The notes under the pieces were generated by a model, which searched no databases, was not told the DNA's origin, and saw only the letters and a list, made by a program, of their open reading frames with translations. A program made the translations under genes and the position numbers. From Cylindrospermum stagnale PCC 7417 (GTDB lineage Bacteria; Cyanobacteriota; Cyanobacteriia; Cyanobacteriales; Nostocaceae), in assembly GCF_000317535.1 (NCBI RefSeq), contig NC_019757.1, forward strand, positions 3,426,501 to 3,490,500: DNA of 64,000 bases, written 5' to 3'. Below are positions 1 through 64,000 of the stretch, piece by piece; within the stretch, counting starts at the first letter, position 1, and every line of letters starts with the position of its first letter.

Positions 1-63
1 AGCTAAGGTTGCAGCTTTTAGGGTATATCCAGCAACATTTAAGTTGTCAGTTTCTCCGCTCAT
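1..63 (-). CDS. hypothetical protein, 5' end only (cut by window edge)
   Basis: An open frame starts with ATG at 63 and runs off the window edge, giving 21 residues that begin MSGETDNLNVAGY. I do not recognise it. There is no clear Shine-Dalgarno sequence upstream. It is kept as a probable gene start because the frame is open to the edge; the short length makes this weak. Confidence 0.35.
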   Translation of the reverse strand, partial: MSGETDNLNVAGYTLKAATLA

Positions 64-398
64 GGCTAATTACTTTAGAGTAATTAGCAATTAGCAATCT
101 GAACATGATCTGCTGTCAAAACAGCCTGAGTCAATCTAGAGTAAAATAAAATACTTTATCTAGCTCAAGACAATTGTAATTGAGTGGGCGAGTACCCGTC
201 CTCAGCCATTAGTGAGAGTTGCATACAAACATTGGTACCAGAAGCTTGAGCAGTTTTACTCATCCAGGTAAATTTGAATGTGCTAACTACACCTACTGGT
301 GAATTTAAAGTAATCAGATCTGATTGCGTTTCAACGATTTTTTTGTCGATCGCTCAACCAATGCTATTAGTGTCTGTGTGCTTACTGGATTAATATGT
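64..398. other. intergenic, nothing recognised
   Basis: No convincing ORF, RNA gene or repeat is visible here. The stretch is AT-rich and probably carries upstream sequence for the partial minus-strand gene at the window start. Confidence 0.4.
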
Positions 399-641
399 CT
401 ATATTAATACAATATTTTGCTCATAAATAGAGTAAATACTTAGGCTATCACCTTCTGCGGCAAATTTAGTCGCTAGTGGTTTTCCCTTAGTGAATTTACT
501 AATACCATAGTCCCTCTGATTTCCGGCCCTGAGGATGCCATTTTGCTCGATTTGCTTCAAGATGACTCCCCAAGCTTGCTCTGTTGCTCCTAAGGCAGCT
601 TTGACCCGGTTTAATTTTTTCATTCGCGTGAACTTTTTCAA
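399..641 (-). CDS. small hypothetical protein (80 aa), doubtful
   Basis: An 80-residue, lysine-rich frame. The segment after Met7 (KKLNRVKAALGATEQ) reads like an amphipathic helix, and the middle contains GNQRDYGISKF. Family unknown. The composition looks more protein-like than the overlapping plus-strand frame, but no SD sequence is visible and it stands alone in a long non-coding stretch. It could be a gene fragment or a chance ORF. Confidence 0.3.
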   Translation of the reverse strand: MKKFTRMKKLNRVKAALGATEQAWGVILKQIEQNGILRAGNQRDYGISKFTKGKPLATKFAAEGDSLSIYSIYEQNIVLI

Positions 642-939
642 AGCTTTGGATAAGATAATATTAAAAATTAATCTTGATGAATGTAGGCTGAGTCATGACA
701 AAGGAGTGGTAGGGTTTCGTGTTCGTTTCCATATTTCATATTTTTTCAGAAAATAGCCATATACCTCCAGCTAGATTTTTACCTCTATCTAATATGAAAA
801 AAAAGTAATATTGTTATTTCTATCGGTGGATGCATATTGGGTAAAACATCATCTATCTTTAGTTTGGGAAAATAAAAAAAGGCACTTACAAAAGGTCATA
901 ATTTGCAGAGATGCGATCAGGTAAGCGTGGGTGTAGCCA

Positions 940-1662
940 ATGAGTGAAATTAGTATTCTTTTAATTGAAGATCATGATTTAACCAGAATGGGACTAAGGG
1001 CTGCATTACAGTCTCACAGCGGTTTGAGAGTTATTGGTGAAGCGGCGAATGCCACTCAAGGACTCAAACTTTTGGAAACTACGAAGCCAGATGTGGCGGT
1101 GGTGGATATTGGACTGCCGGACATGGACGGTATTGAACTCACCCGCAAGTTTAGACGCTACCAAGCTGAAACCGGACAATCGGCAACCAAGATTCTCATC
1201 CTGACAATGGATCACACAGAAGATGCAGTCCTGGCAGCTTTCGCGGCGGGGGCAGATTCTTATTATATGAAAGAGACAAGCATCAATAAATTAACGGAGG
1301 CAATACAAGCAACTTACAATGGTAACTCTTGGATTGATCCAGCGATCGCCAACGTCGTCTTGCGGAAGATGCGGCTGGGTATACCAGGAGATAACCAACC
1401 GTCTGATAAGCCGAAGACTGTAAAAATTGAGGCGCTGGCGACTGAATACGAGCAAGTTTTAGAAACCTACCCCCTGACTCAACGAGAACTGGAAATTTTA
1501 GAGTTGATAGTCGCTGGGTGCAGCAATGGACAAATCGCTGAAAAACTCTATATTACTGTCGGGACGGTCAAAACCCATGTTCGCAACATTTTGAATAAAC
1601 TCTGTGCGGATGACCGTACTCAAGCTGCTGTTCGTGCTTTGCGTTCTGGGCTAGTAGCATAG
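940..1662 (+). CDS. NarL/FixJ-family response regulator
   Basis: A 240-aa two-component response regulator. The receiver domain (about residues 1-125) has the acidic pair E10/D11, phospho-acceptor D56 in VVDIGLPD, the LTMD segment and a lysine in YYMKETS. A linker of about 50 residues leads to a LuxR-type helix-turn-helix (about 176-238; LTQRELEILELI, TVGTVKTHVRNIL). It should bind DNA when phosphorylated by a sensor kinase, but no kinase gene is adjacent and the signal is unknown. It is monocistronic and faces a convergent lipid-A-synthase-like gene. It resembles the many orphan NarL regulators of Nostocales; no specific ortholog is claimed. Confidence 0.9.
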   Translation: MSEISILLIEDHDLTRMGLRAALQSHSGLRVIGEAANATQGLKLLETTKPDVAVVDIGLPDMDGIELTRKFRRYQAETGQSATKILILTMDHTEDAVLAAFAAGADSYYMKETSINKLTEAIQATYNGNSWIDPAIANVVLRKMRLGIPGDNQPSDKPKTVKIEALATEYEQVLETYPLTQRELEILELIVAGCSNGQIAEKLYITVGTVKTHVRNILNKLCADDRTQAAVRALRSGLVA

Positions 1663-1769
1663 CTAGATAAAAAGAAGAACCAGACAAGAAATTTTTGCTG
1701 TTACGAAGAAGAATCCCACTGCGTTATCCTAATTCCCTTTAATTATGAAACTTCATTAGCTCCTCCCAA

Positions 1770-1788
1770 CCCCCCAGGATTTGGGGGG
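1770..1788. terminator. hairpin between convergent genes
   Basis: A 7-bp perfect inverted repeat CCCCCCA/TGGGGGG with a 5-nt loop lies between the stops of two convergent genes (1662 and 1848). The flanking CTCCTCCCAAC...GGGGGGCTAAG is a common cyanobacterial intergenic repeat type. There is no clean T-run, so it may be a repeat element acting as a bidirectional stop. Confidence 0.45.
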
Positions 1789-1847
1789 CTAAGATAAATC
1801 ATCTGCATCACACTTTAAGAGCAACGGTATTCAGCAGTGGGGGGATT

Positions 1848-3212
1848 TTAAGTCAGTCGTTCCTGCAAACAGTCAGCAATACGTCTGGCTGCGCCTGGAT
1901 AACCCATTCGCTGTACACCATTTTCGGCAATAATTTGCAAGCTGTCGGGATGTTTCAGCAAAGATTGCACCACTTGCGCCACTTTCACTGGTTGGTCTAC
2001 TAAAATCAATGATGCTCCTAAAAGACGACTTTGAGCTTCAGCGAAGCCAGGGTTATATTGGGGGCCATTGCCGGGAATGGCGATCGCAGGTTTGCCTAAA
2101 CCGACAAATTGCTCTGTGGCTGTTCCTGCCATAGCGATCGCCAAATCTCCCAAATGCAAGCAGTCATTATATGCCTGCTGTGACAGCATTAAATAAGCAT
2201 TTTTTTGTTTAAATATCAAGACATTGGGGTCATCAAGCTGGATGGGAGAAGATTCATGGAGTCGCCAGCCTTGAGCCTTTAAAGTTTGGGACAAAACGTT
2301 GCAGTCCAAACCAGATGCGATCGCTCCTAAGAAAACTACTGTACCATTCGCGGGAAAAACAGAATCTCGCTCCCGAAAACTTGCCATCAGTGCAGATACA
2401 GCAATCATGATCATTTCCCAATTGCTATAAGCTTCTGGTGGACGAGAACCCGGTAGGAGAGTCACAACTAAAGGACGAATTATCTCTTGTTGCTGGGCAT
2501 CAGCACTATAAAATTGTCGGCGGGAACAACTGGGTTCCAGACCATCCATCATCGGATTTCCCAAATCAACAGCGGGAATCGGCCATTTTTTTAAAATTTC
2601 CGTCGTCAATGAATCTCTAGGAAACACCGCCCGACAACGACGACGACTCATCAACCACCTCTCCCAAGGATGGTAAATCGAACCAGAAAAATTTTCCCAA
2701 TTGGCAGCTTTTGATTTTCGTGGCAATAAGCCGGCTTCATCCCGTACATAATATTCTGATTTTGCCGTGCCGACAAAGGCATAATTAGCACCGCTGAAAG
2801 TGGCAAACAACAGCGGCACAATATCACCCACAGCTAAAATAGCTTGCTGATTACCTAATTTTTTTTGAGAACTAACCCAACGGCGTACAGCTTGAATTTG
2901 GTTCCAGGTAAGTGACAATAAACCGCCGCGCACATCTCGCACCAGTTGTCGTCCATCCATATAAATAAAGCCACCAGAAGGCATAGTGCGTACTGAACCA
3001 ATCAGCGGCAGATCCAACTGTTGGTAAGCACGTCCTTCACCCACCAGAGGTAAAGCAAAGATATCTGGTGGGTTTGATTGTTGCTGGAGTTCTTGCAAGA
3101 TCCGAACTGCAATCATATCTTCCCCATGACCATTACTTAAAACCAGTAACTGCAAACGAGAAGTTGCGCCTTGGGCGTGATTCGCTAAAGATAACTGGGA
3201 TAAATCATTCAT
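1848..3212 (-). CDS. lipid-A-disaccharide synthase-related protein
   Basis: A 454-aa GT-B-like protein. The N-terminus has LSNGHGEDMIAVRIL (about 26-40). A central LLPGSRPPEAY marks the second Rossmann half, and the C-terminal part has AGTATEQFVGLGKPAIAIPG, the region that contacts the donor in LpxB-type enzymes. It belongs to the cyanobacterial LpxB-like family whose substrate is not established; it is not the canonical lpxB of the lpxC-fabZ-lpxA-lpxB cluster. A GAGG about 5 nt before the ATG supports the start. It is divergent from the omp85 gene, so an outer-membrane lipid role is plausible but inferred. Confidence 0.82.
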   Translation of the reverse strand: MNDLSQLSLANHAQGATSRLQLLVLSNGHGEDMIAVRILQELQQQSNPPDIFALPLVGEGRAYQQLDLPLIGSVRTMPSGGFIYMDGRQLVRDVRGGLLSLTWNQIQAVRRWVSSQKKLGNQQAILAVGDIVPLLFATFSGANYAFVGTAKSEYYVRDEAGLLPRKSKAANWENFSGSIYHPWERWLMSRRRCRAVFPRDSLTTEILKKWPIPAVDLGNPMMDGLEPSCSRRQFYSADAQQQEIIRPLVVTLLPGSRPPEAYSNWEMIMIAVSALMASFRERDSVFPANGTVVFLGAIASGLDCNVLSQTLKAQGWRLHESSPIQLDDPNVLIFKQKNAYLMLSQQAYNDCLHLGDLAIAMAGTATEQFVGLGKPAIAIPGNGPQYNPGFAEAQSRLLGASLILVDQPVKVAQVVQSLLKHPDSLQIIAENGVQRMGYPGAARRIADCLQERLT

Positions 3213-3487
3213 AAAACCTCGCCTTGAGAATTTTCAGGATCAAAAAGTCTTTTCTCTGATAAAAATAGTAATTAACCAGTAGTCAAATTTTGCTTTGTCT
3301 GGTGGGACAAAAGCCTCCAACTAACAGCCAGAAGTGGCCGACAGGAAACAAAAAATCACAATCAACTGTCTGTTTGTCAAAAGGGTATCAATGGGGGTAT
3401 AAATCGGCAAAGCCGCTGGAAGTTAGTATTATCCCCATTGCCTGACCTCGCCACAACTAACTCCCAGTTAATTAGGTTAAATATATT

Positions 3488-5656
3488 ATGCGAGTTTCTT
3501 CTGCGGCAATTTTTACTTTAGCTACTTTGGCTGCTAGTAATGTCACTCAGCAAGCTAAGGCTGCACCTGCTAAAGCTGCCACTCAGGCGGAAAAAGCCCC
3601 AGAAGTGGTGGTGTCAGTCATTGAAGACGCACCTGCACGGGTGGAGGCGATCGCTACCATCGCTTCCCCAGAAACCGTAGTTACTCAGCAATTTTCTCAA
3701 AATCCTGTATTTGTGCAAACAGGTGTGAATCACAATTCCCCAGTAATTTTAAAATCGGTAGTTAAAGAAAACTCTCCAGTTAGAATCATCGTCCCACCTC
3801 CCCAACGGCTGGATTTTCCCACTCCTGAATTTTCTAATTCCTCAACTCCCCAACGGCTAGATTTTCCCACTCCACAAATCCCTAAATCTCCAAATCCGCC
3901 AACTCCTCCCACCATAGTCAATGATTTAGTCGTCACAGCTACAGATGTGCAGATAGTGGGAGTTGGTCAAGAATTGCAGCAGATAATTCGCCGAGTGATT
4001 AAAACTCAGAAGGGGGGAGAAACTAGCCAAAGCCAGCTACAAAAGGACGTAGCCGCAATTTTGGATACAGGTTTATTTGCGATCGCCAGTGTGAACAGCA
4101 GCGTTACGCCCACCGGGCTGAATGTAGTCTATCAGGTGCAACCAGTCGTGGTGCGATCGCTACAACTATCAGATGCGCGTATCCTCACTTACAAAGTAGC
4201 CCTAGAAAGCTTACAGCCGCAAATAGGCAAAGTTATCAGTCCCGCTGGACTCCAGCAAGCAGTGCAAACAATTAACAAGTGGTATGCCGACAATGGTTAT
4301 AGTTTAGCTAGGGTACTCTCAATCAAACCCAGCCGCGAAGGCATCCTCACCTTAAATCTCGCTGAAGGATTAGTCGGCGATATCAAGTTTCGCTTTGTCA
4401 ACGACAAGGGAAAAACCATTGATAATCAGGGGAATCCAGTAAAGGGACGCACTAAACAAGATTTTTTGCGACAGCAACTCAAGTTGCAACCAGGTCAAGT
4501 TTTCCAAGAAAATCTAGCCAGGCAAGACGCGCAGCAGCTATCTCGTACTGGCTTATTTGAAACTGTGAATCTTGCCTTTGAAGGCGATGCCACAAAAGTT
4601 GATTTGATCTATGAACTCAAAGAACTTGGGGCACGTTCCGTCAATTTGGGCGGTAACTATAACGCCGATCAGGGGCTAGTAGGCACTTTAAACTATAAAG
4701 ACCAGAATGTCGGCGGCATTAACGATACCGTGGTTGTGAATGTTGGTGTTAGTAGCCAAGACGTGCAATTTGATACTAAATTCACCAGTCCCTATCGGGC
4801 AACTAACCCTGATCGCTTAGGCTACAGCATCAATGCCTTCCGTCAGCGGGAACTTTCCGATACTTTTGATGACAAAATTAAACTAGCTAACGGTGATAAA
4901 GTGCGGGAAGCTAGATTTGGTGGTGGTTTTAGTCTCCAGCAACCGATTGACGGTTGGGATACATCCTTAGGAGTTAACTACACGCGCACCAGCATTCGCG
5001 ATCGCGACGGCAATATCACTCCCACCGATGCCAATGGGAATCCCCTCTCTTTTAGTGGAACTGGGGTTGACGACCTCACCACCGTATCCTTCACCGCCAC
5101 CCAAGACCAGCGGAATAACCCCACTAAACCAACTCAAGGTTCCATCATCAGTTTGAGTACTGAACAATCTATTCCTCTCCTCGGTCAAGGTAATATTTCC
5201 ATGAATCGTCTACGGGCGAATTATAGCCAGTACGTGCCACTCAAGCTATTTAACAGTAAACAGCCACAAGTCTTTGCTCTGAATCTGCAAGCCGGCACAG
5301 TGATTGGTGATTTACCACCTTATGAAACCTTTAACTTGGGTGGTTCCAATTCAGTGCGCGGTTACAACGGAGGCGAAGTGGGTAGCGGTCGCAGTTACGT
5401 TTTAGCTTCCGCAGAATATCGCTTCCCCATCATCCCAATTTTAGGGGGCGTGCTGTTTGCCGACTATGCCTCAGACTTAGGTTCTGGTGATACTGTCTTG
5501 GGAGATCCAGCAGGGGTAAGGGGTAAACCAGGTAATGGTTTTGGTTATGGGGCTGGGTTGCGCGTTGACTCACCCCTGGGCTTAATTCGGGCTGATTATG
5601 GCATTAACGACCAAGGACAAGGTCGAGTGCATATAGGCATAGGTCAGCGCTTTTAG
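3488..5656 (+). CDS. Omp85/BamA-Toc75 family outer membrane protein
   Basis: A 722-aa protein with a signal peptide (about 1-25, ending QAKA). A Pro/Ser-rich spacer (about 95-148) contains two copies of PQRLDFPTP. POTRA-type domains follow (about 148-395), then a C-terminal 16-strand barrel. The Omp85 loop-6 signature SVRGYNGG is at about residue 622, and the chain ends in Phe as outer-membrane proteins do. The role is insertion of beta-barrel proteins into the outer membrane. Cyanobacteria carry several paralogs; this one is not next to lpxC, so the exact ortholog is not assigned. Confidence 0.92.
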   Translation: MRVSSAAIFTLATLAASNVTQQAKAAPAKAATQAEKAPEVVVSVIEDAPARVEAIATIASPETVVTQQFSQNPVFVQTGVNHNSPVILKSVVKENSPVRIIVPPPQRLDFPTPEFSNSSTPQRLDFPTPQIPKSPNPPTPPTIVNDLVVTATDVQIVGVGQELQQIIRRVIKTQKGGETSQSQLQKDVAAILDTGLFAIASVNSSVTPTGLNVVYQVQPVVVRSLQLSDARILTYKVALESLQPQIGKVISPAGLQQAVQTINKWYADNGYSLARVLSIKPSREGILTLNLAEGLVGDIKFRFVNDKGKTIDNQGNPVKGRTKQDFLRQQLKLQPGQVFQENLARQDAQQLSRTGLFETVNLAFEGDATKVDLIYELKELGARSVNLGGNYNADQGLVGTLNYKDQNVGGINDTVVVNVGVSSQDVQFDTKFTSPYRATNPDRLGYSINAFRQRELSDTFDDKIKLANGDKVREARFGGGFSLQQPIDGWDTSLGVNYTRTSIRDRDGNITPTDANGNPLSFSGTGVDDLTTVSFTATQDQRNNPTKPTQGSIISLSTEQSIPLLGQGNISMNRLRANYSQYVPLKLFNSKQPQVFALNLQAGTVIGDLPPYETFNLGGSNSVRGYNGGEVGSGRSYVLASAEYRFPIIPILGGVLFADYASDLGSGDTVLGDPAGVRGKPGNGFGYGAGLRVDSPLGLIRADYGINDQGQGRVHIGIGQRF

Positions 5657-5687
5657 CCGCAGTGGCGCCTTCTGGGGATTAGTGAAA

Positions 5688-5705
5688 GTGTGGACTCATC
5701 AGCTA
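5688..5705 (+). promoter_or_regulatory. 18-bp motif shared with 8906-8923
   Basis: GTGTGGACTCATCAGCTA here matches GTGTAGACTCATCTGCTA at 8906 in 16 of 18 positions. Both copies lie about 190 bp upstream of a plus-strand gene (the kinase at 5895; the DUF2267 gene at 9098). It is a candidate shared regulatory or promoter element. No known factor is assigned, and two copies are weak support. Confidence 0.3.
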
Positions 5706-5824
5706 AAGTAAAAAGGACAAAACTAGGGTAACGATGAGGAAGTTTTCCCCTGGAAAGCGATCCAAAAACTCAATCATCCCCTAGTATAGGCAAGCAGGAC
5801 TAACCAAGACTCGACGGAATCTTT

Positions 5825-5891
5825 CTTTGAAAACTCAGGACTCAGTACTTAATTTGCCCACTCAGGACTAAGGACTCAGGACTCAAAACTC
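5825..5891 (+). repeat. STRR-like heptamer tract (GGACTCA)
   Basis: Degenerate tandem copies of GGACTCA/GGACTAA run up to the kinase start codon. Such short tandem repeats are characteristic of heterocystous cyanobacterial intergenic DNA. Confidence 0.65.
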
Positions 5892-5894
5892 GTT

Positions 5895-7589
5895 ATGTTA
5901 GCAGGCACAATTTTGCAGAGTGGAAAATATACCCTTATCCAGGAAATAGGGCGCGGCGGCTTTGGTGTGACCTTCAAAGCTATGCATCACTACTTGAGTC
6001 AAGAGGTAGTGATGAAAACCATCAATGAACGGCTGCGACAAAATCCTGATTTTTCCAAGTTTGAGAGCCAATTCCAAGATGAAGCCAGACGATTAGCCAC
6101 TTGTGTCCATCCCAATATTGTCCGGGTCAGTGACTTTTTTGTCGAGGCTGGGCTGCCTTACATGGTGATGGAATACATTCCTGGTGAAACCTTAGGAGAG
6201 GCATTTGTCTTCCCAGGGATACCGTTGCCCGAAGCAACAGCAATTCATTACATCCGGCAAATTGGCGCAGCCTTGCAGGTAGTACACCAGAATAGTTTGC
6301 TGCACCGAGATATTAAACCGGATAATATCATTCTCCGTCAAGGAACTCAGGAGGTAGTGCTGATTGATTTTGGCATTGCTAGGGAATTTAATGGCGGTGT
6401 GCAGCAGACGCACACAGGGATAGTTTCTGAGGGCTATTCCCCAATTGAGCAGTATATGACGCAAGCACCGCGCACACCAGCAACAGATATTTATGGTTTG
6501 GCCGCCACCTTGTATGCACTGCTAACGGCACAAGTTCCCATTCCGTCACTACTACGCGATCGCCAAAAAATGCCCTCCCCCCGCGAACTGCAACCCCACT
6601 TGAGTGCTGCTGTTAATCAGGCGGTAATGCGCGGTATGGCGGTAGAGTCTCGTTTTCGACCGGCGACAGTTGCAGAATGGTTGCAATTATTACCTGGAAC
6701 TGGGCTGGATGTGACACCGCCAGCGGTACTCACTCACACAGTACCTACCATCGATTTATCTGTCCAGCAGCAGCCAGAAATTTTGCTGGAGAAAACAGCC
6801 CAAAGTCACAATCAAGCACCATCAGCTTCGGCAAAAGTGGCATCACCAGCTCAAAAATTGGCTTCATCTAAGGTGTTTATTGGCGCAGGTGTAGCACTTA
6901 TCGCCGCCACAGCAAGTTTTAATATCACGAAGTTGTTCCCCAAATCTCAGCCGCAGCCAGTAGCTAAACCGCTTTTTGAAGAAAAGCCTTTTGAAAAACC
7001 TGCACAGGCAATACCTTCTATCGAAAGTACCAAAAGTGCAACGTCGCCTGTGGGTAAAAAGACTGAAACCTCTTCGCCAACTGAATCGGCGCCAGTCTCT
7101 ACGAATTCTCAGCGACGCAAGCGCAATGATCGTGTTTCCCCAGAAGCAGATCCTAGTGGCGCTAAAATTTCTCCAGTGCGATCTGCTCAAAGCAGCAGGG
7201 CTTCTCTACGAGATGCTTCGCGATCGCCATCGCCTCAAAATAACTCTGAAGCATCGCCACGCCGTAACACAGAGCAACCTTCATCTCAACCAACTGCTGC
7301 CCCCGCGCCTTCGGTATTGGATACGCTGCGGGTGATTCGGGAGTCTCGTCAAACTGCCCCCAAGCCATTGCCCCAAAATAACTCACCCGCTTCTAGTCAA
7401 GATTCCACCCCATCCAAACCTGCAATACCGGAAAATTCTGTAGTCATCCCAGCAGCGCCACCACCGACGGAACCCCAGAAATCAGATCCTGCTGTGGTAG
7501 TTCCCACACAGGAAACCAAACAAAAGTCACCTGTTGAAAGTCAATCCCAGAAGGATGAGTTGCCAGTGGAAAAGCCAGAAGGCAATTAG
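5895..7589 (+). CDS. membrane-anchored Ser/Thr protein kinase
   Basis: A 564-aa Hanks-type kinase. It has the glycine loop [10 protein letters not shown] (18-27), catalytic Lys41, HRDIKPDN with D139/N144, DFG with D158 and the GYSPIEQY activation segment characteristic of the cyanobacterial PknB-like group. A single transmembrane helix lies at about 326-344, followed by a 220-residue Ser/Pro/Thr-rich tail with no recognised domain, presumably extracytoplasmic. All catalytic residues are present, so it should be active. Substrate unknown. The start is the ATG at the end of a GGACTCA repeat tract. Confidence 0.92.
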
Positions 7590-7595
7590 TTCAGG

Positions 7596-8750
7596 TTATT
7601 TGCTATTGAACACCACAATTTCTCCTTGTTGATTAAACTCTACAGGATCATTAGGGAAATCGTAATTATTCAAATAACGCAAAAGTCCCACAGTCCGAAA
7701 ATGCTGATCGATTTGCGGAATACCTTGGCGATTTAGATGAACTGGGATAACTTTACTTGATACTAAATCTCCCTCTGAGTTGAGTTTGACGAATAAAATC
7801 ATTGAGTAACCAGTTTGGGCATTTGTGGCTAAAGTCCGGTATCCCAAAAAGTTGCCTAAAGAATAGGCGATCATTTTTCCTTTATACATTTCGATGGCTC
7901 TCGGAACGTGGGGCCCATGTCCCAGGACTAAATCTGCTCCTGTATCGATCATTGTCCGGGCAAACTTCAGCGAATTGCCCCGATCTTCCCCATAAAAGAA
8001 CTCTGTTTTATTTTTAACGTGCAGCGCCGCAGTTCCTTCTGCTCCCACTTGCATCGACACGATCACAACTTTGGCGTTATTTTTGGCTTCTTCTACCAGT
8101 GCTTTGGCTGCTTCTAAATCGTTGACAGAATTGTATAAGTTATAGGTGGTAAAGCCGATCATTGCTACTGAAATTTGATTGGCTTCTAAATAGAGAATTT
8201 GATTTTTATGACCTAATGTTTTAATTCCCGCAGCCTCAAGATTTTTCTTTGTATCTTGGAACCCCACTGAACCAAAGTCCATTGCGTGGTTGTTCGCCAT
8301 ATTGAACACATTAAAACCAGCCTCAGCAAATAACTGGGCGTAGGCAGGTGGTGACCGAAAGGCAAAAGTTTTTCCGCGACTGATATCTTTGGCAGTGTAG
8401 GGATGGTTTGTTAAGCTACTTTCAAAGTTACCAAACAAAATATCCGATCCTTGTAAGTAGGCTCTGACAGACTTTGGCAGCAGTTGATTGCGATCGCGCG
8501 GCAGTTTGTTGCTAGGAAAATTAGTACCGGGGATAATATCGCCCACGGCTTTGATGGTGATGGTATTTGAAGCGGTTGGCTGTGCTTCAGCGTCGGAAAA
8601 CGGAAATGGTACAGATTCAGTGGGTGTGCTAGCAGCGTCACTTCGCTGTAATTGCCCAAACCGGATGATGATTCCGATACTAATACCCACACAAAAACAG
8701 AACCCGATAAAACCAAATGAGAATATTCGCCCCTGGCTACGATTTGCCAT
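7596..8750 (-). CDS. CapA family protein (PGA_cap metallophosphatase-like)
   Basis: A 384-aa protein with an N-terminal membrane anchor (about 10-30), then a low-complexity linker and a CapA/PgsA-type domain (about 62-350). Motifs are KAVGDIIPG, MANNHAMDFG and GHGPHVPR, which supply the metal-binding Asp/Asn/His residues of this calcineurin-like fold. Relatives act in poly-gamma-glutamate capsule synthesis, but most cyanobacterial members have no assigned substrate and no capB/capC is nearby. GAGGAGTG just before the ATG fixes the start. Its stop is 6 bp from that of the convergent kinase gene. Confidence 0.87.
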   Translation of the reverse strand: MANRSQGRIFSFGFIGFCFCVGISIGIIIRFGQLQRSDAASTPTESVPFPFSDAEAQPTASNTITIKAVGDIIPGTNFPSNKLPRDRNQLLPKSVRAYLQGSDILFGNFESSLTNHPYTAKDISRGKTFAFRSPPAYAQLFAEAGFNVFNMANNHAMDFGSVGFQDTKKNLEAAGIKTLGHKNQILYLEANQISVAMIGFTTYNLYNSVNDLEAAKALVEEAKNNAKVVIVSMQVGAEGTAALHVKNKTEFFYGEDRGNSLKFARTMIDTGADLVLGHGPHVPRAIEMYKGKMIAYSLGNFLGYRTLATNAQTGYSMILFVKLNSEGDLVSSKVIPVHLNRQGIPQIDQHFRTVGLLRYLNNYDFPNDPVEFNQQGEIVVFNSK

Positions 8751-9097
8751 CGTTCACTCCTCACACGATGGCATTAGTGTAGCCTAAAATTACGTATTTA
8801 TAAGGTATAGTTTAGTTGTTTTTGCCAAAAAATCGATTGCTCAATCGGGGAATGCTACTGAGGACTAGGTTTACCATTTTCCTACTTGAAAGCACATAGT
8901 CAGAGGTGTAGACTCATCTGCTAGATAGAGGAAGAAGAGCACAATCATGCACCATTGGCTAGAAGAAATAGGATTCTAATTTTTCTAGGATCTTCGCAGG
9001 TGAGGGTAAAACTATAAAGAGCCAATCAGCAATTCGTCTTGCTTTTCAAAGCATTTAGCATTTAGCAAGAATTCTGATGCACAATAGCGGAGGTGTC
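8751..9097. other. divergent intergenic region
   Basis: Upstream region of both capA-like and DUF2267 genes. Apart from the 18-bp motif at 8906-8923, nothing is recognised. No ORF or RNA gene is supported. Confidence 0.4.
8906..8923 (+). promoter_or_regulatory. 18-bp motif shared with 5688-5705
   Basis: The second copy of the GTGTrGACTCATCwGCTA motif, about 175 bp before the DUF2267 gene. See the copy upstream of the kinase. Confidence 0.3.
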
Positions 9098-9544
9098 ATG
9101 ATGACAATGACAGGATTGGATATCTTCGATGCTACTCTTCAGAAAACGATTCCTTGGATCAATGATTTAGCAAAAGAACTCGGTTGGGAAAATAAGCACC
9201 GGGTTTTCCAAGGGTTGCGAGCCACATTACACGCACTGCGCGATCGCCTAACCGTCCAAGAAGCAGCTCATTTAGGAGCGCAGTTACCCATCTTACTAGC
9301 TGGATTCTACTACGAAAACTGGAGGCCAGGGGCAACCCCGACGAAGGATCGGACTAAGGAACAATTCCTCAGCCATATCCGTGATTACTTCCACAATGTC
9401 GATCCGGAAATCGATGCTGAGTATCTTGTGCGCGCTGTCTTCAAGATTCTTGCCCAGCGGGTTTCCCAAGGAGAGATTGAAGATGTGATTAACATGTTGC
9501 CGCCAGCGTTGCGAGAACTCTGGATTGAAACAGTACCCGGTTAA
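9098..9544 (+). CDS. DUF2267 domain-containing protein
   Basis: 148 aa. The whole protein matches the DUF2267 pattern: two similar helical halves, with FQGLRATLHALRDRLTVQEAAHLGAQLP early and YLVRAVFKILAQRV...LPPALRELW late. Function unknown. A longer frame opens at 9077, but GGAGG at 9089-9093 sits 4 nt before the ATG at 9098 (7 nt before that at 9101), so a downstream start is preferred. It is monocistronic, followed by a tRNA on the other strand. Confidence 0.85.
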   Translation: MMTMTGLDIFDATLQKTIPWINDLAKELGWENKHRVFQGLRATLHALRDRLTVQEAAHLGAQLPILLAGFYYENWRPGATPTKDRTKEQFLSHIRDYFHNVDPEIDAEYLVRAVFKILAQRVSQGEIEDVINMLPPALRELWIETVPG

Positions 9545-9550
9545 TTCAAC

Positions 9551-9634
9551 GGAGAGGGGGGGATTCGAACCCCCGTTGGGTTTCCCCAAAACGCATTTCG
9601 AGTGCGTCACCATCAACCACTCGGACACCTCTCC
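9551..9634 (-). tRNA. tRNA-Ser(CGA)
   Basis: On the minus strand it begins GGAGAGGTGTCCGAGTGG. The 7-bp acceptor stem GGAGAGG/CCTCTCC is complete. The anticodon stem ACGCA/TGCGT encloses loop CTCGAAA (anticodon CGA). A variable arm TTTGGGGAAACCCA, typical of class II serine tRNAs, precedes T-stem GGGGG/CCCCC with loop TTCGAAT. CCA is not encoded. Confidence 0.95.
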
Positions 9635-9986
9635 AAACAAACAAAGTTAACTTTTCACGTCAAAAAAGCACTTCACTTGTGATTCTTAAATTTTATCACG
9701 TATTTTTTCATGCTGTTATCAATAAATGATTATAGCCCAGATATAGGCTTGTGACTGAAAGCGATCGCACTCTTCTGTTATGGCAAAAATGAAACCCAGC
9801 AAAAGTCAGTAAGGTGAAAGTTAAAAAAGAAAAGGCGAGATTTTTTCTCTGTATCCCGGTTATTGTCTGCTGTCTATGAGACAGAATGTGGAATCTGCAC
9901 GCATCACCCGAAATTGTCAGCAATGGGCTTTTGTGTAAAACATCGGCAGGATAGTATTTTCGGCGAAAACTCAATAAACTTTGAGA
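9635..9986. other. intergenic, nothing firmly recognised
   Basis: Minus-strand frames of 88 and 97 residues cross this stretch, but they have no recognisable domain or ribosome-binding site and are probably chance ORFs. It should include the tRNA-Ser promoter, which I could not identify. Confidence 0.35.
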
Positions 9987-10181
9987 TTAAAAACGCCACC
10001 ATATCCTTTGAGCGTAACTGATCAACGCTACAGCGATCGCGGACAGTAACAACAGCCAAATTATGCCACCGGGAATAAAAGTGAGAATGCCAAAGCCTCT
10101 CAGTACCCAAACGGCTATTCCCAAGCCTAGTAAGATACCGAAAGTCTGGGCTAATTTGCGATTTAAGGAAGACTGACTCAC
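9987..10181 (-). CDS. small membrane protein (64 aa)
   Basis: 64 residues with a GTG start, preceded by GAGAGGG about 6-9 nt upstream. Two hydrophobic helices (about 13-33 and 38-57) are separated by a short FIPGG turn. The N-terminus (SLNRKLAQ) and C-terminus (AQRIWWRF) are basic, as expected for a hairpin membrane protein with both ends cytoplasmic. It looks like one of the conserved small cyanobacterial membrane proteins of unknown function. An overlapping 97-aa frame is rejected because its composition is poor. Confidence 0.6.
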   Translation of the reverse strand: MSQSSLNRKLAQTFGILLGLGIAVWVLRGFGILTFIPGGIIWLLLLSAIAVALISYAQRIWWRF

Positions 10182-10527
10182 CTAATTTCCCTCTCAACCT
10201 AAAATAAAGTTATGGTTACACCTAATCACGAAGTGGTTCCTGTAGGAAGTTTTCTTTCTTGATTTTTAAATCGTGTTTGTGCCATTCTAGCTGCGATCAA
10301 CTCCGATTTTCATCCACAAGTGTTGCGCCTGAACAAGTAGTTTTAGCATATATACTGTAAATTTTGTACTAAGTGCAGCTTTCAAGTAGCTTACAGAAAT
10401 AATGATCATGTCCGGAAAATCTCTAAAATGTGCTGGAACTAAAGTTGAGTAGGTTAAACTCGATCAAGTTTGATGGTTTTTTAGCCCCTTGGGAATGTGG
10501 ATGAGTTGAGGAGTAACTAAAATCACT
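10182..10527. other. divergent intergenic region
   Basis: Upstream of the SRPBCC gene. No ORF or RNA gene is supported. It contains TATATACTGTAAA, a string also found near 15363, which may simply be an AT-rich promoter-like coincidence. Confidence 0.3.
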
Positions 10528-11085
10528 ATGTCTGCGTCTCATATCTCAGACAAAACTATTACAGGTTCGGATATGCCTTGGAGCCAAGACAAGCAAAGAT
10601 TGCTGATACAGGGTGAAATTTTGGTACAAACGCGATCGCACACGACTTGGGGTGGTGCTGTGACTGCGAGTATGTATTTACCGTTAGTGCGATCGCATGT
10701 ATGGCAGCAAGTCACTGATTACCCCCGTTGGGTGCAATATTTTCCCGATATCACCAAAAGCGAAGTTTTGTCTAAAGGTGAAGTCAAACATTTGTATCAA
10801 GCGGCACAAAAAGCCTTTTTCTTTGTCACTGCTCAAGTTGAAATTTACCTCAACGTCGTCGAAGTCTTGGGGCAGCAAATTCAATTTCGGATGGAGAAAG
10901 GCACCTTTGAAGACTTTAATGCTAATTTAGAGCTAAAAGATTGCGGTAACGGCACAATACTCGCTTATACAGTCCAAGCGACACCTAATATCCCCATACC
11001 CTCAATTTTCGTTCAACAAGCAATGAACTTAGAGTTGCCTGCTAATCTGCGGAAAATGCGACAAGTGCTTTGTAACGGTCAATAA
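10528..11085 (+). CDS. SRPBCC family (polyketide cyclase/START-like) protein
   Basis: A 185-aa protein. From about residue 40 it reads as a helix-grip fold: VTASMYLPLVRSHVWQQVTDYPRWVQYFPDI is the typical first strand-helix portion, and the C-terminal helix IFVQQAMNLELPANLRKMRQ closes the ligand cavity. Family members bind hydrophobic ligands; no ligand or catalytic role can be inferred. It is followed after 5 bp by the DUF924 gene, so the two are probably cotranscribed. Confidence 0.8.
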   Translation: MSASHISDKTITGSDMPWSQDKQRLLIQGEILVQTRSHTTWGGAVTASMYLPLVRSHVWQQVTDYPRWVQYFPDITKSEVLSKGEVKHLYQAAQKAFFFVTAQVEIYLNVVEVLGQQIQFRMEKGTFEDFNANLELKDCGNGTILAYTVQATPNIPIPSIFVQQAMNLELPANLRKMRQVLCNGQ

Positions 11086-11090
11086 CAGCA

Positions 11091-11666
11091 ATGTCACAGG
11101 CAAAAGCAATTTTGGAATTTTGGTTTGGTCATCCAGATGAACCAGGTTATGGTCAACCTCGACAAGTTTGGTTTAGCAAAAAAACAGATTTTGACCGAGA
11201 AATGCAAACCAGGTTTCTCACAGATTACCAACAGGCAGCAACGGGATATTTAGACAATTGGCTCGATACACCTGAAAGCTGTCTAGCCCTAATTTTGCTG
11301 CTGGATCAATTTCCCCGAAATGTATTTCGCGATACCGCCGAAGCCTTTGCGACTGACTTGGAAGCAATTTCAGCAGCCCAACACGCTGTTACCCAAGGCT
11401 ACGATCGCAAATTATTGCCTGTACAATGCTGGTTTATATACTTGCCCTTTGAACACAGTGAAAGCCTAGCTGATCAGCGTCAGTGTGTAAAGCTATTTCA
11501 GCAACTCAGTCATGATCCTGATAGCGTGGGTGCGATTGAGTACGCTTTTCGACACATGCAAATAATCGAGCGTTTTGGACGCTTTCCACATCGCAATAGC
11601 ATTTTAAACCGCACTTCGACACCAAAAGAAGAAGAGTTTCTCCAGCTTCCAGGTTCATCATTTTAG
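11091..11666 (+). CDS. DUF924 family protein
   Basis: A 191-aa protein matching the DUF924 family along its length: ILEFWFGHPDEP at the N-terminus, CLALILLLDQFPRNVFRD in the middle, and YLPFEHSES and RFPHRNSIL, the family's hallmark blocks. It has an all-helical TPR-like fold. Function unknown. It starts 5 bp after the SRPBCC gene and is followed by a strong intrinsic terminator. Confidence 0.9.
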   Translation: MSQAKAILEFWFGHPDEPGYGQPRQVWFSKKTDFDREMQTRFLTDYQQAATGYLDNWLDTPESCLALILLLDQFPRNVFRDTAEAFATDLEAISAAQHAVTQGYDRKLLPVQCWFIYLPFEHSESLADQRQCVKLFQQLSHDPDSVGAIEYAFRHMQIIERFGRFPHRNSILNRTSTPKEEEFLQLPGSSF

Positions 11667-11679
11667 GGATATGATCAAG

Positions 11680-11707
11680 ACGCTTTCCCCGATTGGGAAA
11701 GCGTTTT
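11680..11707 (+). terminator. intrinsic terminator after DUF924 gene
   Basis: A perfect 10-bp stem ACGCTTTCCC/GGGAAAGCGT with 5-nt loop CGATT, followed by TTT. It lies 14 bp after the DUF924 stop codon. Confidence 0.8.
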
Positions 11708-11723
11708 AAATAATTGCTAATTA

Positions 11724-11969
11724 CTAACCGTATGCCGATAAATTCAGTGAATTATCAGACAAACTTGGTTCGCTTTCAAACCATAACTGATCTAGTTCAT
11801 GTTCATTGAAGCTGTAGCCAAGAGTAGCCGCAAAATTGACAATTTTAGTTTTATCCCAATGCCAACTGGCTAATATTCCTCGCCGACAGCATTTATTAAA
11901 GTATTGTTCATAAATAGCTTCATTCGATATCAAAACTTCATAAAAGGCATTAACCTGCGATAATGACAT
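11724..11969 (-). CDS. Nif11-like leader/small protein
   Basis: 81 residues. The N-terminal 50 (SLSQVNAFYEVLISNEAIYEQYF... IVNFAATLGYSFNEHEL) match the Nif11 domain: a helix starting with an S-x-x-x-V-x-x-F-like pattern and a closing A-x-x-x-G-Y-x-F segment. Nif11 domains serve as leader peptides of ribosomally made natural products or occur in stand-alone proteins of nitrogen-fixing cyanobacteria. The tail (SEPSLSDNSLNLSAYG) has no double-glycine cleavage site and few modifiable residues, and no modifying enzyme or transporter is nearby, so a stand-alone type is likelier. CCGGAGA about 10 nt upstream supports the start. Confidence 0.75.
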   Translation of the reverse strand: MSLSQVNAFYEVLISNEAIYEQYFNKCCRRGILASWHWDKTKIVNFAATLGYSFNEHELDQLWFESEPSLSDNSLNLSAYG

Positions 11970-12100
11970 AAAGTTTTATCTCCGGAGAATATTAATTTTT
12001 GCATCTCTTAAAAAATACATTGACTCACAAGAGAAGTCCGGGTGAGATCATCCCAGATGCATAAATTTTGGTTTTCCCGAAGACTAAAAATTACAACAAT

Positions 12101-12129
12101 ATCCCCGATTTCTTTAAGAAGTCGGGGAT
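12101..12129 (-). terminator. intrinsic terminator of clpB
   Basis: ATCCCCGATTTCTT pairs with AAGAAGTCGGGGAT with one G-U wobble. It lies about 20 bp beyond the clpB stop on the minus strand and is followed on that strand by an AT-rich run ending in TTTT. Confidence 0.75.
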
Positions 12130-12147
12130 CTAAGGCTTTGAGTTTAA

Positions 12148-14766
12148 TTAACCAGTAAACACTTCTATGGGTAAGCGGCTGAAGGAAAGGCGTTCATTTT
12201 GCACATCCACAAAGATGGTGTCGCCGTCATTGAATTCGCCGCGCAAGATAGCTTTGGCAATTTGAGTTTCTAACTCTCGCTGAATTGCTCGCTTTAGTGG
12301 CCGCGCTCCAAAAACAGGATCATATCCTACTTCTGCTAAAAAGTCAAGAGCCGCATCCGAGAGCCTGAGGGACATTTTGCGGTCGCTTAATCGTTGCCGC
12401 AGTCTTTCCACTTGCAACAACACAATCCGCCGCAATTCTGATTTCTGCAAGCTGTGGAAGATGATAATTTCGTCAATCCGGTTGAGGAACTCTGGACGGA
12501 AACTATTTCGCATCGCCTCCATCACCCGACGATGCATTTCATCATAGCGGGAATCATCCCCGGCAATATCCAGAATGTACTGTGAACCGATATTGCTAGT
12601 CATGATGATGATACAGTTCTTGAAGTCCACCGTATGACCTTGGGCATCGGTGACCCGACCATCATCGAGAATTTGCAGGAAAATATTAAACACATCGGGG
12701 TGTGCTTTCTCGATTTCGTCGAAGAGAATCACAGCATAGGGACGACGGCGAATCGCTTCGGTTAATTGTCCGCCTTCTTCATAACCCACATATCCCGGAG
12801 GCGCACCGATGAGGCGAGAAACTGTGTGTTTCTCCATATACTCCGACATATCAATCCGCACCAAGGACTCTTCTGTGTCGAACATATAGGCCGCTAGGGC
12901 TTTGGCTAGTTCGGTTTTACCGACACCAGTGGGGCCAAGGAAAACAAAACTCGCAATGGGACGATTAGGATCAGCAAGTCCAGCGCGCGATCGCTGAATG
13001 GCATCGGCTACCGCTGTGACTGCTTCAGCTTGTCCGACGACACGGCGGTGTAGTTCATCTTCTAAATGCAGTAATTTTTCTTTTTCTGATTCCACCAATT
13101 TGCTGATGGGAATCCCCGTCCACTTAGATATAATTTCGGCAATATCGGCTTCTGTGACTTCTTCCCGCAAAAGTGATTTACCAGATCCTTGGGCTTGTGT
13201 AAGTTCAGCTTCTACGGCTTCCAATTGACGATGCAGGCTTGTTAGTTTACCATATTTCAACTCTGCCGCCCGGTTGAGGTCGTAGTTTCTTTCGGCTTGC
13301 TGAATTTCTAGGTTAACTCGGTCAATCTCTTCTTTAACAGACTGAATTTTGTTGATGATGTCTTTTTCAGATTGCCATTGTGAACTCAGGGTTCTTTGTT
13401 CTTCTTTGAGATCCGCCAGTTCTTTTTCGATTTTTTCTAGGCGTTCACGAGAAGCGACATCACTTTCTTTTTGCAAAGAAAGCTTCTCCATTTCCAATTG
13501 CAAGATTTTGCGGTCGATTTCGTCGAGTTCTTCGGGTTTGGAGGTAATCTCCATTTTCAGTCTAGCGGCGGCTTCGTCTACCAAGTCGATGGCTTTGTCT
13601 GGTAAAAAGCGATCGCTAATATAGCGGCTGGATAAGGTAGCAGCCGCCACCAAAGAACTATCAGAAATCTTTACCCCGTGGTGGACTTCATAACGTTCTT
13701 TCAACCCGCGCAAAATCGAAATCGTATCTTCGATATTCGGCTGATCTACATAAACCTGCTGGAAGCGTCGTTCTAGCGCCGCATCCTTTTCGATATGCTT
13801 GCGGTACTCGTCTAAAGTTGTTGCCCCAATACAGCGTAACTCACCCCGGGCCAACATCGGTTTTAACAAGTTACCGGCATCCATTGCCCCTTGAGTCGCA
13901 CCTGCACCGACTACGGTGTGAATTTCATCAATAAATAAAACAATATTGCCGCCAGATTCCGTAACTTCTTTTAATACTGCTTTCAGGCGTTCTTCAAATT
14001 CACCCCGGAATTTTGCCCCCGCAATCAAAGCGCCCATATCTAAAGAGATCAGCATCCGGTCTTTCAGCGACTGGGGAACATCACCAGCAACGATGCGCTG
14101 TGCTAGTCCTTCAGCGATCGCAGTTTTCCCTACACCCGGTTCACCAATCAGCACAGGATTATTTTTTGTCCGGCGAGAGAGAATTTGAATCGTCCGCCGA
14201 ATTTCGTCATCCCGCCCAATCACTGGATCAAGTTGACCTTTGCGAGCAGCTTCTGTGAGGTCGCGCCCATATTTTTCCAGTGATTGGTATTTACCTTCTG
14301 GGCTTTGGTCGGTCACTTTCTGGCTCCCCCGAATTTGTTTAATAATATTCTTCAGCTTGCCTTCGTCTAAACCAAATTCTTGGAATAAACCTTTACCAAA
14401 GCGGTCATCTTTGGCATAAGCCAGCACTAAATGTTCAATGGAGATATATTCGTCTTTAAATTCCTGGCGATAGGCGTCAGCCCGGTCTAAAAGTGTATCT
14501 AGACTCCTTCCTAAATAAACGGAACTGCTGCTACCGGATACCTTTGGCTGGCGGCGGAGAAATTGGTCGGTGCGATCGCGCACTTTTTGCTCGTTCGCAC
14601 CCGCTTTAGTGAAGATCGCACTGGCTAGACCATCTTGTTCCAGCAGCGCTTTCATCAGGTGTTCGCTTTCTATCTGCTGCTGATGGTATTGTTTGACAAC
14701 ATCTTGGGTATGCGCGATCGCTTCCCAGGCTTTTTCTGTAAACTTGTTTGGATTAGTAGGTTGCAT
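12148..14766 (-). CDS. clpB: ATP-dependent disaggregase ClpB
   Basis: 872 aa from the chosen start. Order: Clp N-domain (about 1-150), AAA1 with Walker A GEPGVGKT, a coiled-coil middle domain (about 400-520, [19 protein letters not shown]) and AAA2 with Walker A GPTGVGKT and [14 protein letters not shown]. The middle domain distinguishes ClpB from ClpC or ClpA. It is a cytosolic hexamer that pulls proteins out of aggregates with DnaK. The frame opens at 14835, but residues before Met24 (Arg-rich, no homology) are not ClpB-like, and [14 protein letters not shown] is the family N-terminus. No CIRCE element was seen upstream. Confidence 0.96.
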
Positions 14767-15557
14767 AGGCTTTAGAGAAACCACGACCGACGCAAAGAGG
14801 CGGATACTGGCGCGAGGAAACCTCCTTTGAGCCAAGTGTCCCTCGCAGATAGAACAAGAGTTGGTTTTGTTCTTATAGCGTCATTGTAAAAAGAAGCGAG
14901 CGACTAGCTGGATCGGTGATCACATCTTTATAGAGTAGTATTACCCTGCCAAAAACCACACGAACTCACCCCCGAACCGGATAAATTCCAGTCTGAGAAA
15001 CGCAGCAGTTTCTTGGCCGCATATAAGTTTTTTAAATGAAGTTTTTCGGAAAATTCTCACTTTCTCCAATTTTTCTCAATAAGCTGCTTTATTCTCAAGA
15101 TTATTGACAATAAAATCAATAATTTGACGGGTTTAGGTTTTTTCAGCCATTGATATTGACACCTTGATTTTTTCTGCTATTGTATATGTATAATCCAACG
15201 GCTTTGTTATAAAAAGTTTTAACGCCAAGCCAGGGAAAGAAATCTTTTTTAACGCAGAGGCACCCAGAGGTAAGCGCAAAGGTCCGCAGAGTATATCTGT
15301 AGTAGACGGCAATTTTCGCTACTCAGTGTAATCTCAGCATACTGTTGTCAGCATGTATTTAATATATACTGTAAAGTTGCGTTAACGAATTTTGCTAAAT
15401 TAATTACTTTGTTTCCCTACCGGGCAGGGTTTACTAGCGTAGCGAATATATTTTTAGCTCTTTTGTCCAGTTTTGTCCAGGATTCCCCAAACCCCCCATC
15501 ACCCCATCACCTCATCCAGAGTTACGATAAATCCAAGTCGCATAGTGGAAGCTGAAC
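14767..15557. other. long divergent intergenic region with ACGCAGAGG repeat
   Basis: About 790 bp without a supported gene between clpB and a plus-strand pair. It contains a copy of the ACGCAGAGGCnCnnAGAGG repeat (15250-15292) and AT-rich sequence. ClpB promoter elements should lie at its left end but none is unambiguous. Confidence 0.5.
15250..15292 (+). repeat. ACGCAGAGG-type dispersed repeat
   Basis: AACGCAGAGGCACCCAGAGG and following sequence resemble the copies at 20034-20062 (plus orientation) and 23259-23293 (reverse orientation). It is a dispersed intergenic repeat with purine-rich tandem GCAGAGG units. Confidence 0.6.
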
Positions 15558-15935
15558 ATGATTGACCCTTACGACTTTGAGGATGATGACTTTGACTTTG
15601 AAAATGAGGATTTATTTAAAATGAATCCCGTCAGCAAAATGACTGAAGGGGAAAAGCTACAGCGATTTAAGCGGTTTTTTGACAGTAGCAGCCGGGCTAT
15701 GTTGCAAGACTGTCTTTTTCGCATCGTCGATTATGAAGATGGTACCGGCATTTTAGAGATTCTCTGCCCAAATGAGGCAGTCCGGCAACGCCTTTCTAAA
15801 AAAAAGCACAAAATTCTGAACAACATTAACGGTTGTTGGAGCCAGATCAAAAGTTTTGCCTTATGTATCCAGCAAGATGGCAAGTTAGATTGTCAGACTT
15901 TCGACCGTAACAGTAATTTGACCAATAACCAATGA
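15558..15935 (+). CDS. hypothetical protein with acidic N-terminus
   Basis: 125 aa. The first 20 residues are extremely acidic and aromatic (MIDPYDFEDDDFDFENEDLF). The rest looks like a small alpha/beta domain (EKLQRFKRFFDSSSRAMLQDC ... GTGILEILCPNEAVRQRLSKKKHKI) that could bind nucleic acid or a partner protein. Family not recognised. TGGAAG upstream of the ATG is a reasonable ribosome-binding site. Its stop overlaps the next start by 4 bp (ATGA), implying translational coupling. Confidence 0.7.
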   Translation: MIDPYDFEDDDFDFENEDLFKMNPVSKMTEGEKLQRFKRFFDSSSRAMLQDCLFRIVDYEDGTGILEILCPNEAVRQRLSKKKHKILNNINGCWSQIKSFALCIQQDGKLDCQTFDRNSNLTNNQ

Positions 15936-16186
15936 CCAAAAAGCCAAAATTTCCTTATCTAGTCGGTTCTAAGTGGACAGCACAGCAAAAAGTTGATGGT
16001 TGGCGACATTTCCAAGTAGTCAACCGCAAAAATCAGGGTAAATGGGTGTACGCAGAAATGGTTGCTGCCTGTGACCCTAATGTCCGCTTCTGGCTGAATG
16101 CCAAATTATTACAAGACAGTTCTCAGTGGCAAGCAGGCTGGCAAACATTACAGGAAATCGCCGCCATCGAAGGTGAAGTTTCCTGA
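15932..16186 (+). CDS. TIGR02450-family small Trp-rich protein
   Basis: An 84-aa protein rich in tryptophan. The pattern GSKWTAQQKVDGWRHFQVVNRKN followed by VYAEMVAACDPNVRFWL and a Trp-rich C-terminus matches the small conserved Trp-rich family TIGR02450. Function unknown. It is translationally coupled to the preceding gene through an ATGA overlap. Confidence 0.8.
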   Translation: MTKKPKFPYLVGSKWTAQQKVDGWRHFQVVNRKNQGKWVYAEMVAACDPNVRFWLNAKLLQDSSQWQAGWQTLQEIAAIEGEVS

Positions 16187-16758
16187 TACCCGCAAGTCTC
16201 CCCTTCAGGGGCTGGGGAATAAATTTTAGCCAAATATTGGCTAATTTAATATTTATTTACAAACTAATAAGTAATTCAGGAATAAGCAGTACCTAGTTAA
16301 TCCGGGCATTTGACTCCAGACTGCCAATTCATGTGCTGTAGAAGGTTAAACTGCTTTTCACGGCATAGGGCCGACAATCCCTCCCTTCATCTTAGCAATC
16401 AGCCTCTGGGCTAGCAAATATCCTTGTTTAAGGTCAGCTACTTCTATGGAAACCATTGAAAAAAGGTAATTACAGCATTTTGTCTTTTGTAACTAATTTT
16501 AGTTAAGTTGATGTTAAAAGTATTTTTATAAGAATTTTTATGACTAATCAGGCTTTTAAGCTGAAAAAACTGCAAATATAGCTAACTGAATTTATAATTC
16601 ACCATCTCAGACTATTGGACAGATTTACAACCCCTTTATTTTCCTGGCGATTTGGCCAATAATGACATTCACAGACCTCACGCATCGCCAAATCAGCCTA
16701 GGTGAAGGCAAATGTTTGAGCCACCAGTTTGATAAAAAAACTATAAGAGGCAAACACA
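16187..16758. other. chlL leader/promoter region
   Basis: 572 bp upstream of chlL without a supported ORF. A long leader is common for chlL in cyanobacteria. No defined promoter hexamers or NtcA-type boxes could be picked with confidence. Confidence 0.4.
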
Positions 16759-17625
16759 GTGAAACTAGCAGTTTATGGAAAAGGTGGAATCGGCAAATCC
16801 ACAACTAGCTGTAACATCTCCGTCGCTCTAGCCAAACGTGGCAAAAAAGTCCTGCAAATTGGCTGCGACCCCAAACACGACAGCACATTCACCCTCACCG
16901 GGTTTTTGATTCCGACGATTATCGACACCCTGCAAGAAAAAGACTATCACTACGAAGATGTCTGGCCAGAAGATGTAATTTACAAAGGCTATGGCGGTGT
17001 TGATTGCGTTGAGGCTGGTGGACCTCCTGCCGGCGCTGGATGCGGTGGCTATGTAGTCGGCGAAACCGTTAAATTACTTAAGGAACTCAACGCCTTCGAT
17101 GAGTACGACATAATTCTGTTTGATGTGTTGGGTGACGTAGTTTGTGGCGGTTTTGCCGCACCTCTCAACTATGCAGATTACTGCCTGATTGTTACAGACA
17201 ACGGCTTTGATGCTTTGTTTGCTGCCAATCGGATTGCTGCTTCAGTGCGCGAAAAGGCACGGACTCACCCACTACGTCTAGCTGGGTTAATTGGTAATCG
17301 CACTTCCAAGCGGGACTTGATTGAAAAATATATCGAAGCTGTGCCGATGCCAGTACTCGAAGTATTACCTTTAATTGAAGATATACGTGTTTCCCGCGTG
17401 AAGGGCAAAACTTTGTTTGAAATGGCAGAGTCAGATCCTTCTCTAGACTACGTTTGCGATTACTACCTCAGCATCGCCGACCAAATTCTGGCTCGTCCCG
17501 AAGGTGTCGTTCCGAACGATACCCCAGACCGTGAGTTGTTTTCTTTGTTATCTGATTTTTATCTAAATCCGAGTAAACCCCAGGTTACTAATGCAGAAGA
17601 GGAATTAGACTTGATGATTGTATAA
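16759..17625 (+). CDS. chlL: light-independent protochlorophyllide reductase, ATP-binding subunit ChlL
   Basis: A 288-aa NifH-like protein. It has P-loop GKGGIGKST (7-15) and the two cysteines that ligate the bridging 4Fe-4S cluster of the homodimer (C95 in AGCGG and C129 in DVVCGG). It passes electrons with ATP hydrolysis to ChlN/ChlB for dark reduction of protochlorophyllide. The Nif-type alternative is excluded by the sequence and by neighbouring chlN. The start is GTG, with AAGAGG about 9 nt upstream. It is first in chlL-DUF5331-chlN; chlB is not in this window. Confidence 0.97.
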
Positions 17626-17654
17626 ATCATTTAGTTCTCAGGATGGGGGATGCT

Positions 17655-18416
17655 ATGGCTTTCTTTCAAAGTTTTACCGATTCGATCAAACAAAAGTGGT
17701 TGCAATTTTTTCAGGTGAATCGCGACTGGATTTCCCTGCAAATGGAAGTGGAATCAGTTTATACCCCTGATGGCGGAAAGCGACCACCTTCTTTCCTCAT
17801 CCTGGGAGTTGTCAATGCGCTGGAACCCAAGCTAGCGCAGCTAATGTTTCCTTTTGCCAAACTGAATCCTGACGCCGATACCCTGATTGAGGTGTTGGAG
17901 TTAAATTTTGACCCAGACATCGCTCTCGGTAACCGCTTCATTCCCAAAGTAGAAACAGAGACTTATGAGTATAAGTCGGCAGTGCTCATTGATGACGCCC
18001 CCGAAGATGAAACATTGACTAATCACCCTTTGCCTGGTTTTGAGGAGGATGAAGATCCACAAGACTTGGTGGTCAGCGAGTTACAGGAAACCGCAGATGA
18101 TTTGGGCGAGATTTCCTTATCCAACGGGCACAACTCAATAGATGAGTCTGATGAGTCGCTTAATCTAGAAATGGCGGATGAGTTTGGCGAAATTTCTTTT
18201 GACACCCCGACTGTGACTGAAGGGAATCTAGATGACGAGGTACTTGCAGAACTGAATACAACAGAAGAACACGCGTTTAGCGATGTGTTGTCGGATGTTT
18301 GGGGTGATGAAACCTCGCTGCAAAAGGCTGAAGAGAATAATGACTTTTTGGGGGAAGAACTGCCTTCTGGCGTTTTTGACGAATCAGAAATTGCTCGTCT
18401 CTTCCCCAATTCTTAA
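17655..18416 (+). CDS. DUF5331 protein between chlL and chlN
   Basis: 253 aa. The N-terminal half (about 1-115, MAFFQSFTDSIKQKWLQFF ... SFLILGVVNALEPKLAQLMFP) is the conserved DUF5331 domain. The C-terminal half is strongly acidic, low in complexity and probably disordered, ending with an ESEIARLFPNS tail. Function unknown. Its position between chlL and chlN, which is common in heterocystous cyanobacteria, suggests a role in the dark-operative reductase, but that is inference. The ATG at 17655 is preferred over 17643 because GGATGGGGGA lies 5 nt before it. Confidence 0.82.
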   Translation: MAFFQSFTDSIKQKWLQFFQVNRDWISLQMEVESVYTPDGGKRPPSFLILGVVNALEPKLAQLMFPFAKLNPDADTLIEVLELNFDPDIALGNRFIPKVETETYEYKSAVLIDDAPEDETLTNHPLPGFEEDEDPQDLVVSELQETADDLGEISLSNGHNSIDESDESLNLEMADEFGEISFDTPTVTEGNLDDEVLAELNTTEEHAFSDVLSDVWGDETSLQKAEENNDFLGEELPSGVFDESEIARLFPNS

Positions 18417-18508
18417 TTATTGCCATTCCTGTTGAATCTAGGGATGGCTGGCTGGTGTCATATACCACGCATCATGGCGGTTTAGGGGAAAAACTAATTT
18501 TCCCCTAG

Positions 18509-19972
<1,464 letters not shown>

Positions 19973-19998
19973 ATTTTTGGTTTTTTTCGAGAATATTA

Positions 19999-20028
19999 AG
20001 GGCGGGCTTTTGAGTTCGTCCTTTTTTA
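19999..20028 (+). terminator. terminator after chlN
   Basis: AGGGCGGGC pairs with GTTCGTCCT (three G-U pairs) around a 6-nt loop, followed by a run of six T. It lies about 27 bp after the chlN stop. Confidence 0.7.
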
Positions 20029-20033
20029 TTGTC

Positions 20034-20062
20034 TCACGCAGAGGCGCAGAGGCGCGGAGAGA
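20034..20062 (+). repeat. ACGCAGAGGCGCAGAGG dispersed repeat
   Basis: CACGCAGAGGCGCAGAGGCG is the clearest copy of the purine-rich repeat also found near 15250 and, inverted, near 23259. Confidence 0.65.
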
Positions 20063-20115
20063 AGAGGAATGTTAGAATTGTTGGATTAGTGTTATGTTTT
20101 TAAGATTTTAAAGTT

Positions 20116-20337
20116 ATGGAAGTCACAAAATTATCTGTTCAAGGACAAGTAATTATTCCCCAATCTTTACGGGAATCTCATCATTGGAATGCTGGTCAGG
20201 AATTTGTAATTATTGATATGGGTGATGGGATTTTGTTAAAGCCTAAGAATCCTTTTCCAGAAACTAAATTAGATGATGTGGCAGGTTGTTTAAAATATTA
20301 CGATAAGCCTAAGACTCTTGAAGATATAAACTTTTAA
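20116..20337 (+). CDS. AbrB/MazE-type (VapB-like) antitoxin, orphan
   Basis: 73 aa. The N-terminal 45 residues form a SpoVT-AbrB swapped-hairpin DNA-binding domain (KLSVQGQVIIPQSLRESHHWNAGQEFVII ... LLKPKNPF). The tail (GCLKYYDKPKTLEDINF) would wrap a toxin. Such antitoxins normally precede a PIN-domain VapC gene, but downstream is a convergent gene starting 22 bp away, so no toxin follows. It may be an orphan antitoxin or a decayed toxin-antitoxin locus. Confidence 0.8.
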   Translation: MEVTKLSVQGQVIIPQSLRESHHWNAGQEFVIIDMGDGILLKPKNPFPETKLDDVAGCLKYYDKPKTLEDINF

Positions 20338-20359
20338 TAACTTTATCTCTAATTGAAAT

Positions 20360-21160
20360 TTAATTTTTTAGTGATTTCAAGCAAATAAATTCATTCGCAA
20401 ACTCCTCTGCTAATTGTCTACTATTAAATATCGTAATATTTTCACAATTAAATTGAGCCTTTTTAGTCCAATTATAAGAGCCATTTATGACAGTACACAA
20501 ATCAATTACACAGAACTTATGATGCATCATGTTAGCAAATTTTGGAGTTTTAGGAATCCTATAAATTTCAAAATGTTCTTCAAAATTCAAGGTGCTATTA
20601 ATATCATCATCAATAATAATCACTTGAACATTAATACCTTGTTTTTTCTTCTCTATTAGCTTTCTAAATAAAACGTCATCTGTAAACCAAGCGACAGCTA
20701 CCCATATAATGAATTTAGCCTTGCTTATTTCTTCAACAATTTTTGTTTGATTCTCTTCAAAAGAAGCTTCTATTTTTATATCTTCATCATAGTTATCTTG
20801 GCTTATTACTGTATAAGTACCATCTATTTCTTCTAAAAAATAATTATCCGGTTTAATAATTTCATTTAGTTTATCCGCAACTACTCTTTTATCATTATTG
20901 TCATCATTGACAATTTTCTCAATAATATTTTTGATGCTCTTTGTACCGTTTAATTTTTTCAATTTATCAACAACAAACAGTGGTCTAGAATAGAAACGAT
21001 TAGAAGGGTCATTGAAAACCTGATCATAAGTATCCCTTTCACCAAATGAGTTAAAAAAATCAACTAAATCCCTACCTGTCTTATACTGCGTTTTTGTTAA
21101 TTCATGTTCACCAGCTACTATTGTTTTAAGTTGATCTATTGCAAATTCTGAAAGATTCAC
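20360..21160 (-). CDS. phospholipase-D-like domain protein
   Basis: 266 aa. A single HKD motif sits at 213-220 (HxKx4D in HHKFCVID), followed by the expected GSYNWTKKA and a Glu/Asn pair, so the active enzyme would dimerise as in Nuc-type PLDs. The region before it (about 130-190) is the matching PLD fold core (KFIIWVAVAWFTDDVLFRKL). The N-terminal 120 residues are unassigned. PLD-fold proteins of this size include nucleases and lipases; the substrate is unknown. GTG start. It is AT-rich compared with neighbours and lies 40 bp downstream of a membrane-protein gene, probably cotranscribed. Confidence 0.8.
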   Translation of the reverse strand: MNLSEFAIDQLKTIVAGEHELTKTQYKTGRDLVDFFNSFGERDTYDQVFNDPSNRFYSRPLFVVDKLKKLNGTKSIKNIIEKIVNDDNNDKRVVADKLNEIIKPDNYFLEEIDGTYTVISQDNYDEDIKIEASFEENQTKIVEEISKAKFIIWVAVAWFTDDVLFRKLIEKKKQGINVQVIIIDDDINSTLNFEEHFEIYRIPKTPKFANMMHHKFCVIDLCTVINGSYNWTKKAQFNCENITIFNSRQLAEEFANEFICLKSLKN

Positions 21161-21200
21161 TGCTTTTACCTAAAATTGTTTGTGATAATTGATATCCTTA

Positions 21201-22223
21201 TTATAAAGCCTGAGAAGGAATGATATACATTAATTCTGCATCTTCTGGTTGAGTCTCTGTAGAAGATTTTAACTGTAACCATTCATGAAAGCTAATTCCT
21301 ATTTGGGATATTGCTTTTATTTCTATTTGGTAAGATTCAAAGCGATTATTAGTTTCAATTATAATCTCAATTTTTTCCAATGCTTGAGGAAATTGCATTT
21401 TACTTTCCTGATCATAATTCTTCTCTAAACTTCCTAGCATCGGTACTAATGGGGTAAATGCTGCTGCTATTGTGATTACATCAGCAATATTAACGCTTAC
21501 AGAAGGAGGAGTAATAATTGATGGGGGAAATAAATTTAAGTATTTTTTATACAAATAATTTCGTTCTTCTTCTTCAAGAAAAGGCAACATATTATAAACA
21601 TATCTACATACTTTCTCATAAAGAAACTCTGCACCTTCTTGTAAACAAAGCAGTCCAGTATGAGTTTCCTCCAATTCTAAATAGCAACGCACTCTAGCTA
21701 CATAACTTAAAAATAATGATTTAAGATACTCATCAGCAACTTGAATATTTTCTTCTAATGCTTTCTCAAAATAACCAGCATAAATATATTGGGCTTCTAA
21801 AAATCGATTGATAGCTAAATTTGTCATATTAACGCGATTTTCAGGCTTATTCATTGTAAAACCATCACGGGCTAAACCAAGGGCTGCATGGAAATTAGAA
21901 TAAACAGCCAAGTCAAGTTTAAGATTAAGTTCCTTGGTATGTTTCTGTACTTTTTTTACCTGTTGTTCAATTTCACCTAAGCGCTTAATGACTATAGCAA
22001 ATCCTATGACTGAAACACCTAAATTCAAAACACTGGCAACTGATCCAAATTGAAAAAGTATTGTTCCAGTTTGTCTAAGATTAGGTGTTGTTTCGCGTAA
22101 CATAGCAACTATGGATTTTGTTTTTGAATCACGAATAACACCTCCATAACGTTCGTATGTGAGATTTTTCAAACCATCTTCGATCCAGTTTGGAATTGAA
22201 AAAGTAGCTGTAACTGTTTCCAT
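21201..22223 (-). CDS. membrane/coiled-coil protein of unknown function
   Basis: 340 aa, not recognised. A hydrophobic segment (about 57-79, SVASVLNLGVSVIGFAIVIK) leads into a charged coiled-coil (81-105, RLGEIEQQVKKVQKHTKEL). A helical region with TPR-like character follows (110-230), then a second hydrophobic stretch (about 255-275) and an acidic tail. It is the first gene of a likely two-gene unit with the PLD-like protein. The pairing of a membrane sensor-like protein with a PLD-fold effector is reminiscent of defence modules, but no homology supports this. Confidence 0.65.
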   Translation of the reverse strand: METVTATFSIPNWIEDGLKNLTYERYGGVIRDSKTKSIVAMLRETTPNLRQTGTILFQFGSVASVLNLGVSVIGFAIVIKRLGEIEQQVKKVQKHTKELNLKLDLAVYSNFHAALGLARDGFTMNKPENRVNMTNLAINRFLEAQYIYAGYFEKALEENIQVADEYLKSLFLSYVARVRCYLELEETHTGLLCLQEGAEFLYEKVCRYVYNMLPFLEEEERNYLYKKYLNLFPPSIITPPSVSVNIADVITIAAAFTPLVPMLGSLEKNYDQESKMQFPQALEKIEIIIETNNRFESYQIEIKAISQIGISFHEWLQLKSSTETQPEDAELMYIIPSQAL

Positions 22224-22331
22224 AGTTTTTTATAGTGGTCAAAATTTCAGCAGCGTCATGCCAAGCAATAAGTATATTGCACTATAAAGTGCGTTCTTTT
22301 TTTTTGTAAGGCCATTCGGTAAAAAATGAAA

Positions 22332-22372
22332 TTATCCCTACTTTGAGGGCTGAAGCCCTCACTACGAACCTT
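22332..22372. repeat. dispersed hairpin repeat ending in ACTACGAAC
   Basis: GAGGGCT-GA-AGCCCTC forms a perfect 7-bp hairpin followed by ACTACGAACC. The same ACTACGAAC ending bounds a different hairpin at 40481-40541, suggesting one repeat family with a variable centre. Confidence 0.5.
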
Positions 22373-22426
22373 TAATTATTTATGTTGCTCTAAAGTTCAA
22401 TTTGATAGCTTGATAACAGCATTTTT

Positions 22427-23167
22427 CTAGAGAATTTGTGATAGAAATTTGCGTGTTCTTTCTTCTTTGGGGTTGGTGAAAAAGGTTTCTGGGGTGGCTG
22501 ACTCAACGAGGGAACCGCTATCCATGAGAATTACGCGATCGGCGACTTCACGGGCAAATCCGACCTCGTGGGTAACGACTACCATTGTCATTCCATCACT
22601 GGCGAGATTTTGCATTACATCCAATACTTCCCTTACCATCTCTGGATCTAAGGCTGAGGTGGGTTCGTCAAACAGCATAATTTTCGGTTGCATGGCTAAA
22701 GCGCGGGCGATCGCAACTCGTTGCTGCTGTCCACCAGATAACTGTCCTGGATATTTCTGTGCTTGTTCTAAGATTCCCACTCTTTCTAAAAGTTGCATTG
22801 CCAATTCTTCGGCTTTTGCTTTTGGCAATTTACGCACCCAAATTGGCGCTAAAGTGATATTTTTTAGAATTGTTAAATGGGGAAATAAATTGAACTGCTG
22901 AAATACCATTCCCACTTCACGGCGAATCGTTTCAATATTTCGCAAGTCATGGCTGAGAGTAATACCATCAATGGTAATTTTCCCTTTTTGGTATTCTTCT
23001 AAAGCGTTAAATGTGCGGATAAAAGTAGATTTACCTGAACCAGAGGGGCCCATTAACACTACAACTTCTCCACGATTCACTGTTAAAGTTACACCCTGAA
23101 GGGCGTGAAATTTACCATACCATTTGTGGACATCTTCAGCAACAATTATCGGGCTTTGTTCAGACAC
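22427..23167 (-). CDS. bgtA: amino acid ABC transporter ATP-binding protein (BgtA-like)
   Basis: A 246-aa ATPase of the polar amino acid (PAAT) family. It has Walker [10 protein letters not shown], signature LSGGQQQR, Walker [13 protein letters not shown] and the switch His in VVTHEVGFA. It energises uptake through the two permeases encoded upstream. In Anabaena the ATPase BgtA serves the N-II system (NatF-NatG-NatH); the symbol follows that arrangement. It is last in the operon, with a 218-bp gap containing a dispersed repeat. Confidence 0.88.
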
Positions 23168-23258
23168 AGGCTTAAACCTCCAAATAATTAATTTTATTTA
23201 TTTCTTTGCAGTTAGTTTAAAAATATATCGCTCCTAAATAAGATATTAACGTCTCTTT

Positions 23259-23293
23259 TTTCTCTACCTCTGCGCCCTCTGCGTCTGGAGCGG
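23259..23293 (-). repeat. ACGCAGAGG-type dispersed repeat, inverted
   Basis: CTCTACCTCTGCGCCCTCTG read on the other strand is the CAGAGGGCGCAGAGG repeat also found at 15250 and 20034. It lies in the gap between natH and bgtA. Confidence 0.6.
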
Positions 23294-23385
23294 TTAGTTT
23301 AAAAAATACTGTTATGCCTACGGCAAGCTGTTCGCGTTCACAAATAAAATAGGATTGTTATACATCGTTTATAAACGAATAAAAA

Positions 23386-24534
23386 CTAATTACTTAACTG
23401 CCTCTCCAACCGCCGAGAAGCAAAAGACATCGAGTAACAAAATAGCCAATAAATGAACCCAATAAATATATATACTTCTGCATAACGACCGATAAATTGG
23501 GGCTGCGCCAAGATAGAACGGGCAATTCCTGTAAGTTCCACTAATCCCACTAGAGATAAAAGTGAGGTATCTTTAAATAAGCCGATAAACTGTCCTACAA
23601 GTGCGGGAATAACAGCGCGTAAAGCTTGAGGCAAAACAATTAAAATTATTACTAAAACTGTATTTAATCCTAATGCTTTCGCTGCTTCAATTTGTCCCCG
23701 TGGGATTGCTTGAAGTCCACCGCGCACGTTTTCTGCCATGTAAGCAGCACTAAATAACACGAGTCCGGCGATTCCCCGCAGTACTCGATCTAAACGTATT
23801 TCTGTTGGTAAAAATAACGGTAACATGACTTGAGCGAGAAATAAAATTCCAATTAGTGGTACTCCTCTGATAATTTCAATGTAAAGGATAGAAAACCAAC
23901 GGACTACGGGTAAATTGCTAGTTCTTCCTAAAGCCAGTAAAACGCCAATGGGAAAGGAAAGTACAATACTCACTGCTGCCATTAGTAGGGTAAGCAGCAA
24001 ACCGTTCCACAAATTTGTCGAGACAGATTCCCAGCCAAAACCACCACCTATCAACCACAACATGATGGGAAAAGATAATAACCATCCTAGGGGAAGCCAG
24101 GGAGTGATTAACTTAGTAAGGTTTTTCGCCATCCAAAAACCTGCAAACAGTAAAACTGCAATTAGCAGTAACCAAAGGCGAGGAACCAACGGTACAGGTA
24201 AAATAAATAATAAACCGCCGACAGTCAAAGCATAAATTGCAATAGTGCGCTTTGTTAAATTCTGATTTGGTGAAAATACCCCCCAACTCATAGCGCTTAA
24301 AGTTGCAGTAATTGCTAGTGCAATCCAAAGGCGCCAATATAACTCTTTGGGATATCTCCCCACTAAAAATAAAGGTAAATTAACTTGAATTACTGCCCAT
24401 TGTGCTTGATAAAGTGCCCAGGTGAAAACTCCCCGCACTACCCAAAATAAGAATACTAAGCAGATAAGTGTTAATAAGCTGTTGTACCAAGTACTGAATA
24501 GGTTTTTACGTAACCATGATAATTTTGAATTCAT
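23386..24534 (-). CDS. natH: amino acid ABC transporter permease (NatH/AapM-like)
   Basis: A 382-aa integral membrane protein. The N-terminal third carries several extra helices, a feature of AapM/BztC-type permeases. The C-terminal half is the BPD_transp_1 domain with the EAA loop (GQIEAAKALGLNTVLVIILIVLPQALR) that contacts the ATPase. It pairs with the permease encoded 39 bp upstream. The ATG is embedded in STRR-type sequence (TAATGACTAATGAA) with no SD. Confidence 0.88.
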   Translation of the reverse strand: MNSKLSWLRKNLFSTWYNSLLTLICLVFLFWVVRGVFTWALYQAQWAVIQVNLPLFLVGRYPKELYWRLWIALAITATLSAMSWGVFSPNQNLTKRTIAIYALTVGGLLFILPVPLVPRLWLLLIAVLLFAGFWMAKNLTKLITPWLPLGWLLSFPIMLWLIGGGFGWESVSTNLWNGLLLTLLMAAVSIVLSFPIGVLLALGRTSNLPVVRWFSILYIEIIRGVPLIGILFLAQVMLPLFLPTEIRLDRVLRGIAGLVLFSAAYMAENVRGGLQAIPRGQIEAAKALGLNTVLVIILIVLPQALRAVIPALVGQFIGLFKDTSLLSLVGLVELTGIARSILAQPQFIGRYAEVYIFIGFIYWLFCYSMSFASRRLERQLSN

Positions 24535-24573
24535 TAGTCATTAACTGTTTTCTATTTTAAATTTTGAATCTGC

Positions 24574-25476
24574 TTATCTTTCCTGAATTTGCACGGCGTG
24601 ATTGAATAAATTCATGATTAGAGAAATGGTTAAGCTGAGGGTGAGATAGGTGAGCATAATTAGTAACATGATTTCTACTGCTCTCCCGGTTTGGTTAAAA
24701 CTGGTGGAGGCGACAAAATAAACATCAGGGTAGCCGATCGCGATCGCTAAACTGGAATTTTTGGTCAAATTCAGATACTGACTGGTGAGTGGTGGAATAA
24801 TCACTCGTAAGGCTTGGGGAAAAATCACCAGCCGCATCACCAACCCTGGTTTTAGTCCTAGCGATCGCGCAGCTTCCCATTGTCCCTTCGACACTGATTG
24901 AATTCCACCGCGCACAATTTCTGCAATGAACGCACCAGTGTAAAAAGTCAACCCTAGCAGCAAAGCCGAAAACTCTGGAGACAAGGTAAACCAAGGAAGT
25001 TCTAGACCATTTTGACTTAAGTAGCCCAACCCCCAAAGCGAGACTTTATTTTCTGAGGCAGGAAAACTCAGGAAAACTGCAAAGTACCAAAACAGCAATT
25101 GCAGCAGTAAGGGCGTATTGCGAAAAATCTCTATGTAAAGTACTGTGATATTCCGCACTAGCCAGTTATCAGACAGGCGGGCGATTCCCGCACTTATGCC
25201 GACAATTGTCGTCAGAAAGATTCCCAGCAGCGCCACCCGCAAGGAGTTAATTAACCCCACCCACAAGGCGCGACTGTAGGTATCAGTCGGTTTGTAGGCA
25301 ATCAGGGTTTCGCCAATGTCAAAAGACGCTTGCTGCTGGAGAAAATCAAATCCTAACTGAATGCCTAATTGCTGCAAATTGCGGTTGAGATTTCCCCACA
25401 GTAGTGTTACCACAACTGCTGCTAAAAATACGGCAATCAGTTGTGCGGTAATTTGCCAAAAGCGATTGTTAGTCAT
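24574..25476 (-). CDS. natG: amino acid ABC transporter permease (NatG/AapQ-like)
   Basis: A 300-aa inner-membrane permease with an N-terminal helix (about 10-28), then the BPD_transp_1 core (about 85-295). The EAA motif GQWEAARSLGLKPGLVMRLVIFPQALR couples to the ATPase. It forms the heterodimeric channel with the next gene product. The start codon ATGACTAAC is itself the last unit of a TTAGTCA repeat tract, and there is no SD sequence. Confidence 0.9.
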   Translation of the reverse strand: MTNNRFWQITAQLIAVFLAAVVVTLLWGNLNRNLQQLGIQLGFDFLQQQASFDIGETLIAYKPTDTYSRALWVGLINSLRVALLGIFLTTIVGISAGIARLSDNWLVRNITVLYIEIFRNTPLLLQLLFWYFAVFLSFPASENKVSLWGLGYLSQNGLELPWFTLSPEFSALLLGLTFYTGAFIAEIVRGGIQSVSKGQWEAARSLGLKPGLVMRLVIFPQALRVIIPPLTSQYLNLTKNSSLAIAIGYPDVYFVASTSFNQTGRAVEIMLLIMLTYLTLSLTISLIMNLFNHAVQIQER

Positions 25477-25502
25477 TAGTCATTAGTCATTGGTCATTAG
25501 TC
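25474..25502 (-). repeat. STRR heptamer tract overlapping natG start
   Basis: Tandem TTAGTCA units on the plus strand (TAATGAC on the minus strand), four to five copies with one variant. The natG ATG is part of the last unit. Confidence 0.75.
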
Positions 25503-25540
25503 TCGATTGTGCCCCTTAGCAAGTCCTCTTTGTCTCCCAA

Positions 25541-26620
25541 TTACCGGAATGGAGGAGAATAGAGTAATCCGCCTTTTGACCAGAGTTGATTTTGACCGCG
25601 AGCTAGATTGAGTTTTGTTTTGGCTCCAAGATTGCGATCGTAAACTTCGCCATAGTTACCAACGTGTTTGACGACTCTAGCCGTAAAGTCTTTTGTCAAG
25701 CCGAGTCCCTCACCGAGGTTGCCTTCTGTTCCCAAAAAGCGCTTGATATCTGGGTCATTACTGCTGGCGAACTGCGCCAAATTTTGGGAATTAATCCCTA
25801 ACTCTTCGGCTTTTACCAGGGAATAAACCACCCACTTCACAGCATTACTCCACTTACTATCCCCTTTGGCAACTGCTGGTGCAAGAGGTTCTGAGGAGAG
25901 GACTTCATCAAGAATCACGTTATCGTCAGGTTTAAGTAGAGTTGTGCGCCGCGAGACTAACCCTGAACGGTCGGTGGTAATCGCATCACAACGCCCTTCT
26001 GAATAGGTAGCAAAGGTAATGTTAACGTCTTCAAAGACAACAGGTTTGTAGGTGATGCCCCGTTTCCGCATTTGGTCTGCTAAGTTCTGTTCTGTTGTCG
26101 TACCAGTTTGAACGCAGATAGCTTTGTTTTTCAGGTCGGCTAGGGACTTAATGCCGCTATTTTTGCGAACCATAACCCCTTGACCGTCGTAAAAGACTAC
26201 AGGGGCAAAATCCAAACCTTGGGAGGTGTCGCGACTTAATGTCCAAGTAGTGTTGCGGCTGAGAATATCTACTTCCCCAGTTTGCAAGGCTGTAAACCGC
26301 TCTTTAGCATTGAGATTGCGATATTCTACGGCATCTGGGTTATCAAATACAGCCGCTGCTACAGCCCGACAAACATCCACGTCGAGTCCACTGTATTTGC
26401 CGTCAGGACCCACAAAGCTAAACCCTGGTAATTCACCGCTGACGCCGCAAATTAACTTACCACGGCTTTTAACTGTGTCCCAAAGGTTTCGAGTTACTTG
26501 TGTACCTGGAGTATTACCTGGATTACTAACTGTATTTGTTGTTTTTCCTGAGTCGCCACCACAAGCGCCGAGTGTAAAGATTAGGGGGGCAATCGCTAGA
26601 ATTAACGCTGATTTATGCAT
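25541..26620 (-). CDS. natF: amino acid ABC transporter substrate-binding lipoprotein (NatF/AapJ-like)
   Basis: 359 aa from the chosen start. A lipoprotein signal peptide with lipobox LGAC (about residue 20) and a Gly/Thr/Asn-rich linker precede an SBP_bac_3 domain (RGKLICGVSGELPGFSFVGPDGKYSGLDVDVCRAVAAAVF ... GTTTEQNL). The family binds acidic, neutral or general L-amino acids in the periplasm. A frame opens at 26716, but Met33 gives the signal peptide, so 26620 is preferred (a GTG three codons before is possible). It is first of natFGH-bgtA. A palindromic NtcA-type box lies 31-44 bp upstream of this start. Confidence 0.9.
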   Translation of the reverse strand: MHKSALILAIAPLIFTLGACGGDSGKTTNTVSNPGNTPGTQVTRNLWDTVKSRGKLICGVSGELPGFSFVGPDGKYSGLDVDVCRAVAAAVFDNPDAVEYRNLNAKERFTALQTGEVDILSRNTTWTLSRDTSQGLDFAPVVFYDGQGVMVRKNSGIKSLADLKNKAICVQTGTTTEQNLADQMRKRGITYKPVVFEDVNITFATYSEGRCDAITTDRSGLVSRRTTLLKPDDNVILDEVLSSEPLAPAVAKGDSKWSNAVKWVVYSLVKAEELGINSQNLAQFASSNDPDIKRFLGTEGNLGEGLGLTKDFTARVVKHVGNYGEVYDRNLGAKTKLNLARGQNQLWSKGGLLYSPPFR

Positions 26621-26650
26621 ACGCTTCACGGACAATCGACGAGAATAAAT

Positions 26651-26664
26651 GTATTGATCAATAC
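26651..26664. promoter_or_regulatory. candidate NtcA-binding site
   Basis: GTATTGATCAATAC fits the NtcA consensus GTA-N8-TAC exactly and is a perfect 14-bp palindrome. It lies between natF (minus) and a YbjN-like gene (plus). It is only 31 bp from the natF start and no -10 box lies 20-24 bp beyond it on the natF side, so its direction of action, or whether it is used, is uncertain. Confidence 0.45.
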
Positions 26665-26840
26665 GATAATTATGTAAAAGCAAGTAGATGCTCGTAATAT
26701 AAAACTTTTTGAGCATCTGTGCTGAATTTTCCTTTAGGCTTCTAGATGTCCAGAAGTAGCCGCTCCAACCTCAGGAACTGCCACTAGCAGGTTAAACTAG
26801 GTCTGGTAACAGCCGCTCCACCGTTCCTTATGAGGCTTTT

Positions 26841-27398
26841 ATGGGAGCTAATCTGACACAGATAGCCAAGTACTTAGACAACCTTGGATGGGACTACCGT
26901 TTTGATGATGAAGAAGACCGGATTATCACAGGTGTGGAAGCTGATAATCTAGAGGATTTTCTGATAGTTGTCCAGCTAGATGAGGAGGGAAAATTTTTCC
27001 GGGTATTTGCACCTCAAGTTTTGTCTGGAGTTCAAGAGCATCCCAACAAAGGAGCGATTCTACAGACAATGCTGGCCATTTCTTGGGAAACCAAAATGCT
27101 GCAATGGGAGTATGACCCAGCCGATGGCGAAATTCGGGCGATTATAGAGTTTCCCCTAGAAGACTCAATTCTTACAGAAAGACAATTTAACCGTTGTCTG
27201 AGTGGATTAATTCAGATTGTTGATAGTATAGCCATGCCCCGCCTGAAAGAGGTGATGGAAACAGGTATTGATCCGGGGAATGTAGAACTTGGGGAAAGAC
27301 TGTTACTCACTATTCAGGAAGAAGCGCCGGGATTGCTAGAACTGCTAGAGAAGGCAATGGAAGCTCGGAAAAAGCGGGGAAGTTTTCCCAACGAGTGA
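26841..27398 (+). CDS. YbjN-like domain protein
   Basis: An 185-aa, acidic protein. The fold pattern is that of type III secretion chaperone/YbjN-like proteins: helix TQIAKYLDNLGWDYRFDDEEDRIITGV, strands IVVQLDEEGKFFRVFAPQV, then helix ILQTMLAISWETKMLQWEYDPADGEIRAIIEFPLED. It is conserved in cyanobacteria without a defined function. Followed 77 bp later by the DUF3318 gene on the same strand. Confidence 0.72.
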   Translation: MGANLTQIAKYLDNLGWDYRFDDEEDRIITGVEADNLEDFLIVVQLDEEGKFFRVFAPQVLSGVQEHPNKGAILQTMLAISWETKMLQWEYDPADGEIRAIIEFPLEDSILTERQFNRCLSGLIQIVDSIAMPRLKEVMETGIDPGNVELGERLLLTIQEEAPGLLELLEKAMEARKKRGSFPNE

Positions 27399-27475
27399 GG
27401 CGGATCATCACTGAAATCGCTATACTCCAAAGTGATACCCTCACTATATACTGAAATTTTTTAGGGCTGGATTTT

Positions 27476-28120
27476 ATGACATCCTATGCAACCTCCTCTG
27501 CCAAAGCGGAAATGAGTGAACTCCGGCGGTTGAAAGGCTTACTACCGCCAGAATTGCAGAGTTGGGTCACGGTAGAAGGCACAACTGAGGTCAATCCACC
27601 CCTGATCCGCTGCGAAGAAATTGGTAAAGACCAGGTAGAAATTCAAATTGACTTGGTGAAATGGGATGCCCTCGCAATGGATCAGCGTAATCTGCTGTTC
27701 TGGCACGAAGTTGCTCGCGTTCAAAATGACACGATTCCCAAAGATGGTTGGGAAATGGCGGCACTGGCGATCGGTTTAGGTGGTGCTGTTGGTGAGTTGT
27801 GGGTACAGGATGGATTGCTGCTGGTGTTAGCTTTGGCCTTGTGTGGTGTTTCCGGCTGGCGACTGTATCAGAAGAATAATGGAGACAAGCAACTCAAAGA
27901 AATTCTTGATGCTGACGAGAAAGCGATCGCCTTAGCAACTCGTTTTGGTTATAGCCTCCCCAACGCCTATAAGAGTTTGGGCAGTGCCTTAAAAACTTTG
28001 GTGGAAAATACTCCTAGCAAACGCCAGCGATCGCGATATGAAGCACGGCTTTCTGCCCTCAAGCGTAGTGCCAATAAAGCAAAAGCTAAATCCAAGCCGA
28101 TCGATGATGGCGGATTGTAG
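27476..28120 (+). CDS. DUF3318 domain-containing protein
   Basis: A 214-aa cyanobacterial protein. The N-terminal part (ELRRLKGLLPPELQSWVTVE ... DLVKWDALAMDQRNLLFWHEVARVQND) is the conserved region. Two adjacent membrane helices (about 93-110 and 112-130) follow, then a basic cytoplasmic C-terminus (KRQRSRYEARLSALKRSANKAKAKSK). Function unknown. Probably expressed with the preceding gene; a short hairpin follows the stop. Confidence 0.82.
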   Translation: MTSYATSSAKAEMSELRRLKGLLPPELQSWVTVEGTTEVNPPLIRCEEIGKDQVEIQIDLVKWDALAMDQRNLLFWHEVARVQNDTIPKDGWEMAALAIGLGGAVGELWVQDGLLLVLALALCGVSGWRLYQKNNGDKQLKEILDADEKAIALATRFGYSLPNAYKSLGSALKTLVENTPSKRQRSRYEARLSALKRSANKAKAKSKPIDDGGL

Positions 28121-28137
28121 CCAGCAAAAAGTAGTTT

Positions 28138-28156
28138 GGGTGGGGATTTCCCACCC
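28138..28156 (+). terminator. hairpin after DUF3318 gene
   Basis: A perfect 7-bp stem GGGTGGG/CCCACCC with a 5-nt loop lies 17 bp after the stop. No T-run follows, so termination is likely but not certain. Confidence 0.5.
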
Positions 28157-28353
28157 CAGCGCCAAGAGATACCGCAAAGCCTAAAAGCACTCAAACCCAG
28201 CAGCATTAGCCCAGCAGTTACCGTAGGTTTAAATACTTTGGCTGGTGGTAAAAACTTCCTCAACTCTTCACTGCTAGCTTTAACATCAAAAATTCAGCGA
28301 ATTTGGTTTTTTTTTGAGCACATCTTCGTGAAACTACAAGTTGGCAAAAACTT

Positions 28354-29151
28354 TTACATCTGGTTCAGCATTTTATGTGTCTGGGGTATGACGCGCACTT
28401 GCTTGACAAACCGTTTCATCAAAGCTTGCCAAACTAAAACTTGGTCAGGAGTTGGAGCTTTCACAGGTATTTGGCTAAATTGTTCCGCTGCCACCAACGG
28501 CGTCACAGGTTGTAAAAATATGGGGATATCCTGACTTATTCCTGCGACTAACAAAGCTGAACGTTCCAACTCACTGGGGTCAGTTTTTTGCGAGACAATT
28601 ATCTTGACAAAAACATCTAAATGTGAATCAAAGCATAGTTGGAGGAATTTTGCATGTTCTGGCCAATAACTTTCGCCGCTGACACTGGGCAATTTTAAAT
28701 CCATACCCACAGAATCTAGGTAGGGGAGAATCACCGCCAATTGTTCTGGGCGATGTCCACCGGTTTCCAGATATATCGGTAGAGCCGTAATAGCTCGGAC
28801 TTCAGGTAGAAATTGCTCCAGAAATGGAGCATGCAGAAGTGGTTCGCCCCCAGTTAAGCTAATGCTATCGTGTAGACAAGGAAGATTTTGTCTTTCAACC
28901 CATTCGATTAATATGGGTAGTGGGACGGGGTTAGAGTGAATTTCAAAGTCCCGTAATCCAGGGGAGCGCTCGATTCTACAGGTAGTGGGTGCATTCCAAG
29001 TGTGGGCACTATCGCAAAAGTGACAGCGCAAGTCACAAAGAGCAAAGCGAATAAAAATCTGACGTGTCCCGACATTCAGTCCTTCCCCTTGAATGGCAGA
29101 AAAGACTTCAACCAGGCGTGCGGTAGGTTTAACTGTAGTTTTAGCAATCAT
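28354..29151 (-). CDS. queE: 7-carboxy-7-deazaguanine synthase QueE
   Basis: 265 aa from Met at 29151. It is a radical SAM enzyme with cluster cysteines C39, C43 and C46 in CDLRCHFC. The pattern FSAIQGEGLNVGTRQIFIRF and SLTGGEPLLH are QueE hallmarks. It converts 6-carboxy-tetrahydropterin to the deazapurine precursor of queuosine. A longer frame opens at 29190, but its extra residues (LCRHGASRCYHH) are unlike the family. Monocistronic. Confidence 0.92.
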   Translation of the reverse strand: MIAKTTVKPTARLVEVFSAIQGEGLNVGTRQIFIRFALCDLRCHFCDSAHTWNAPTTCRIERSPGLRDFEIHSNPVPLPILIEWVERQNLPCLHDSISLTGGEPLLHAPFLEQFLPEVRAITALPIYLETGGHRPEQLAVILPYLDSVGMDLKLPSVSGESYWPEHAKFLQLCFDSHLDVFVKIIVSQKTDPSELERSALLVAGISQDIPIFLQPVTPLVAAEQFSQIPVKAPTPDQVLVWQALMKRFVKQVRVIPQTHKMLNQM

Positions 29152-29351
29152 ATGATGATAGCAACGCGATGCGCCGTGTCGGCATAACACAACAACAAGG
29201 ATGTTTTTTGGCTTCTTGTTCTATTGTGAACCGTTACCAGCGATCTCTAATCTCATTGCTAGCAACTAGCAATTGGTTATGATCCCTACCGATTCTACAT
29301 GAGGTTAGGTAATTTTTAGGACAAAATGATGAATGGCCGATTAGATTTTAG

Positions 29352-30401
29352 ATGGCAACTAAAGTGCATAGCTTCATGAGCAGCCAACCCACAGAGGCAG
29401 ATTTTCCAGTTACTTACCTAAATGACACGGTAATAGTGCAGGTGTCTAAGCGGTTGAGCGTGCTTGAAGCTGTAGGTTTTAAGCAAACCTGCCAAAACTT
29501 AACCCAAGCCGATTCACCTCCAGGGCAAATTATCATTGATTTTCAGCAAACTACTTTTATGGATAGTAGTGGTTTAGGGGCCTTGGTGAGTAATTTAAAA
29601 ATTGCCCAGGAAAAAGCGATCGCCTTTAGACTGCGGAATGTTACCCCCCAGGTGATGGCAGTGCTAAACCTTACGGGATTGGATCAGGTTTTACCGATTG
29701 ATTCTCTTAGCAGCGCACCGCCGACAGAAGCAAATAACTCTGTAGATAGCCGTAAGAGTAACTCCCGGAAAGTAGAGCCGCTACCCCAGACTCATCCTTC
29801 GGTAGCATCTTGGATGAAACGATTCATCGACATTGTTGGGTCAATTGTCGGTTTAGTCATTACAGGAATTCTGATTATTCCCATTGCGATCGCTATTCAA
29901 ATCGACGATCCCGGTCCCCTTTTCTTTCGTCAAACCCGGTGTGGTTGGATGGGGAAGCGGTTTCCGATTTGGAAATTCCGCTCCATGTGTGTGGATGCAG
30001 AAGCCAAAAAATCCCAAGTTAAAAACCAAGTGCAAGGTGCCTTCTTCAAAAATGAGGACGATCCTAGAGTTACGCGGGTAGGGCGATTTTTGCGCCGAAC
30101 TAGCCTGGATGAACTACCACAATTTTGGAACGTCCTCAAAGGAGAAATGAGTTTAGTTGGTACCAGACCACCCACACCTGACGAAGTGGAACGCTATGAA
30201 GTACCAGAGTGGCAACGTTTAGATGTTAAACCTGGTATGACTGGTGAATGGCAAGTGAATGGTCGCTCGACAGTACGTAGTTTTGAAGATGTGATTCGCC
30301 TGGATTTGCAGTATCAAAAAAATTGGTGCTTAGTCTACGATTTAAAGCTGATTTTCAAAACCGTAGCCATTCTATTTAACAGAAATAGTGGTGCTGTTTA
30401 G
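29352..30401 (+). CDS. STAS domain-sugar transferase fusion
   Basis: 349 aa. Residues about 18-115 form a STAS (anti-sigma antagonist) domain with a conserved phosphorylatable serine in FMDSSGLGALV. A linker leads to a polyprenyl-phosphate sugar-1-phosphate transferase (about 155-349) with one N-terminal membrane segment (IVGSIVGLVITGILIIPIAIAI) and the family blocks FFRQTRCGWMGKRFPIWKFRSM, RRTSLDELPQFWNVLKGEMSLVG and VKPGMTGEWQVNGRS. It should start a polysaccharide repeat unit on a lipid carrier. The STAS part could make this step controllable by a kinase/phosphatase partner; that is inference. Confidence 0.88.
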   Translation: MATKVHSFMSSQPTEADFPVTYLNDTVIVQVSKRLSVLEAVGFKQTCQNLTQADSPPGQIIIDFQQTTFMDSSGLGALVSNLKIAQEKAIAFRLRNVTPQVMAVLNLTGLDQVLPIDSLSSAPPTEANNSVDSRKSNSRKVEPLPQTHPSVASWMKRFIDIVGSIVGLVITGILIIPIAIAIQIDDPGPLFFRQTRCGWMGKRFPIWKFRSMCVDAEAKKSQVKNQVQGAFFKNEDDPRVTRVGRFLRRTSLDELPQFWNVLKGEMSLVGTRPPTPDEVERYEVPEWQRLDVKPGMTGEWQVNGRSTVRSFEDVIRLDLQYQKNWCLVYDLKLIFKTVAILFNRNSGAV

Positions 30402-30412
30402 CCAGATGGCGA

Positions 30413-30433
30413 TGGGCACTCGGCCCACTTTTT
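30413..30433 (+). terminator. terminator after sugar transferase gene
   Basis: TGGGC/GCCCA stem (5 bp) with a 5-nt loop followed by CTTTTTA, 12 bp after the stop. The stem is short but placement and T-run fit an intrinsic terminator. Confidence 0.6.
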
Positions 30434-30504
30434 AGTGATTGGGAGAACGCCCAAGCGTGTCCGAAAGACGAGGGCGCTCCTGCCCAGATAGTACGTATGT
30501 TGCC

Positions 30505-30530
30505 GAGGCTTGCTGTATCCAGCAAGCCTC
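30505..30530. repeat. perfect 11-bp inverted repeat
   Basis: GAGGCTTGCTG and CAGCAAGCCTC are separated by TATC. There is no T-run. It may be a repeat element or an RNA hairpin in the rsfS upstream region. Confidence 0.5.
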
Positions 30531-30991
30531 CACCATGCCCGCTCGCGCGATGGCGCGGAAGCGATCGCTACTATTTGTTGATCTAGGCAGTGTGCTGGCG
30601 ACCTTTTTGGTGAAGAAATATAACCAGCGCTGATACCAATCAGTCTTTAGGTAGACCAACTATGAGGATGCTGTGTTGTATTTTGATGTTTAGCAGCTTA
30701 TTTTTATCTGAAAGCCTAGAAGCCGGATGTAGCGATAAATCCCGATTTAGGGGGCTGCTGTAAATCCCGGCTGAAAACCCATTGGCAGAATCATCTCTAC
30801 ACGATTCGCCCCCGATGATCGCTTGCAAGAAAACGAAATCTGAATAGCTAATTATCAAACCAGCCCCATAGACACCTATTTTTTTGTTAGTATTCAAAAA
30901 AACCTATTCATACAATTGCAGTTCAATTGTCTGTTGTTTTTTAAGTAAATGTTGAGAGTTGTTACAAGAGGAAGAAAGCACCTGAGGTTTA

Positions 30992-31453
30992 ATGACTGAT
31001 TATTTCCAAGGAAACTTCCCATTACAATCTATCCCTCTGACTAAGAATACGGTGAGAAGCCCACTGGCGCAAACCGAAGAGGTGAGCGGAAAATTAGCTT
31101 TAACCATCGCCGAAGCTGCATCAGACCGCAAAGCAGGTGAGATTTTGTTGCTCAATGTAGGAGATGTATCTTACCTGTCTGACTACTTTGTGATCATGAC
31201 TGGCTATTCTCGGGTACAGGTAAGGGCGATCGCCGCAGCGATTGAGGCACAAGTCGAAAGTGAGTGGCAACGGCGCCCCCTCAGAACAGAAGGAAAAGCT
31301 GAGGGAAGTTGGGTGCTACAAGACTACGGCGATGTGATCGTTCACATCATGATGCCAAAGGAAAGGGAGTTTTATAATTTAGAAGCTTTCTGGGTGCATG
31401 CAGAACGCCTGGAGCTGCCAAACTCCGATGACAGCGGGGGTAAGCCAAAATGA
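30992..31453 (+). CDS. rsfS: ribosomal silencing factor RsfS
   Basis: A 153-aa protein. An N-terminal extension of about 30 residues precedes the Iojap/RsfS domain ([48 protein letters not shown] ... [16 protein letters not shown]). It binds ribosomal protein L14 and blocks subunit joining when nutrients are scarce. TGAGG upstream supports the start. The stop overlaps the next gene by 4 bp (ATGA). Confidence 0.93.
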
Positions 31454-31950
31454 TTCAGTCCTCAGTTCCAAATTGCCCAGTTCCCACAGAACAACAACCA
31501 CTCAATGAGTACGAAGAGTTAAAAACCTCTTGGTTGTTTCGTGATAGCACCTTAAATTGGGGGGAGTATATCAGGAAAATACTTTGGATCTGGGGATTAT
31601 CGTGGCTATTGGCAGGGCCTGTAGCAGCGGCAAGTTTTCCCCCACACAAGTATATTTCCCATTTTATTCTTTGTGCTGCCGCAGGAGCGAGTGTCGGGGT
31701 AGTGCTAGCGCTGGTGCGGTTGTATTTGGGTTGGTTTTACGTGCGCGGTCGCCTCTACAGCTCCACGGTATTTTATGAAGAGTCAGGCTGGTATGACGGT
31801 CAAACTTGGACAAAGCCAGAGTCTGTCCTCACACGCGATCGCTTGATTGTCACATACTCCATTAAACCTATTCTCCAACGCCTACAAATTACCTTTGCTG
31901 GCTTGGCAGGAATATTTCTGATTGGCACTATAATTTGGCATTTGTTTTAA
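31450..31950 (+). CDS. Ycf36/CGLD27 family protein (DUF1230)
   Basis: A 166-aa membrane protein conserved in cyanobacteria and plastids. It has [18 protein letters not shown] near the N-terminus, helices at about 46-62, 73-92 and 148-165, and the family block [23 protein letters not shown]. Plant CGLD27 is linked to photosynthesis and iron/ROS responses; no precise role is established in bacteria. Translationally coupled to rsfS. Its last codons lie in the first copy of a tandem duplication. Confidence 0.88.
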
Positions 31951-32067
31951 TTAGTCATTAGGGCCGGGGTTACCCAGTCCGTATAGTGGTCAGTGGTTAA
32001 GAAAAAACAACTGACGACTGACAATTCATAAAAAAATGATGCATTTTCACCCCTGACAATGGGAAAA
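31921..32067 (+). repeat. tandem duplication, copy 1
   Basis: Runs from ATTGGCACTATAATTTGGCA in the last codons of the Ycf36 gene to GACAATGGGAAAA. It is repeated with divergence at 32076-32240. In this copy the asparaginase start triplet is CTG instead of ATG. Confidence 0.85.
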
Positions 32068-32075
32068 TGTCTTTT

Positions 32076-32240
32076 ATTGGCACTATAGTTTGGCATTTGT
32101 TTTAATTTAGTCATTGGTCAGTAGGGGGTTACCCAGTCCTTACAGTGATCCGCGCTTAAGAAAAAACAACTGACAACTGGCAACTGACAACTGACAACTC
32201 ATTAAAAAGTGATGAATTTTCACCCATGACAATGGGAAAA
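32076..32240 (+). repeat. tandem duplication, copy 2
   Basis: Begins ATTGGCACTATAGTTTGGCA, includes the TTACCCAGTCC and TTAAGAAAAAACAACTGAC blocks of copy 1, and ends in the asparaginase start (ACCCATGACAATGGGAAAA). It is about 18 bp longer owing to extra AACTGAC heptamers at 32167-32198. Confidence 0.85.
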
Positions 32241-33179
32241 CGAACTCAGGCCGCAGCACTGGAAGTCAGGCTGCTACGGGAAGGGATTATAGAATCTAGG
32301 CATACAGTCCAAGCTGTTGTCTGCGACGAACGGGGACGGGTTCTGTCTGTTGCCGGCAACTCGGAAACTGCCGCATTTGTCCGTTCGGCGCTCAAACCAT
32401 TCCAGGCACTTGCAGTCACCACCACAGGCACACTGGAACGTTACGAACTCAGCGATCGCGATTTGGCAATTATTACCAGTTCCCACAAGGGAGCTATAGA
32501 GCAGGTAAGACAGGTATTTAACATCCTGTGGCGAACCGATCTTGACCCAACCGCACTTCAATGCCCAATTCCTCAAGGCAAGCGCAGCCCTCTGGAATAC
32601 AATTGCTCTGGTAAACACGCCGGGATGTTAGCTGTTTGTCAGCAGCGCCATTGGCCTCTGAACAACTACTTGGAACGCAAACACCCGATCCAGCAGTTAA
32701 TTCTCGGCAAAGTAGCAGAATTGTTGCGAATGCCTGCGGAGGAATTTCTCACCGCTCACGATGACTGCGGCGCACCCACATATCTCATGCAACTCAGTCA
32801 AATGGCGTCTTTGTATGCCCTGCTAGCCTCTAGCACTAACTTGGATATGGAACGCATTGTCCGTGCCATGACTCATCACCCAGTCTTGGTGGCAGGAGAA
32901 GGGGAATTTGACACGGAATTGATGCGCTTAACTCCAGGGGAACTGGTAAGCAAAGCCGGCGCTGAAGGAGTGCAGTGCATTGGTAGGCTCGGTGAGGGTA
33001 TGGGATTAGCCATTAAAGTCATGGATGGAGCCAAGCGGGCAAAATATGCCGTAGCCATCCACCTGCTCCAGCAAATGGGCTGGATTACTCCCAGCATCGC
33101 CCAAAGGCTGTCAGAAAAGTTCATGAGCTTGGGGAAATACAAGCGTTTAGAGGTAATTGGAGAATTATCGCTTTTGTAG
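32226..33179 (+). CDS. L-asparaginase II family protein (PF06089)
   Basis: A 317-aa protein. Blocks LLREGIIESRHTVQAVVCDERGR, RSALKPFQALAV, SSHKGAIEQV, EYNCSGKHAGMLAVC and HDDCGAPTYLM match the asparaginase II family found in rhizobia and cyanobacteria, which is unrelated to E. coli AnsB. It should hydrolyse asparagine to aspartate and ammonia. The start codon lies in copy 2 of a tandem duplication; ATG 32226 or 32232 are both possible. The tRNA-fMet promoter begins at the stop codon. Confidence 0.9.
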   Translation: MTMGKRTQAAALEVRLLREGIIESRHTVQAVVCDERGRVLSVAGNSETAAFVRSALKPFQALAVTTTGTLERYELSDRDLAIITSSHKGAIEQVRQVFNILWRTDLDPTALQCPIPQGKRSPLEYNCSGKHAGMLAVCQQRHWPLNNYLERKHPIQQLILGKVAELLRMPAEEFLTAHDDCGAPTYLMQLSQMASLYALLASSTNLDMERIVRAMTHHPVLVAGEGEFDTELMRLTPGELVSKAGAEGVQCIGRLGEGMGLAIKVMDGAKRAKYAVAIHLLQQMGWITPSIAQRLSEKFMSLGKYKRLEVIGELSLL

Positions 33180-33208
33180 TTGACAAACTTTTGACTTCGA
33201 GTTATATT
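33180..33208 (+). promoter_or_regulatory. promoter of tRNA-fMet
   Basis: TTGACA (33180-33185), 17-bp spacer, TATATT (33203-33208), ending 24 bp before the mature tRNA 5' end. Near-consensus sigma-70 type. Confidence 0.8.
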
Positions 33209-33232
33209 AAGGAAGTCGAGAGACGAAAGCAA

Positions 33233-33552
33233 CGCGGGATAGAGCAGCCTGGTAGCTCGTCGGGCTCAACGGTGAAATTAACTAAACGCTTATCAGTTAA
33301 CTTCACAGTGGGCGGCATATAAAGAAACTTATATGCGTTTATCTGTCAAACTCGGGGAAGCCAATAGCGCGGTAATCCCGAACCAAGCCTCAGAAATGAG
33401 GAAGGTGTAGAGACTGGAAGGCAGACACCCTAACGTTAATGACGAGGGTGAAGGGACAGTCCAGACCACAAACTGGTTGATCCAGGCAACGAAAGTTGTA
33501 GTTGGTAAGCATAACCCGAAGGTCAGTGGTTCAAATCCACTTCCCGCCACCA
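33233..33552 (+). tRNA. initiator tRNA-fMet(CAT) split by a group I intron
   Basis: Exon 1 is 33233-33266 (34 nt, beginning CGCGGGATAGAGCAGCC) and exon 2 is 33510-33552 (43 nt, beginning CATAACCCGAAGG, with CCA encoded). Spliced they give a 77-nt initiator tRNA with the three G-C pairs of the anticodon stem (GGG/CCC) and an unpaired 1-72 position (C-C), both initiator hallmarks. The intron sits between U33 and C34. It is transcribed from a strong promoter directly after the asparaginase gene. Confidence 0.96.
33267..33509 (+). ncRNA. self-splicing group I intron (IC3-like) in tRNA-fMet
   Basis: 243 nt. The upstream exon ends in U and the intron ends in G, as group I introns require. Core blocks parallel the Anabaena tRNA-Leu intron: CTCGGGGAAGCC ... 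GGTAATCCCGAACCAAGCC (P4-P6), GGAAGGTGTAGAGACTGG and ACCCTAACG ... GACGAGGGTGAAG (P7/P3/P8 region), then ACAGTCCAGACC. A 12-bp imperfect stem near the 5' end (GTGAAATTAACT/AGTTAACTTCAC) is P2-like. It contains no ORF. An intron at this tRNA-fMet site is known from Synechocystis and other cyanobacteria. Confidence 0.94.
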
Positions 33553-33563
33553 AATCAAAAATG

Positions 33564-33600
33564 AAACCCTGTAATCTTAACGGATTGCGGGGTTTTATTT
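33564..33600 (+). terminator. terminator after tRNA-fMet
   Basis: AAACCCTGTAATC pairs with GATTGCGGGGTTT (two G-U pairs) around a 6-nt loop, followed by TATTTT. It lies 12 bp after the tRNA. Confidence 0.8.
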
Positions 33601-33741
33601 TATGCTGATGATAATTCACCTATTTTATACAGTTGTCAATTATTGCTGTGTTAATATAATTTGTAACAAGACATTTTTACGTATAAATACACTGGGATGT
33701 AATCCATCCACAATTGAATTTCTAAAAAATGAGATAAATTC

Positions 33742-34656
33742 ATGGTTAACCCACAAACCGATAGTGAATGGACAATTCATTCTCTCAATATACATGGAAC
33801 TTTTTTTGAACAATGGTGTGCGGATATTTTTCAGTCTGTACCCGGTTGTAATGTAGTATCAACTAACTATCCGGTAGAGTTTCCTCTTCAGAGTAATTCT
33901 TTGAAAAGTAAAGAAAGCGCACTTGATATATGGGTTGAATTATCTAATCAAGATGAAGTTTATGCTTTTTTAATAGAATGTAAAAAGAATAATCCAGACT
34001 TTGTTGACTGGATATTTTTTCCTAAAAGAGGAAACAATTCCAGAAGAAACCTTGTTTCTCGTATAATAAGGAATCAGGAAAATATTCAATCATATATGTC
34101 TGCTTTGCAGGAAACTAGCCTAGTAAATTTTTTCAATGAAGCTAGAGAATCTCGTGGTAACTATACATCTAAAAAGACCCCCGAAACACAAAGAACTAAG
34201 ACATCCAATCATGCTGTAACAGAAGCATCTAATCAAGTAGCAGTGGCCACTCAAGCTATATGGAGTGAAGAAACAAATTTAGCCTTTGAATTACAGAGGA
34301 AACAGTTAACATCTCAATTGAAGTACCGTATAAAAACATTTATTCCATGTATTGTAACCACAGCAAACCTTTATTCGTGTAGTTTTGATCCGCAAGATGT
34401 AGATCCTAGTCGAGGAGAAATAAATTTTGATGAAGTTAATTTACAAAAAGAGCCATTTATATTTTATGAATATCCTTTACCCAGACACCTTCAACCTACG
34501 GTATCAGACATAGTTGATATTATGTTAAATGGCAAAAGAGATATTTTCGCCAGAATGGATATTATCATCATAAATAGTTTGCATTTAAAGAATATGTTGA
34601 CTCAAGAAAATGCTGTAGAAAATATAATAAATACAATTATTAATACTTCTAAGTAA
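33742..34656 (+). CDS. PD-(D/E)xK-type nuclease-like protein, unknown family
   Basis: 304 aa, AT-rich. The N-terminal 85 residues fit a restriction-endonuclease fold: E23 in the first helix (GTFFEQWCADIF), D62 in SALDIWVEL, then E79-C-K81 in FLIECKK, giving the D...ExK triad. The rest has a low-complexity Asn/Thr/Ala stretch (about 135-170) and a C-terminal domain of unknown type (YRIKTFIPCIVTTANLYSC ... FIFYEYPLPRHLQP). It may be a solitary restriction-type nuclease. It lies between the tRNA-fMet intron and its presumed homing endonuclease; whether it belongs to that element is unknown. Confidence 0.62.
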   Translation: MVNPQTDSEWTIHSLNIHGTFFEQWCADIFQSVPGCNVVSTNYPVEFPLQSNSLKSKESALDIWVELSNQDEVYAFLIECKKNNPDFVDWIFFPKRGNNSRRNLVSRIIRNQENIQSYMSALQETSLVNFFNEARESRGNYTSKKTPETQRTKTSNHAVTEASNQVAVATQAIWSEETNLAFELQRKQLTSQLKYRIKTFIPCIVTTANLYSCSFDPQDVDPSRGEINFDEVNLQKEPFIFYEYPLPRHLQPTVSDIVDIMLNGKRDIFARMDIIIINSLHLKNMLTQENAVENIINTIINTSK

Positions 34657-34685
34657 GAAACACATTAACCATTTTTATTTTGCAG

Positions 34686-35168
34686 ATGGACACAAAACTT
34701 AAAGGAGACATAGCAGAACAAGCGGCGGTTCTTCATGCTTTAAAGCGTGGTTGGGGAGTTTTGAAAACTGTTGGTGATAGACTACCTTATGATTTAGCAT
34801 TTGATGTAGAGGGAACTCTAGTAAAAATCCAAGTTAAATATGCTTGGTTTGATGAACCTTCGGGTAATTATGTGGTAGATAATCGCCGCACCAAAACCAA
34901 TCGGCGGATAATGATTCGAGAAGCCTATAAGCCAGCAGACTTTGATTTTGCTTTAGTCTATATAGAAAATCTTGACCTGTTTTATATCTTCCCGGTAGAC
35001 GTATTCATAGACTACGGTAGCGAAATACACCTTGTTGAAACTGAAAAACGACAGCGGAAACCGCGTTCAGCACAATATCGAAATGCTTGGGAGTTAATCT
35101 TACAAACATCTACAAGTAAAGAAAATTGTGTCTGTTCCCCCGTCGAACTCGTTCAAGTAGAGTTTTGA
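34686..35168 (+). CDS. group I intron-associated PD-(D/E)xK homing endonuclease (I-Ssp6803I-like)
   Basis: 160 aa from the ATG (a TTG six bases earlier is possible). Catalytic residues are E11, D36 in LPYDLAF and Q49-V-K51 in KIQVK, a Q-x-K variant of the usual ExK. NRRTKTNRRIMI and EKRQRKPRSAQYRNAWELI are blocks I associate with the I-Ssp6803I/PF11645 family. In Synechocystis that enzyme is encoded in the tRNA-fMet intron and cuts intronless tRNA-fMet genes at the anticodon. Here it is free-standing 1.1 kb downstream of the intron. Its target is inferred, not shown. Confidence 0.82.
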   Translation: MDTKLKGDIAEQAAVLHALKRGWGVLKTVGDRLPYDLAFDVEGTLVKIQVKYAWFDEPSGNYVVDNRRTKTNRRIMIREAYKPADFDFALVYIENLDLFYIFPVDVFIDYGSEIHLVETEKRQRKPRSAQYRNAWELILQTSTSKENCVCSPVELVQVEF

Positions 35169-35209
35169 TCTATTCTGGAAGAATAGCCATCCAAATAGCT
35201 CGGAGAAAC

Positions 35210-36640
35210 ATGGTTGTGAAGTTGCAACGACCAATTTTAGTAGGAGGGTTGGGACTGTCCTTTTCCCTGTGGATGTTGGACAGTTGGCACGATTCTATAG
35301 TGCAGGTGGGTGAGTTTGGTTTGTTGAGTGCTTTAGCGGTTGGTGGTGGTTTGTGGTTGTTCCAGCAAAAACGCCCGAAAGTCGGTTTAGAACAGCTAGA
35401 TGGTATGCTTGTAGATAGAGCTACCGTGCAAAATGCGATCGCTAAAACCGAAGCTTTAATTAATCAGCTAGCGCAAGAAGCAGAAAACCATCCCGCCTTA
35501 GAGAGACTGCGAGAACAAGTTACTCAGTTATTCTTTGAGTTAGACAGACAAGAAATTACACTCGCTGTAACTGGCGGTTCGTCTGTCGGTAAAAGTACTG
35601 TTATTCAAGTCTTACAGCAAAATCTAGAGAAGTTACATTTCCAAGAGACAGCACCGTTATTTAGAGAAGCGGGTGACAAGTCAGACGCAGAGATTTTAGC
35701 TTCAGTGCAAAAAGCTGATTTTGTCCTGTTCTTGACAAACGGCGATTTGACAGATTCAGAATTTCAAGTTTTACAGCAGCTAAAAGCAGCGCATCAGCCG
35801 ACAATGCTGGTTTTTAACAAACAAGATCAGTATATGCCAGATGAACGCGCCAGCGTTTTGCAGTCGTTGAAACAGCGGATGCAGGGAAATGTTGTGGCTA
35901 CGGCGGTGTCTCCCCTGCCGGTGAAAGTGCGGAAACATGAAGCTGATGGTTCTGTGCAAGAGTGGATGGAACAACCAGCACCAGACATTCAGCAGTTGAA
36001 GCAGCAGTTAGGCGAAATTCTCGCTATCCAAGCACAGCAGCTAGTTTTAGCAACTACCATGAGGAGTGCTAGGCTGCTACAAGCCGAGGTGAAGAACTGG
36101 TTAAACGCGACGAGATGCGATCGCGCCACCCCCATCATAGAACAATATCAGTGGATAGCTGCCGCTGCTGCCTTTGCTAACCCAGTCCCCGCATTAGATA
36201 TATTAGCCACTGCGGCAATTAATGCCCAAATGGTCATGGATTTGGGTAAAATCTATCAGCAGAAGTTTTCCCTAGAACAAGCGCAAACAGTCGCCGGAAC
36301 TATGGGAAGTTTGATGCTGAAATTAGGTTTAGTCGAACTTTCGACAAAAGCTATTACTACAGTTCTCAAAACTAACGCCGTTACCTTCGTAGCAGGGGGA
36401 ATGGTGCAGGGAGTGAGTGCAGCTTATCTCACCAGAGTAGCAGGGTTAAGTTTAGTTGCCTATTTTGAACAGCAAGAAATTGCTCTAGATTCAGGAAATG
36501 CTTTAAATCTGGATAAACTGCGTCAAACTTTGCAAAATGTCTTCCAGCAAAATCAGCAGATGGCATTTTTGCAAGGCTTTGTTAAGCAAGGTGTGAAACG
36601 GTTATTACCAGAAGCGCAGCAGGTTGAAGTTGTGGGATAA
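35210..36640 (+). CDS. DUF697-type membrane GTPase
   Basis: 476 aa from the chosen start. A short N-terminal membrane hairpin (about 8-48) precedes a GTPase domain with P-loop GGSSVGKST, a switch region, DxxG-like LTNGDLTD and NKQD in LVFNKQDQY. The C-terminal half has hydrophobic helices of the DUF697/YcjF type (ANPVPALDILATAAINAQMVMDLGKIY). Function unknown; relatives are membrane-associated dynamin-like or slr1462-like proteins of cyanobacteria. A frame opens at 35126, but CGGAG five bases before the ATG at 35210 and absence of overlap with the endonuclease gene favour this start. Confidence 0.82.
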   Translation: MVVKLQRPILVGGLGLSFSLWMLDSWHDSIVQVGEFGLLSALAVGGGLWLFQQKRPKVGLEQLDGMLVDRATVQNAIAKTEALINQLAQEAENHPALERLREQVTQLFFELDRQEITLAVTGGSSVGKSTVIQVLQQNLEKLHFQETAPLFREAGDKSDAEILASVQKADFVLFLTNGDLTDSEFQVLQQLKAAHQPTMLVFNKQDQYMPDERASVLQSLKQRMQGNVVATAVSPLPVKVRKHEADGSVQEWMEQPAPDIQQLKQQLGEILAIQAQQLVLATTMRSARLLQAEVKNWLNATRCDRATPIIEQYQWIAAAAAFANPVPALDILATAAINAQMVMDLGKIYQQKFSLEQAQTVAGTMGSLMLKLGLVELSTKAITTVLKTNAVTFVAGGMVQGVSAAYLTRVAGLSLVAYFEQQEIALDSGNALNLDKLRQTLQNVFQQNQQMAFLQGFVKQGVKRLLPEAQQVEVVG

Positions 36641-36649
36641 TTTCGCGCC

Positions 36650-36676
36650 AAGACGCAAAGTTTTTCTTTGCGTCTT
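36650..36676 (+). terminator. terminator-like hairpin after GTPase gene
   Basis: A perfect 11-bp stem AAGACGCAAAG/CTTTGCGTCTT with a T5 loop, 10 bp after the stop. No T-run follows beyond the stem's own TTT. Confidence 0.65.
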
Positions 36677-36713
36677 TACACCATTGCCTGAAAACTAGCA
36701 AGTTGGGAATACA

Positions 36714-37250
36714 ATGACAAAAGTTACACTCTATATTGCAGCCAGTTTAGATGGCTATATTGCTAAAAGTGATGGAGGAATTGATTGGTTATCGCCGCTA
36801 GATATAGAAGGAGAAGACTACGGTTACACTTCTTTCTATGAATCAGTTGACGCTGTTATCTTGGGTAGCAAGACTTACGAAATAGGACTCAGTTTCAATG
36901 AGTGGCCTTATCCAGATAAAAAATCTTTCGTTTTCACTCAGCGTAATTTTAAATCTGACAGAAAAGATATTGAGTTTGTTTCTGATAATGTGCAGCACGC
37001 CTTAGCAAAAATAGAAGCGCAAGGCTTTGAAAACATCTGGCTAGTTGGTGGTGGAGAATTAATCAATTCATTTCTTCAGCACAGCTTAATTGACGAATAT
37101 ATTATTTCAACTATTCCAATTATCTTAGGTAACGGTATCCGCCTTTTCCCACCGCCCAGCCCTGAAGAAGAATTAGAACTTATCAACTCAAAACAATATC
37201 CAACTGGTTTACTCCAAGCGCATTATAGAAGAAAGCGAAAGGGTGAATAA
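36714..37250 (+). CDS. dihydrofolate reductase family protein (RibD C-terminal-like)
   Basis: 178 aa. It has TLYIAASLDGYIAKSDGGIDWL at the N-terminus, VILGSKTYEIGL in the middle, and the NADPH-binding IWLVGGGELINSFLQ near residue 105-120, as in YyaP/YwjB-like reductases related to the RibD C-domain. It probably reduces a small pteridine- or pyrimidine-like substrate; the substrate cannot be inferred. Stand-alone gene. Confidence 0.85.
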   Translation: MTKVTLYIAASLDGYIAKSDGGIDWLSPLDIEGEDYGYTSFYESVDAVILGSKTYEIGLSFNEWPYPDKKSFVFTQRNFKSDRKDIEFVSDNVQHALAKIEAQGFENIWLVGGGELINSFLQHSLIDEYIISTIPIILGNGIRLFPPPSPEEELELINSKQYPTGLLQAHYRRKRKGE

Positions 37251-37267
37251 GGTTTATATATAACTGA

Positions 37268-37522
37268 TTAAAACCCATATAAATCATCGTCAGACTGTAA
37301 AATCTTTCCCAATTTAGGGTTAATTATAGTTGGGTTTTCTTCAATTAGTTTTAGTAAAGCATTATTACAGCGTTTGGCAATTTCTGGAAATCTATTAGCG
37401 TACCATTCAATTGGTGTTACAAGACAAGGTTCACTAATATCAAAGCCGAGTTTTATTAATTCTTCAGTTTCCTGAACTGCAAGATTGAAAATACCTTCAA
37501 AGTCGATAAATTGCTCATACAT
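37268..37522 (-). CDS. hypothetical protein (84 aa)
   Basis: 84 residues, acidic and helical (EQFIDFEGIFNLAVQETEELIKLGFDISEP ... NALLKLIEENPTIINPKLGKIL). No domain recognised. The ATG start and even codon use make a real gene plausible. It is convergent with the reductase gene, with stops 18 bp apart. Confidence 0.5.
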   Translation of the reverse strand: MYEQFIDFEGIFNLAVQETEELIKLGFDISEPCLVTPIEWYANRFPEIAKRCNNALLKLIEENPTIINPKLGKILQSDDDLYGF

Positions 37523-37896
37523 GGCTAAAATTTTGTAGGGTGCGTTAACGAAGTGTAACGCACCAATTTAAGGTTTTGGGATAATTTCACGCACTCATAG
37601 CAAAGGCGCAAAAAATCAAATCTTGCACTACGCACCTTATCCGCCTACGATTGAAATAGCAGGCTAATAGCCTAACTCCACTAAAGTGGACTGAAAAGCA
37701 ATCTTTAGTCTACTTAAGTAGACTTTAGCTATTAGCCTGGGAATTGATTCCCAGGCGGACTACAGTTAGAAGATGTGAGCAAAAGGCTCTTTATGCCTCA
37801 ATGTAGTTCAGTTGACGAAACAATCTATGTAGGTGTTGGGTTTCGCTGTTGCTCAACCCAACTTACTATTACTATCTTTACTAAGAAATCATATTT
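37523..37896. other. repeat-rich intergenic region
   Basis: Holds GGGTGCGTTAACGAAGTGTAACGCACC (37538-37564), a small inverted repeat common in cyanobacterial genomes, and the nested palindromic element at 37641-37758. No gene is supported. Confidence 0.6.
37641..37758. repeat. nested palindromic repeat element (MITE-like)
   Basis: Outer CCGCCT/AGGCGG (37641, 37753). Next GGCTAATAGC/GCTATTAGCC (37662, 37728). Inside are ACTAAAG/CTTTAGT (37680, 37703), the 18-bp palindrome AGTCTACTTAAGTAGACT (37707-37724) and TGGGAAT/ATTCCCA (37738, 37747). The arrangement folds into a multi-branched structure typical of non-autonomous palindromic elements. No transposase is present. Confidence 0.75.
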
Positions 37897-38220
37897 TTAC
37901 CAGGCAGAATTTAGAGTGAACCTGTAATTTTGAGAAGAATTTGATAGTGAAACATCTAACGTATTGTTACTGATATTTAGCTCTAGCTTTTTAAATATAA
38001 TTTTCTTGGAACCATTATATTCTAGGTAGCTTTCTCCTAAGCGTGGGCTATAGATAGTTAAATCGCTGTTGTGAGTTAAAGTCGCATACAAATAAGAGCC
38101 AGACGTGCGGCATAGCTTTACGTTACACCCATTTAAGCTTTCCCACCAAAACCTAATTTTATCCCAATTGTCTTGGTTATTGACAGCTTGGTTGTCAGAA
38201 TACCAACAATAAACAGTCAT
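37897..38220 (-). CDS. hypothetical protein, probable beta-rich domain (107 aa)
   Basis: 107 residues rich in Asn, Ser, Trp and Tyr, with two Cys (CNVKLC). Alternating polar/hydrophobic strands (GSYLYATLTHNSDLTIYS, KIIFKKLELNISNNTLDVSLSNSS) suggest a small beta-sandwich, perhaps carbohydrate-binding. No family recognised and no signal peptide. GAGGTAAT about 8 nt before the ATG supports expression. Confidence 0.55.
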   Translation of the reverse strand: MTVYCWYSDNQAVNNQDNWDKIRFWWESLNGCNVKLCRTSGSYLYATLTHNSDLTIYSPRLGESYLEYNGSKKIIFKKLELNISNNTLDVSLSNSSQNYRFTLNSAW

Positions 38221-38451
38221 GTGTATTACCTCGGTAATGAATTTTCTGTATTCTAGACACTACAACCTCAGTATTGCTGGTAGTGATAACCGATAGATTG
38301 GTTCGTTAAACCGCAATTATACTTAAAAAAATAACCTCATATTTGGGTTGGTAGAATGCGTTAAACTGCGTTAGCACACCAGACAAGTTGTGAGTTATCA
38401 TATTTGTGTTAATTATCATACCCATATTGTTAACGCTGGTTAAAAATTCAA

Positions 38452-39198
38452 ATGTATATGATTTACAGTAATTTGCTTGACAACCTACCAGCTATCACAG
38501 GTTTATTCTTTGCAGGCGTGTGGCTTATTTACAAATCTATGTTAATCGCTTATAAATTAGATATTTTCAAAGAAACTTCGGCTTGGTTTAATCAAAAACC
38601 AATTATTATGCCATCTTTAATATTTATATTATCTCCATTTATTTCTACTTTTACATTTCAGAATTTCTCGAAAAATTCAGATGAGTTTATAAAGGCTTTT
38701 ACTCCAATTACCTGCATTGCAGCTTATATCGCATACCAACAGTACCAAATTAATCGACAGCAGTTAAGGAAAAACTTATCTGATAAGCGGTTACAAATTT
38801 ATGTATCTGCCATGACTTTAGTTGCTTCTGGTAGAAAGGATAGTCCTGAAATAATACAAGAGAAACTAAATGCTTTCGAGATTCACTTATATGAAGCACA
38901 ATTCTTATTTAGTAAAGATGTCAACGAAAAGCTTAAAGAGATTTATGCCAAAAATTATGATCTGATTACGCTAAAAATCAATATTAAAGATGAAGAAAAT
39001 TATGCAGAAGATCAGTCAACAATTGATGGCTGGTACGAGAGTTCTAATAAACAAGAATCAACAAAACGTTTAAAAGATGACATGGCTAAACGTAAAATAA
39101 TTCGAGAATACTTGGCTGATGAAATGCCTAAAATAAAATCTTTATTTGATCCATATATTGACTTATCTAATATTGCTATTGAGCAAGATATAAAATGA
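38452..39198 (+). CDS. membrane protein of unknown function
   Basis: 248 aa, AT-rich. Hydrophobic helices at about 12-34, 50-67 and 80-95 are followed by a charged cytoplasmic part (INRQQLRKNLSDKRLQIYVSAMTLVAS ...). The phrase of a membrane anchor followed by QLR-x-DLxxKRxxIY recurs in small bacterial membrane proteins of unknown role. The C-terminus is highly charged and helical. No SD. It lies 146 bp before the C5 methyltransferase gene on the same strand. Confidence 0.55.
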   Translation: MYMIYSNLLDNLPAITGLFFAGVWLIYKSMLIAYKLDIFKETSAWFNQKPIIMPSLIFILSPFISTFTFQNFSKNSDEFIKAFTPITCIAAYIAYQQYQINRQQLRKNLSDKRLQIYVSAMTLVASGRKDSPEIIQEKLNAFEIHLYEAQFLFSKDVNEKLKEIYAKNYDLITLKINIKDEENYAEDQSTIDGWYESSNKQESTKRLKDDMAKRKIIREYLADEMPKIKSLFDPYIDLSNIAIEQDIK

Positions 39199-39344
39199 AA
39201 AAATATAATATAGCTAATCAAATTCCATTTGAATTAATTTTTTAGTTTGCTTAAATGCCAGCTTGAAAATTTATTAAAAGCCTATAGATTTTTCATATAT
39301 ATTTACAATTATTCTAAATATTGCTGAAATTATTCTACAACTTA

Positions 39345-40472
39345 ATGGCCAATTCACCCTCCATCTTCTCCTTCTTCTCCGGCGCCGGCTTCCTAGATTT
39401 AGGCTTTGAAACCAGCGGTTATAAAATCGCTTACGTTAACGAAATCTTTCCCCCATTCATCGCTGCATATCGCCGTTCACGGGAAATTCTCAACCTTCCA
39501 TCACCTGAATATGGATATCATCACGGGGAAGCAGCAGATGTAACCCAACTAATAGAAGGAACCCACGCACAACACCTGAGTGAATTAGTCAAAGACTGCC
39601 GCAACTCACATAATATAATTGGCTTTATTGGCGGGCCTCCTTGTCCTGATTTCTCTATTGGGGGTAAAAACAGAGGACATTTAGGAGATAATGGTAAACT
39701 TTCCGCCGCTTATGTCGAATTAATTTGTCATCATCAACCAGATTTCTTTTTATTTGAAAATGTCAAAGGTTTGTGGAAAACAACAAAACACCGTTTATTT
39801 TTTGAATCTTTAAAAATCCAATTACAGCAATCAGGTTATATATTAACAGAACGATTAATTAATGCTATTGAGTACGGTGTACCCCAAGATAGAGACAGAA
39901 TTATTTTGATAGGTTTTAGAAATAATTTCCTCAAGGATATGGAAATAAATCCTGAAGCGATATTTCCTTGGGAGAAATATATTTTATATCCTCAAAAACA
40001 AGTCTTCGCTTACCCTTGGTGCAAAAGCGAACCATTTAAAATAGATTCTCTAATTCCTTGTCCTGATAATCTTCCTGAAAAATTAACTGTTGAATACTGG
40101 TTTAGGAAAAATAAAGTACTGAATCATCCCAATTCTAAACATTATTTTCAACCAAGAGCAGGTATTATAAAATTTGCTGCTGTTGATGAAGGAGATGTTT
40201 CTAAAAAGTCTTTTAAACGTCTACACCGATGGCGTTATTCTCCTACAGCTTGCTATGGAAATAATGAAGTACATTTGCATCCTTACAAAATCCGGCGAAT
40301 TTCTGTAGCGGAAGCTTTAGCAATACAATCTCTACCTGCAAATTTTATTCTTCCAGAGAATATGTCTCTCACCAATATGTTTAAAACTGTTGGTAATGGC
40401 GTGCCATACTTAGCAGCCAAGGCGTTGGCTCAAACTATTCTTGACTTCTTACAAATTGGGTTACAAATCTAG
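39345..40472 (+). CDS. C5-cytosine DNA methyltransferase, solitary
   Basis: 375 aa from the ATG (the frame extends to a TTG at 39321). Motif I FSGAGFLDLGFE (11-22) binds AdoMet. Catalytic C100 is in motif IV GGPPCPDFS. Motif VI is ENV (138-140), motif VIII-like QDRDRIILIGFR, and motif X is near the C-terminus (MFKTVGNGVPYLAAKAL). The target-recognition part lies between about 215 and 330. No restriction enzyme gene is adjacent, so it looks solitary; specificity is unknown. Confidence 0.9.
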   Translation: MANSPSIFSFFSGAGFLDLGFETSGYKIAYVNEIFPPFIAAYRRSREILNLPSPEYGYHHGEAADVTQLIEGTHAQHLSELVKDCRNSHNIIGFIGGPPCPDFSIGGKNRGHLGDNGKLSAAYVELICHHQPDFFLFENVKGLWKTTKHRLFFESLKIQLQQSGYILTERLINAIEYGVPQDRDRIILIGFRNNFLKDMEINPEAIFPWEKYILYPQKQVFAYPWCKSEPFKIDSLIPCPDNLPEKLTVEYWFRKNKVLNHPNSKHYFQPRAGIIKFAAVDEGDVSKKSFKRLHRWRYSPTACYGNNEVHLHPYKIRRISVAEALAIQSLPANFILPENMSLTNMFKTVGNGVPYLAAKALAQTILDFLQIGLQI

Positions 40473-40781
40473 ATAAAAGCTCGTAGTAAGGACTTTAGTC
40501 CTTAAAATGCTTGGGTTAAGCAATAAATCGCTGACTACGAACAAAATTTTCGTTTTTATTAAGAAAGATTACAACTTCAGTTAATACCAGTAACATAATA
40601 TTTACCTGCTGTCAACTCAAATACCTACAATAATTTGGTGACACATGGAAAGCCGGCATATCAGACCGATGGAGAAGGCGGTTTTCAGGATAAACTCGTA
40701 TATAAATATGGTTTAATCTATATATAAGAAATGTCTTAATTTTTTATAAAGTTTAATAATCTAACACTGGCAGAACAAACG
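40473..40781. other. intergenic region upstream of deoC
   Basis: Contains the hairpin repeat at 40481-40541 and AT-rich sequence before deoC. No gene or RNA recognised. Confidence 0.4.
40481..40541. repeat. dispersed repeat bounded by TCGTAGT/ACTACGA
   Basis: TCGTAGT (40481) and ACTACGA (40534) flank AAGGACTTTAGTCCTT, a perfect hairpin at 40488-40503. It shares its ACTACGAAC end with the element at 22332-22372. Confidence 0.55.
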
Positions 40782-41462
40782 ATGGCAGCAGACTATCCCA
40801 ACATTGATATTGCGCCATTTATCGATCACTCTCTCCTGTTGCCTACGGCTACCCCAGAGCAGGTGGTACAATGGTGTGAAGAAGCAGACAGATATAATTT
40901 TGCAACGGTTTGCTTGAACCCCGTCTATGTGAGGCAAGCAGTTGAACTCCTCCACAATAAAAACCCGAAAGTCTGTACTGTGATTGGCTTTCCTAATGGG
41001 GCGACGACTTCAGCAGTCAAGTTTTATGAGGCTCAGGAAGCGTTAGAAAATGGCGCTGATGAGTTGGATGTGGTCATTAACTTAGGCTGGTTGAAGGCTG
41101 GAAAAATTGAGGAAGTACACCAGGAAATCGCTACAATTTGTGAAGTGGCTGGACAATGCGTCAAGGTAATTTTAGAAACCAACCTGCTGACGGATGCGGA
41201 GAAAAAAATAGCTGCGGAAATAGCTATGGAGGCGGGAGCAGCATTCTTAAAAACCAGTACTGGTTGGAATGGCGGGGCGACGGTGGCCGATGTGCAGATG
41301 TTGAAGGAAATAGCGCGGGAAAGGGTGGGAATTAAAGCATCAGGCGGTATTCGCACCCACAATCAAGCTTTGGACTTGATATTAGCCGGTGCTACTAGAT
41401 TAGGCACATCTCGCGGCGTTGATTTGCTCCGCCAGCGCGAAAATGTAGAAAAGAGCGAGTAG
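40782..41462 (+). CDS. deoC: deoxyribose-phosphate aldolase
   Basis: A 226-aa TIM-barrel class I aldolase. The Schiff-base lysine lies in [10 protein letters not shown] and the partner lysine in [26 protein letters not shown] and [17 protein letters not shown] are family blocks. It interconverts deoxyribose-5-phosphate with glyceraldehyde-3-phosphate and acetaldehyde in nucleoside salvage. It is followed by a repeat tract and recO. Confidence 0.95.
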
Positions 41463-41502
41463 TCATCTGTTTTTTGTGCCTTGTCATTTGTCCTTGTCCT
41501 GA

Positions 41503-41567
41503 TCAAATGACTAATGACCAATGACTAATGACCAATGACTAATGACCAATGGCTAATAACTAATGAG
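41503..41567 (+). repeat. STRR heptamer tract running into the recO start
   Basis: Alternating ATGACTA and ATGACCA units, at least seven copies. The recO ATG (41563) is the last unit of the tract. Confidence 0.85.
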
Positions 41568-42471
41568 TAGAACCTACAAAGCAACTGGCATTAATCTCAA
41601 AACCCAGGCGCTGGGAGAAGCGGATCGAATAGTAACAATTTTGACTCAGGAATTCGGTCTAATTCGAGTAGTTGCTCCTGGGGCACGCAAGCACAACTCT
41701 AGCCTGGGTGGCAGGAGTGGGATGTTTGTGGTAAATGAATTACTGATTGCTCAGGGGCGATCGCTCGATAGAATTACTCAAGCACAAACTATAAAAACTT
41801 ATCCAGGTCTGACTAAAGATTTGGGCAAACTCGCTGCTAGCCAATATTTAGCAGAAATAGTGTTGTTTCAGGCTTTAAGCGAACAACCCCAAGAAGAACT
41901 TTATGAATTATTCAATGAACATCTCCAGCGGATAGAAGCATTACCCAGAAACGAGCCAGCATCTGTGGTGGCACATCTGGCTCATGGGGTGTTTCACCTT
42001 TTAGCTTTATCAGGACTGACGCCTCAGGTGCAAGTCTGTTGCCTAACTCAACGTCTTCTAATTCCAGACTTTACCAACCCCAACTGGCAGGTAGGATTTA
42101 GCGTTCCTACGGGGGGAACAGTTTGCTTAGAGGCTTGGGAAGGCTTGCGAAGAGAGGGGGAAAGGGGGAGACAAACAAATTCTTCCCCATCACCCGATCC
42201 CTCAAAACCTGGCTCTCAAACAATTGTCCAAACAATTGTCCACCACCAAGACCTACCAGTGATTTCTCGCCGCCTGAGTGCTACAGAACTGGTTATGCTT
42301 CAGCATTTGTCGCAACCAGAGATAATGCAAATAGATGCAGCCACAAATTATGGCTGGTTATCTGTTGAGCAAATTTTGCGCCAGTATGCTCAGTATCATT
42401 TTGGTCGCCCGATTCGCTCTGCCACCTTGATTGATTCTTATTTTGCCCCCAACCATCATGCAATCGTCTGA
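41563..42471 (+). CDS. recO: DNA repair protein RecO
   Basis: A 302-aa protein with N-terminal OB fold ([39 protein letters not shown]), then helical domain. It loads RecA on SSB-coated DNA with RecR. A Ser/Pro-rich insertion around residues 200-225 ([19 protein letters not shown]) interrupts the C-terminal domain. The zinc-finger cysteines of many RecO proteins are largely missing. The start codon sits in an STRR tract with no SD. The end overlaps the next gene by 14 bp. Confidence 0.9.
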
Positions 42472-44107
42472 TTTGGATAAGAAAATCCTGCCTTTGTCAC
42501 CCAGCCACACCAAAAAACTTGAGGGGGCATCTGATCCTACAGTACCTAATTACCTGAGTGCTGTTCCCACCATATCCAGTCAAATCAATAGCCAAGAAAT
42601 GTCCCCAAAAGACGTTTCCCCAAAGGCTCAAAATTGGATATCGGAAATACCATCAACCGATGTTAATCAGCAATCAGAAAAAACATCAGATGCTCAATCA
42701 ACTATTGCCCAAAGCAATGGCAAAGGTGATGCCTCTGGGGAGAATTTACAAGTAGCGACTGACATAGAAAAAGAATCTACTCAATTAAATGGGTCTGGTT
42801 CAGGTGGGGATACAGTATCAGGTAATGTCAAACCGCAAGGGTTTTGGCCAGTATTGAAAAACCCTAATTTCCTAGCTCTTTGGGGTGGTCAAGTTTTTTG
42901 TCAACTAGCTGATAAAGTGTATCTGGTGCTAATGATTGCTTTGATTAACAGCCAGTTTCAGGCGAGCGATCAGAGCATTAGTGGTTGGGTGTCGGCTTTG
43001 ATGATGGCTTTTACTATTCCAGCGGTGTTATTTGGTTCTGTCGCTGGTGTGTTTGTAGATCGCTGGTCAAAAAAAGTTGTGCTGGTGGCAACAAATGCTT
43101 GGCGCGGTATCCTGGTTTTGGCAATTCCTCTGCTGCTGTGGTTAACCCATGATTGGAAACCTGTGGGAGTTTTGCCAGTGGGTTTTCTGATCATTTTGGG
43201 TGTGACTTTTTTGGTTTCCACGCTGACGCAGTTTTTTGCACCGGCAGAACAGGCGGCTATTCCCTTGGTGGTGGAAGAACAGCATTTACTCTCGGCTAAT
43301 TCCCTGTATACGACTACGATGATGGCGTCGGTGATTGTCGGGTTTGCTGTTGGGGAACCTCTATTAGCGATCGCCGATGGACTTTGGTTTAAGCTTGGTG
43401 GTCGTGGTGGACTGGGTAAAGAAATTTTGGTGGGAGGCAGTTACGCGATCGCTGGGCTAATTTTATTTCTGCTAGCAACTAACGAAAAACCTCACCCTCC
43501 CGAAACCGAATTTCCCCACGTTTTCGCAGACCTGCGGGATGGTTTGCGATACCTCAAAGCTAATTATCGTGTCCGCAATGCTTTATTGCAACTGGTCATC
43601 TTATTTTCTGTTTTTGCCGCTTTAACTGTTCTCGCCGTTCGCATGGCAGAAATTATTCCTAACATGAAAGCCTCCCAATTCGGCTTTTTACTAGCATCTG
43701 GTGGCGTTGGAATCGCGGCTGGGGCTACAATTCTTGGTCAATTTGGTCAACGCTTCTCCTATCAGCAGCTAAGTCTGTGGGGTTGTTTAGGCATGGCAGT
43801 TTCCCTGATTGGTTTGTCGGTATTCACCACCCAGCTATGGATTATCCTGCTATTGCTGGCACTTTTGGGTGTCTTTGGGGCCTTAGTTGGTATCCCGATG
43901 CAAACTGCAATTCAAACAGAAACACCACCAGAAATGCGTGGCAAAGTATTTGGACTGCAAAACAATGTGATTAACATCGCCCTCACCTTACCTTTGGCGT
44001 TAGCAGGTGTGGCAGAAACCTTTATCGGATTGCAGGCGGTTTTTTTGGCACTAGCTGCGATCGTCTTCTCAGGAGGTATATTAACCTGGTATAACTCCCG
44101 TGATTAG
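42458..44107 (+). CDS. MFS transporter (MFS_3/EntS-like)
   Basis: 549 aa from the ATG inside the end of recO. The first 125 residues are a hydrophilic, Ser/Gln-rich, probably disordered extension. From about residue 130 ([19 protein letters not shown]) a 12-helix major facilitator follows, with [20 protein letters not shown] as motif A. Relatives export small molecules such as siderophores or drugs; the substrate is unknown. The 14-bp overlap with recO suggests co-expression. Confidence 0.85.
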
Positions 44108-44457
44108 TTATCAGGTAGGAGTCATTATTCATCCCCTTGACATAAACACTAATTTACTGAAAGCATTTGTTTTCGTGCTAAACTTAGGTCAGCAAAAAAT
44201 TATCAGATACTTGCTGAAGATCAACCAGACCATTAGCCAAAATAAGTTGTTATCAACTTAAAAAATTAACAACTTATAACTAGATTTAATCATGCCATGA
44301 ATCCACTGGTTAAAACAGCTTATAGTTAGGCTTTTTAGCGAAAATCAGGTGGAATTTCATGTTAAATAAAAATTCAGTAAGTATACCGGGATAAGAAAAC
44401 AGCAAAGTAAACAGTACTGGTATTTCAAACCCGCTTTTATTTATAGCTAATCAAAGA
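44108..44457. other. intergenic region, nothing recognised
   Basis: AT-rich sequence between the MFS and glycosyltransferase genes. No ORF, RNA gene or clear promoter pair was identified. Confidence 0.4.
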
Positions 44458-45606
44458 ATGCGTATAGCCTGGATTGGAAAAAAATCACCCTTTTGTGGCA
44501 ATGTCACCTACAGTCGAGAAATTACAAATGCTTTGCTAGACCGGGGACATCAAGTTAGCTTTCTTCACTTTGCCCAAGAAGAATCTCAACCCAACAACTG
44601 GCCAAATTGCCAAGAAGTTTCCTTACCCTTCATTTATAAGTCCCAGGTTTACACAATTCCCACTTTTAAAGCGACTAAAGTCTTAACCGATTCCCTGCGG
44701 CAAATCAAGCCAGATATCGTCCATGCTTCCTTAACCTTATCTCCGCTTGACTTTGTTCTCCCAGAAATTTGTGAGGAATTAAATCTGCCTCTAATTGCGA
44801 CTTTCCACACACCGTTTGCTGGCAAGGGAGCAAAGCTGATATCCGGAACACAATTTTTGGCTTATCAACTTTACGCTCCTTTTTTGGGTAACTACGATCG
44901 CGTAATTGTATTTTCCCAAATTCAGCGGGAATTATTGGCACGTCTGGGTGTGGGCGAAGAAAAGATAGCCGTCATTCCCAACGGTGTCGATACCACCAAA
45001 TATTCTCCTGGTACTTCCAAAATCAAAGCGGAATTTGCCGCTGATCGCTTGTTTGTCTACCAAGGTCGCATCGCCCCAGAGAAAAACGTAGAATCCCTTC
45101 TGCGTGCTTGGAAGCAGTCAGATATGGGAGTTAATAGCAAGTTGCTAATAGTAGGCGATGGCTCTTTGAAGTCCTCTTTAGAGCCGTTTTATGGTTCAGA
45201 ATCCGGCATTATCTGGCTAGGGTTTGTAGCGGATGAAGAGCGACGCATCGAAATTTTACGGGGAGCAGATGTATTTATTTTGCCTTCTTTAGTTGAGGGG
45301 CTTTCTTTATCTTTATTAGAGGCAATGTCCTGTGGACTAGCTTGTTTAGCAACAGATGTGGGTGCAGATGGCGAAGTATTAGAAAAGGGTGCAGGTGTGA
45401 TTGTGAACACTAAAACAGTGCGATCGCAATTAAGAACGCTTTTGCCACTGTTCCAAGACCATCCAGAGTTAACAACTCTACTAGGGCAAAAAGCCAGAAA
45501 ACGGGTGTTAGAACGCTATACCCTCAGCGATAACATCACTCATTTAGTAGAACTTTATACCAAAATTTTATCTCAGCGACCTGTACCGCTAAGTCGGGGA
45601 GCTTAG
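44458..45606 (+). CDS. glycosyltransferase family 4 protein
   Basis: A 382-aa GT-B enzyme. The N-terminal acceptor domain begins MRIAWIGKKSPFCGNVTYSRE. The C-terminal nucleotide-sugar domain has YQGRIAPEKNVESLLRAW, LLIVGDGSLK and the E-x7-E motif in LVEGLSLSLLEAMSCG. It should transfer a sugar with retention of configuration to a lipid or polysaccharide acceptor. It does not show the SqdX N-terminal pattern, so a sulfolipid role is not supported. Monocistronic. Confidence 0.88.
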   Translation: MRIAWIGKKSPFCGNVTYSREITNALLDRGHQVSFLHFAQEESQPNNWPNCQEVSLPFIYKSQVYTIPTFKATKVLTDSLRQIKPDIVHASLTLSPLDFVLPEICEELNLPLIATFHTPFAGKGAKLISGTQFLAYQLYAPFLGNYDRVIVFSQIQRELLARLGVGEEKIAVIPNGVDTTKYSPGTSKIKAEFAADRLFVYQGRIAPEKNVESLLRAWKQSDMGVNSKLLIVGDGSLKSSLEPFYGSESGIIWLGFVADEERRIEILRGADVFILPSLVEGLSLSLLEAMSCGLACLATDVGADGEVLEKGAGVIVNTKTVRSQLRTLLPLFQDHPELTTLLGQKARKRVLERYTLSDNITHLVELYTKILSQRPVPLSRGA

Positions 45607-46555
45607 TTTATTTTGTAAATTACACCTTTAACAGCAGACTACAAATTGTCTCAATATCTGCCACTAAAGCGTCTCTAGCAAATAAATTTAAGTGTGCGAG
45701 ATATTTATGTGGTTAATTCATGCACCCACAGTAGGCGATTGCCATTGATAGGTATTGTTGACAATACTTGACCTATCTTTGCTGTACTGCGAAACCCTCA
45801 CCTTCCTTACTCCAAGTACTTTAGACCCTTTGTCACTCCTTCAGATTTGTGTTTTTTTTGGTTTGGTGACAGAGAAAATTACTCCTCATCCACCCTGGTT
45901 GTGTCGCAATTGGCTAATAAGAGGGAGTAGGAAACAAGTTTTGCTGATATATATCCCCAGTTATTTAAATAGCTTAGGAATTACGCACTTTACAGATTAA
46001 CCATCATCTGAATTAACTAAATTCTGTTGTTTTAGGCTTCTGATGACTGCCTTCAGAATAGGTAGCGCAGGCGCATATCCCTGAGATACGGAAAGCTTCG
46101 CGCTCAGTGGTATATTGCTTGCTAGTAGTGAAAAAATGAAACTTTCTTGCATGAAAATTTATACTCCACATTTGAGGATTTCTGTCAATTAGTGATTTCA
46201 ATAACTTTACAAAAATTAAAACTATTGTTACAGTTCTTTACATTAAAGCTAAACCTTTGATGATGAAATTGCATAACTAAGTGCAGTTTCGTAATTGACG
46301 ACCGAAGGTGAACCAACACCTTTGCTATTGAACTAAAAATTTACCTGCAAGACAGTCTTTAGACTAGCTTCGGTTTCTATGTAAAAAACTTAGTTGCCGC
46401 AAGTCCTTTTGGGTTGGTTTAAGCTCACTTTTAGCAATGTAAACCTTGAATTGACGAGAGTTGATGGGGTTTTTACCAGAAAAGTCTCAGCTTTAAGGTT
46501 CTGCGTCGGAATTTTGAAAGCAGCTAATTAACAAACAATATTGGAGATTCAGATC
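45607..46555. other. long region upstream of ocp, no supported gene
   Basis: About 950 bp. An 81-aa plus-strand frame (45755-46000) and a 62-aa minus frame have poor composition and no SD and are rejected. The region probably holds the light-regulated ocp promoter, but I found no clear hexamer pair. Confidence 0.4.
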
Positions 46556-47524
46556 ATGGCTTTAACTATCCAGTCTGCTCAAAGTATTTTTTCTAACACT
46601 CAAGTTCCTAGCCCGATTCCCGCAACTATCGCATTGTTCGATCAACTTAACGTTGATGATCAACTGGCATATCTCTGGTATGCCTACACAGAAATGGGTA
46701 AGACAATTACGCCCGCAGCACCTGGATCTGCACGCCTGCAACTAGCGGAAGGTTTGCTAACCCAAATTAAGCTGATGTCTCCTGAAGAGCAAACCAAAGT
46801 GATGCGGGATCTTGCCAACCGTGCTGATACTCCCATCAGCCGTTCTTATGGATTCTTCAGTGTCAATACCAAACTGGCTTTCTGGTTTGAGTTAGGAGAG
46901 TTGATGAAAAAGGGACTTGTAGCTCCCATTCCCAGTGGTTATCAAATGTCTCCTGGTGTGCAATTTGTGCTAGAAGCAACCAAGAAGCTAGATCCAGGTC
47001 AACAAATCACAGTATTGCGGAATACCGTAGTAGACATGGGATTTGATACTTCTGATCTGGGTCCAAGTAGTTATCCAAAAGCAGTTGCAGAACCGGCTTT
47101 CCAACGTACAACTCCAACTATTTCCTCGGTCAAGATTGAAGGTGTCACAGAGCCTGCTGTATTGGGCTACATTGAAGCCATGAACGCAGATAACTTTGAT
47201 GCGGCTATTGCTTTATTCACTGCTGACGGTGCGCTGCAACCACCATTCCAGAAGCCGATTGTTGGTCGGGAAGCGATCGCAAAATATATGCGTGAAGAAG
47301 CCCAAGGACTGAACATGATGCCACAAATGGGTATCTGCGACGTTCAACCAGATGGCTCTAAGCAGCTAAAAGTTACAGGTGTAGTCCAAACTCCTTGGTT
47401 TGGTGTTACTGTAGGCATGAATATTTCTTGGCGCTTTTTAATCAATCCCGAAGGAAAAATCTTCTTCGTAGCGATTGATATGCTTGCATCTCCCCAAGAA
47501 CTCATGAACCTGCGTCGCGTGTAA
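46556..47524 (+). CDS. ocp: orange carotenoid protein
   Basis: A 322-aa full-length OCP: N-terminal all-helical carotenoid domain (about 20-160), linker, C-terminal NTF2-like domain (about 195-318). Residues known from Synechocystis OCP are present: W41, Y44, N104, W110 and R155, and, shifted by four, Y205 and W292 (carotenoid keto group) and E248 (salt-bridge partner of R155). It senses blue light through a ketocarotenoid and quenches phycobilisomes. GGAG nine bases before the ATG at 46556 sets the start over 46541. No FRP gene is adjacent; the OCP subclass is not decided. Confidence 0.96.
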   Translation: MALTIQSAQSIFSNTQVPSPIPATIALFDQLNVDDQLAYLWYAYTEMGKTITPAAPGSARLQLAEGLLTQIKLMSPEEQTKVMRDLANRADTPISRSYGFFSVNTKLAFWFELGELMKKGLVAPIPSGYQMSPGVQFVLEATKKLDPGQQITVLRNTVVDMGFDTSDLGPSSYPKAVAEPAFQRTTPTISSVKIEGVTEPAVLGYIEAMNADNFDAAIALFTADGALQPPFQKPIVGREAIAKYMREEAQGLNMMPQMGICDVQPDGSKQLKVTGVVQTPWFGVTVGMNISWRFLINPEGKIFFVAIDMLASPQELMNLRRV

Positions 47525-47531
47525 TCAAATA

Positions 47532-47581
47532 GGGAGGCGTTAGGAAATGACGTTTTTGTTAAGCAATTCCTAGCGCCTCCC
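47532..47581 (+). terminator. hairpin after ocp
   Basis: GGGAGGCGTTAGGAA pairs with TTCCTAGCGCCTCCC (15 bp, one G-U) around a 20-nt loop, 7 bp after the stop. No T-run follows. Confidence 0.65.
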
Positions 47582-47637
47582 AATTATTGAAAAGTGCCGT
47601 GTCTAGAACGAGCTACACCTACCGAATTAAGAATTCT

Positions 47638-48255
47638 CTATGCACCAGCTTGAAAAATCTGGTTAGCAGTCAGGTTTAAGTCTGGGAAAGTTGGTGATAC
47701 TATCCGGTCAGTTCCTCTAAATTGACTAACTCGATATTCCCCGTTTACTAACTCATAGATCGAAATGGTTGGTTGTTTTGGGTCGCCTATGTAGGGAGTT
47801 CCGCCCAAAGCTAAGTAATCAACTATCCAGTACTCAGGGATGCCAATCTCTACATAATCTTTAACCTTAGTTAAGTAATCAACCCGCCAGTTGGTGCTGA
47901 CAACTTCAATAACTAACGGTATTGATGCACCCTGAGTAACTGTAGATTCTTTTTTCCATAACGGCTCATTTGTTAAATTAGAGCGATCCAGCACTAAAAC
48001 ATCTGGTGAATAACCTGATTCGTTTTCAAGCGGTTTAACCAGTACAGTTTTAGGAATACGGTAGGGTAAATTTAAGCGAAGATATTCAGCCGTGATTCTC
48101 TCAGCCAAAAAACTAGTAATATCTTCATGATCTCCTAACGGTTGTGCCATCTCAAAAATCACTCCGTTGTGTAATTCATACCGCTTTCCTTCTGGCTTCC
48201 ATTCCACAAACTCTTCAAACGTTACTGGTTTAGTTTTGGGTAGCGATTGAATCAT
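47638..48255 (-). CDS. Uma2 family endonuclease-like protein (DUF820)
   Basis: A 205-aa protein. VTFEEFVEWKPEGKRYELHNGVIFEM, GYSPDVLVLDRSNL and IPLVIEVVSTNWRVDY are the hallmark blocks, with the D and E of a PD-(D/E)xK fold (D in SPD, E in IEVVS). The family is greatly expanded in cyanobacteria and its substrate is unknown. GGGAGGTAAAGT directly before the ATG is a strong ribosome-binding site. Confidence 0.9.
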   Translation of the reverse strand: MIQSLPKTKPVTFEEFVEWKPEGKRYELHNGVIFEMAQPLGDHEDITSFLAERITAEYLRLNLPYRIPKTVLVKPLENESGYSPDVLVLDRSNLTNEPLWKKESTVTQGASIPLVIEVVSTNWRVDYLTKVKDYVEIGIPEYWIVDYLALGGTPYIGDPKQPTISIYELVNGEYRVSQFRGTDRIVSPTFPDLNLTANQIFQAGA

Positions 48256-48379
48256 ACTTTACCTCCCTCTGTTGATGGTGTTGCGAGGTATCACTAACAA
48301 TAATCATAGCTTTTTTTAATGTGTACCTCACCCGATAGGGAAAAGCTATAATAAGATATCGAAGCCACAAAATCAACCA

Positions 48380-48823
48380 ATGACTGCAATCATTGACATA
48401 AAAACTTTATATGAATCCAACTACCTGCAATGGTTAGAGGAGACTATTAAATGTCTCAAAAATCGCCAATTGGCAGATATTGACTGTGAAAATTTAATAG
48501 ACGAATTGGAAGATTTGGCTAAAAACGAAAAAAGGCGAGTAAGAAGTCTGTTGGAACAGATTATTAGACATTTATTGCTTTATCAATATTGGGGTTTAGA
48601 AAAGCCAAGAAATGCTAATCATTGGGCAGCAGAAATTACCAGTTTTCGTAATCAACTAAATGAAGATTTAACTGCCAATTTACGCAACCATCTAGAGGAA
48701 AATTTCAGGATTATTTATAGTTATGCATTAGATTATGTTAAAGCTAAAACAACGCTAACTAATTTACCTGAAGTATGTCCTTATACCTTAGAGCAAATTT
48801 TAGATAAGAATTGGTTGCCTTAA
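48380..48823 (+). CDS. DUF29 domain-containing protein
   Basis: A 147-aa helical protein: YESNYLQWLEETIKCLKNRQLADIDCENLIDELEDLAKNEKRRVRSLLEQIIRHLLLYQYW is the DUF29 core, ending with LPEVCPYTLEQILDKNWLP. Function unknown; a second DUF29 gene lies at 57857-58321. Confidence 0.9.
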   Translation: MTAIIDIKTLYESNYLQWLEETIKCLKNRQLADIDCENLIDELEDLAKNEKRRVRSLLEQIIRHLLLYQYWGLEKPRNANHWAAEITSFRNQLNEDLTANLRNHLEENFRIIYSYALDYVKAKTTLTNLPEVCPYTLEQILDKNWLP

Positions 48824-48916
48824 TCTTAAACTTTAATTAGTTACGACTTTGAGTGAAATATATTCATAATCATCTGTAGTATATTTTTGAATAGCCTACC
48901 CAGATGTTTTCGAAAA

Positions 48917-49192
48917 CTACGCAACTTGCTCAACAACCTGAACAGGAAGTTTATTATAATTGTCCTTAAATAAGCAATTAGAATTCAATAAATATTGAAA
49001 GCCATGAACGGATAAACCTTCTGGAAATAGATCGTTTAGATGATCTTCCAAATCTGAATCTGGAAAAAAGCTTTGTCCTGAAGGTAATAGTACAGAATAG
49101 TCCTTAACTAACTCTATCTGCTGTCCTACTTGTAAAATTTTTCTACGATCTGCCGAGTAAAATATTGCATAATTTACCGCACTAATTTTCAA
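48917..49192 (-). CDS. hypothetical protein (91 aa)
   Basis: 91 residues with a TTG start and no in-frame ATG upstream. Pattern SADRRKILQVGQQIELVKDYSVLLPSG and DLEDHLNDLFPEGLSVHGFQYLLNSN looks protein-like but no family is recognised. It may be a short intact gene or a fragment that lost its start. Confidence 0.45.
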   Translation of the reverse strand: MKISAVNYAIFYSADRRKILQVGQQIELVKDYSVLLPSGQSFFPDSDLEDHLNDLFPEGLSVHGFQYLLNSNCLFKDNYNKLPVQVVEQVA

Positions 49193-49264
49193 TTACAAAA
49201 TCACTAAGATATTATAAAGTAAAGTGATTTTAAATTTATTAGTATAAATACTGTAATTACCGCC

Positions 49265-50134
49265 TTATTCTCCATCTGTGACAGACCAACCCAAACTCGT
49301 TGGCTGTTGATAAACCCGCTTCAAAGTATTCACATCTCTAATAGAAATAGACGGCGGTTTGCGAACTTGGGAAAAATAAAGCGCATCAGTTTGTAACTGA
49401 CTATGACCCCAAATTCCCAAAGCGTGACCTAGTTCATGACGGGTTGCTGCTAATAAATATTCACCTGTTTGACTAGGACTTAACAGAATAGTAAACCGGT
49501 GATTTAAAAGATTATTATTAATGTAGACTTCGTAAGTAGTTTGAGCAGAACGCGCACGAGGGATTTTACCATCGGGCGAAAACTGAAGCGGTGGCGCTTT
49601 TTGGACAATTGTAATATCAGCAACTTCCGGCTGTTTAACTATTACTAAAGGTAAATAAACATTCCACTCCTGAACCGCTTGCAAAACGCTGTTAACCCAT
49701 GCTTGGGATTGTTTCTCGTTAACAGCTTTTGGTGCTTCTACCTTAACCCTCAAGGGAAACTGCGACCAAACTAAATAACCAACTGGGGTGGATGTAACTT
49801 GAGAAAAGTAATCACCACTATTAGTTTTATCTTGCCACTGTGCCAATGTGGGCGGTAGGGGATGAAGTTTTTGTTGAGATGCAATATTAACTGACCTCTC
49901 CCCTAACCCCTCCCCTAGGAGGGGAGGGGAAACAAAAGCCCCCTTCCCTAGTAGGGAAGGGGGTTGGGGGTTAGGTCTCTCTGGTGCAGAATTTGTCAAA
50001 ATGCCAGTGGCTTGGAGATTAGTAAAAATAACTAACAGCCCTGTGCCTATAAATAAGACCAAGGCTGCTAACAACCGCTGTAAAAATAGATTTTTTTGGG
50101 TGTTAGATTTCGGGTGTTGGGTGATTTTCCCCAT
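49265..50134 (-). CDS. matrixin-like zinc metalloprotease with repeat insertion
   Basis: 289 aa. An N-terminal membrane helix (about 20-40) precedes a secreted zincin domain. Zinc-site HELGH (233-237) is followed by ALGIWGH, placing the third His at 244, one residue later than the classic HExxHxxGxxH. Residues about 51-81 (PNPQPPSLLGKGAF ... PLLGEGLGERS) are encoded by a palindromic repeat inserted in frame between anchor and protease domain. Substrate unknown. It ends close to AT-rich DNA and lies 19 bp downstream of secG. Confidence 0.85.
   Translation of the reverse strand: MGKITQHPKSNTQKNLFLQRLLAALVLFIGTGLLVIFTNLQATGILTNSAPERPNPQPPSLLGKGAFVSPPLLGEGLGERSVNIASQQKLHPLPPTLAQWQDKTNSGDYFSQVTSTPVGYLVWSQFPLRVKVEAPKAVNEKQSQAWVNSVLQAVQEWNVYLPLVIVKQPEVADITIVQKAPPLQFSPDGKIPRARSAQTTYEVYINNNLLNHRFTILLSPSQTGEYLLAATRHELGHALGIWGHSQLQTDALYFSQVRKPPSISIRDVNTLKRVYQQPTSLGWSVTDGE
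49892..49983. repeat. palindromic element inside the protease gene
   Basis: Two adjacent hairpins: CCCCTCCCCT/AGGGGAGGGG (49907-49929) and CCCCCTTCCCT/AGGGAAGGGGG (49939-49963). They are enclosed by CCTAACCCC/GGGGTTAGG (49902, 49967). The structure lies entirely in the coding frame. Confidence 0.85.
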
Positions 50135-50153
50135 GTCCCTATCTCCCTATTGC

Positions 50154-50387
50154 CTATTTAGGCAACCAACCGGCACTTAAAACCACTGTTAAACCGAGAA
50201 AAATCACTACTAATGCCCAAGTAACTCGGTTTAGTGTATTTTCTGCACTCTTGGTGCTGCTAAACAACTGGGCTTGTCCGCCAATTGAGCCAATACCATC
50301 ACCTTTGGGGCTATGGAGTAATACTAGGATGATCAGACCAAGGGCAGAAAATGCCCAAATACCTTGCACGATGGAACTAACTGTCAT
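50154..50387 (-). CDS. secG: protein translocase subunit SecG
   Basis: 77 aa with two membrane helices (about 4-23 and 55-73) separated by the conserved loop LLHSPKGDGIGSIGGQAQLFSSTKSAENTLNRVTW. It assists SecYE during protein export. It lies 70 bp downstream of gpmI on the same strand, the usual cyanobacterial pairing. Confidence 0.93.
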   Translation of the reverse strand: MTVSSIVQGIWAFSALGLIILVLLHSPKGDGIGSIGGQAQLFSSTKSAENTLNRVTWALVVIFLGLTVVLSAGWLPK

Positions 50388-50457
50388 AAGAATTTATAAG
50401 AAGTGGAGTGAGAAAACAGCTAACACTTAAAGGTTAACTGTTTTCTCTGAATCTATT

Positions 50458-52056
50458 CTACAGCCCTACTTGCGCGGGTGTACGAGTGCGTTGCAAGTCA
50501 TATTCTGCAACTTTTAATAGCGATCGCCCCGTCATTTCTGGTGGCTGAGGCAACTGTAAAATCTCTAGAAGCGTGGGGGCAATGTCGGCCAGCTTGCCAT
50601 CGTTTCGCAGTTCGACATTTGTACCATATCCGGGGATTTTGACTTTCTCACCTTCTACCAGGATGAAGGGCACTGGGTTGGTAGTATGTGCTGTCCAGGG
50701 ATTACCTTCATCATCTAGCATATACTCAGCGTTGCCGTGGTCAGCAGTAATAATTGTTGTCCCACCGGCTTTGCCTATAGTATCAATCAGGCGACCCAAA
50801 CAGCGATCTACCGTTTCAATGGCTGTAACTGTCGCTGGTATTTGTCCAGTATGCCCTACCATGTCTGGGTTGGCATAGTTCATCACCACTAGGGAGTAGA
50901 TGCCCTTTTGAATAGCAGCGATCGCCACATCTGTGACAGCAGCAGCAGACATCGCTGGTTCTTTGTCGTAAGTCGCTACCATTGGACTGCTGACTAGTTC
51001 CCGGTCTTCTCCAGCAAAAGGTTCTTCCAAACCTCCATTAAAGAAGTAGGTAACATGGGCGTATTTCTCTGTTTCGGCGGTACGAAACTGTTTTAGTCCA
51101 TGATTGGCGATGATTTCCCCCAGAATGTTACTCAAATTCTGCGGCGCAAAAGCTACAGACACTGGTAACTCTGGATCGTATTGAGTAAAGGTGACAAAGG
51201 ACAGTGGGGTGATTTGCTGTCTTCCAAAACCGTTAAACTTGGGACTGACAAGAGCTTGAGTCAGTTGTCTAGAGCGGTCGGGGCGGAAATTGAAGAATAT
51301 GACCCCATCCCCTGGTTCAATAGCGCCGGGGGCAATTCGTACTGGTAGAACGAACTCGTCGGTCACCCCTTCGGCGTAAGATGCTTGCAAGACTTCCACC
51401 GCCGTGAGTCCATTACCTGCACCATCTTGTGTCATTACATCGTAGGCACGTTGGACTCGATCCCAACGGCGATCGCGATCCATTGCGTAATAGCGGCCGC
51501 TGATGGTGGCTATTTGCCCAACCCCGTTGCGGTCTATGTAGTCTTGTAGTTGACCGATGGCTTTTTTGCCCTCAGAGGGGGCAGTGTCGCGACCATCGGT
51601 AATGGCGTGGATACAAACTTGTGAAAGTTGCTGATCCTTGGCTAAGTCAAGTAGTCCAAATAGATGGGTAATGTGGGAATGTACCCCTCCCTCAGAACAA
51701 AGCCCTACTAAATGCAACTTGCCATGGCGATCGCGAACTTCCTGGCAAATTTTGACAAGTGCTGGGTTTGAGGCAATAGAACCGTCTTCTACTGCATCGG
51801 AAATGCGTACCAGTTCTTGGGGTACCACACGCCCAGCGCCAATATTCAAATGACCAACTTCCGAGTTGCCCATTTGACCTTCTGGCAACCCTACGGCTTT
51901 TCCTGATGTGCAGATGAGGGTGTGCGGATAAGCTGCCCATAAACTTTCCACGATTGGAGTTTTGGCAGCGACAATGGCGTTTCCTCGCGTCTCCTCACAG
52001 TAGCCCCATCCATCTAAAATGACTAGCACCACAGGAGCAACAGGTGCTTTGGTCAT
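50458..52056 (-). CDS. gpmI: 2,3-bisphosphoglycerate-independent phosphoglycerate mutase
   Basis: 532 aa from Met at 52056; residues added by the longer frame to 52110 are not family-like. It is an alkaline-phosphatase superfamily enzyme: VVLVILDGWGYCEE supplies the first metal Asp, QMGNSEVGHLNIGAGR the phospho-serine, DGRDTAPSEG and TADHGNAEYM the remaining metal ligands. It interconverts 3- and 2-phosphoglycerate in lower glycolysis. Probably cotranscribed with secG. Confidence 0.96.
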   Translation of the reverse strand: MTKAPVAPVVLVILDGWGYCEETRGNAIVAAKTPIVESLWAAYPHTLICTSGKAVGLPEGQMGNSEVGHLNIGAGRVVPQELVRISDAVEDGSIASNPALVKICQEVRDRHGKLHLVGLCSEGGVHSHITHLFGLLDLAKDQQLSQVCIHAITDGRDTAPSEGKKAIGQLQDYIDRNGVGQIATISGRYYAMDRDRRWDRVQRAYDVMTQDGAGNGLTAVEVLQASYAEGVTDEFVLPVRIAPGAIEPGDGVIFFNFRPDRSRQLTQALVSPKFNGFGRQQITPLSFVTFTQYDPELPVSVAFAPQNLSNILGEIIANHGLKQFRTAETEKYAHVTYFFNGGLEEPFAGEDRELVSSPMVATYDKEPAMSAAAVTDVAIAAIQKGIYSLVVMNYANPDMVGHTGQIPATVTAIETVDRCLGRLIDTIGKAGGTTIITADHGNAEYMLDDEGNPWTAHTTNPVPFILVEGEKVKIPGYGTNVELRNDGKLADIAPTLLEILQLPQPPEMTGRSLLKVAEYDLQRTRTPAQVGL

Positions 52057-52277
52057 AGTAAAATTGCCCTTTACTTTTTGTAATAACCGCATGATACCAC
52101 TGCTCATCACCGCTGCAAGTGAATTTATGCTGATTAACTTCTTTTATTAATGACTTGCAGTTGTTTAGATATCTTTAAAATATCGCTAACTTTTGCGAGT
52201 TTTATGCAATAGTCGGCAATTAGTGATTACTTTGGTAGTAGCGCTTGAGTGCTACTACCAAGCCCTTACCCAGTCCT

Positions 52278-53972
52278 TCATTTACCTTTCGTAGTAGATT
52301 TAGCAGCTTTTGCCGCTTTTTTAGCAGCTTTTTCCGCCGCTATCGCCGCTAACTTTGCCTGTTCTTTTTCTTCGGCAATTTTCTGGAGATAGTAATGATA
52401 GTCTCCTAAGTAAACTCGGAATTCACCATCACGAATTTCCACGATTTTATTAGCTACTTGAGAGATAAAATAGCGGTCGTGGGAAACCACAATTGCCGTG
52501 CCATCATAGTTTTGTAGAGCTTCTTCCAACATTTCTTTAGCTGGAATATCTAAGTGATTGGTCGGCTCATCGAGAATTAGTAAATTCGCTGGGCGCAAGA
52601 GCATTTTTGCTAATGCCAGACGCGCTTTTTCTCCCCCACTCAATGCCGCAACTTGCTTAAATACAGTGTCACCAGCAAACAAAAAGCGTCCCAAGAGTGT
52701 GCGGACTTCTTCATTTTTCCAGTCGGGAACTTCATCATGGATAGTTTCCATGACAGTTTTCTTCAAGTCCAAAGCTTCCGCTTGATTTTGTTCAAAGTAA
52801 CCGGGGATGACGTTGTGATCACCTAATTGAACGCTGCCTTCTGTGGGTGGTTCCATACCCATGATCACGCGCAACAGCGTAGATTTGCCGGCACCGTTGG
52901 GTCCTAAGAAAGCAATGCGATCGCCTCTTTCAATCAGGAGATTTGTTGCCAAAAACAGGATTTTATCATCATAGATATGGGTTAAATCCTTAATCTCCAC
53001 CACTTCCCGGCCGCTGCGGGGTGCGGGAGGAAAGCGGAAGTGCAGGGTTCTCACACCCGCAATCGGTGCTTCAATGCGCTCAATTTTATCTAGTTGCTTT
53101 TCCCGGCTTTTCGCTTGGGTGCTGCGGGTAGCACTGGCGCGGAACCTATCTACAAAGGTTTGCTGTTTTTCTAGTTCTTTCTGCTGGCGTTCGTAGGCGC
53201 TTAGTTGTGCTGATTGATTTTCGGCTTTTTGTTGTAGGTATGCTGAGTAATTGCCGAGGTAACAAGCGGAAACGCCGCGTTCAGTTTCGACAATTTGGTT
53301 GCAGAGGCGGTCAAGGAACTCTCGGTCATGGGAAACTATCACCATTGGGGTAATTAGCCCTCTGAGGTAATTTTCCAGCCACTCAATGGTTTCTAAGTCT
53401 AGATGGTTTGTCGGTTCGTCCAGCAGCAATAAATCAGGTTTTTGCAGAAGTATCTTACCCAAACTCATCCGCATCTGCCAACCGCCGCTAAAAGCACTGA
53501 CGAGGCGATCGCCATCTTCTAACTGAAAACCCATTTCTGGTAAAATTTTCCCAATGCGTGAGTCTAAGTTGTAGCCGTCTAAAGCTTCAAACTGCCGCTG
53601 TAATCGGTCTAACTTGTGGATTAGTTCATCCAGTTCTTCTGGATTAGCAGCTTCCATCTGTTGTGGTATATGAGCTAAAGCCATCTGGACTTCGTTGGCT
53701 TCTTTGAAAACAGTCCAAAATTCTTCTCTCACCGTGCGGGTGGGGTCAACCTCAAACTCTTGGTTGAGGTAAGCTATATGTAGGCTAGAAGGGCGAATGA
53801 TTTCGCCAGCGGTGGGTTCCATTTCCCCAGAGATGATTTTCAGTTGGGTGGATTTCCCCGCACCGTTAACGCCGACTAAGCCGATGCGATCGCCTGGCTT
53901 AACTTCCCAATTGATATCTTTAAGAACTTCGCCTGTAGGATAAATTTTACTTATATGTTCTAGTCTTAGCAT
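52278..53972 (-). CDS. ABC-F family ATPase
   Basis: A 564-aa protein with two nucleotide-binding domains and no membrane segment. Walker A GVNGAGKST and GPNGAGKST, signatures FSGGWQMR and LSGGEKAR, Walker B LLLLDEPTNHLD and LLILDEPTNHLD. The linker (about 240-310) is charged and coiled, as in ABC-F translation factors, and the C-terminus is Lys/Ala-rich (KAAKKAAKAAKSTTKGK). It probably acts at the ribosome. The subfamily (Uup- or YdiF-like) is not decided. Confidence 0.9.
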   Translation of the reverse strand: MLRLEHISKIYPTGEVLKDINWEVKPGDRIGLVGVNGAGKSTQLKIISGEMEPTAGEIIRPSSLHIAYLNQEFEVDPTRTVREEFWTVFKEANEVQMALAHIPQQMEAANPEELDELIHKLDRLQRQFEALDGYNLDSRIGKILPEMGFQLEDGDRLVSAFSGGWQMRMSLGKILLQKPDLLLLDEPTNHLDLETIEWLENYLRGLITPMVIVSHDREFLDRLCNQIVETERGVSACYLGNYSAYLQQKAENQSAQLSAYERQQKELEKQQTFVDRFRASATRSTQAKSREKQLDKIERIEAPIAGVRTLHFRFPPAPRSGREVVEIKDLTHIYDDKILFLATNLLIERGDRIAFLGPNGAGKSTLLRVIMGMEPPTEGSVQLGDHNVIPGYFEQNQAEALDLKKTVMETIHDEVPDWKNEEVRTLLGRFLFAGDTVFKQVAALSGGEKARLALAKMLLRPANLLILDEPTNHLDIPAKEMLEEALQNYDGTAIVVSHDRYFISQVANKIVEIRDGEFRVYLGDYHYYLQKIAEEKEQAKLAAIAAEKAAKKAAKAAKSTTKGK

Positions 53973-54178
53973 GAAGTATGTCTCAGGTAGGGGATAAGTT
54001 GGGGAGGAGTGCTAACGCTTTGTCCAAATCTTAACAAAATTTAACTACAAATACTCCCTCGATTATTTCACAGAAGTAATTAGGCATAAATCTTGCTAAC
54101 TCCCTCTCAAGAGAGATTTTCTGCCACTTCCCTCACTTCTTCCACACTCAAATCTAACTCCTCAGCAACTTATTCCCT

Positions 54179-54979
54179 TTAACTATCACCTGGAAGACTA
54201 GGAAGCTGCTGTTGTGCTACCTGCCTCACTTCTTCAACATTTAAACTTAATGCTGTAGCTACCTGTTCCACACTTAAACCTGCTGCCAGCATATAGGGAA
54301 CTGCTATTAGTTTTCCTTCCCGCTTACCTTCTTCCAAGGTTTCCTGATAAACTCGCGTTTGCTTAAACTCACTTAATCCAAACATTGCTTCTACCTCTTG
54401 TCTGCTCATTGTGGGAAACTTGTAAAACAAGATAGTCTCTATCAATTGTAATATTTGCTGCTGTAATTGAAAGTTCAACTCTTGTCTTGTTCTATCTATC
54501 AACTCTCTGGCTTGGGAAATTGCTATATCTTCATCGGCAGCTACTAATTTAATAGTAGCAATGCCAAGAGTTAAAGATGCAGATTCACCTAATTCATCTA
54601 GATAAATACGTCTGACTCGCTTACTGCTAAAGAATTCTCGATAATGTTTGATGTTTCCTGTATCTATACTCCGGTTTGGGTATAGAATCACAGCACCCCA
54701 ATCATTTTCCGGTTTATTTTGGCGTAGATAAAGGCAGATTTCTGTAAACAGACGTGAGTAAATTTCCCCATCCGGTTGAAACTGTACTTCTAAAAAGTAA
54801 ATAGGGTTATCTTTTGTCTGTGTAGGAAGAAAAACACCATCAATTCTCAAAGCTGTTTGTTTAACTTCAACTGATGAAAATTGATAAACACTAGCTGTTT
54901 CTGGAGAATTACCAATAAGTTCAAAAAAGATGCTGGGTAATTCTTGAAATAATCGATAAAATATGCTGTCGGTTTTCAC
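54179..54979 (-). CDS. Rpn/DUF2887 family PD-(D/E)xK protein, C-terminus truncated
   Basis: 266 aa, GTG start. DSIFYRLFQELPSIFFELIG, ALRIDGVFLPTQ and IYFLEVQFQPDGEIYSRLFTEI give the D...ExQ nuclease triad of this recombination-promoting nuclease family. The C-terminal repeat LSVEQVATALSLNVEEVRQVAQ is followed by a stop. After the stop and a second in-frame TAA, the same frame continues with VAEELDLSVEEVREVAENLS to a TGA at 54107. A former extra helical repeat therefore seems to have been cut off by mutation. The nuclease part is complete. Confidence 0.82.
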   Translation of the reverse strand: MKTDSIFYRLFQELPSIFFELIGNSPETASVYQFSSVEVKQTALRIDGVFLPTQTKDNPIYFLEVQFQPDGEIYSRLFTEICLYLRQNKPENDWGAVILYPNRSIDTGNIKHYREFFSSKRVRRIYLDELGESASLTLGIATIKLVAADEDIAISQARELIDRTRQELNFQLQQQILQLIETILFYKFPTMSRQEVEAMFGLSEFKQTRVYQETLEEGKREGKLIAVPYMLAAGLSVEQVATALSLNVEEVRQVAQQQLPSLPGDS

Positions 54980-55094
54980 TTTTTTAAAAGGAACAGAACG
55001 CGGGGTCTTTTGAGTAATTTCTCACGAAGATTGTAGGGTTTGTTAGCGACAGCGTAACGCACTATATATTTATATTATTAAAAAAGATTATATT

Positions 55095-57782
55095 TTAATT
55101 GGGTGCCCAAGGTCCAATAATCTTTATCCCCTGTTTTTCTTTTTCTGCTAATTCTAAATTTAATCCCAGCAGTTTTTCTAAAATGTCGTCTTTGGGATTA
55201 AAGTCATAAGCTTCCATCACTAATTTATCTAACTGTGAATGCAGTTTATAAAGTTGGCTAGTTGGTTCGTTAAAGAATTTATTATAGAGTGTGGTAATTC
55301 CCCACTGTTTTGACTCCATTTGTTCTGTGCGGTATTCATGGAGTTCTTCAGCTTTAGCACGAATTTGATTAACTAACTTAGTGTCTGGTGTTTGGGGAAA
55401 GGGGAAAGTTTCAAAGCAGGTATTGTGAGTGTAGCGAGTGTCACCCTTTAAAGTTGAACTTTGAGCCTTCACCCAGACACGATGCACTTTAGATGTAAGA
55501 ATTCCTAAAATGTAAAAATCATCTGATGCTACAACTTTAGTAGAGTTATTAGGTAGCCAGTTTGAAAATGAAGGGACAAAAATAAACCACTTTGAGTGAG
55601 CAGGAACAGTGAAATAAATTTTTAGAGGAGTAAGTGCTTGTCTCATTGCTGCATGAGTACGTTTAAACCTCCACCATCTTTCTCTTAAAACAGATTCGCG
55701 GTTATTCTCTCGTTCCGGTTTTACAGTAACTCTAACATGTTCAAAAGGAAGAATATAATCACTGGCTTCTTCTAAATTCATATTATCAAAGTCAATAACC
55801 CACCTACTCGGTTTCCCATGTGGAACTTTAGTTAAGTCTCCTGCATCCAAAAATAGCTTAATCACTAACTTGTTTTTATCATTATATTTTATCCAGTATT
55901 GAGCCTGATTTTCTGTAATAACGAAGCCTTTTGCATTTGGCTTGACTCCTTCAAAGCATCTGTTTAAATTTGACTTTAATCTAGTAGCTATTGAAACATC
56001 AACTGTTGTTCTTAGAGAGGAACTGATTTGCTTGACATCCTGATAATCTAAATAAAATTTAGATGGTTCTTCATAACACCAATTGACAAGACTAACATGG
56101 ACTTTTGCTTCTCCAGACCAATTTTGAGTTGAAATCGCCTCATGAATATAACCACCATTTCGAGTGATGTAATCCAGGGAAACATATCTACTATTTCCCT
56201 GACTGATAGAATTAGTACCAACTAAACCTGCTCGACCTTTACCATTAAGATTTTCGTGAGCTAGTCTGAACCAATAAGTGCAAATATCTACTTGTGCTTT
56301 TACTTCAGGAAATTTACTAAATATACTTTCAGCATACTTATCACCTAAATCTAAACGTATTCGATTTCCACCCAAAAATGGCGGATTTCCAATAATTGCG
56401 TTAGCTTGCCTCCATTCACTAAACAAAGCATCCTGACAAACAATATTATTATCCAAACTATCCAGCGGTAAAGCCGGCTCAGTCAAATTCAAATTATCAA
56501 TTGCAATCTTCCGCGCAATCATCAAAGTCACCCGTGCTAATTCCACCGCAAAAGGATTCGTATCCATCCCATAAAATTGTAAAGGTGTCACCAAACCTAT
56601 TTGCATTTGCTTGTCTTCAGATTTCCGCCGCTGTTGGATTTTGTCTAACAGCAAAATCTCTATTCTTTTCAATTCCTGATATGCAATATAAAGAAAATTC
56701 CCAGAACCGCAAGCAGGATCAAGTACGCGATAACTTTGCAATTCTATTTGCAGCGTAGAAAGTTCCCCAATTGTATTAGCAGCTTCAATTCTTTCTTCCC
56801 AATATCGGCTAATAGTTGGGCGAACAATTTTCATAATATCCGCTTCTGAAGTATAGTGAATTCCTCTAGCGTGACGCTCCTTTTTATCCACCGTACCTTC
56901 AAACAAATTCCCAAAAATAGCCGGACGTATCTTACTCCAATTCTCCCGCGCTGAGACATCCAAAAAATTTAATTCTTCCCGCGTCAACTCAATTCCATGA
57001 ATCAGCGAAAATAACCCACCATTAAAATAATCCACCCCTTGATAACGTCCCGCTGGCGTTTTTCCCGGAAGATTCATTTCCCGAAATAACCCACCCAAAA
57101 CATCATAAGAACTCGCTCCCTTCATGCAATCTTGCACACAAGAAATAAACATATCACGGGGTAAAAGTTGCCTATCTTCCGCAAACATCGCTAACACACA
57201 TTGCAAAATAAAACGCTGCGCTGTTAACTTCTCAATTCCCCGCTTTTCCAACTCTAATAATAATTCACCCATCCGCCTTGCAGCGCGTACTGTTACCTCT
57301 ACCTGGTTATTTTGGAATACAGGAGTTTTTTCCCCTAATTCCATAAATACCAAAGCTCCTGCCCGTTCTGGCAGTTGCTCCAGCGTAATTTTATCTACAG
57401 GTGTATCTAGTTGAAGATCAAAATCAAATATCCAAAATTCATCAAAATTGCACAAAATTACATATTTAGGGCGATTTGGAACCAACCGCGTCCAATAATC
57501 AAAAGCCTGAGAATAATGCTTGCTCAAATCTTCCCCGCGCTTTTTCATCTCAATCAAAACGCGAGGTTTCCACACCAAATCAGCAAAACCAGTTTTACCC
57601 TGTTTACTACCTTTTTTAATCGCTTCCTCATAATTCGCACCCGCTTCCAGCGCTCCCTCATGGCCAAACGCCCGAAACAAGCGGTCTAAAAACGTTTGCG
57701 CTTCCTTCCGTTCCTGTCCCGTGATGTGCTGCTGACAAAAACTCACAAACTTCGCCAAACTTTCCGGTGTCGCTGCTGCCAT
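55095..57782 (-). CDS. type IIG-like restriction-modification protein
   Basis: An 895-aa single-chain enzyme. An N-terminal PD-(D/E)xK nuclease has D68 in GFADLVW and E78-M-K80 in VLIEMKK. A helical connector follows. The N6-adenine methyltransferase has motif I DPACGSGNF (355-363) and motif IV NPPF (466-469). The C-terminal 350 residues should recognise DNA. This MmeI-like architecture cuts and methylates with one polypeptide. Both active sites look intact. No separate specificity subunit is nearby. DUF29 and two XRE regulator genes lie just upstream. Confidence 0.88.
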   Translation of the reverse strand: MAAATPESLAKFVSFCQQHITGQERKEAQTFLDRLFRAFGHEGALEAGANYEEAIKKGSKQGKTGFADLVWKPRVLIEMKKRGEDLSKHYSQAFDYWTRLVPNRPKYVILCNFDEFWIFDFDLQLDTPVDKITLEQLPERAGALVFMELGEKTPVFQNNQVEVTVRAARRMGELLLELEKRGIEKLTAQRFILQCVLAMFAEDRQLLPRDMFISCVQDCMKGASSYDVLGGLFREMNLPGKTPAGRYQGVDYFNGGLFSLIHGIELTREELNFLDVSARENWSKIRPAIFGNLFEGTVDKKERHARGIHYTSEADIMKIVRPTISRYWEERIEAANTIGELSTLQIELQSYRVLDPACGSGNFLYIAYQELKRIEILLLDKIQQRRKSEDKQMQIGLVTPLQFYGMDTNPFAVELARVTLMIARKIAIDNLNLTEPALPLDSLDNNIVCQDALFSEWRQANAIIGNPPFLGGNRIRLDLGDKYAESIFSKFPEVKAQVDICTYWFRLAHENLNGKGRAGLVGTNSISQGNSRYVSLDYITRNGGYIHEAISTQNWSGEAKVHVSLVNWCYEEPSKFYLDYQDVKQISSSLRTTVDVSIATRLKSNLNRCFEGVKPNAKGFVITENQAQYWIKYNDKNKLVIKLFLDAGDLTKVPHGKPSRWVIDFDNMNLEEASDYILPFEHVRVTVKPERENNRESVLRERWWRFKRTHAAMRQALTPLKIYFTVPAHSKWFIFVPSFSNWLPNNSTKVVASDDFYILGILTSKVHRVWVKAQSSTLKGDTRYTHNTCFETFPFPQTPDTKLVNQIRAKAEELHEYRTEQMESKQWGITTLYNKFFNEPTSQLYKLHSQLDKLVMEAYDFNPKDDILEKLLGLNLELAEKEKQGIKIIGPWAPN

Positions 57783-57856
57783 TTTGGATTGGTGAATTAC
57801 CCTAAGTACTTTCCATAATTCCCATGTTAAAAATTAATCAACCAAAATGGCAGGAA

Positions 57857-58321
57857 TTATCCTTCCCAGTCCTGACGAATATCGCACAGAAAACTGTCCG
57901 CGATGACATCATCAAATAGATAGGGGCATTGCTCTGGAAAAGTTCGTAATGGTAAGTTAGTGTCTCGTAGCGCCAAATCGACTCCCGCTTCAAAACCATC
58001 TAACAAGGCTTCTTCTATTCGAGACTTTAAGCTGGGGTTCTGTCGCAGATACCTGTGGATAGCGCGACGCTGTTCTCTAATTGTTAAAAACCAACTGCGA
58101 CAGCGTTGTTCGGGTTGATACTCCCACTTCAAGAGATGACCGATTAATAAACTCAGACAGCTTACCAGTTCCCGATACTCCTGTCTCCCCAAAGCTTGAA
58201 TTTCCTCTTGCAGGTTTTGCCAGTCTAGTTCCAGAACTAGCCTCTGCTCTAAAGCTTTAGCCTGCTGCTGTGTCCATCCATAAAAGTCTTGGTCATACAA
58301 AAAATGTTTGTCCATATCCAT
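57857..58321 (-). CDS. DUF29 domain-containing protein
   Basis: 154 aa. LYDQDFYGWTQQQAKALEQRL, LDWQNLQEEIQALGRQEYRELVSCLSLLIGHLLKWEYQPEQR and LPLRTFPEQCPYLFDDVIADSFL are the DUF29 blocks. Distinct from the copy at 48380. Function unknown. It lies 74 bp upstream of the restriction-modification gene on the same strand. Confidence 0.88.
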   Translation of the reverse strand: MDMDKHFLYDQDFYGWTQQQAKALEQRLVLELDWQNLQEEIQALGRQEYRELVSCLSLLIGHLLKWEYQPEQRCRSWFLTIREQRRAIHRYLRQNPSLKSRIEEALLDGFEAGVDLALRDTNLPLRTFPEQCPYLFDDVIADSFLCDIRQDWEG

Positions 58322-58406
58322 AGAGTTTAATCTTTACAGCAAAGGACATCACACTTAATAAAAGAAAACCGCGCCGCTAAATTTGTAACTATTAATTTAA
58401 ATAAAT

Positions 58407-58769
58407 TTAACTAGCTTTTGCTTCATCTACAGACGCCTCAGCAGCAGCAGCCAATCTATCCATTACAGCTCTACCAATTATTGCTACTTCACTTAATGGC
58501 ATAGACCTGATGTGCTTTACCATCTGGTTTACATCTGAAGATTCTGATGTAGGTTTAAGACCAAGATAGTTAAGCAGTTCTTCCATTGTGTAGCCTGCTC
58601 TATCTGCAATGTTAGCTAAATTATGTGTATCTGGAATCGAGTCTCCCTTTTCCCATAGCTGCACGGCAGTAGCAGAAACGCCCAGAAGTTTCCCAAAGCC
58701 CCTCTGACTCATGGAGCCACGAGCAAGTTTCACTACTTCAATCAGTTTGTTTCTAGCTTCTAAATCCAC
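58407..58769 (-). CDS. XRE-family transcriptional regulator (copy 1)
   Basis: 120 aa, GTG start. A helix-turn-helix at about 7-62 (GSMSQRGFGKLLGVSATAVQLWEKGDSIPDT) is followed by a helical tail (MPLSEVAIIGRAVMDRLAAAAE). It is a close paralog of the gene at 59021, with the same length and near-identical first 40 residues. Lying upstream of a restriction-modification gene, it could act as a controller, but this is not shown. Confidence 0.85.
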   Translation of the reverse strand: MDLEARNKLIEVVKLARGSMSQRGFGKLLGVSATAVQLWEKGDSIPDTHNLANIADRAGYTMEELLNYLGLKPTSESSDVNQMVKHIRSMPLSEVAIIGRAVMDRLAAAAEASVDEAKAS

Positions 58770-59020
58770 AACTGTAATATTTCTTCCGCTGTACTTACTA
58801 GGGTTTTTCTCGGCTATAAATATTTTATTTAGGTATTTACAACTCTGCTTGCCAATGCTAGACTAAATCTAAATTTGTAGTTTGCAAGTTTGGCTGTAAT
58901 ATTATCTAGAACAATAGTTAGACTAACTTATTTTATCGTGAAACGTTCTAGCAGCAAGCTTTTAGTCAAATCTTAGGAAAAGGTTTGTGTTCAGTGCATC
59001 ATCTCATGTTCAGTAATTAT

Positions 59021-59383
59021 TTAACTAGCTTTTGCCCCATCTCCCAAAGACTCAGCGACATCAGCAAATCGCTCCGCAGCAGCTTGAGCAATCTTAGCGA
59101 CTTGGCTTAGAGGCATATGCTGGATTTGTCTCAGAATTAGACTCAAATCGGAGGCTTCTTGTATTGGCTTACCATCCAAGCAGCTAAGTAATTCATCGAG
59201 TGTATAACCTGCTCTCGCTGCAATTTTCACCAAATATTCTGTGTCTGGCACGTTCACGCCCTTTTCCCACAACTGAACAGCAGTAGCAGAAACCCCCAAA
59301 AGCTTGCCAAACCCACGCTGACTCATGGAACCACGAGCTAGTTTGATAATTTCAACCAGTTTTTCTCTGCTTTCAATGTTCAC
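59021..59383 (-). CDS. XRE-family transcriptional regulator (copy 2)
   Basis: 120 aa, GTG start. HTH GSMSQRGFGKLLGVSATAVQLWEKGVNVPDT is nearly identical to copy 1; the tails differ more (SQVAKIAQAAAERFADVAESLGDGAKAS). It is divergent from the 148-aa gene at 59574, whose promoter at 59450 lies in the shared intergenic region, so it may regulate that gene and itself. Confidence 0.85.
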   Translation of the reverse strand: MNIESREKLVEIIKLARGSMSQRGFGKLLGVSATAVQLWEKGVNVPDTEYLVKIAARAGYTLDELLSCLDGKPIQEASDLSLILRQIQHMPLSQVAKIAQAAAERFADVAESLGDGAKAS

Positions 59384-59449
59384 TGCTTATCTAGCTACTC
59401 AACCGCATTTACAAGTTTAGTGAGCCAAATCTAAAATTAAAATTTTATA

Positions 59450-59478
59450 TTGACAAGCGTCGTTGTAGTTGTTATTCT
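59450..59478 (+). promoter_or_regulatory. sigma-70-type promoter for the 148-aa gene
   Basis: TTGACA (59450-59455), 17-bp spacer, TATTCT (59473-59478), about 95 bp before the ATG at 59574. The -35 is perfect and the -10 matches four of six. Confidence 0.6.
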
Positions 59479-59573
59479 AAAAGTAAAGTTGTCGATATAA
59501 AAGTTTTACTTTAATTATTAGATAACACCAGTAAGATTTTGGGAATCATTGCCAATAATTTCAACGGTGCATC

Positions 59574-60020
59574 ATGTTTCGTCAGCCACGCAAAACTAGC
59601 CAATATCGCCGCAAAGGCAAAAGCCTAATAGCCGCTAATAAGATTAAACCAGAACAGTGGCAAATTTCCAACACCGAGGCCAAAGAAGCTCTAAAAGCCA
59701 AAGGCTACAAAGTTAAGCAAATCAAGAAAATCCACTGCCTAAAGCATCAGGTGTCTATTTCTTTCTGGGATGATCAAGGCAACGTGTGCAGCAGCTTCTT
59801 CAGCTACCGGATTTTTGCCCGTTGGCAAAAAGAAGTAGAAAAGTTAATTTACCACTGCCCAAACCTGAAGGAGTGGACGAAATTAAATCACATCATGCAC
59901 TACGAATTTGCTTATTATAGTTATCCGAGTGAAATAGAAGATGCACTTAACACGGCATTAGAAAACCGCCTATATGTGTTAAAAGGAACAGCCCAACAAG
60001 CGGTTTTCCACGTTATTTAA
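59574..60020 (+). CDS. hypothetical basic protein (148 aa)
   Basis: 148 aa, Lys/Arg-rich at the N-terminus (FRQPRKTSQYRRKGKSLIAANK). The central part mixes short helices and strands (EAKEALKAKGYKVKQIKKIHCLKHQVSISFWDDQGN), and the rest is aromatic (YHCPNLKEWTKLNHIMHYEFAYYSYPSE). No family recognised. It is transcribed divergently from an XRE regulator behind a near-consensus promoter, an arrangement typical of repressor-controlled genes. Confidence 0.65.
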   Translation: MFRQPRKTSQYRRKGKSLIAANKIKPEQWQISNTEAKEALKAKGYKVKQIKKIHCLKHQVSISFWDDQGNVCSSFFSYRIFARWQKEVEKLIYHCPNLKEWTKLNHIMHYEFAYYSYPSEIEDALNTALENRLYVLKGTAQQAVFHVI

Positions 60021-60029
60021 CAGCGGGGA

Positions 60030-61130
60030 TTAGCTAGCAGTGCCGGAAACGGCTAACTCTGCCAAACGTTCCTGCTGGTCTAGAGATATACAAGATTGGA
60101 TAACCGTCTCTATATCGCCTTCTAGCACAGGGTTTAGGGAATAGTTTTGACCTAAACGGTGGTCAGTAACTCGGCTGTCTTTATAGTTGTAAGTACGAAT
60201 TTTTTCTGAGCGCGATCCTGTCCCAACTTGCGATCGCCGCATAGAGGTTACAGCTTCTTGTTGTTCGCGTAACTTCATTTCGTACAATTTCGCCCGGAGA
60301 ATTTGCATCGCCCGTTCTTTGTTTTGCAACTGGCTACGTTCTTCTGTACAGAAAATTCTGATTCCAGTCGGTTTGTGGAACAAATCAGCAGCGGTTTCCA
60401 CCTTGTTGACGTTTTGTCCGCCAGCACCACCAGAACGAGCTGTGCTCATTTCAATATCTTTCGGGTCAATATGGATTTCTACCTCATCCACCTCTGGCAT
60501 AATTGCCACCGTGGCTGTAGAGGTGTGAACCCTTCCACCCGCTTCGGTTGCGGGCACGCGCTGCACACGATGCACTCCAGCTTCAAACTTCAGCTTGCTG
60601 TAAACGCTATCACCTTGAATTTCTAGAATTGCCTCTTTAACACCGCCCATTTCCCCCTCAGACTCGCTCACCAGCTTGACTCGCCAATTTTGGGTTTGGG
60701 CATAGCGCGTGTACATTCGGACTAAATCTCCAGCCCAGATACTCGCTTCATCACCACCAGTGCCAGCGCGAATTTCCAACATGATGTTTTTATCATCATT
60801 AGGGTCACGGGGCAGCAGCAAGATTTTCAAGCGGCTTTCTAGGTATTCCAGTTTTTGACCCAATTCCTCTACTTCCAGGGCTGCCATTTCTTGCCACTCT
60901 GGATCGCCATTGGCCTCTTTGAGTACTTGACGCGCTCCAGCCAAGTCTTCTTGGACAGTTCTCCAAATCTCATAGGTATTTACTACCTCTTCTAAGGAAG
61001 AACGAGACTTGGCGATTGTCTGATACTCATCGGGGTTTCTGGCAGTATCGGGGTCAGCCAGGCGACGAGTTAATTCATTGAAGGTTTGTTCAACGGATTT
61101 TAGTTTCTCCAGCAGGTATGTTTCAGCCAT
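60030..61130 (-). CDS. prfA: peptide chain release factor 1
   Basis: A 366-aa class I release factor. The GGQ loop is in [19 protein letters not shown], which reaches the peptidyl transferase centre. The stop-codon recognition region contains the RF1-type PAT motif in [14 protein letters not shown], so it reads UAA/UAG. It is last of the minus-strand ribosomal cluster, 101 bp after rpmE. Confidence 0.97.
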
Positions 61131-61231
61131 AACGAGTGCGATCGCTCCTTAAAATAACAAGTTGGCTTGAGCATTAAATGACAATCGACCCAGCAGATGC
61201 AGGGCCGTCGTTAACAGCTACAGCCAACCGG

Positions 61232-61471
61232 CTACTTTTGATCTGTGCCCTCAGCGCTTTGAGTGCTGCTCATGCCATATTTGCGGAGGAAGCGCTCCAC
61301 TCGACCCTCAGTATCAATAATCTTCTGAGTACCAGTGTAAAATGGATGGTTTCCAGACCAAACGTCTACGTGCAATTCTGGCTTTGTAGAACCAATGGTC
61401 ATTACAACTTGACCGTTGCAGTAAACTTTAGCGTCTGGATACCACTTGGGATGAATATCAGCTTTAGCCAT
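61232..61471 (-). CDS. rpmE: 50S ribosomal protein L31
   Basis: A 79-aa L31 beginning MAKADIHPKWYPDAKVYCNGQVV, with WSGNHPFYTGTQKIIDTEGRVERFLRKYG at the C-terminal half. Only one cysteine remains of the CxxC pairs, so it is the zinc-free type. Confidence 0.96.
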   Translation of the reverse strand: MAKADIHPKWYPDAKVYCNGQVVMTIGSTKPELHVDVWSGNHPFYTGTQKIIDTEGRVERFLRKYGMSSTQSAEGTDQK

Positions 61472-61549
61472 TGTTCTTTTTGTGGTGAATCTATATCAAT
61501 TATAACTTTCAGTCTTTGGGCGTTTGTATAACTTCAGATTTTAGATTTT

Positions 61550-61602
61550 TATCTGAATCCAAAATCCAAAATCCAAAATCTAAAATCCAAAATCCAAAAT
61601 TG
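61550..61602 (-). repeat. AATCCAAA-type short tandem repeats
   Basis: Six to seven direct copies of ATCCAAA/ATCTAAA lie between rpsI and rpmE. Another STRR family. Confidence 0.75.
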
Positions 61603-61603
61603 A

Positions 61604-62020
61604 TTAACGCTTGGAGTACTGAGGAGCTTTCCGGGCTTTGTGCAAACCGTATTTTTTCCGTTCTTTTGCCCGAGGATCACGAGTCAGGTAGCCTTCGGTT
61701 TTCAAAGGTGAGCGGTTATCTGGGTCTAGTTGGCACAAGGCGCGAGCAACTCCCAGGCGGATGGAATCTGCCTGTCCAGTCAAGCCACCGCCTTCTGCTT
61801 TCACCAAAATGTCATATTCATTTTCTAGTCCCAAAGTCTCTAAGGGCGCTTTGATGACTCCTAGGTAATTAGCATTGAATTGGAAGTATAATACTCCATC
61901 CTTGCCATTTACAGTCAACTTGCCTTCACCTGGAACCAAGCGTACCCGCGCTACCGAGCACTTACGACGACCAGTACCCCAATACACAGCGCGACCGCTA
62001 GTAGTTTCTACTGCTACCAT
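61604..62020 (-). CDS. rpsI: 30S ribosomal protein S9
   Basis: 138 aa. [21 protein letters not shown] at the N-terminus, [19 protein letters not shown] in the middle and the basic C-terminal tail KAPQYSKR that contacts P-site tRNA. It overlaps the rplM stop by one base. Confidence 0.97.
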
Positions 62021-62475
62021 TAATTTTCTTCTCCAGGAATTGTATTAATGTTTAATTCTTTGGGTTGTTGAGCCTCGTGGGGATGAGTGGGCCCAGCGTA
62101 GACTTTTAGTTTAGTAAACAAGTGCTTACCCAGACTATTTTTAGGCAACATACCTTTGACAGCATGTTCTAGAATCCTTTCTGGTAAGCGCTGTTGCAGT
62201 TTGGCAAAAGTTTCTGTCTTCATTCCGCCAGGACGTCCAGAATGACGCCGGTAGAGTTTTTGGGTGCGCTTTTTGCCTGTGACTGCTACTTTTTCGGCAT
62301 TGATGACAACAACGAAATCACCTGTATCTAAGTGGGGAGTATATTCCGGTTTATTTTTCCCTCTGAGGATCATGGCAATTTCGCTGGCCAGGCGACCGAG
62401 GCGTTTATCGGTGGCGTCTACTACGTACCACTCACGCTCAAGGGAATCTTGAGGAGGAAGGTATGTTTTGTTCAT
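62020..62475 (-). CDS. rplM: 50S ribosomal protein L13
   Basis: 151 aa. [48 protein letters not shown] is characteristic, followed by [12 protein letters not shown] and [21 protein letters not shown]. Standard pair with rpsI. Confidence 0.97.
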
Positions 62476-62538
62476 TGGGGTTGTGATTTGCTTGTGTGGA
62501 ATTAAGATAAACGGTTTGGTTAGGGGAAATAAGATACC

Positions 62539-63396
62539 CTAATCATCCAGGGGATATTCTCCTGGAATATTTATAGGACAGACGAACTGTGGCAGGGTGT
62601 CATACCAAATCTCTCTGTTCAAGGGAAAATCTGGATAGCCAACTCGCAATAAGCATAGTCCTTGGGGGGGCGCGGCATATTTCACTTCTTCCCGGCGTTG
62701 TTCTTTCCAGATTTCGGTGAAGCTAGCCAGCGTGCGTTGCCCAGAACCTACTTGTACCAGCATCCCTACCAACAGGCGCACCATGCCATACAAAAATCCA
62801 TCTGCCTGAATTTCAATATGGAGAAATGAACCACTGCGACGGCACTCTGCTGCTTGCACCTCTACCCAAGAATGCGATCGCTTCGACCCTGCACGATGAA
62901 AAGCAGCCAGGTGATGCTTTCCCATCAGAGGTTTTAGTGCAGCTTGGATTAAGGATTCATCCAGGGGTGCATAATAATAATGCCAACTTAATTGGCTCAC
63001 GAACAAGTTCGGTAAATCTTCAGTATAGAGTGTATAGCGATACCGTCGATAGGCTGCACTAAAGCGAGCGTGCCAACGGTGATCTACACTAGCTGAAGCC
63101 CTGATCAATATATCGTGGGGCAGATAGCCGTTAAGAATCGTTGCCCACTTATGAGCCGGAATTAAACCTGTAGCTTCAAAATGGGCTACCTGAGCAGCGG
63201 CATGAACTCCGGCGTCAGTTCGCCCAGCGCCGTGTAGGGTCACATGATGGCCCAGAACAGTAGCTATAGCTGTTTCTATTTCTTCCTGAACTGTTCGCTG
63301 TGCCTTTTGCCTTTGCCAGCCGTGAAAGCGAGTGCCCAGGTATTGGATTACCAAGGCTACTCTATGAATTGGTGTAAGCTGACAACTTTCTAACAT
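62539..63396 (-). CDS. truA: tRNA pseudouridine(38-40) synthase TruA
   Basis: 285 aa from ATG 63396. Catalytic Asp lies in GRTDAGVHA. The pattern QYLGTRFHGWQRQ at the start and DGFLYGMVRLLVGMLVQVGSG near the C-terminus are family blocks. It modifies U38-40 in the anticodon arm. A longer start at 63417 lies in repeat sequence; AAGGA about 10 nt before 63396 favours the shorter form. It sits between rplQ and rplM as in other cyanobacteria. Confidence 0.93.
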   Translation of the reverse strand: MLESCQLTPIHRVALVIQYLGTRFHGWQRQKAQRTVQEEIETAIATVLGHHVTLHGAGRTDAGVHAAAQVAHFEATGLIPAHKWATILNGYLPHDILIRASASVDHRWHARFSAAYRRYRYTLYTEDLPNLFVSQLSWHYYYAPLDESLIQAALKPLMGKHHLAAFHRAGSKRSHSWVEVQAAECRRSGSFLHIEIQADGFLYGMVRLLVGMLVQVGSGQRTLASFTEIWKEQRREEVKYAAPPQGLCLLRVGYPDFPLNREIWYDTLPQFVCPINIPGEYPLDD

Positions 63397-63404
63397 ACAA
63401 ATTT

Positions 63405-63478
63405 TGTCCTTGATCATTAGTCTTGAGTCATCTGTCTACGATTCTTGACCAATAACTAATGACTAATGACTAAAATCT
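63405..63478 (-). repeat. STRR heptamer tract upstream of truA
   Basis: Copies of TAATGAC/TAATAAC units at 63450-63472 and degenerate units to 63405, in the rplQ-truA gap. Confidence 0.65.
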
Positions 63479-63480
63479 GA

Positions 63481-63831
63481 TTAGACTAGTTCAATGATTG
63501 CCATCTCAGCATGATCGCCCCGACGCGGCACGGTATGCAGGATGCGAGTATAACCACCTTGGCGGTTACCATACCGAGTGGGAGCTTGCTCAAACAGCGC
63601 ATGAACAAGTTGTTTATCGTAAATGTAGCCCAGGGCCTCCCGGCGTGCTGTTAGAGAGCCATTTTTGGCTAGCGTAATCATTTTGTCCACTTCGCTTCGT
63701 AATACTTTAGCTCGGATTAAAGTAGTGGTGATCCGACCATGACGGATTAGCTCGGTGGTAAGCGCCCGCAACAGAGCGCGGCGCTGGTCAGTTGGTTTAC
63801 TGAGTTTTTTGACTCGACAACGGTGACGCAT
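63481..63831 (-). CDS. rplQ: 50S ribosomal protein L17
   Basis: A 116-aa L17 beginning [34 protein letters not shown], with [32 protein letters not shown] at the end. Directly downstream of rpoA. Confidence 0.97.
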
Positions 63832-63864
63832 AATAATGCACTATGAATTATTAACGGTTTTGTC

Positions 63865-64000
63865 TTAGCTGTGTTTAGAGCTTCTTTCTTGGGGCAGCGT
63901 AATACCTAAGCGTCGCTGTAAAGCTTCAACTACCTCTTCCGCTGACTTCTGACCAAAGTTTTTAATTTCTAGGAGGTCTTCTTGGGTGTAATCCAACAAG
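63865..64000 (-). CDS. rpoA: RNA polymerase alpha subunit, C-terminal end only
   Basis: The last 44 codons before a TAA at 63865-63867 translate as [32 protein letters not shown]..., the end of the alpha C-terminal domain (helix-hairpin-helix) that contacts activators and UP elements. The gene continues beyond the window edge. Its place before rplQ agrees with the usual operon order. Confidence 0.95.

Follow-up and report, generated by a model that had tools for sequence, protein, structure and literature searches.

An ORF-less group I intron in the tRNA-fMet gene of Cylindrospermum stagnale PCC 7417 and a downstream I-Ssp6803I-type endonuclease as a probable split homing unit

INTRODUCTION

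The tRNA-fMet gene of Synechocystis PCC 6803 has an intron of 655 nt, with the 150-aa PD-(D/E)XK enzyme I-Ssp6803I (PMC1995217); the gene for this enzyme is described as sitting in P1 and overlapping P1/P2 by 61 nt (PMC3073962). The locus of Cylindrospermum stagnale PCC 7417 analysed here involves the same enzyme family, the same tRNA gene and a group I intron, but its endonuclease gene lies downstream of the entire tRNA gene, whereas that of Synechocystis is inside the intron.

In phages, ORF-less introns can be mobilized by free-standing endonucleases, a process known as collaborative (or trans) homing (PMC3984707, citing Zeng et al. 2009). Our case is similar in that an ORF-less intron is accompanied by a free-standing enzyme, whose presumed target would be the intron site. 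It differs in being chromosomal, in concerning a tRNA gene and a PD-(D/E)XK enzyme, and in that the same placement is found in two phyla, with inside-intron versions at the same site. Collaborative homing in phages was reportedly also studied by Bonocora and Shub in 2009, and Goddard and Burt are said to have described, in 1999, how homing genes repeatedly invade, decay and are lost. The coexistence of intact, broken, fragment-only and empty states among the relatives considered here is reminiscent of such a cycle; the difference is that the enzyme is outside the intron, which makes intron loss and enzyme loss separable.

In the account given by PMC3984707, the joining and parting of endonuclease genes and introns are argued largely from phages. 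Within the titles and abstract openings of the open-access literature searched, no relative of the enzyme placed downstream of tRNA-fMet was found; an earlier mention in Bonocora and Shub 2001, or in the structure or 2009 specificity papers, is possible.

RESULTS

The split tRNA-fMet gene and the downstream endonuclease

The features of the locus are listed in Table 1; the window is the whole stretch of DNA analysed, i.e. 64,000 nt of contig NC_019757.1. The initiator tRNA gene of C. stagnale PCC 7417 is interrupted by a predicted group I intron, of the self-splicing type. The segment 33294-33479 matched the RF00028 covariance model with 58.8 bits (E = 2.3e-12, for a gathering score of 50), an alignment of 17 introns, that of the window included, showed two-sided compensatory changes for 28 of its 70 predicted pairs, and the final G was present in 81 out of 81 extracted introns. 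In the ORF listing, nothing on the + strand of the intron reaches 50 aa; a mechanical ORF of 96 aa overlaps it on the - strand. An earlier note on this DNA had proposed an ORF-less intron at this place in tRNA-fMet, and the RF00028 score, the exon reading and the ORF listing all bear this out. Since ARAGORN made no call for the split gene in the window, its identity as tRNA-fMet rests on exon matching. The genome contains a single split tRNA-fMet junction and no intronless one, up to three mismatches being allowed.

Table 1. Features of the split tRNA-fMet locus (positions in the window)
Feature	Position	Strand	Basis
Upstream flank, L-asparaginase-II-like gene	32226..33179	+	PF06089; synteny
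tRNA-fMet 5' exon, ending in ...GGGCU	33233..33266	+	Sequence reading, matched in relatives
Predicted group I intron without ORF (243 nt), interrupting the anticodon region, with a final G	33267..33509	+	RF00028, covariation, same place in 81 extracted introns
tRNA-fMet 3' exon, CCA encoded	33510..33552	+	Sequence reading, matched in relatives
Hairpin and T tract of the tRNA gene, resembling a terminator; left-hand end of the insert	33564..33602	+	By eye
Passenger ORF, 304 aa, no assigned function	33742..34656	+	ORF listing; occurs also in G312
Predicted I-Ssp6803I-type PD-(D/E)XK homing endonuclease, intact, 160 aa, outside the intron	34686..35168	+	PF11645, 2OST, PADLOC HEase
Right-hand end of the insert, TTTTGATCTATTCTGG leader of the following gene	35163..35178	+	Empty/occupied comparison
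Downstream flank, slr1306-family gene	35210..36640	+	NF049994; synteny

The product of the downstream gene matched PF11645 (PDDEXK_5) with 180.3 bits (cut-off 26.1) and 2ost_A, deposited as 'Putative endonuclease', with E = 7.6e-67; 99 of 144 aligned residues are identical between it and PDB 2OST, which we take to be I-Ssp6803I. No NCBIfam match was obtained for this protein. It carries E11, D36, Q49 and K51, presumably the active-site residues of I-Ssp6803I-type enzymes. Among 70 homologue rows, D36, Q49 and K51 are invariant where aligned, and E11 is found in 65 of the 66 rows having a residue at that column; residue 11 of 2OST is a Q, presumably that of an engineered mutant. The resemblance to I-Ssp6803I, initially proposed with D36, Q49 and K51 as its signature, was confirmed by these searches, with E11 as an additional residue. 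As the gene starts 1176 bp beyond the 3'-exon start, the enzyme is not intron-encoded.

It was also recognized by the PADLOC HEase model PDLC03700 (244 bits). This match, together with the varied passenger genes lying between tRNA and enzyme in some relatives, could designate a domesticated or defence nuclease that merely neighbours the tRNA. We regard this as very improbable, because the enzyme tracks the intron rather than the tRNA (see below) and because close homologues occupy the intron at the same site.

Most of the gap between tRNA and enzyme is occupied by the 304-aa ORF, which the earlier note had omitted. It was found in 2 of 80 genomes of the family and 2 of 378 genomes of the order, namely the window's genome and G312; in both it sits between tRNA-fMet and enzyme, and the G312 copy has internal stops. 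It gave no Pfam match, no plasmid match and no viral locus, and AlphaFold2, run without alignment, yielded no usable model (mean pLDDT of 33). That it could be a second nuclease was considered and rejected: besides the lack of a Pfam match, the NCBIfam match was at chance level (E = 0.03) and the PADLOC ThsB match was weak (18.9 bits). Differing inserts, labelled here from reading by eye and not from a database, fill the interval in other lineages: opposed small ORFs resembling a toxin-antitoxin pair (L034), an ORF of about 164 aa (L100, L101 and L053), an ORF of 108 aa (L103) and transposase-like ORFs (L050). The distance from the 3'-exon start to the enzyme match was at most 150 bp in 34, and at most 180 bp in 37, of the 49 downstream loci of the census described below; it exceeded 800 bp in nine, the window among them. 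The 1.18-kb gap of the window is therefore a local feature, and the spacing of 1.1 kb between intron and enzyme reported initially, roughly right for this locus, is not typical of downstream loci.

Empty and occupied sites

The asparaginase gene is upstream of tRNA-fMet in all 79 placed loci of the family, and the slr1306-family gene is downstream in 48 of them (15 of 16 enzyme genomes versus 33 of 63 other genomes). In empty genomes (e.g. L117, L118 and L129), slr1306 starts about 145 bp past the 3'-exon start. Among the 32 intronless loci having that gene, it is at most 170 bp from the 3' exon in 17, the rest having longer spacers. In occupied loci without passengers it starts about 610-680 bp past the 3'-exon start. 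The comparison of empty and occupied sites reveals an insert of about 500 bp downstream of tRNA-fMet, running from the T tract of the tRNA terminator to the TTTTGATCTATTC of the slr1306 leader. The TTTTGATCTATTCTGG leader is common to empty sites, and the stop codon of the window enzyme falls inside it. On the other side, a hairpin of the same kind as that of the window, itself absent from the consensus scan listing, follows tRNA-fMet in the compared relatives. In this comparison of relatives with and without the intron, of the kind suggested in the earlier note, empty sites such as those above keep the flanks and lack the insert. In G008, of the inside type, the enzyme is within a 644-nt intron, slr1306 starts 239 bp past the 3'-exon start and no enzyme is present downstream of tRNA-fMet.

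An ORF-less intron and a free-standing enzyme being both present at one locus, collaborative homing in trans is, on sequence grounds, the reading that best fits the pair. We think it likely that they constitute a split homing unit, in which the enzyme would cut the intronless gene, the intron would protect from cutting, and repair would copy both. The steps that we infer, i.e. cutting, protection and co-conversion, would be as follows. Only one tRNA-fMet gene was found; the intron interrupts its anticodon region and would thereby hide the site that the enzyme would cut. If an intronless allele arrives, for example by DNA uptake, the enzyme would cut it at the intron site, and the break would be repaired from the intron-bearing copy via the shared flanks (the asparaginase gene upstream and, often, the slr1306-family gene downstream). 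This repair would install the intron, and co-conversion of the 3' side would bring the endonuclease gene as well.

Joint occurrence of intron and enzyme

The order sample contained 388 genomes, in which split junctions were accepted with at most two mismatches and intronless junctions with at most three. There were 63 split genomes, 303 intronless ones and 22 in neither table, and none was in both, as checked by eye; seven genomes with only three-mismatch split matches were dropped because a reversed control pattern also matches. An enzyme match reaching 110 aa, in some cases with a broken reading frame, was present in 23 genomes, all of which are split and without an intronless copy. The association between enzyme and intron at tRNA-fMet is far above chance (23 split and 0 intronless genomes with the enzyme, versus 40 and 303; Fisher p = 5e-20, uncorrected for kinship). 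The intron also persists without the enzyme, which counts against a split homing unit: in 40 of the 63 split genomes no match reached 110 aa, and one of these (G125) has only a fragment.

Of the 80 genomes in the family sample, 79 could be placed, G420 being the exception: 16 have intron and enzyme, one has the intron alone, three are intronless with a fragment and 59 are intronless without enzyme. A kinship-corrected analysis was carried out on 85 family rows, six genomes having been added because they carry enzyme sequence; the enzyme was scored as present when at least 110 residues were aligned, whether or not the frame was open. At least 17 intron changes are required. Intron and enzyme are gained or lost together among related species: out of 13 independent pairs, the enzyme follows the intron in 12-13 and does the opposite in none (p ~0.0005). 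As the tree used was built from three neighbouring genes, recombination at the locus may have affected it too. When the six added genomes were left out, there were 10 pairs, with 9-10 following and none opposite (p ~0.002).

Placements of the enzyme

A census was made with one locus per genome, recognized duplicates being removed, which left 82 loci with an enzyme match. It covers enzyme-positive loci only, gathered largely by similarity to the downstream-type enzyme; enzymes with a start codon and at least 138 codons were considered intact. The intact enzymes were downstream of a split gene in 42 loci, inside the intron in 20, unplaced in one (L067) and beside an intronless gene in none. The non-intact ones were downstream in seven loci, inside in four, beside an intronless gene in seven and unplaced in one (L085, a fragment within an intron). 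Thus, in the cellular loci examined, an intact enzyme is absent beside intronless tRNA-fMet (0 of 62 placed), and where enzyme sequence accompanies an intronless gene, in seven loci, it is fragmentary (62 split and 0 intronless for intact enzymes versus 12 and 7 for broken ones; Fisher p = 1.4e-5, uncorrected for kinship). The outcome that the earlier note regarded as contrary to its proposal, an enzyme equally often beside intronless tRNA-fMet, is not what these 62 loci or the 23 split enzyme genomes of the order sample show.

Such an exclusion also fits an addiction, possibly atop homing, where the enzyme would mainly keep the intron, in the manner of a restriction-modification pair. Because the enzyme gene is outside the intron, loss of the intron alone would leave an enzyme that would cut the essential tRNA-fMet gene: an intron-encoded enzyme would leave with its intron, whereas a downstream enzyme would stay behind. 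Both the 0 of 62 above, with fragments only in the seven intronless loci, and the lack of an intronless copy in the 23 enzyme genomes of the order sample go in that direction. However, homing alone predicts the same exclusion, which is also observed for all 20 intact enzymes of the inside type. The data fit addiction, yet do not separate it from plain homing, and we consider a mainly addictive role rather unlikely.

Of the 73 placed loci having both a split gene and enzyme sequence, 49 show the downstream placement, a share favoured by the use of a downstream-type query. The arrangement is found in many Nostocales, and also in Bacteroidota. Because it is so widespread, the idea that the C. stagnale locus is a snapshot of a transient pre- or post-invasion stage, put forward in the earlier note, was abandoned. 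For the ten inside-type enzymes that were inspected, the start lies 16-34 nt beyond the 5' splice site. A full and a partial copy of the enzyme are in tandem downstream of the split tRNA-fMet at L057:5363-6082.

Two Bacteroidota loci, L067 and L078, are organized differently. In both (approximately L078:9870-10001 and L067:4050-4161) the 3' tail of a tRNA-fMet and a terminator stand before the enzyme, and sequence judged by eye to be integrase-like lies upstream; the split tRNA-fMet of L078 is 8.8 kb upstream of the enzyme, and no other part of tRNA-fMet was found in L067. In these cases an integrative element appears to use the tRNA-fMet end, thereby displacing the enzyme.

A tree of 70 enzymes, including broken ones, requires six changes between inside and outside placements, two of which are forced by well-supported branches. 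Constraining all 46 outside rows into one group gave an AU p of 0.020 (0.016 without two long rows, which were dropped after the tree had been seen), and a single group for the cyanobacterial outside rows was not rejected (AU p = 0.40). A single origin of the outside placement, Bacteroidota included, is disfavoured by these sequence comparisons. When a viral outgroup was used, again without the two long rows, four changes were required and three of them were forced; this tree gave no direction for the relocation, the outgroup branch being long and the deep order not settled.

Selection and inheritance

The median dN/dS of the enzyme is 0.12 (378 non-independent pairs from 28 genomes, one of which has an early stop), which indicates purifying selection on the protein; that of the asparaginase gene is 0.06. 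The median dS is 0.87 for the enzyme versus 1.03 and 1.00 for the flanking genes. Given the closeness of these values, the enzyme appears to be inherited mainly by vertical transmission, without evident recent spread. Horizontal spread was looked for as low enzyme dS, and discarded as unconvincing: 18 of the 378 pairs were below 0.6 of the lower flank value. On this basis, the enzyme seems to be kept largely through descent and to have been lost or replaced repeatedly. When the flanks of occupied and empty sister genomes were compared for identity, no clear conversion tract was seen; a mild dip was seen for G330/G426 only (about 90-93% near the tRNA versus 95-98% further upstream).

The similar dS values of enzyme and flanks and the lack of a clear conversion tract are what would be expected if the enzyme no longer homes, intron and enzyme being linked passengers that are inherited vertically and lost together by one recombination with an empty allele. 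The enzyme starts close to the tRNA in most downstream loci (at no more than 150 bp from the 3' exon in 34 out of 49); a single such event could remove both features, and no enzyme activity would be needed. However, separate losses exist, as seen from the seven intronless loci with fragments and from the 40 of 63 split genomes without a match of at least 110 aa, and after separate loss the enzyme is never intact beside the intronless gene (the 62/0 versus 12/7 distribution). Moreover, a dN/dS of 0.12 implies that the protein is under selection. That intron and enzyme are mere fellow travellers is, in our opinion, rather unlikely.

The PF11645 family and viral relatives

A second PF11645 gene (L200:3061-3711), about 34% identical to the window enzyme, is present in the window's genome, where it adjoins an intact tRNA-Arg(UCU), about 70 bp downstream of it. 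The paralogue region (L200:2916-3711; G000:C2 near 6002563) gave 216 aa when translated, with weak HTH-like C-terminal matches. In 10 out of 10 loci fetched (L192-L201), the paralogue follows an intact tRNA-Arg(UCU) at a distance of about 63-73 bp and is encoded on the same strand; that of L198 is frame-broken and that of L201 matches over its first half only. L211, L212 and L217 (a remnant) also show it downstream of tRNA-Arg(UCU). The anticodon stem of this tRNA varies between carriers. Sixteen matches over the PF11645 cut-off were found in 194 genomes of the phylum, 10 at tRNA-fMet, 5 at tRNA-Arg(UCU) and 1 (L213) without a tRNA within its 3.4 kb. Settlement beside tRNA genes thus seems to be a habit of PF11645 in cyanobacteria; of the two tRNAs concerned, tRNA-fMet alone has an intron.

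One could go further and see PDDEXK_5 as a class of tRNA-linked selfish nucleases that take up residence immediately past the tRNA which they target, with the separate fMet intron as the antidote in a two-part addiction and homing module, and an intronless Arg(UCU) branch perhaps protected by changes within the tRNA. This generalization strikes us as quite doubtful; if it is true, the tRNA-fMet module cannot be lost intron-first.

Outside cellular genomes, an intact relative of 145 aa, 54% identical, was found in a viral contig (L191:2284-2782) between two tRNA genes called by ARAGORN; it extends into the 5' end of a tRNA-Met gene that has no intron. The occurrence of such an enzyme next to an intronless tRNA gene goes against the split homing unit. 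Phage relatives of the window enzyme amounted to six records, with identities of 28.6-35.3%, and none was found in plasmids.

DISCUSSION

In these bacterial chromosomes, one enzyme family at one tRNA site is found inside the intron, just outside it, broken or as a fragment, while other relatives have the intron alone or an empty site with conserved flanks. The coexistence of these states makes it possible to test directly for collaborative homing, for a possible role in addiction and for the way in which mobile introns form. A practical consequence is that endonuclease searches restricted to the interior of introns would miss the downstream placement in these cyanobacteria. To conclude, the tRNA-fMet locus offers a natural system to study how mobile intron-enzyme pairs form and persist.
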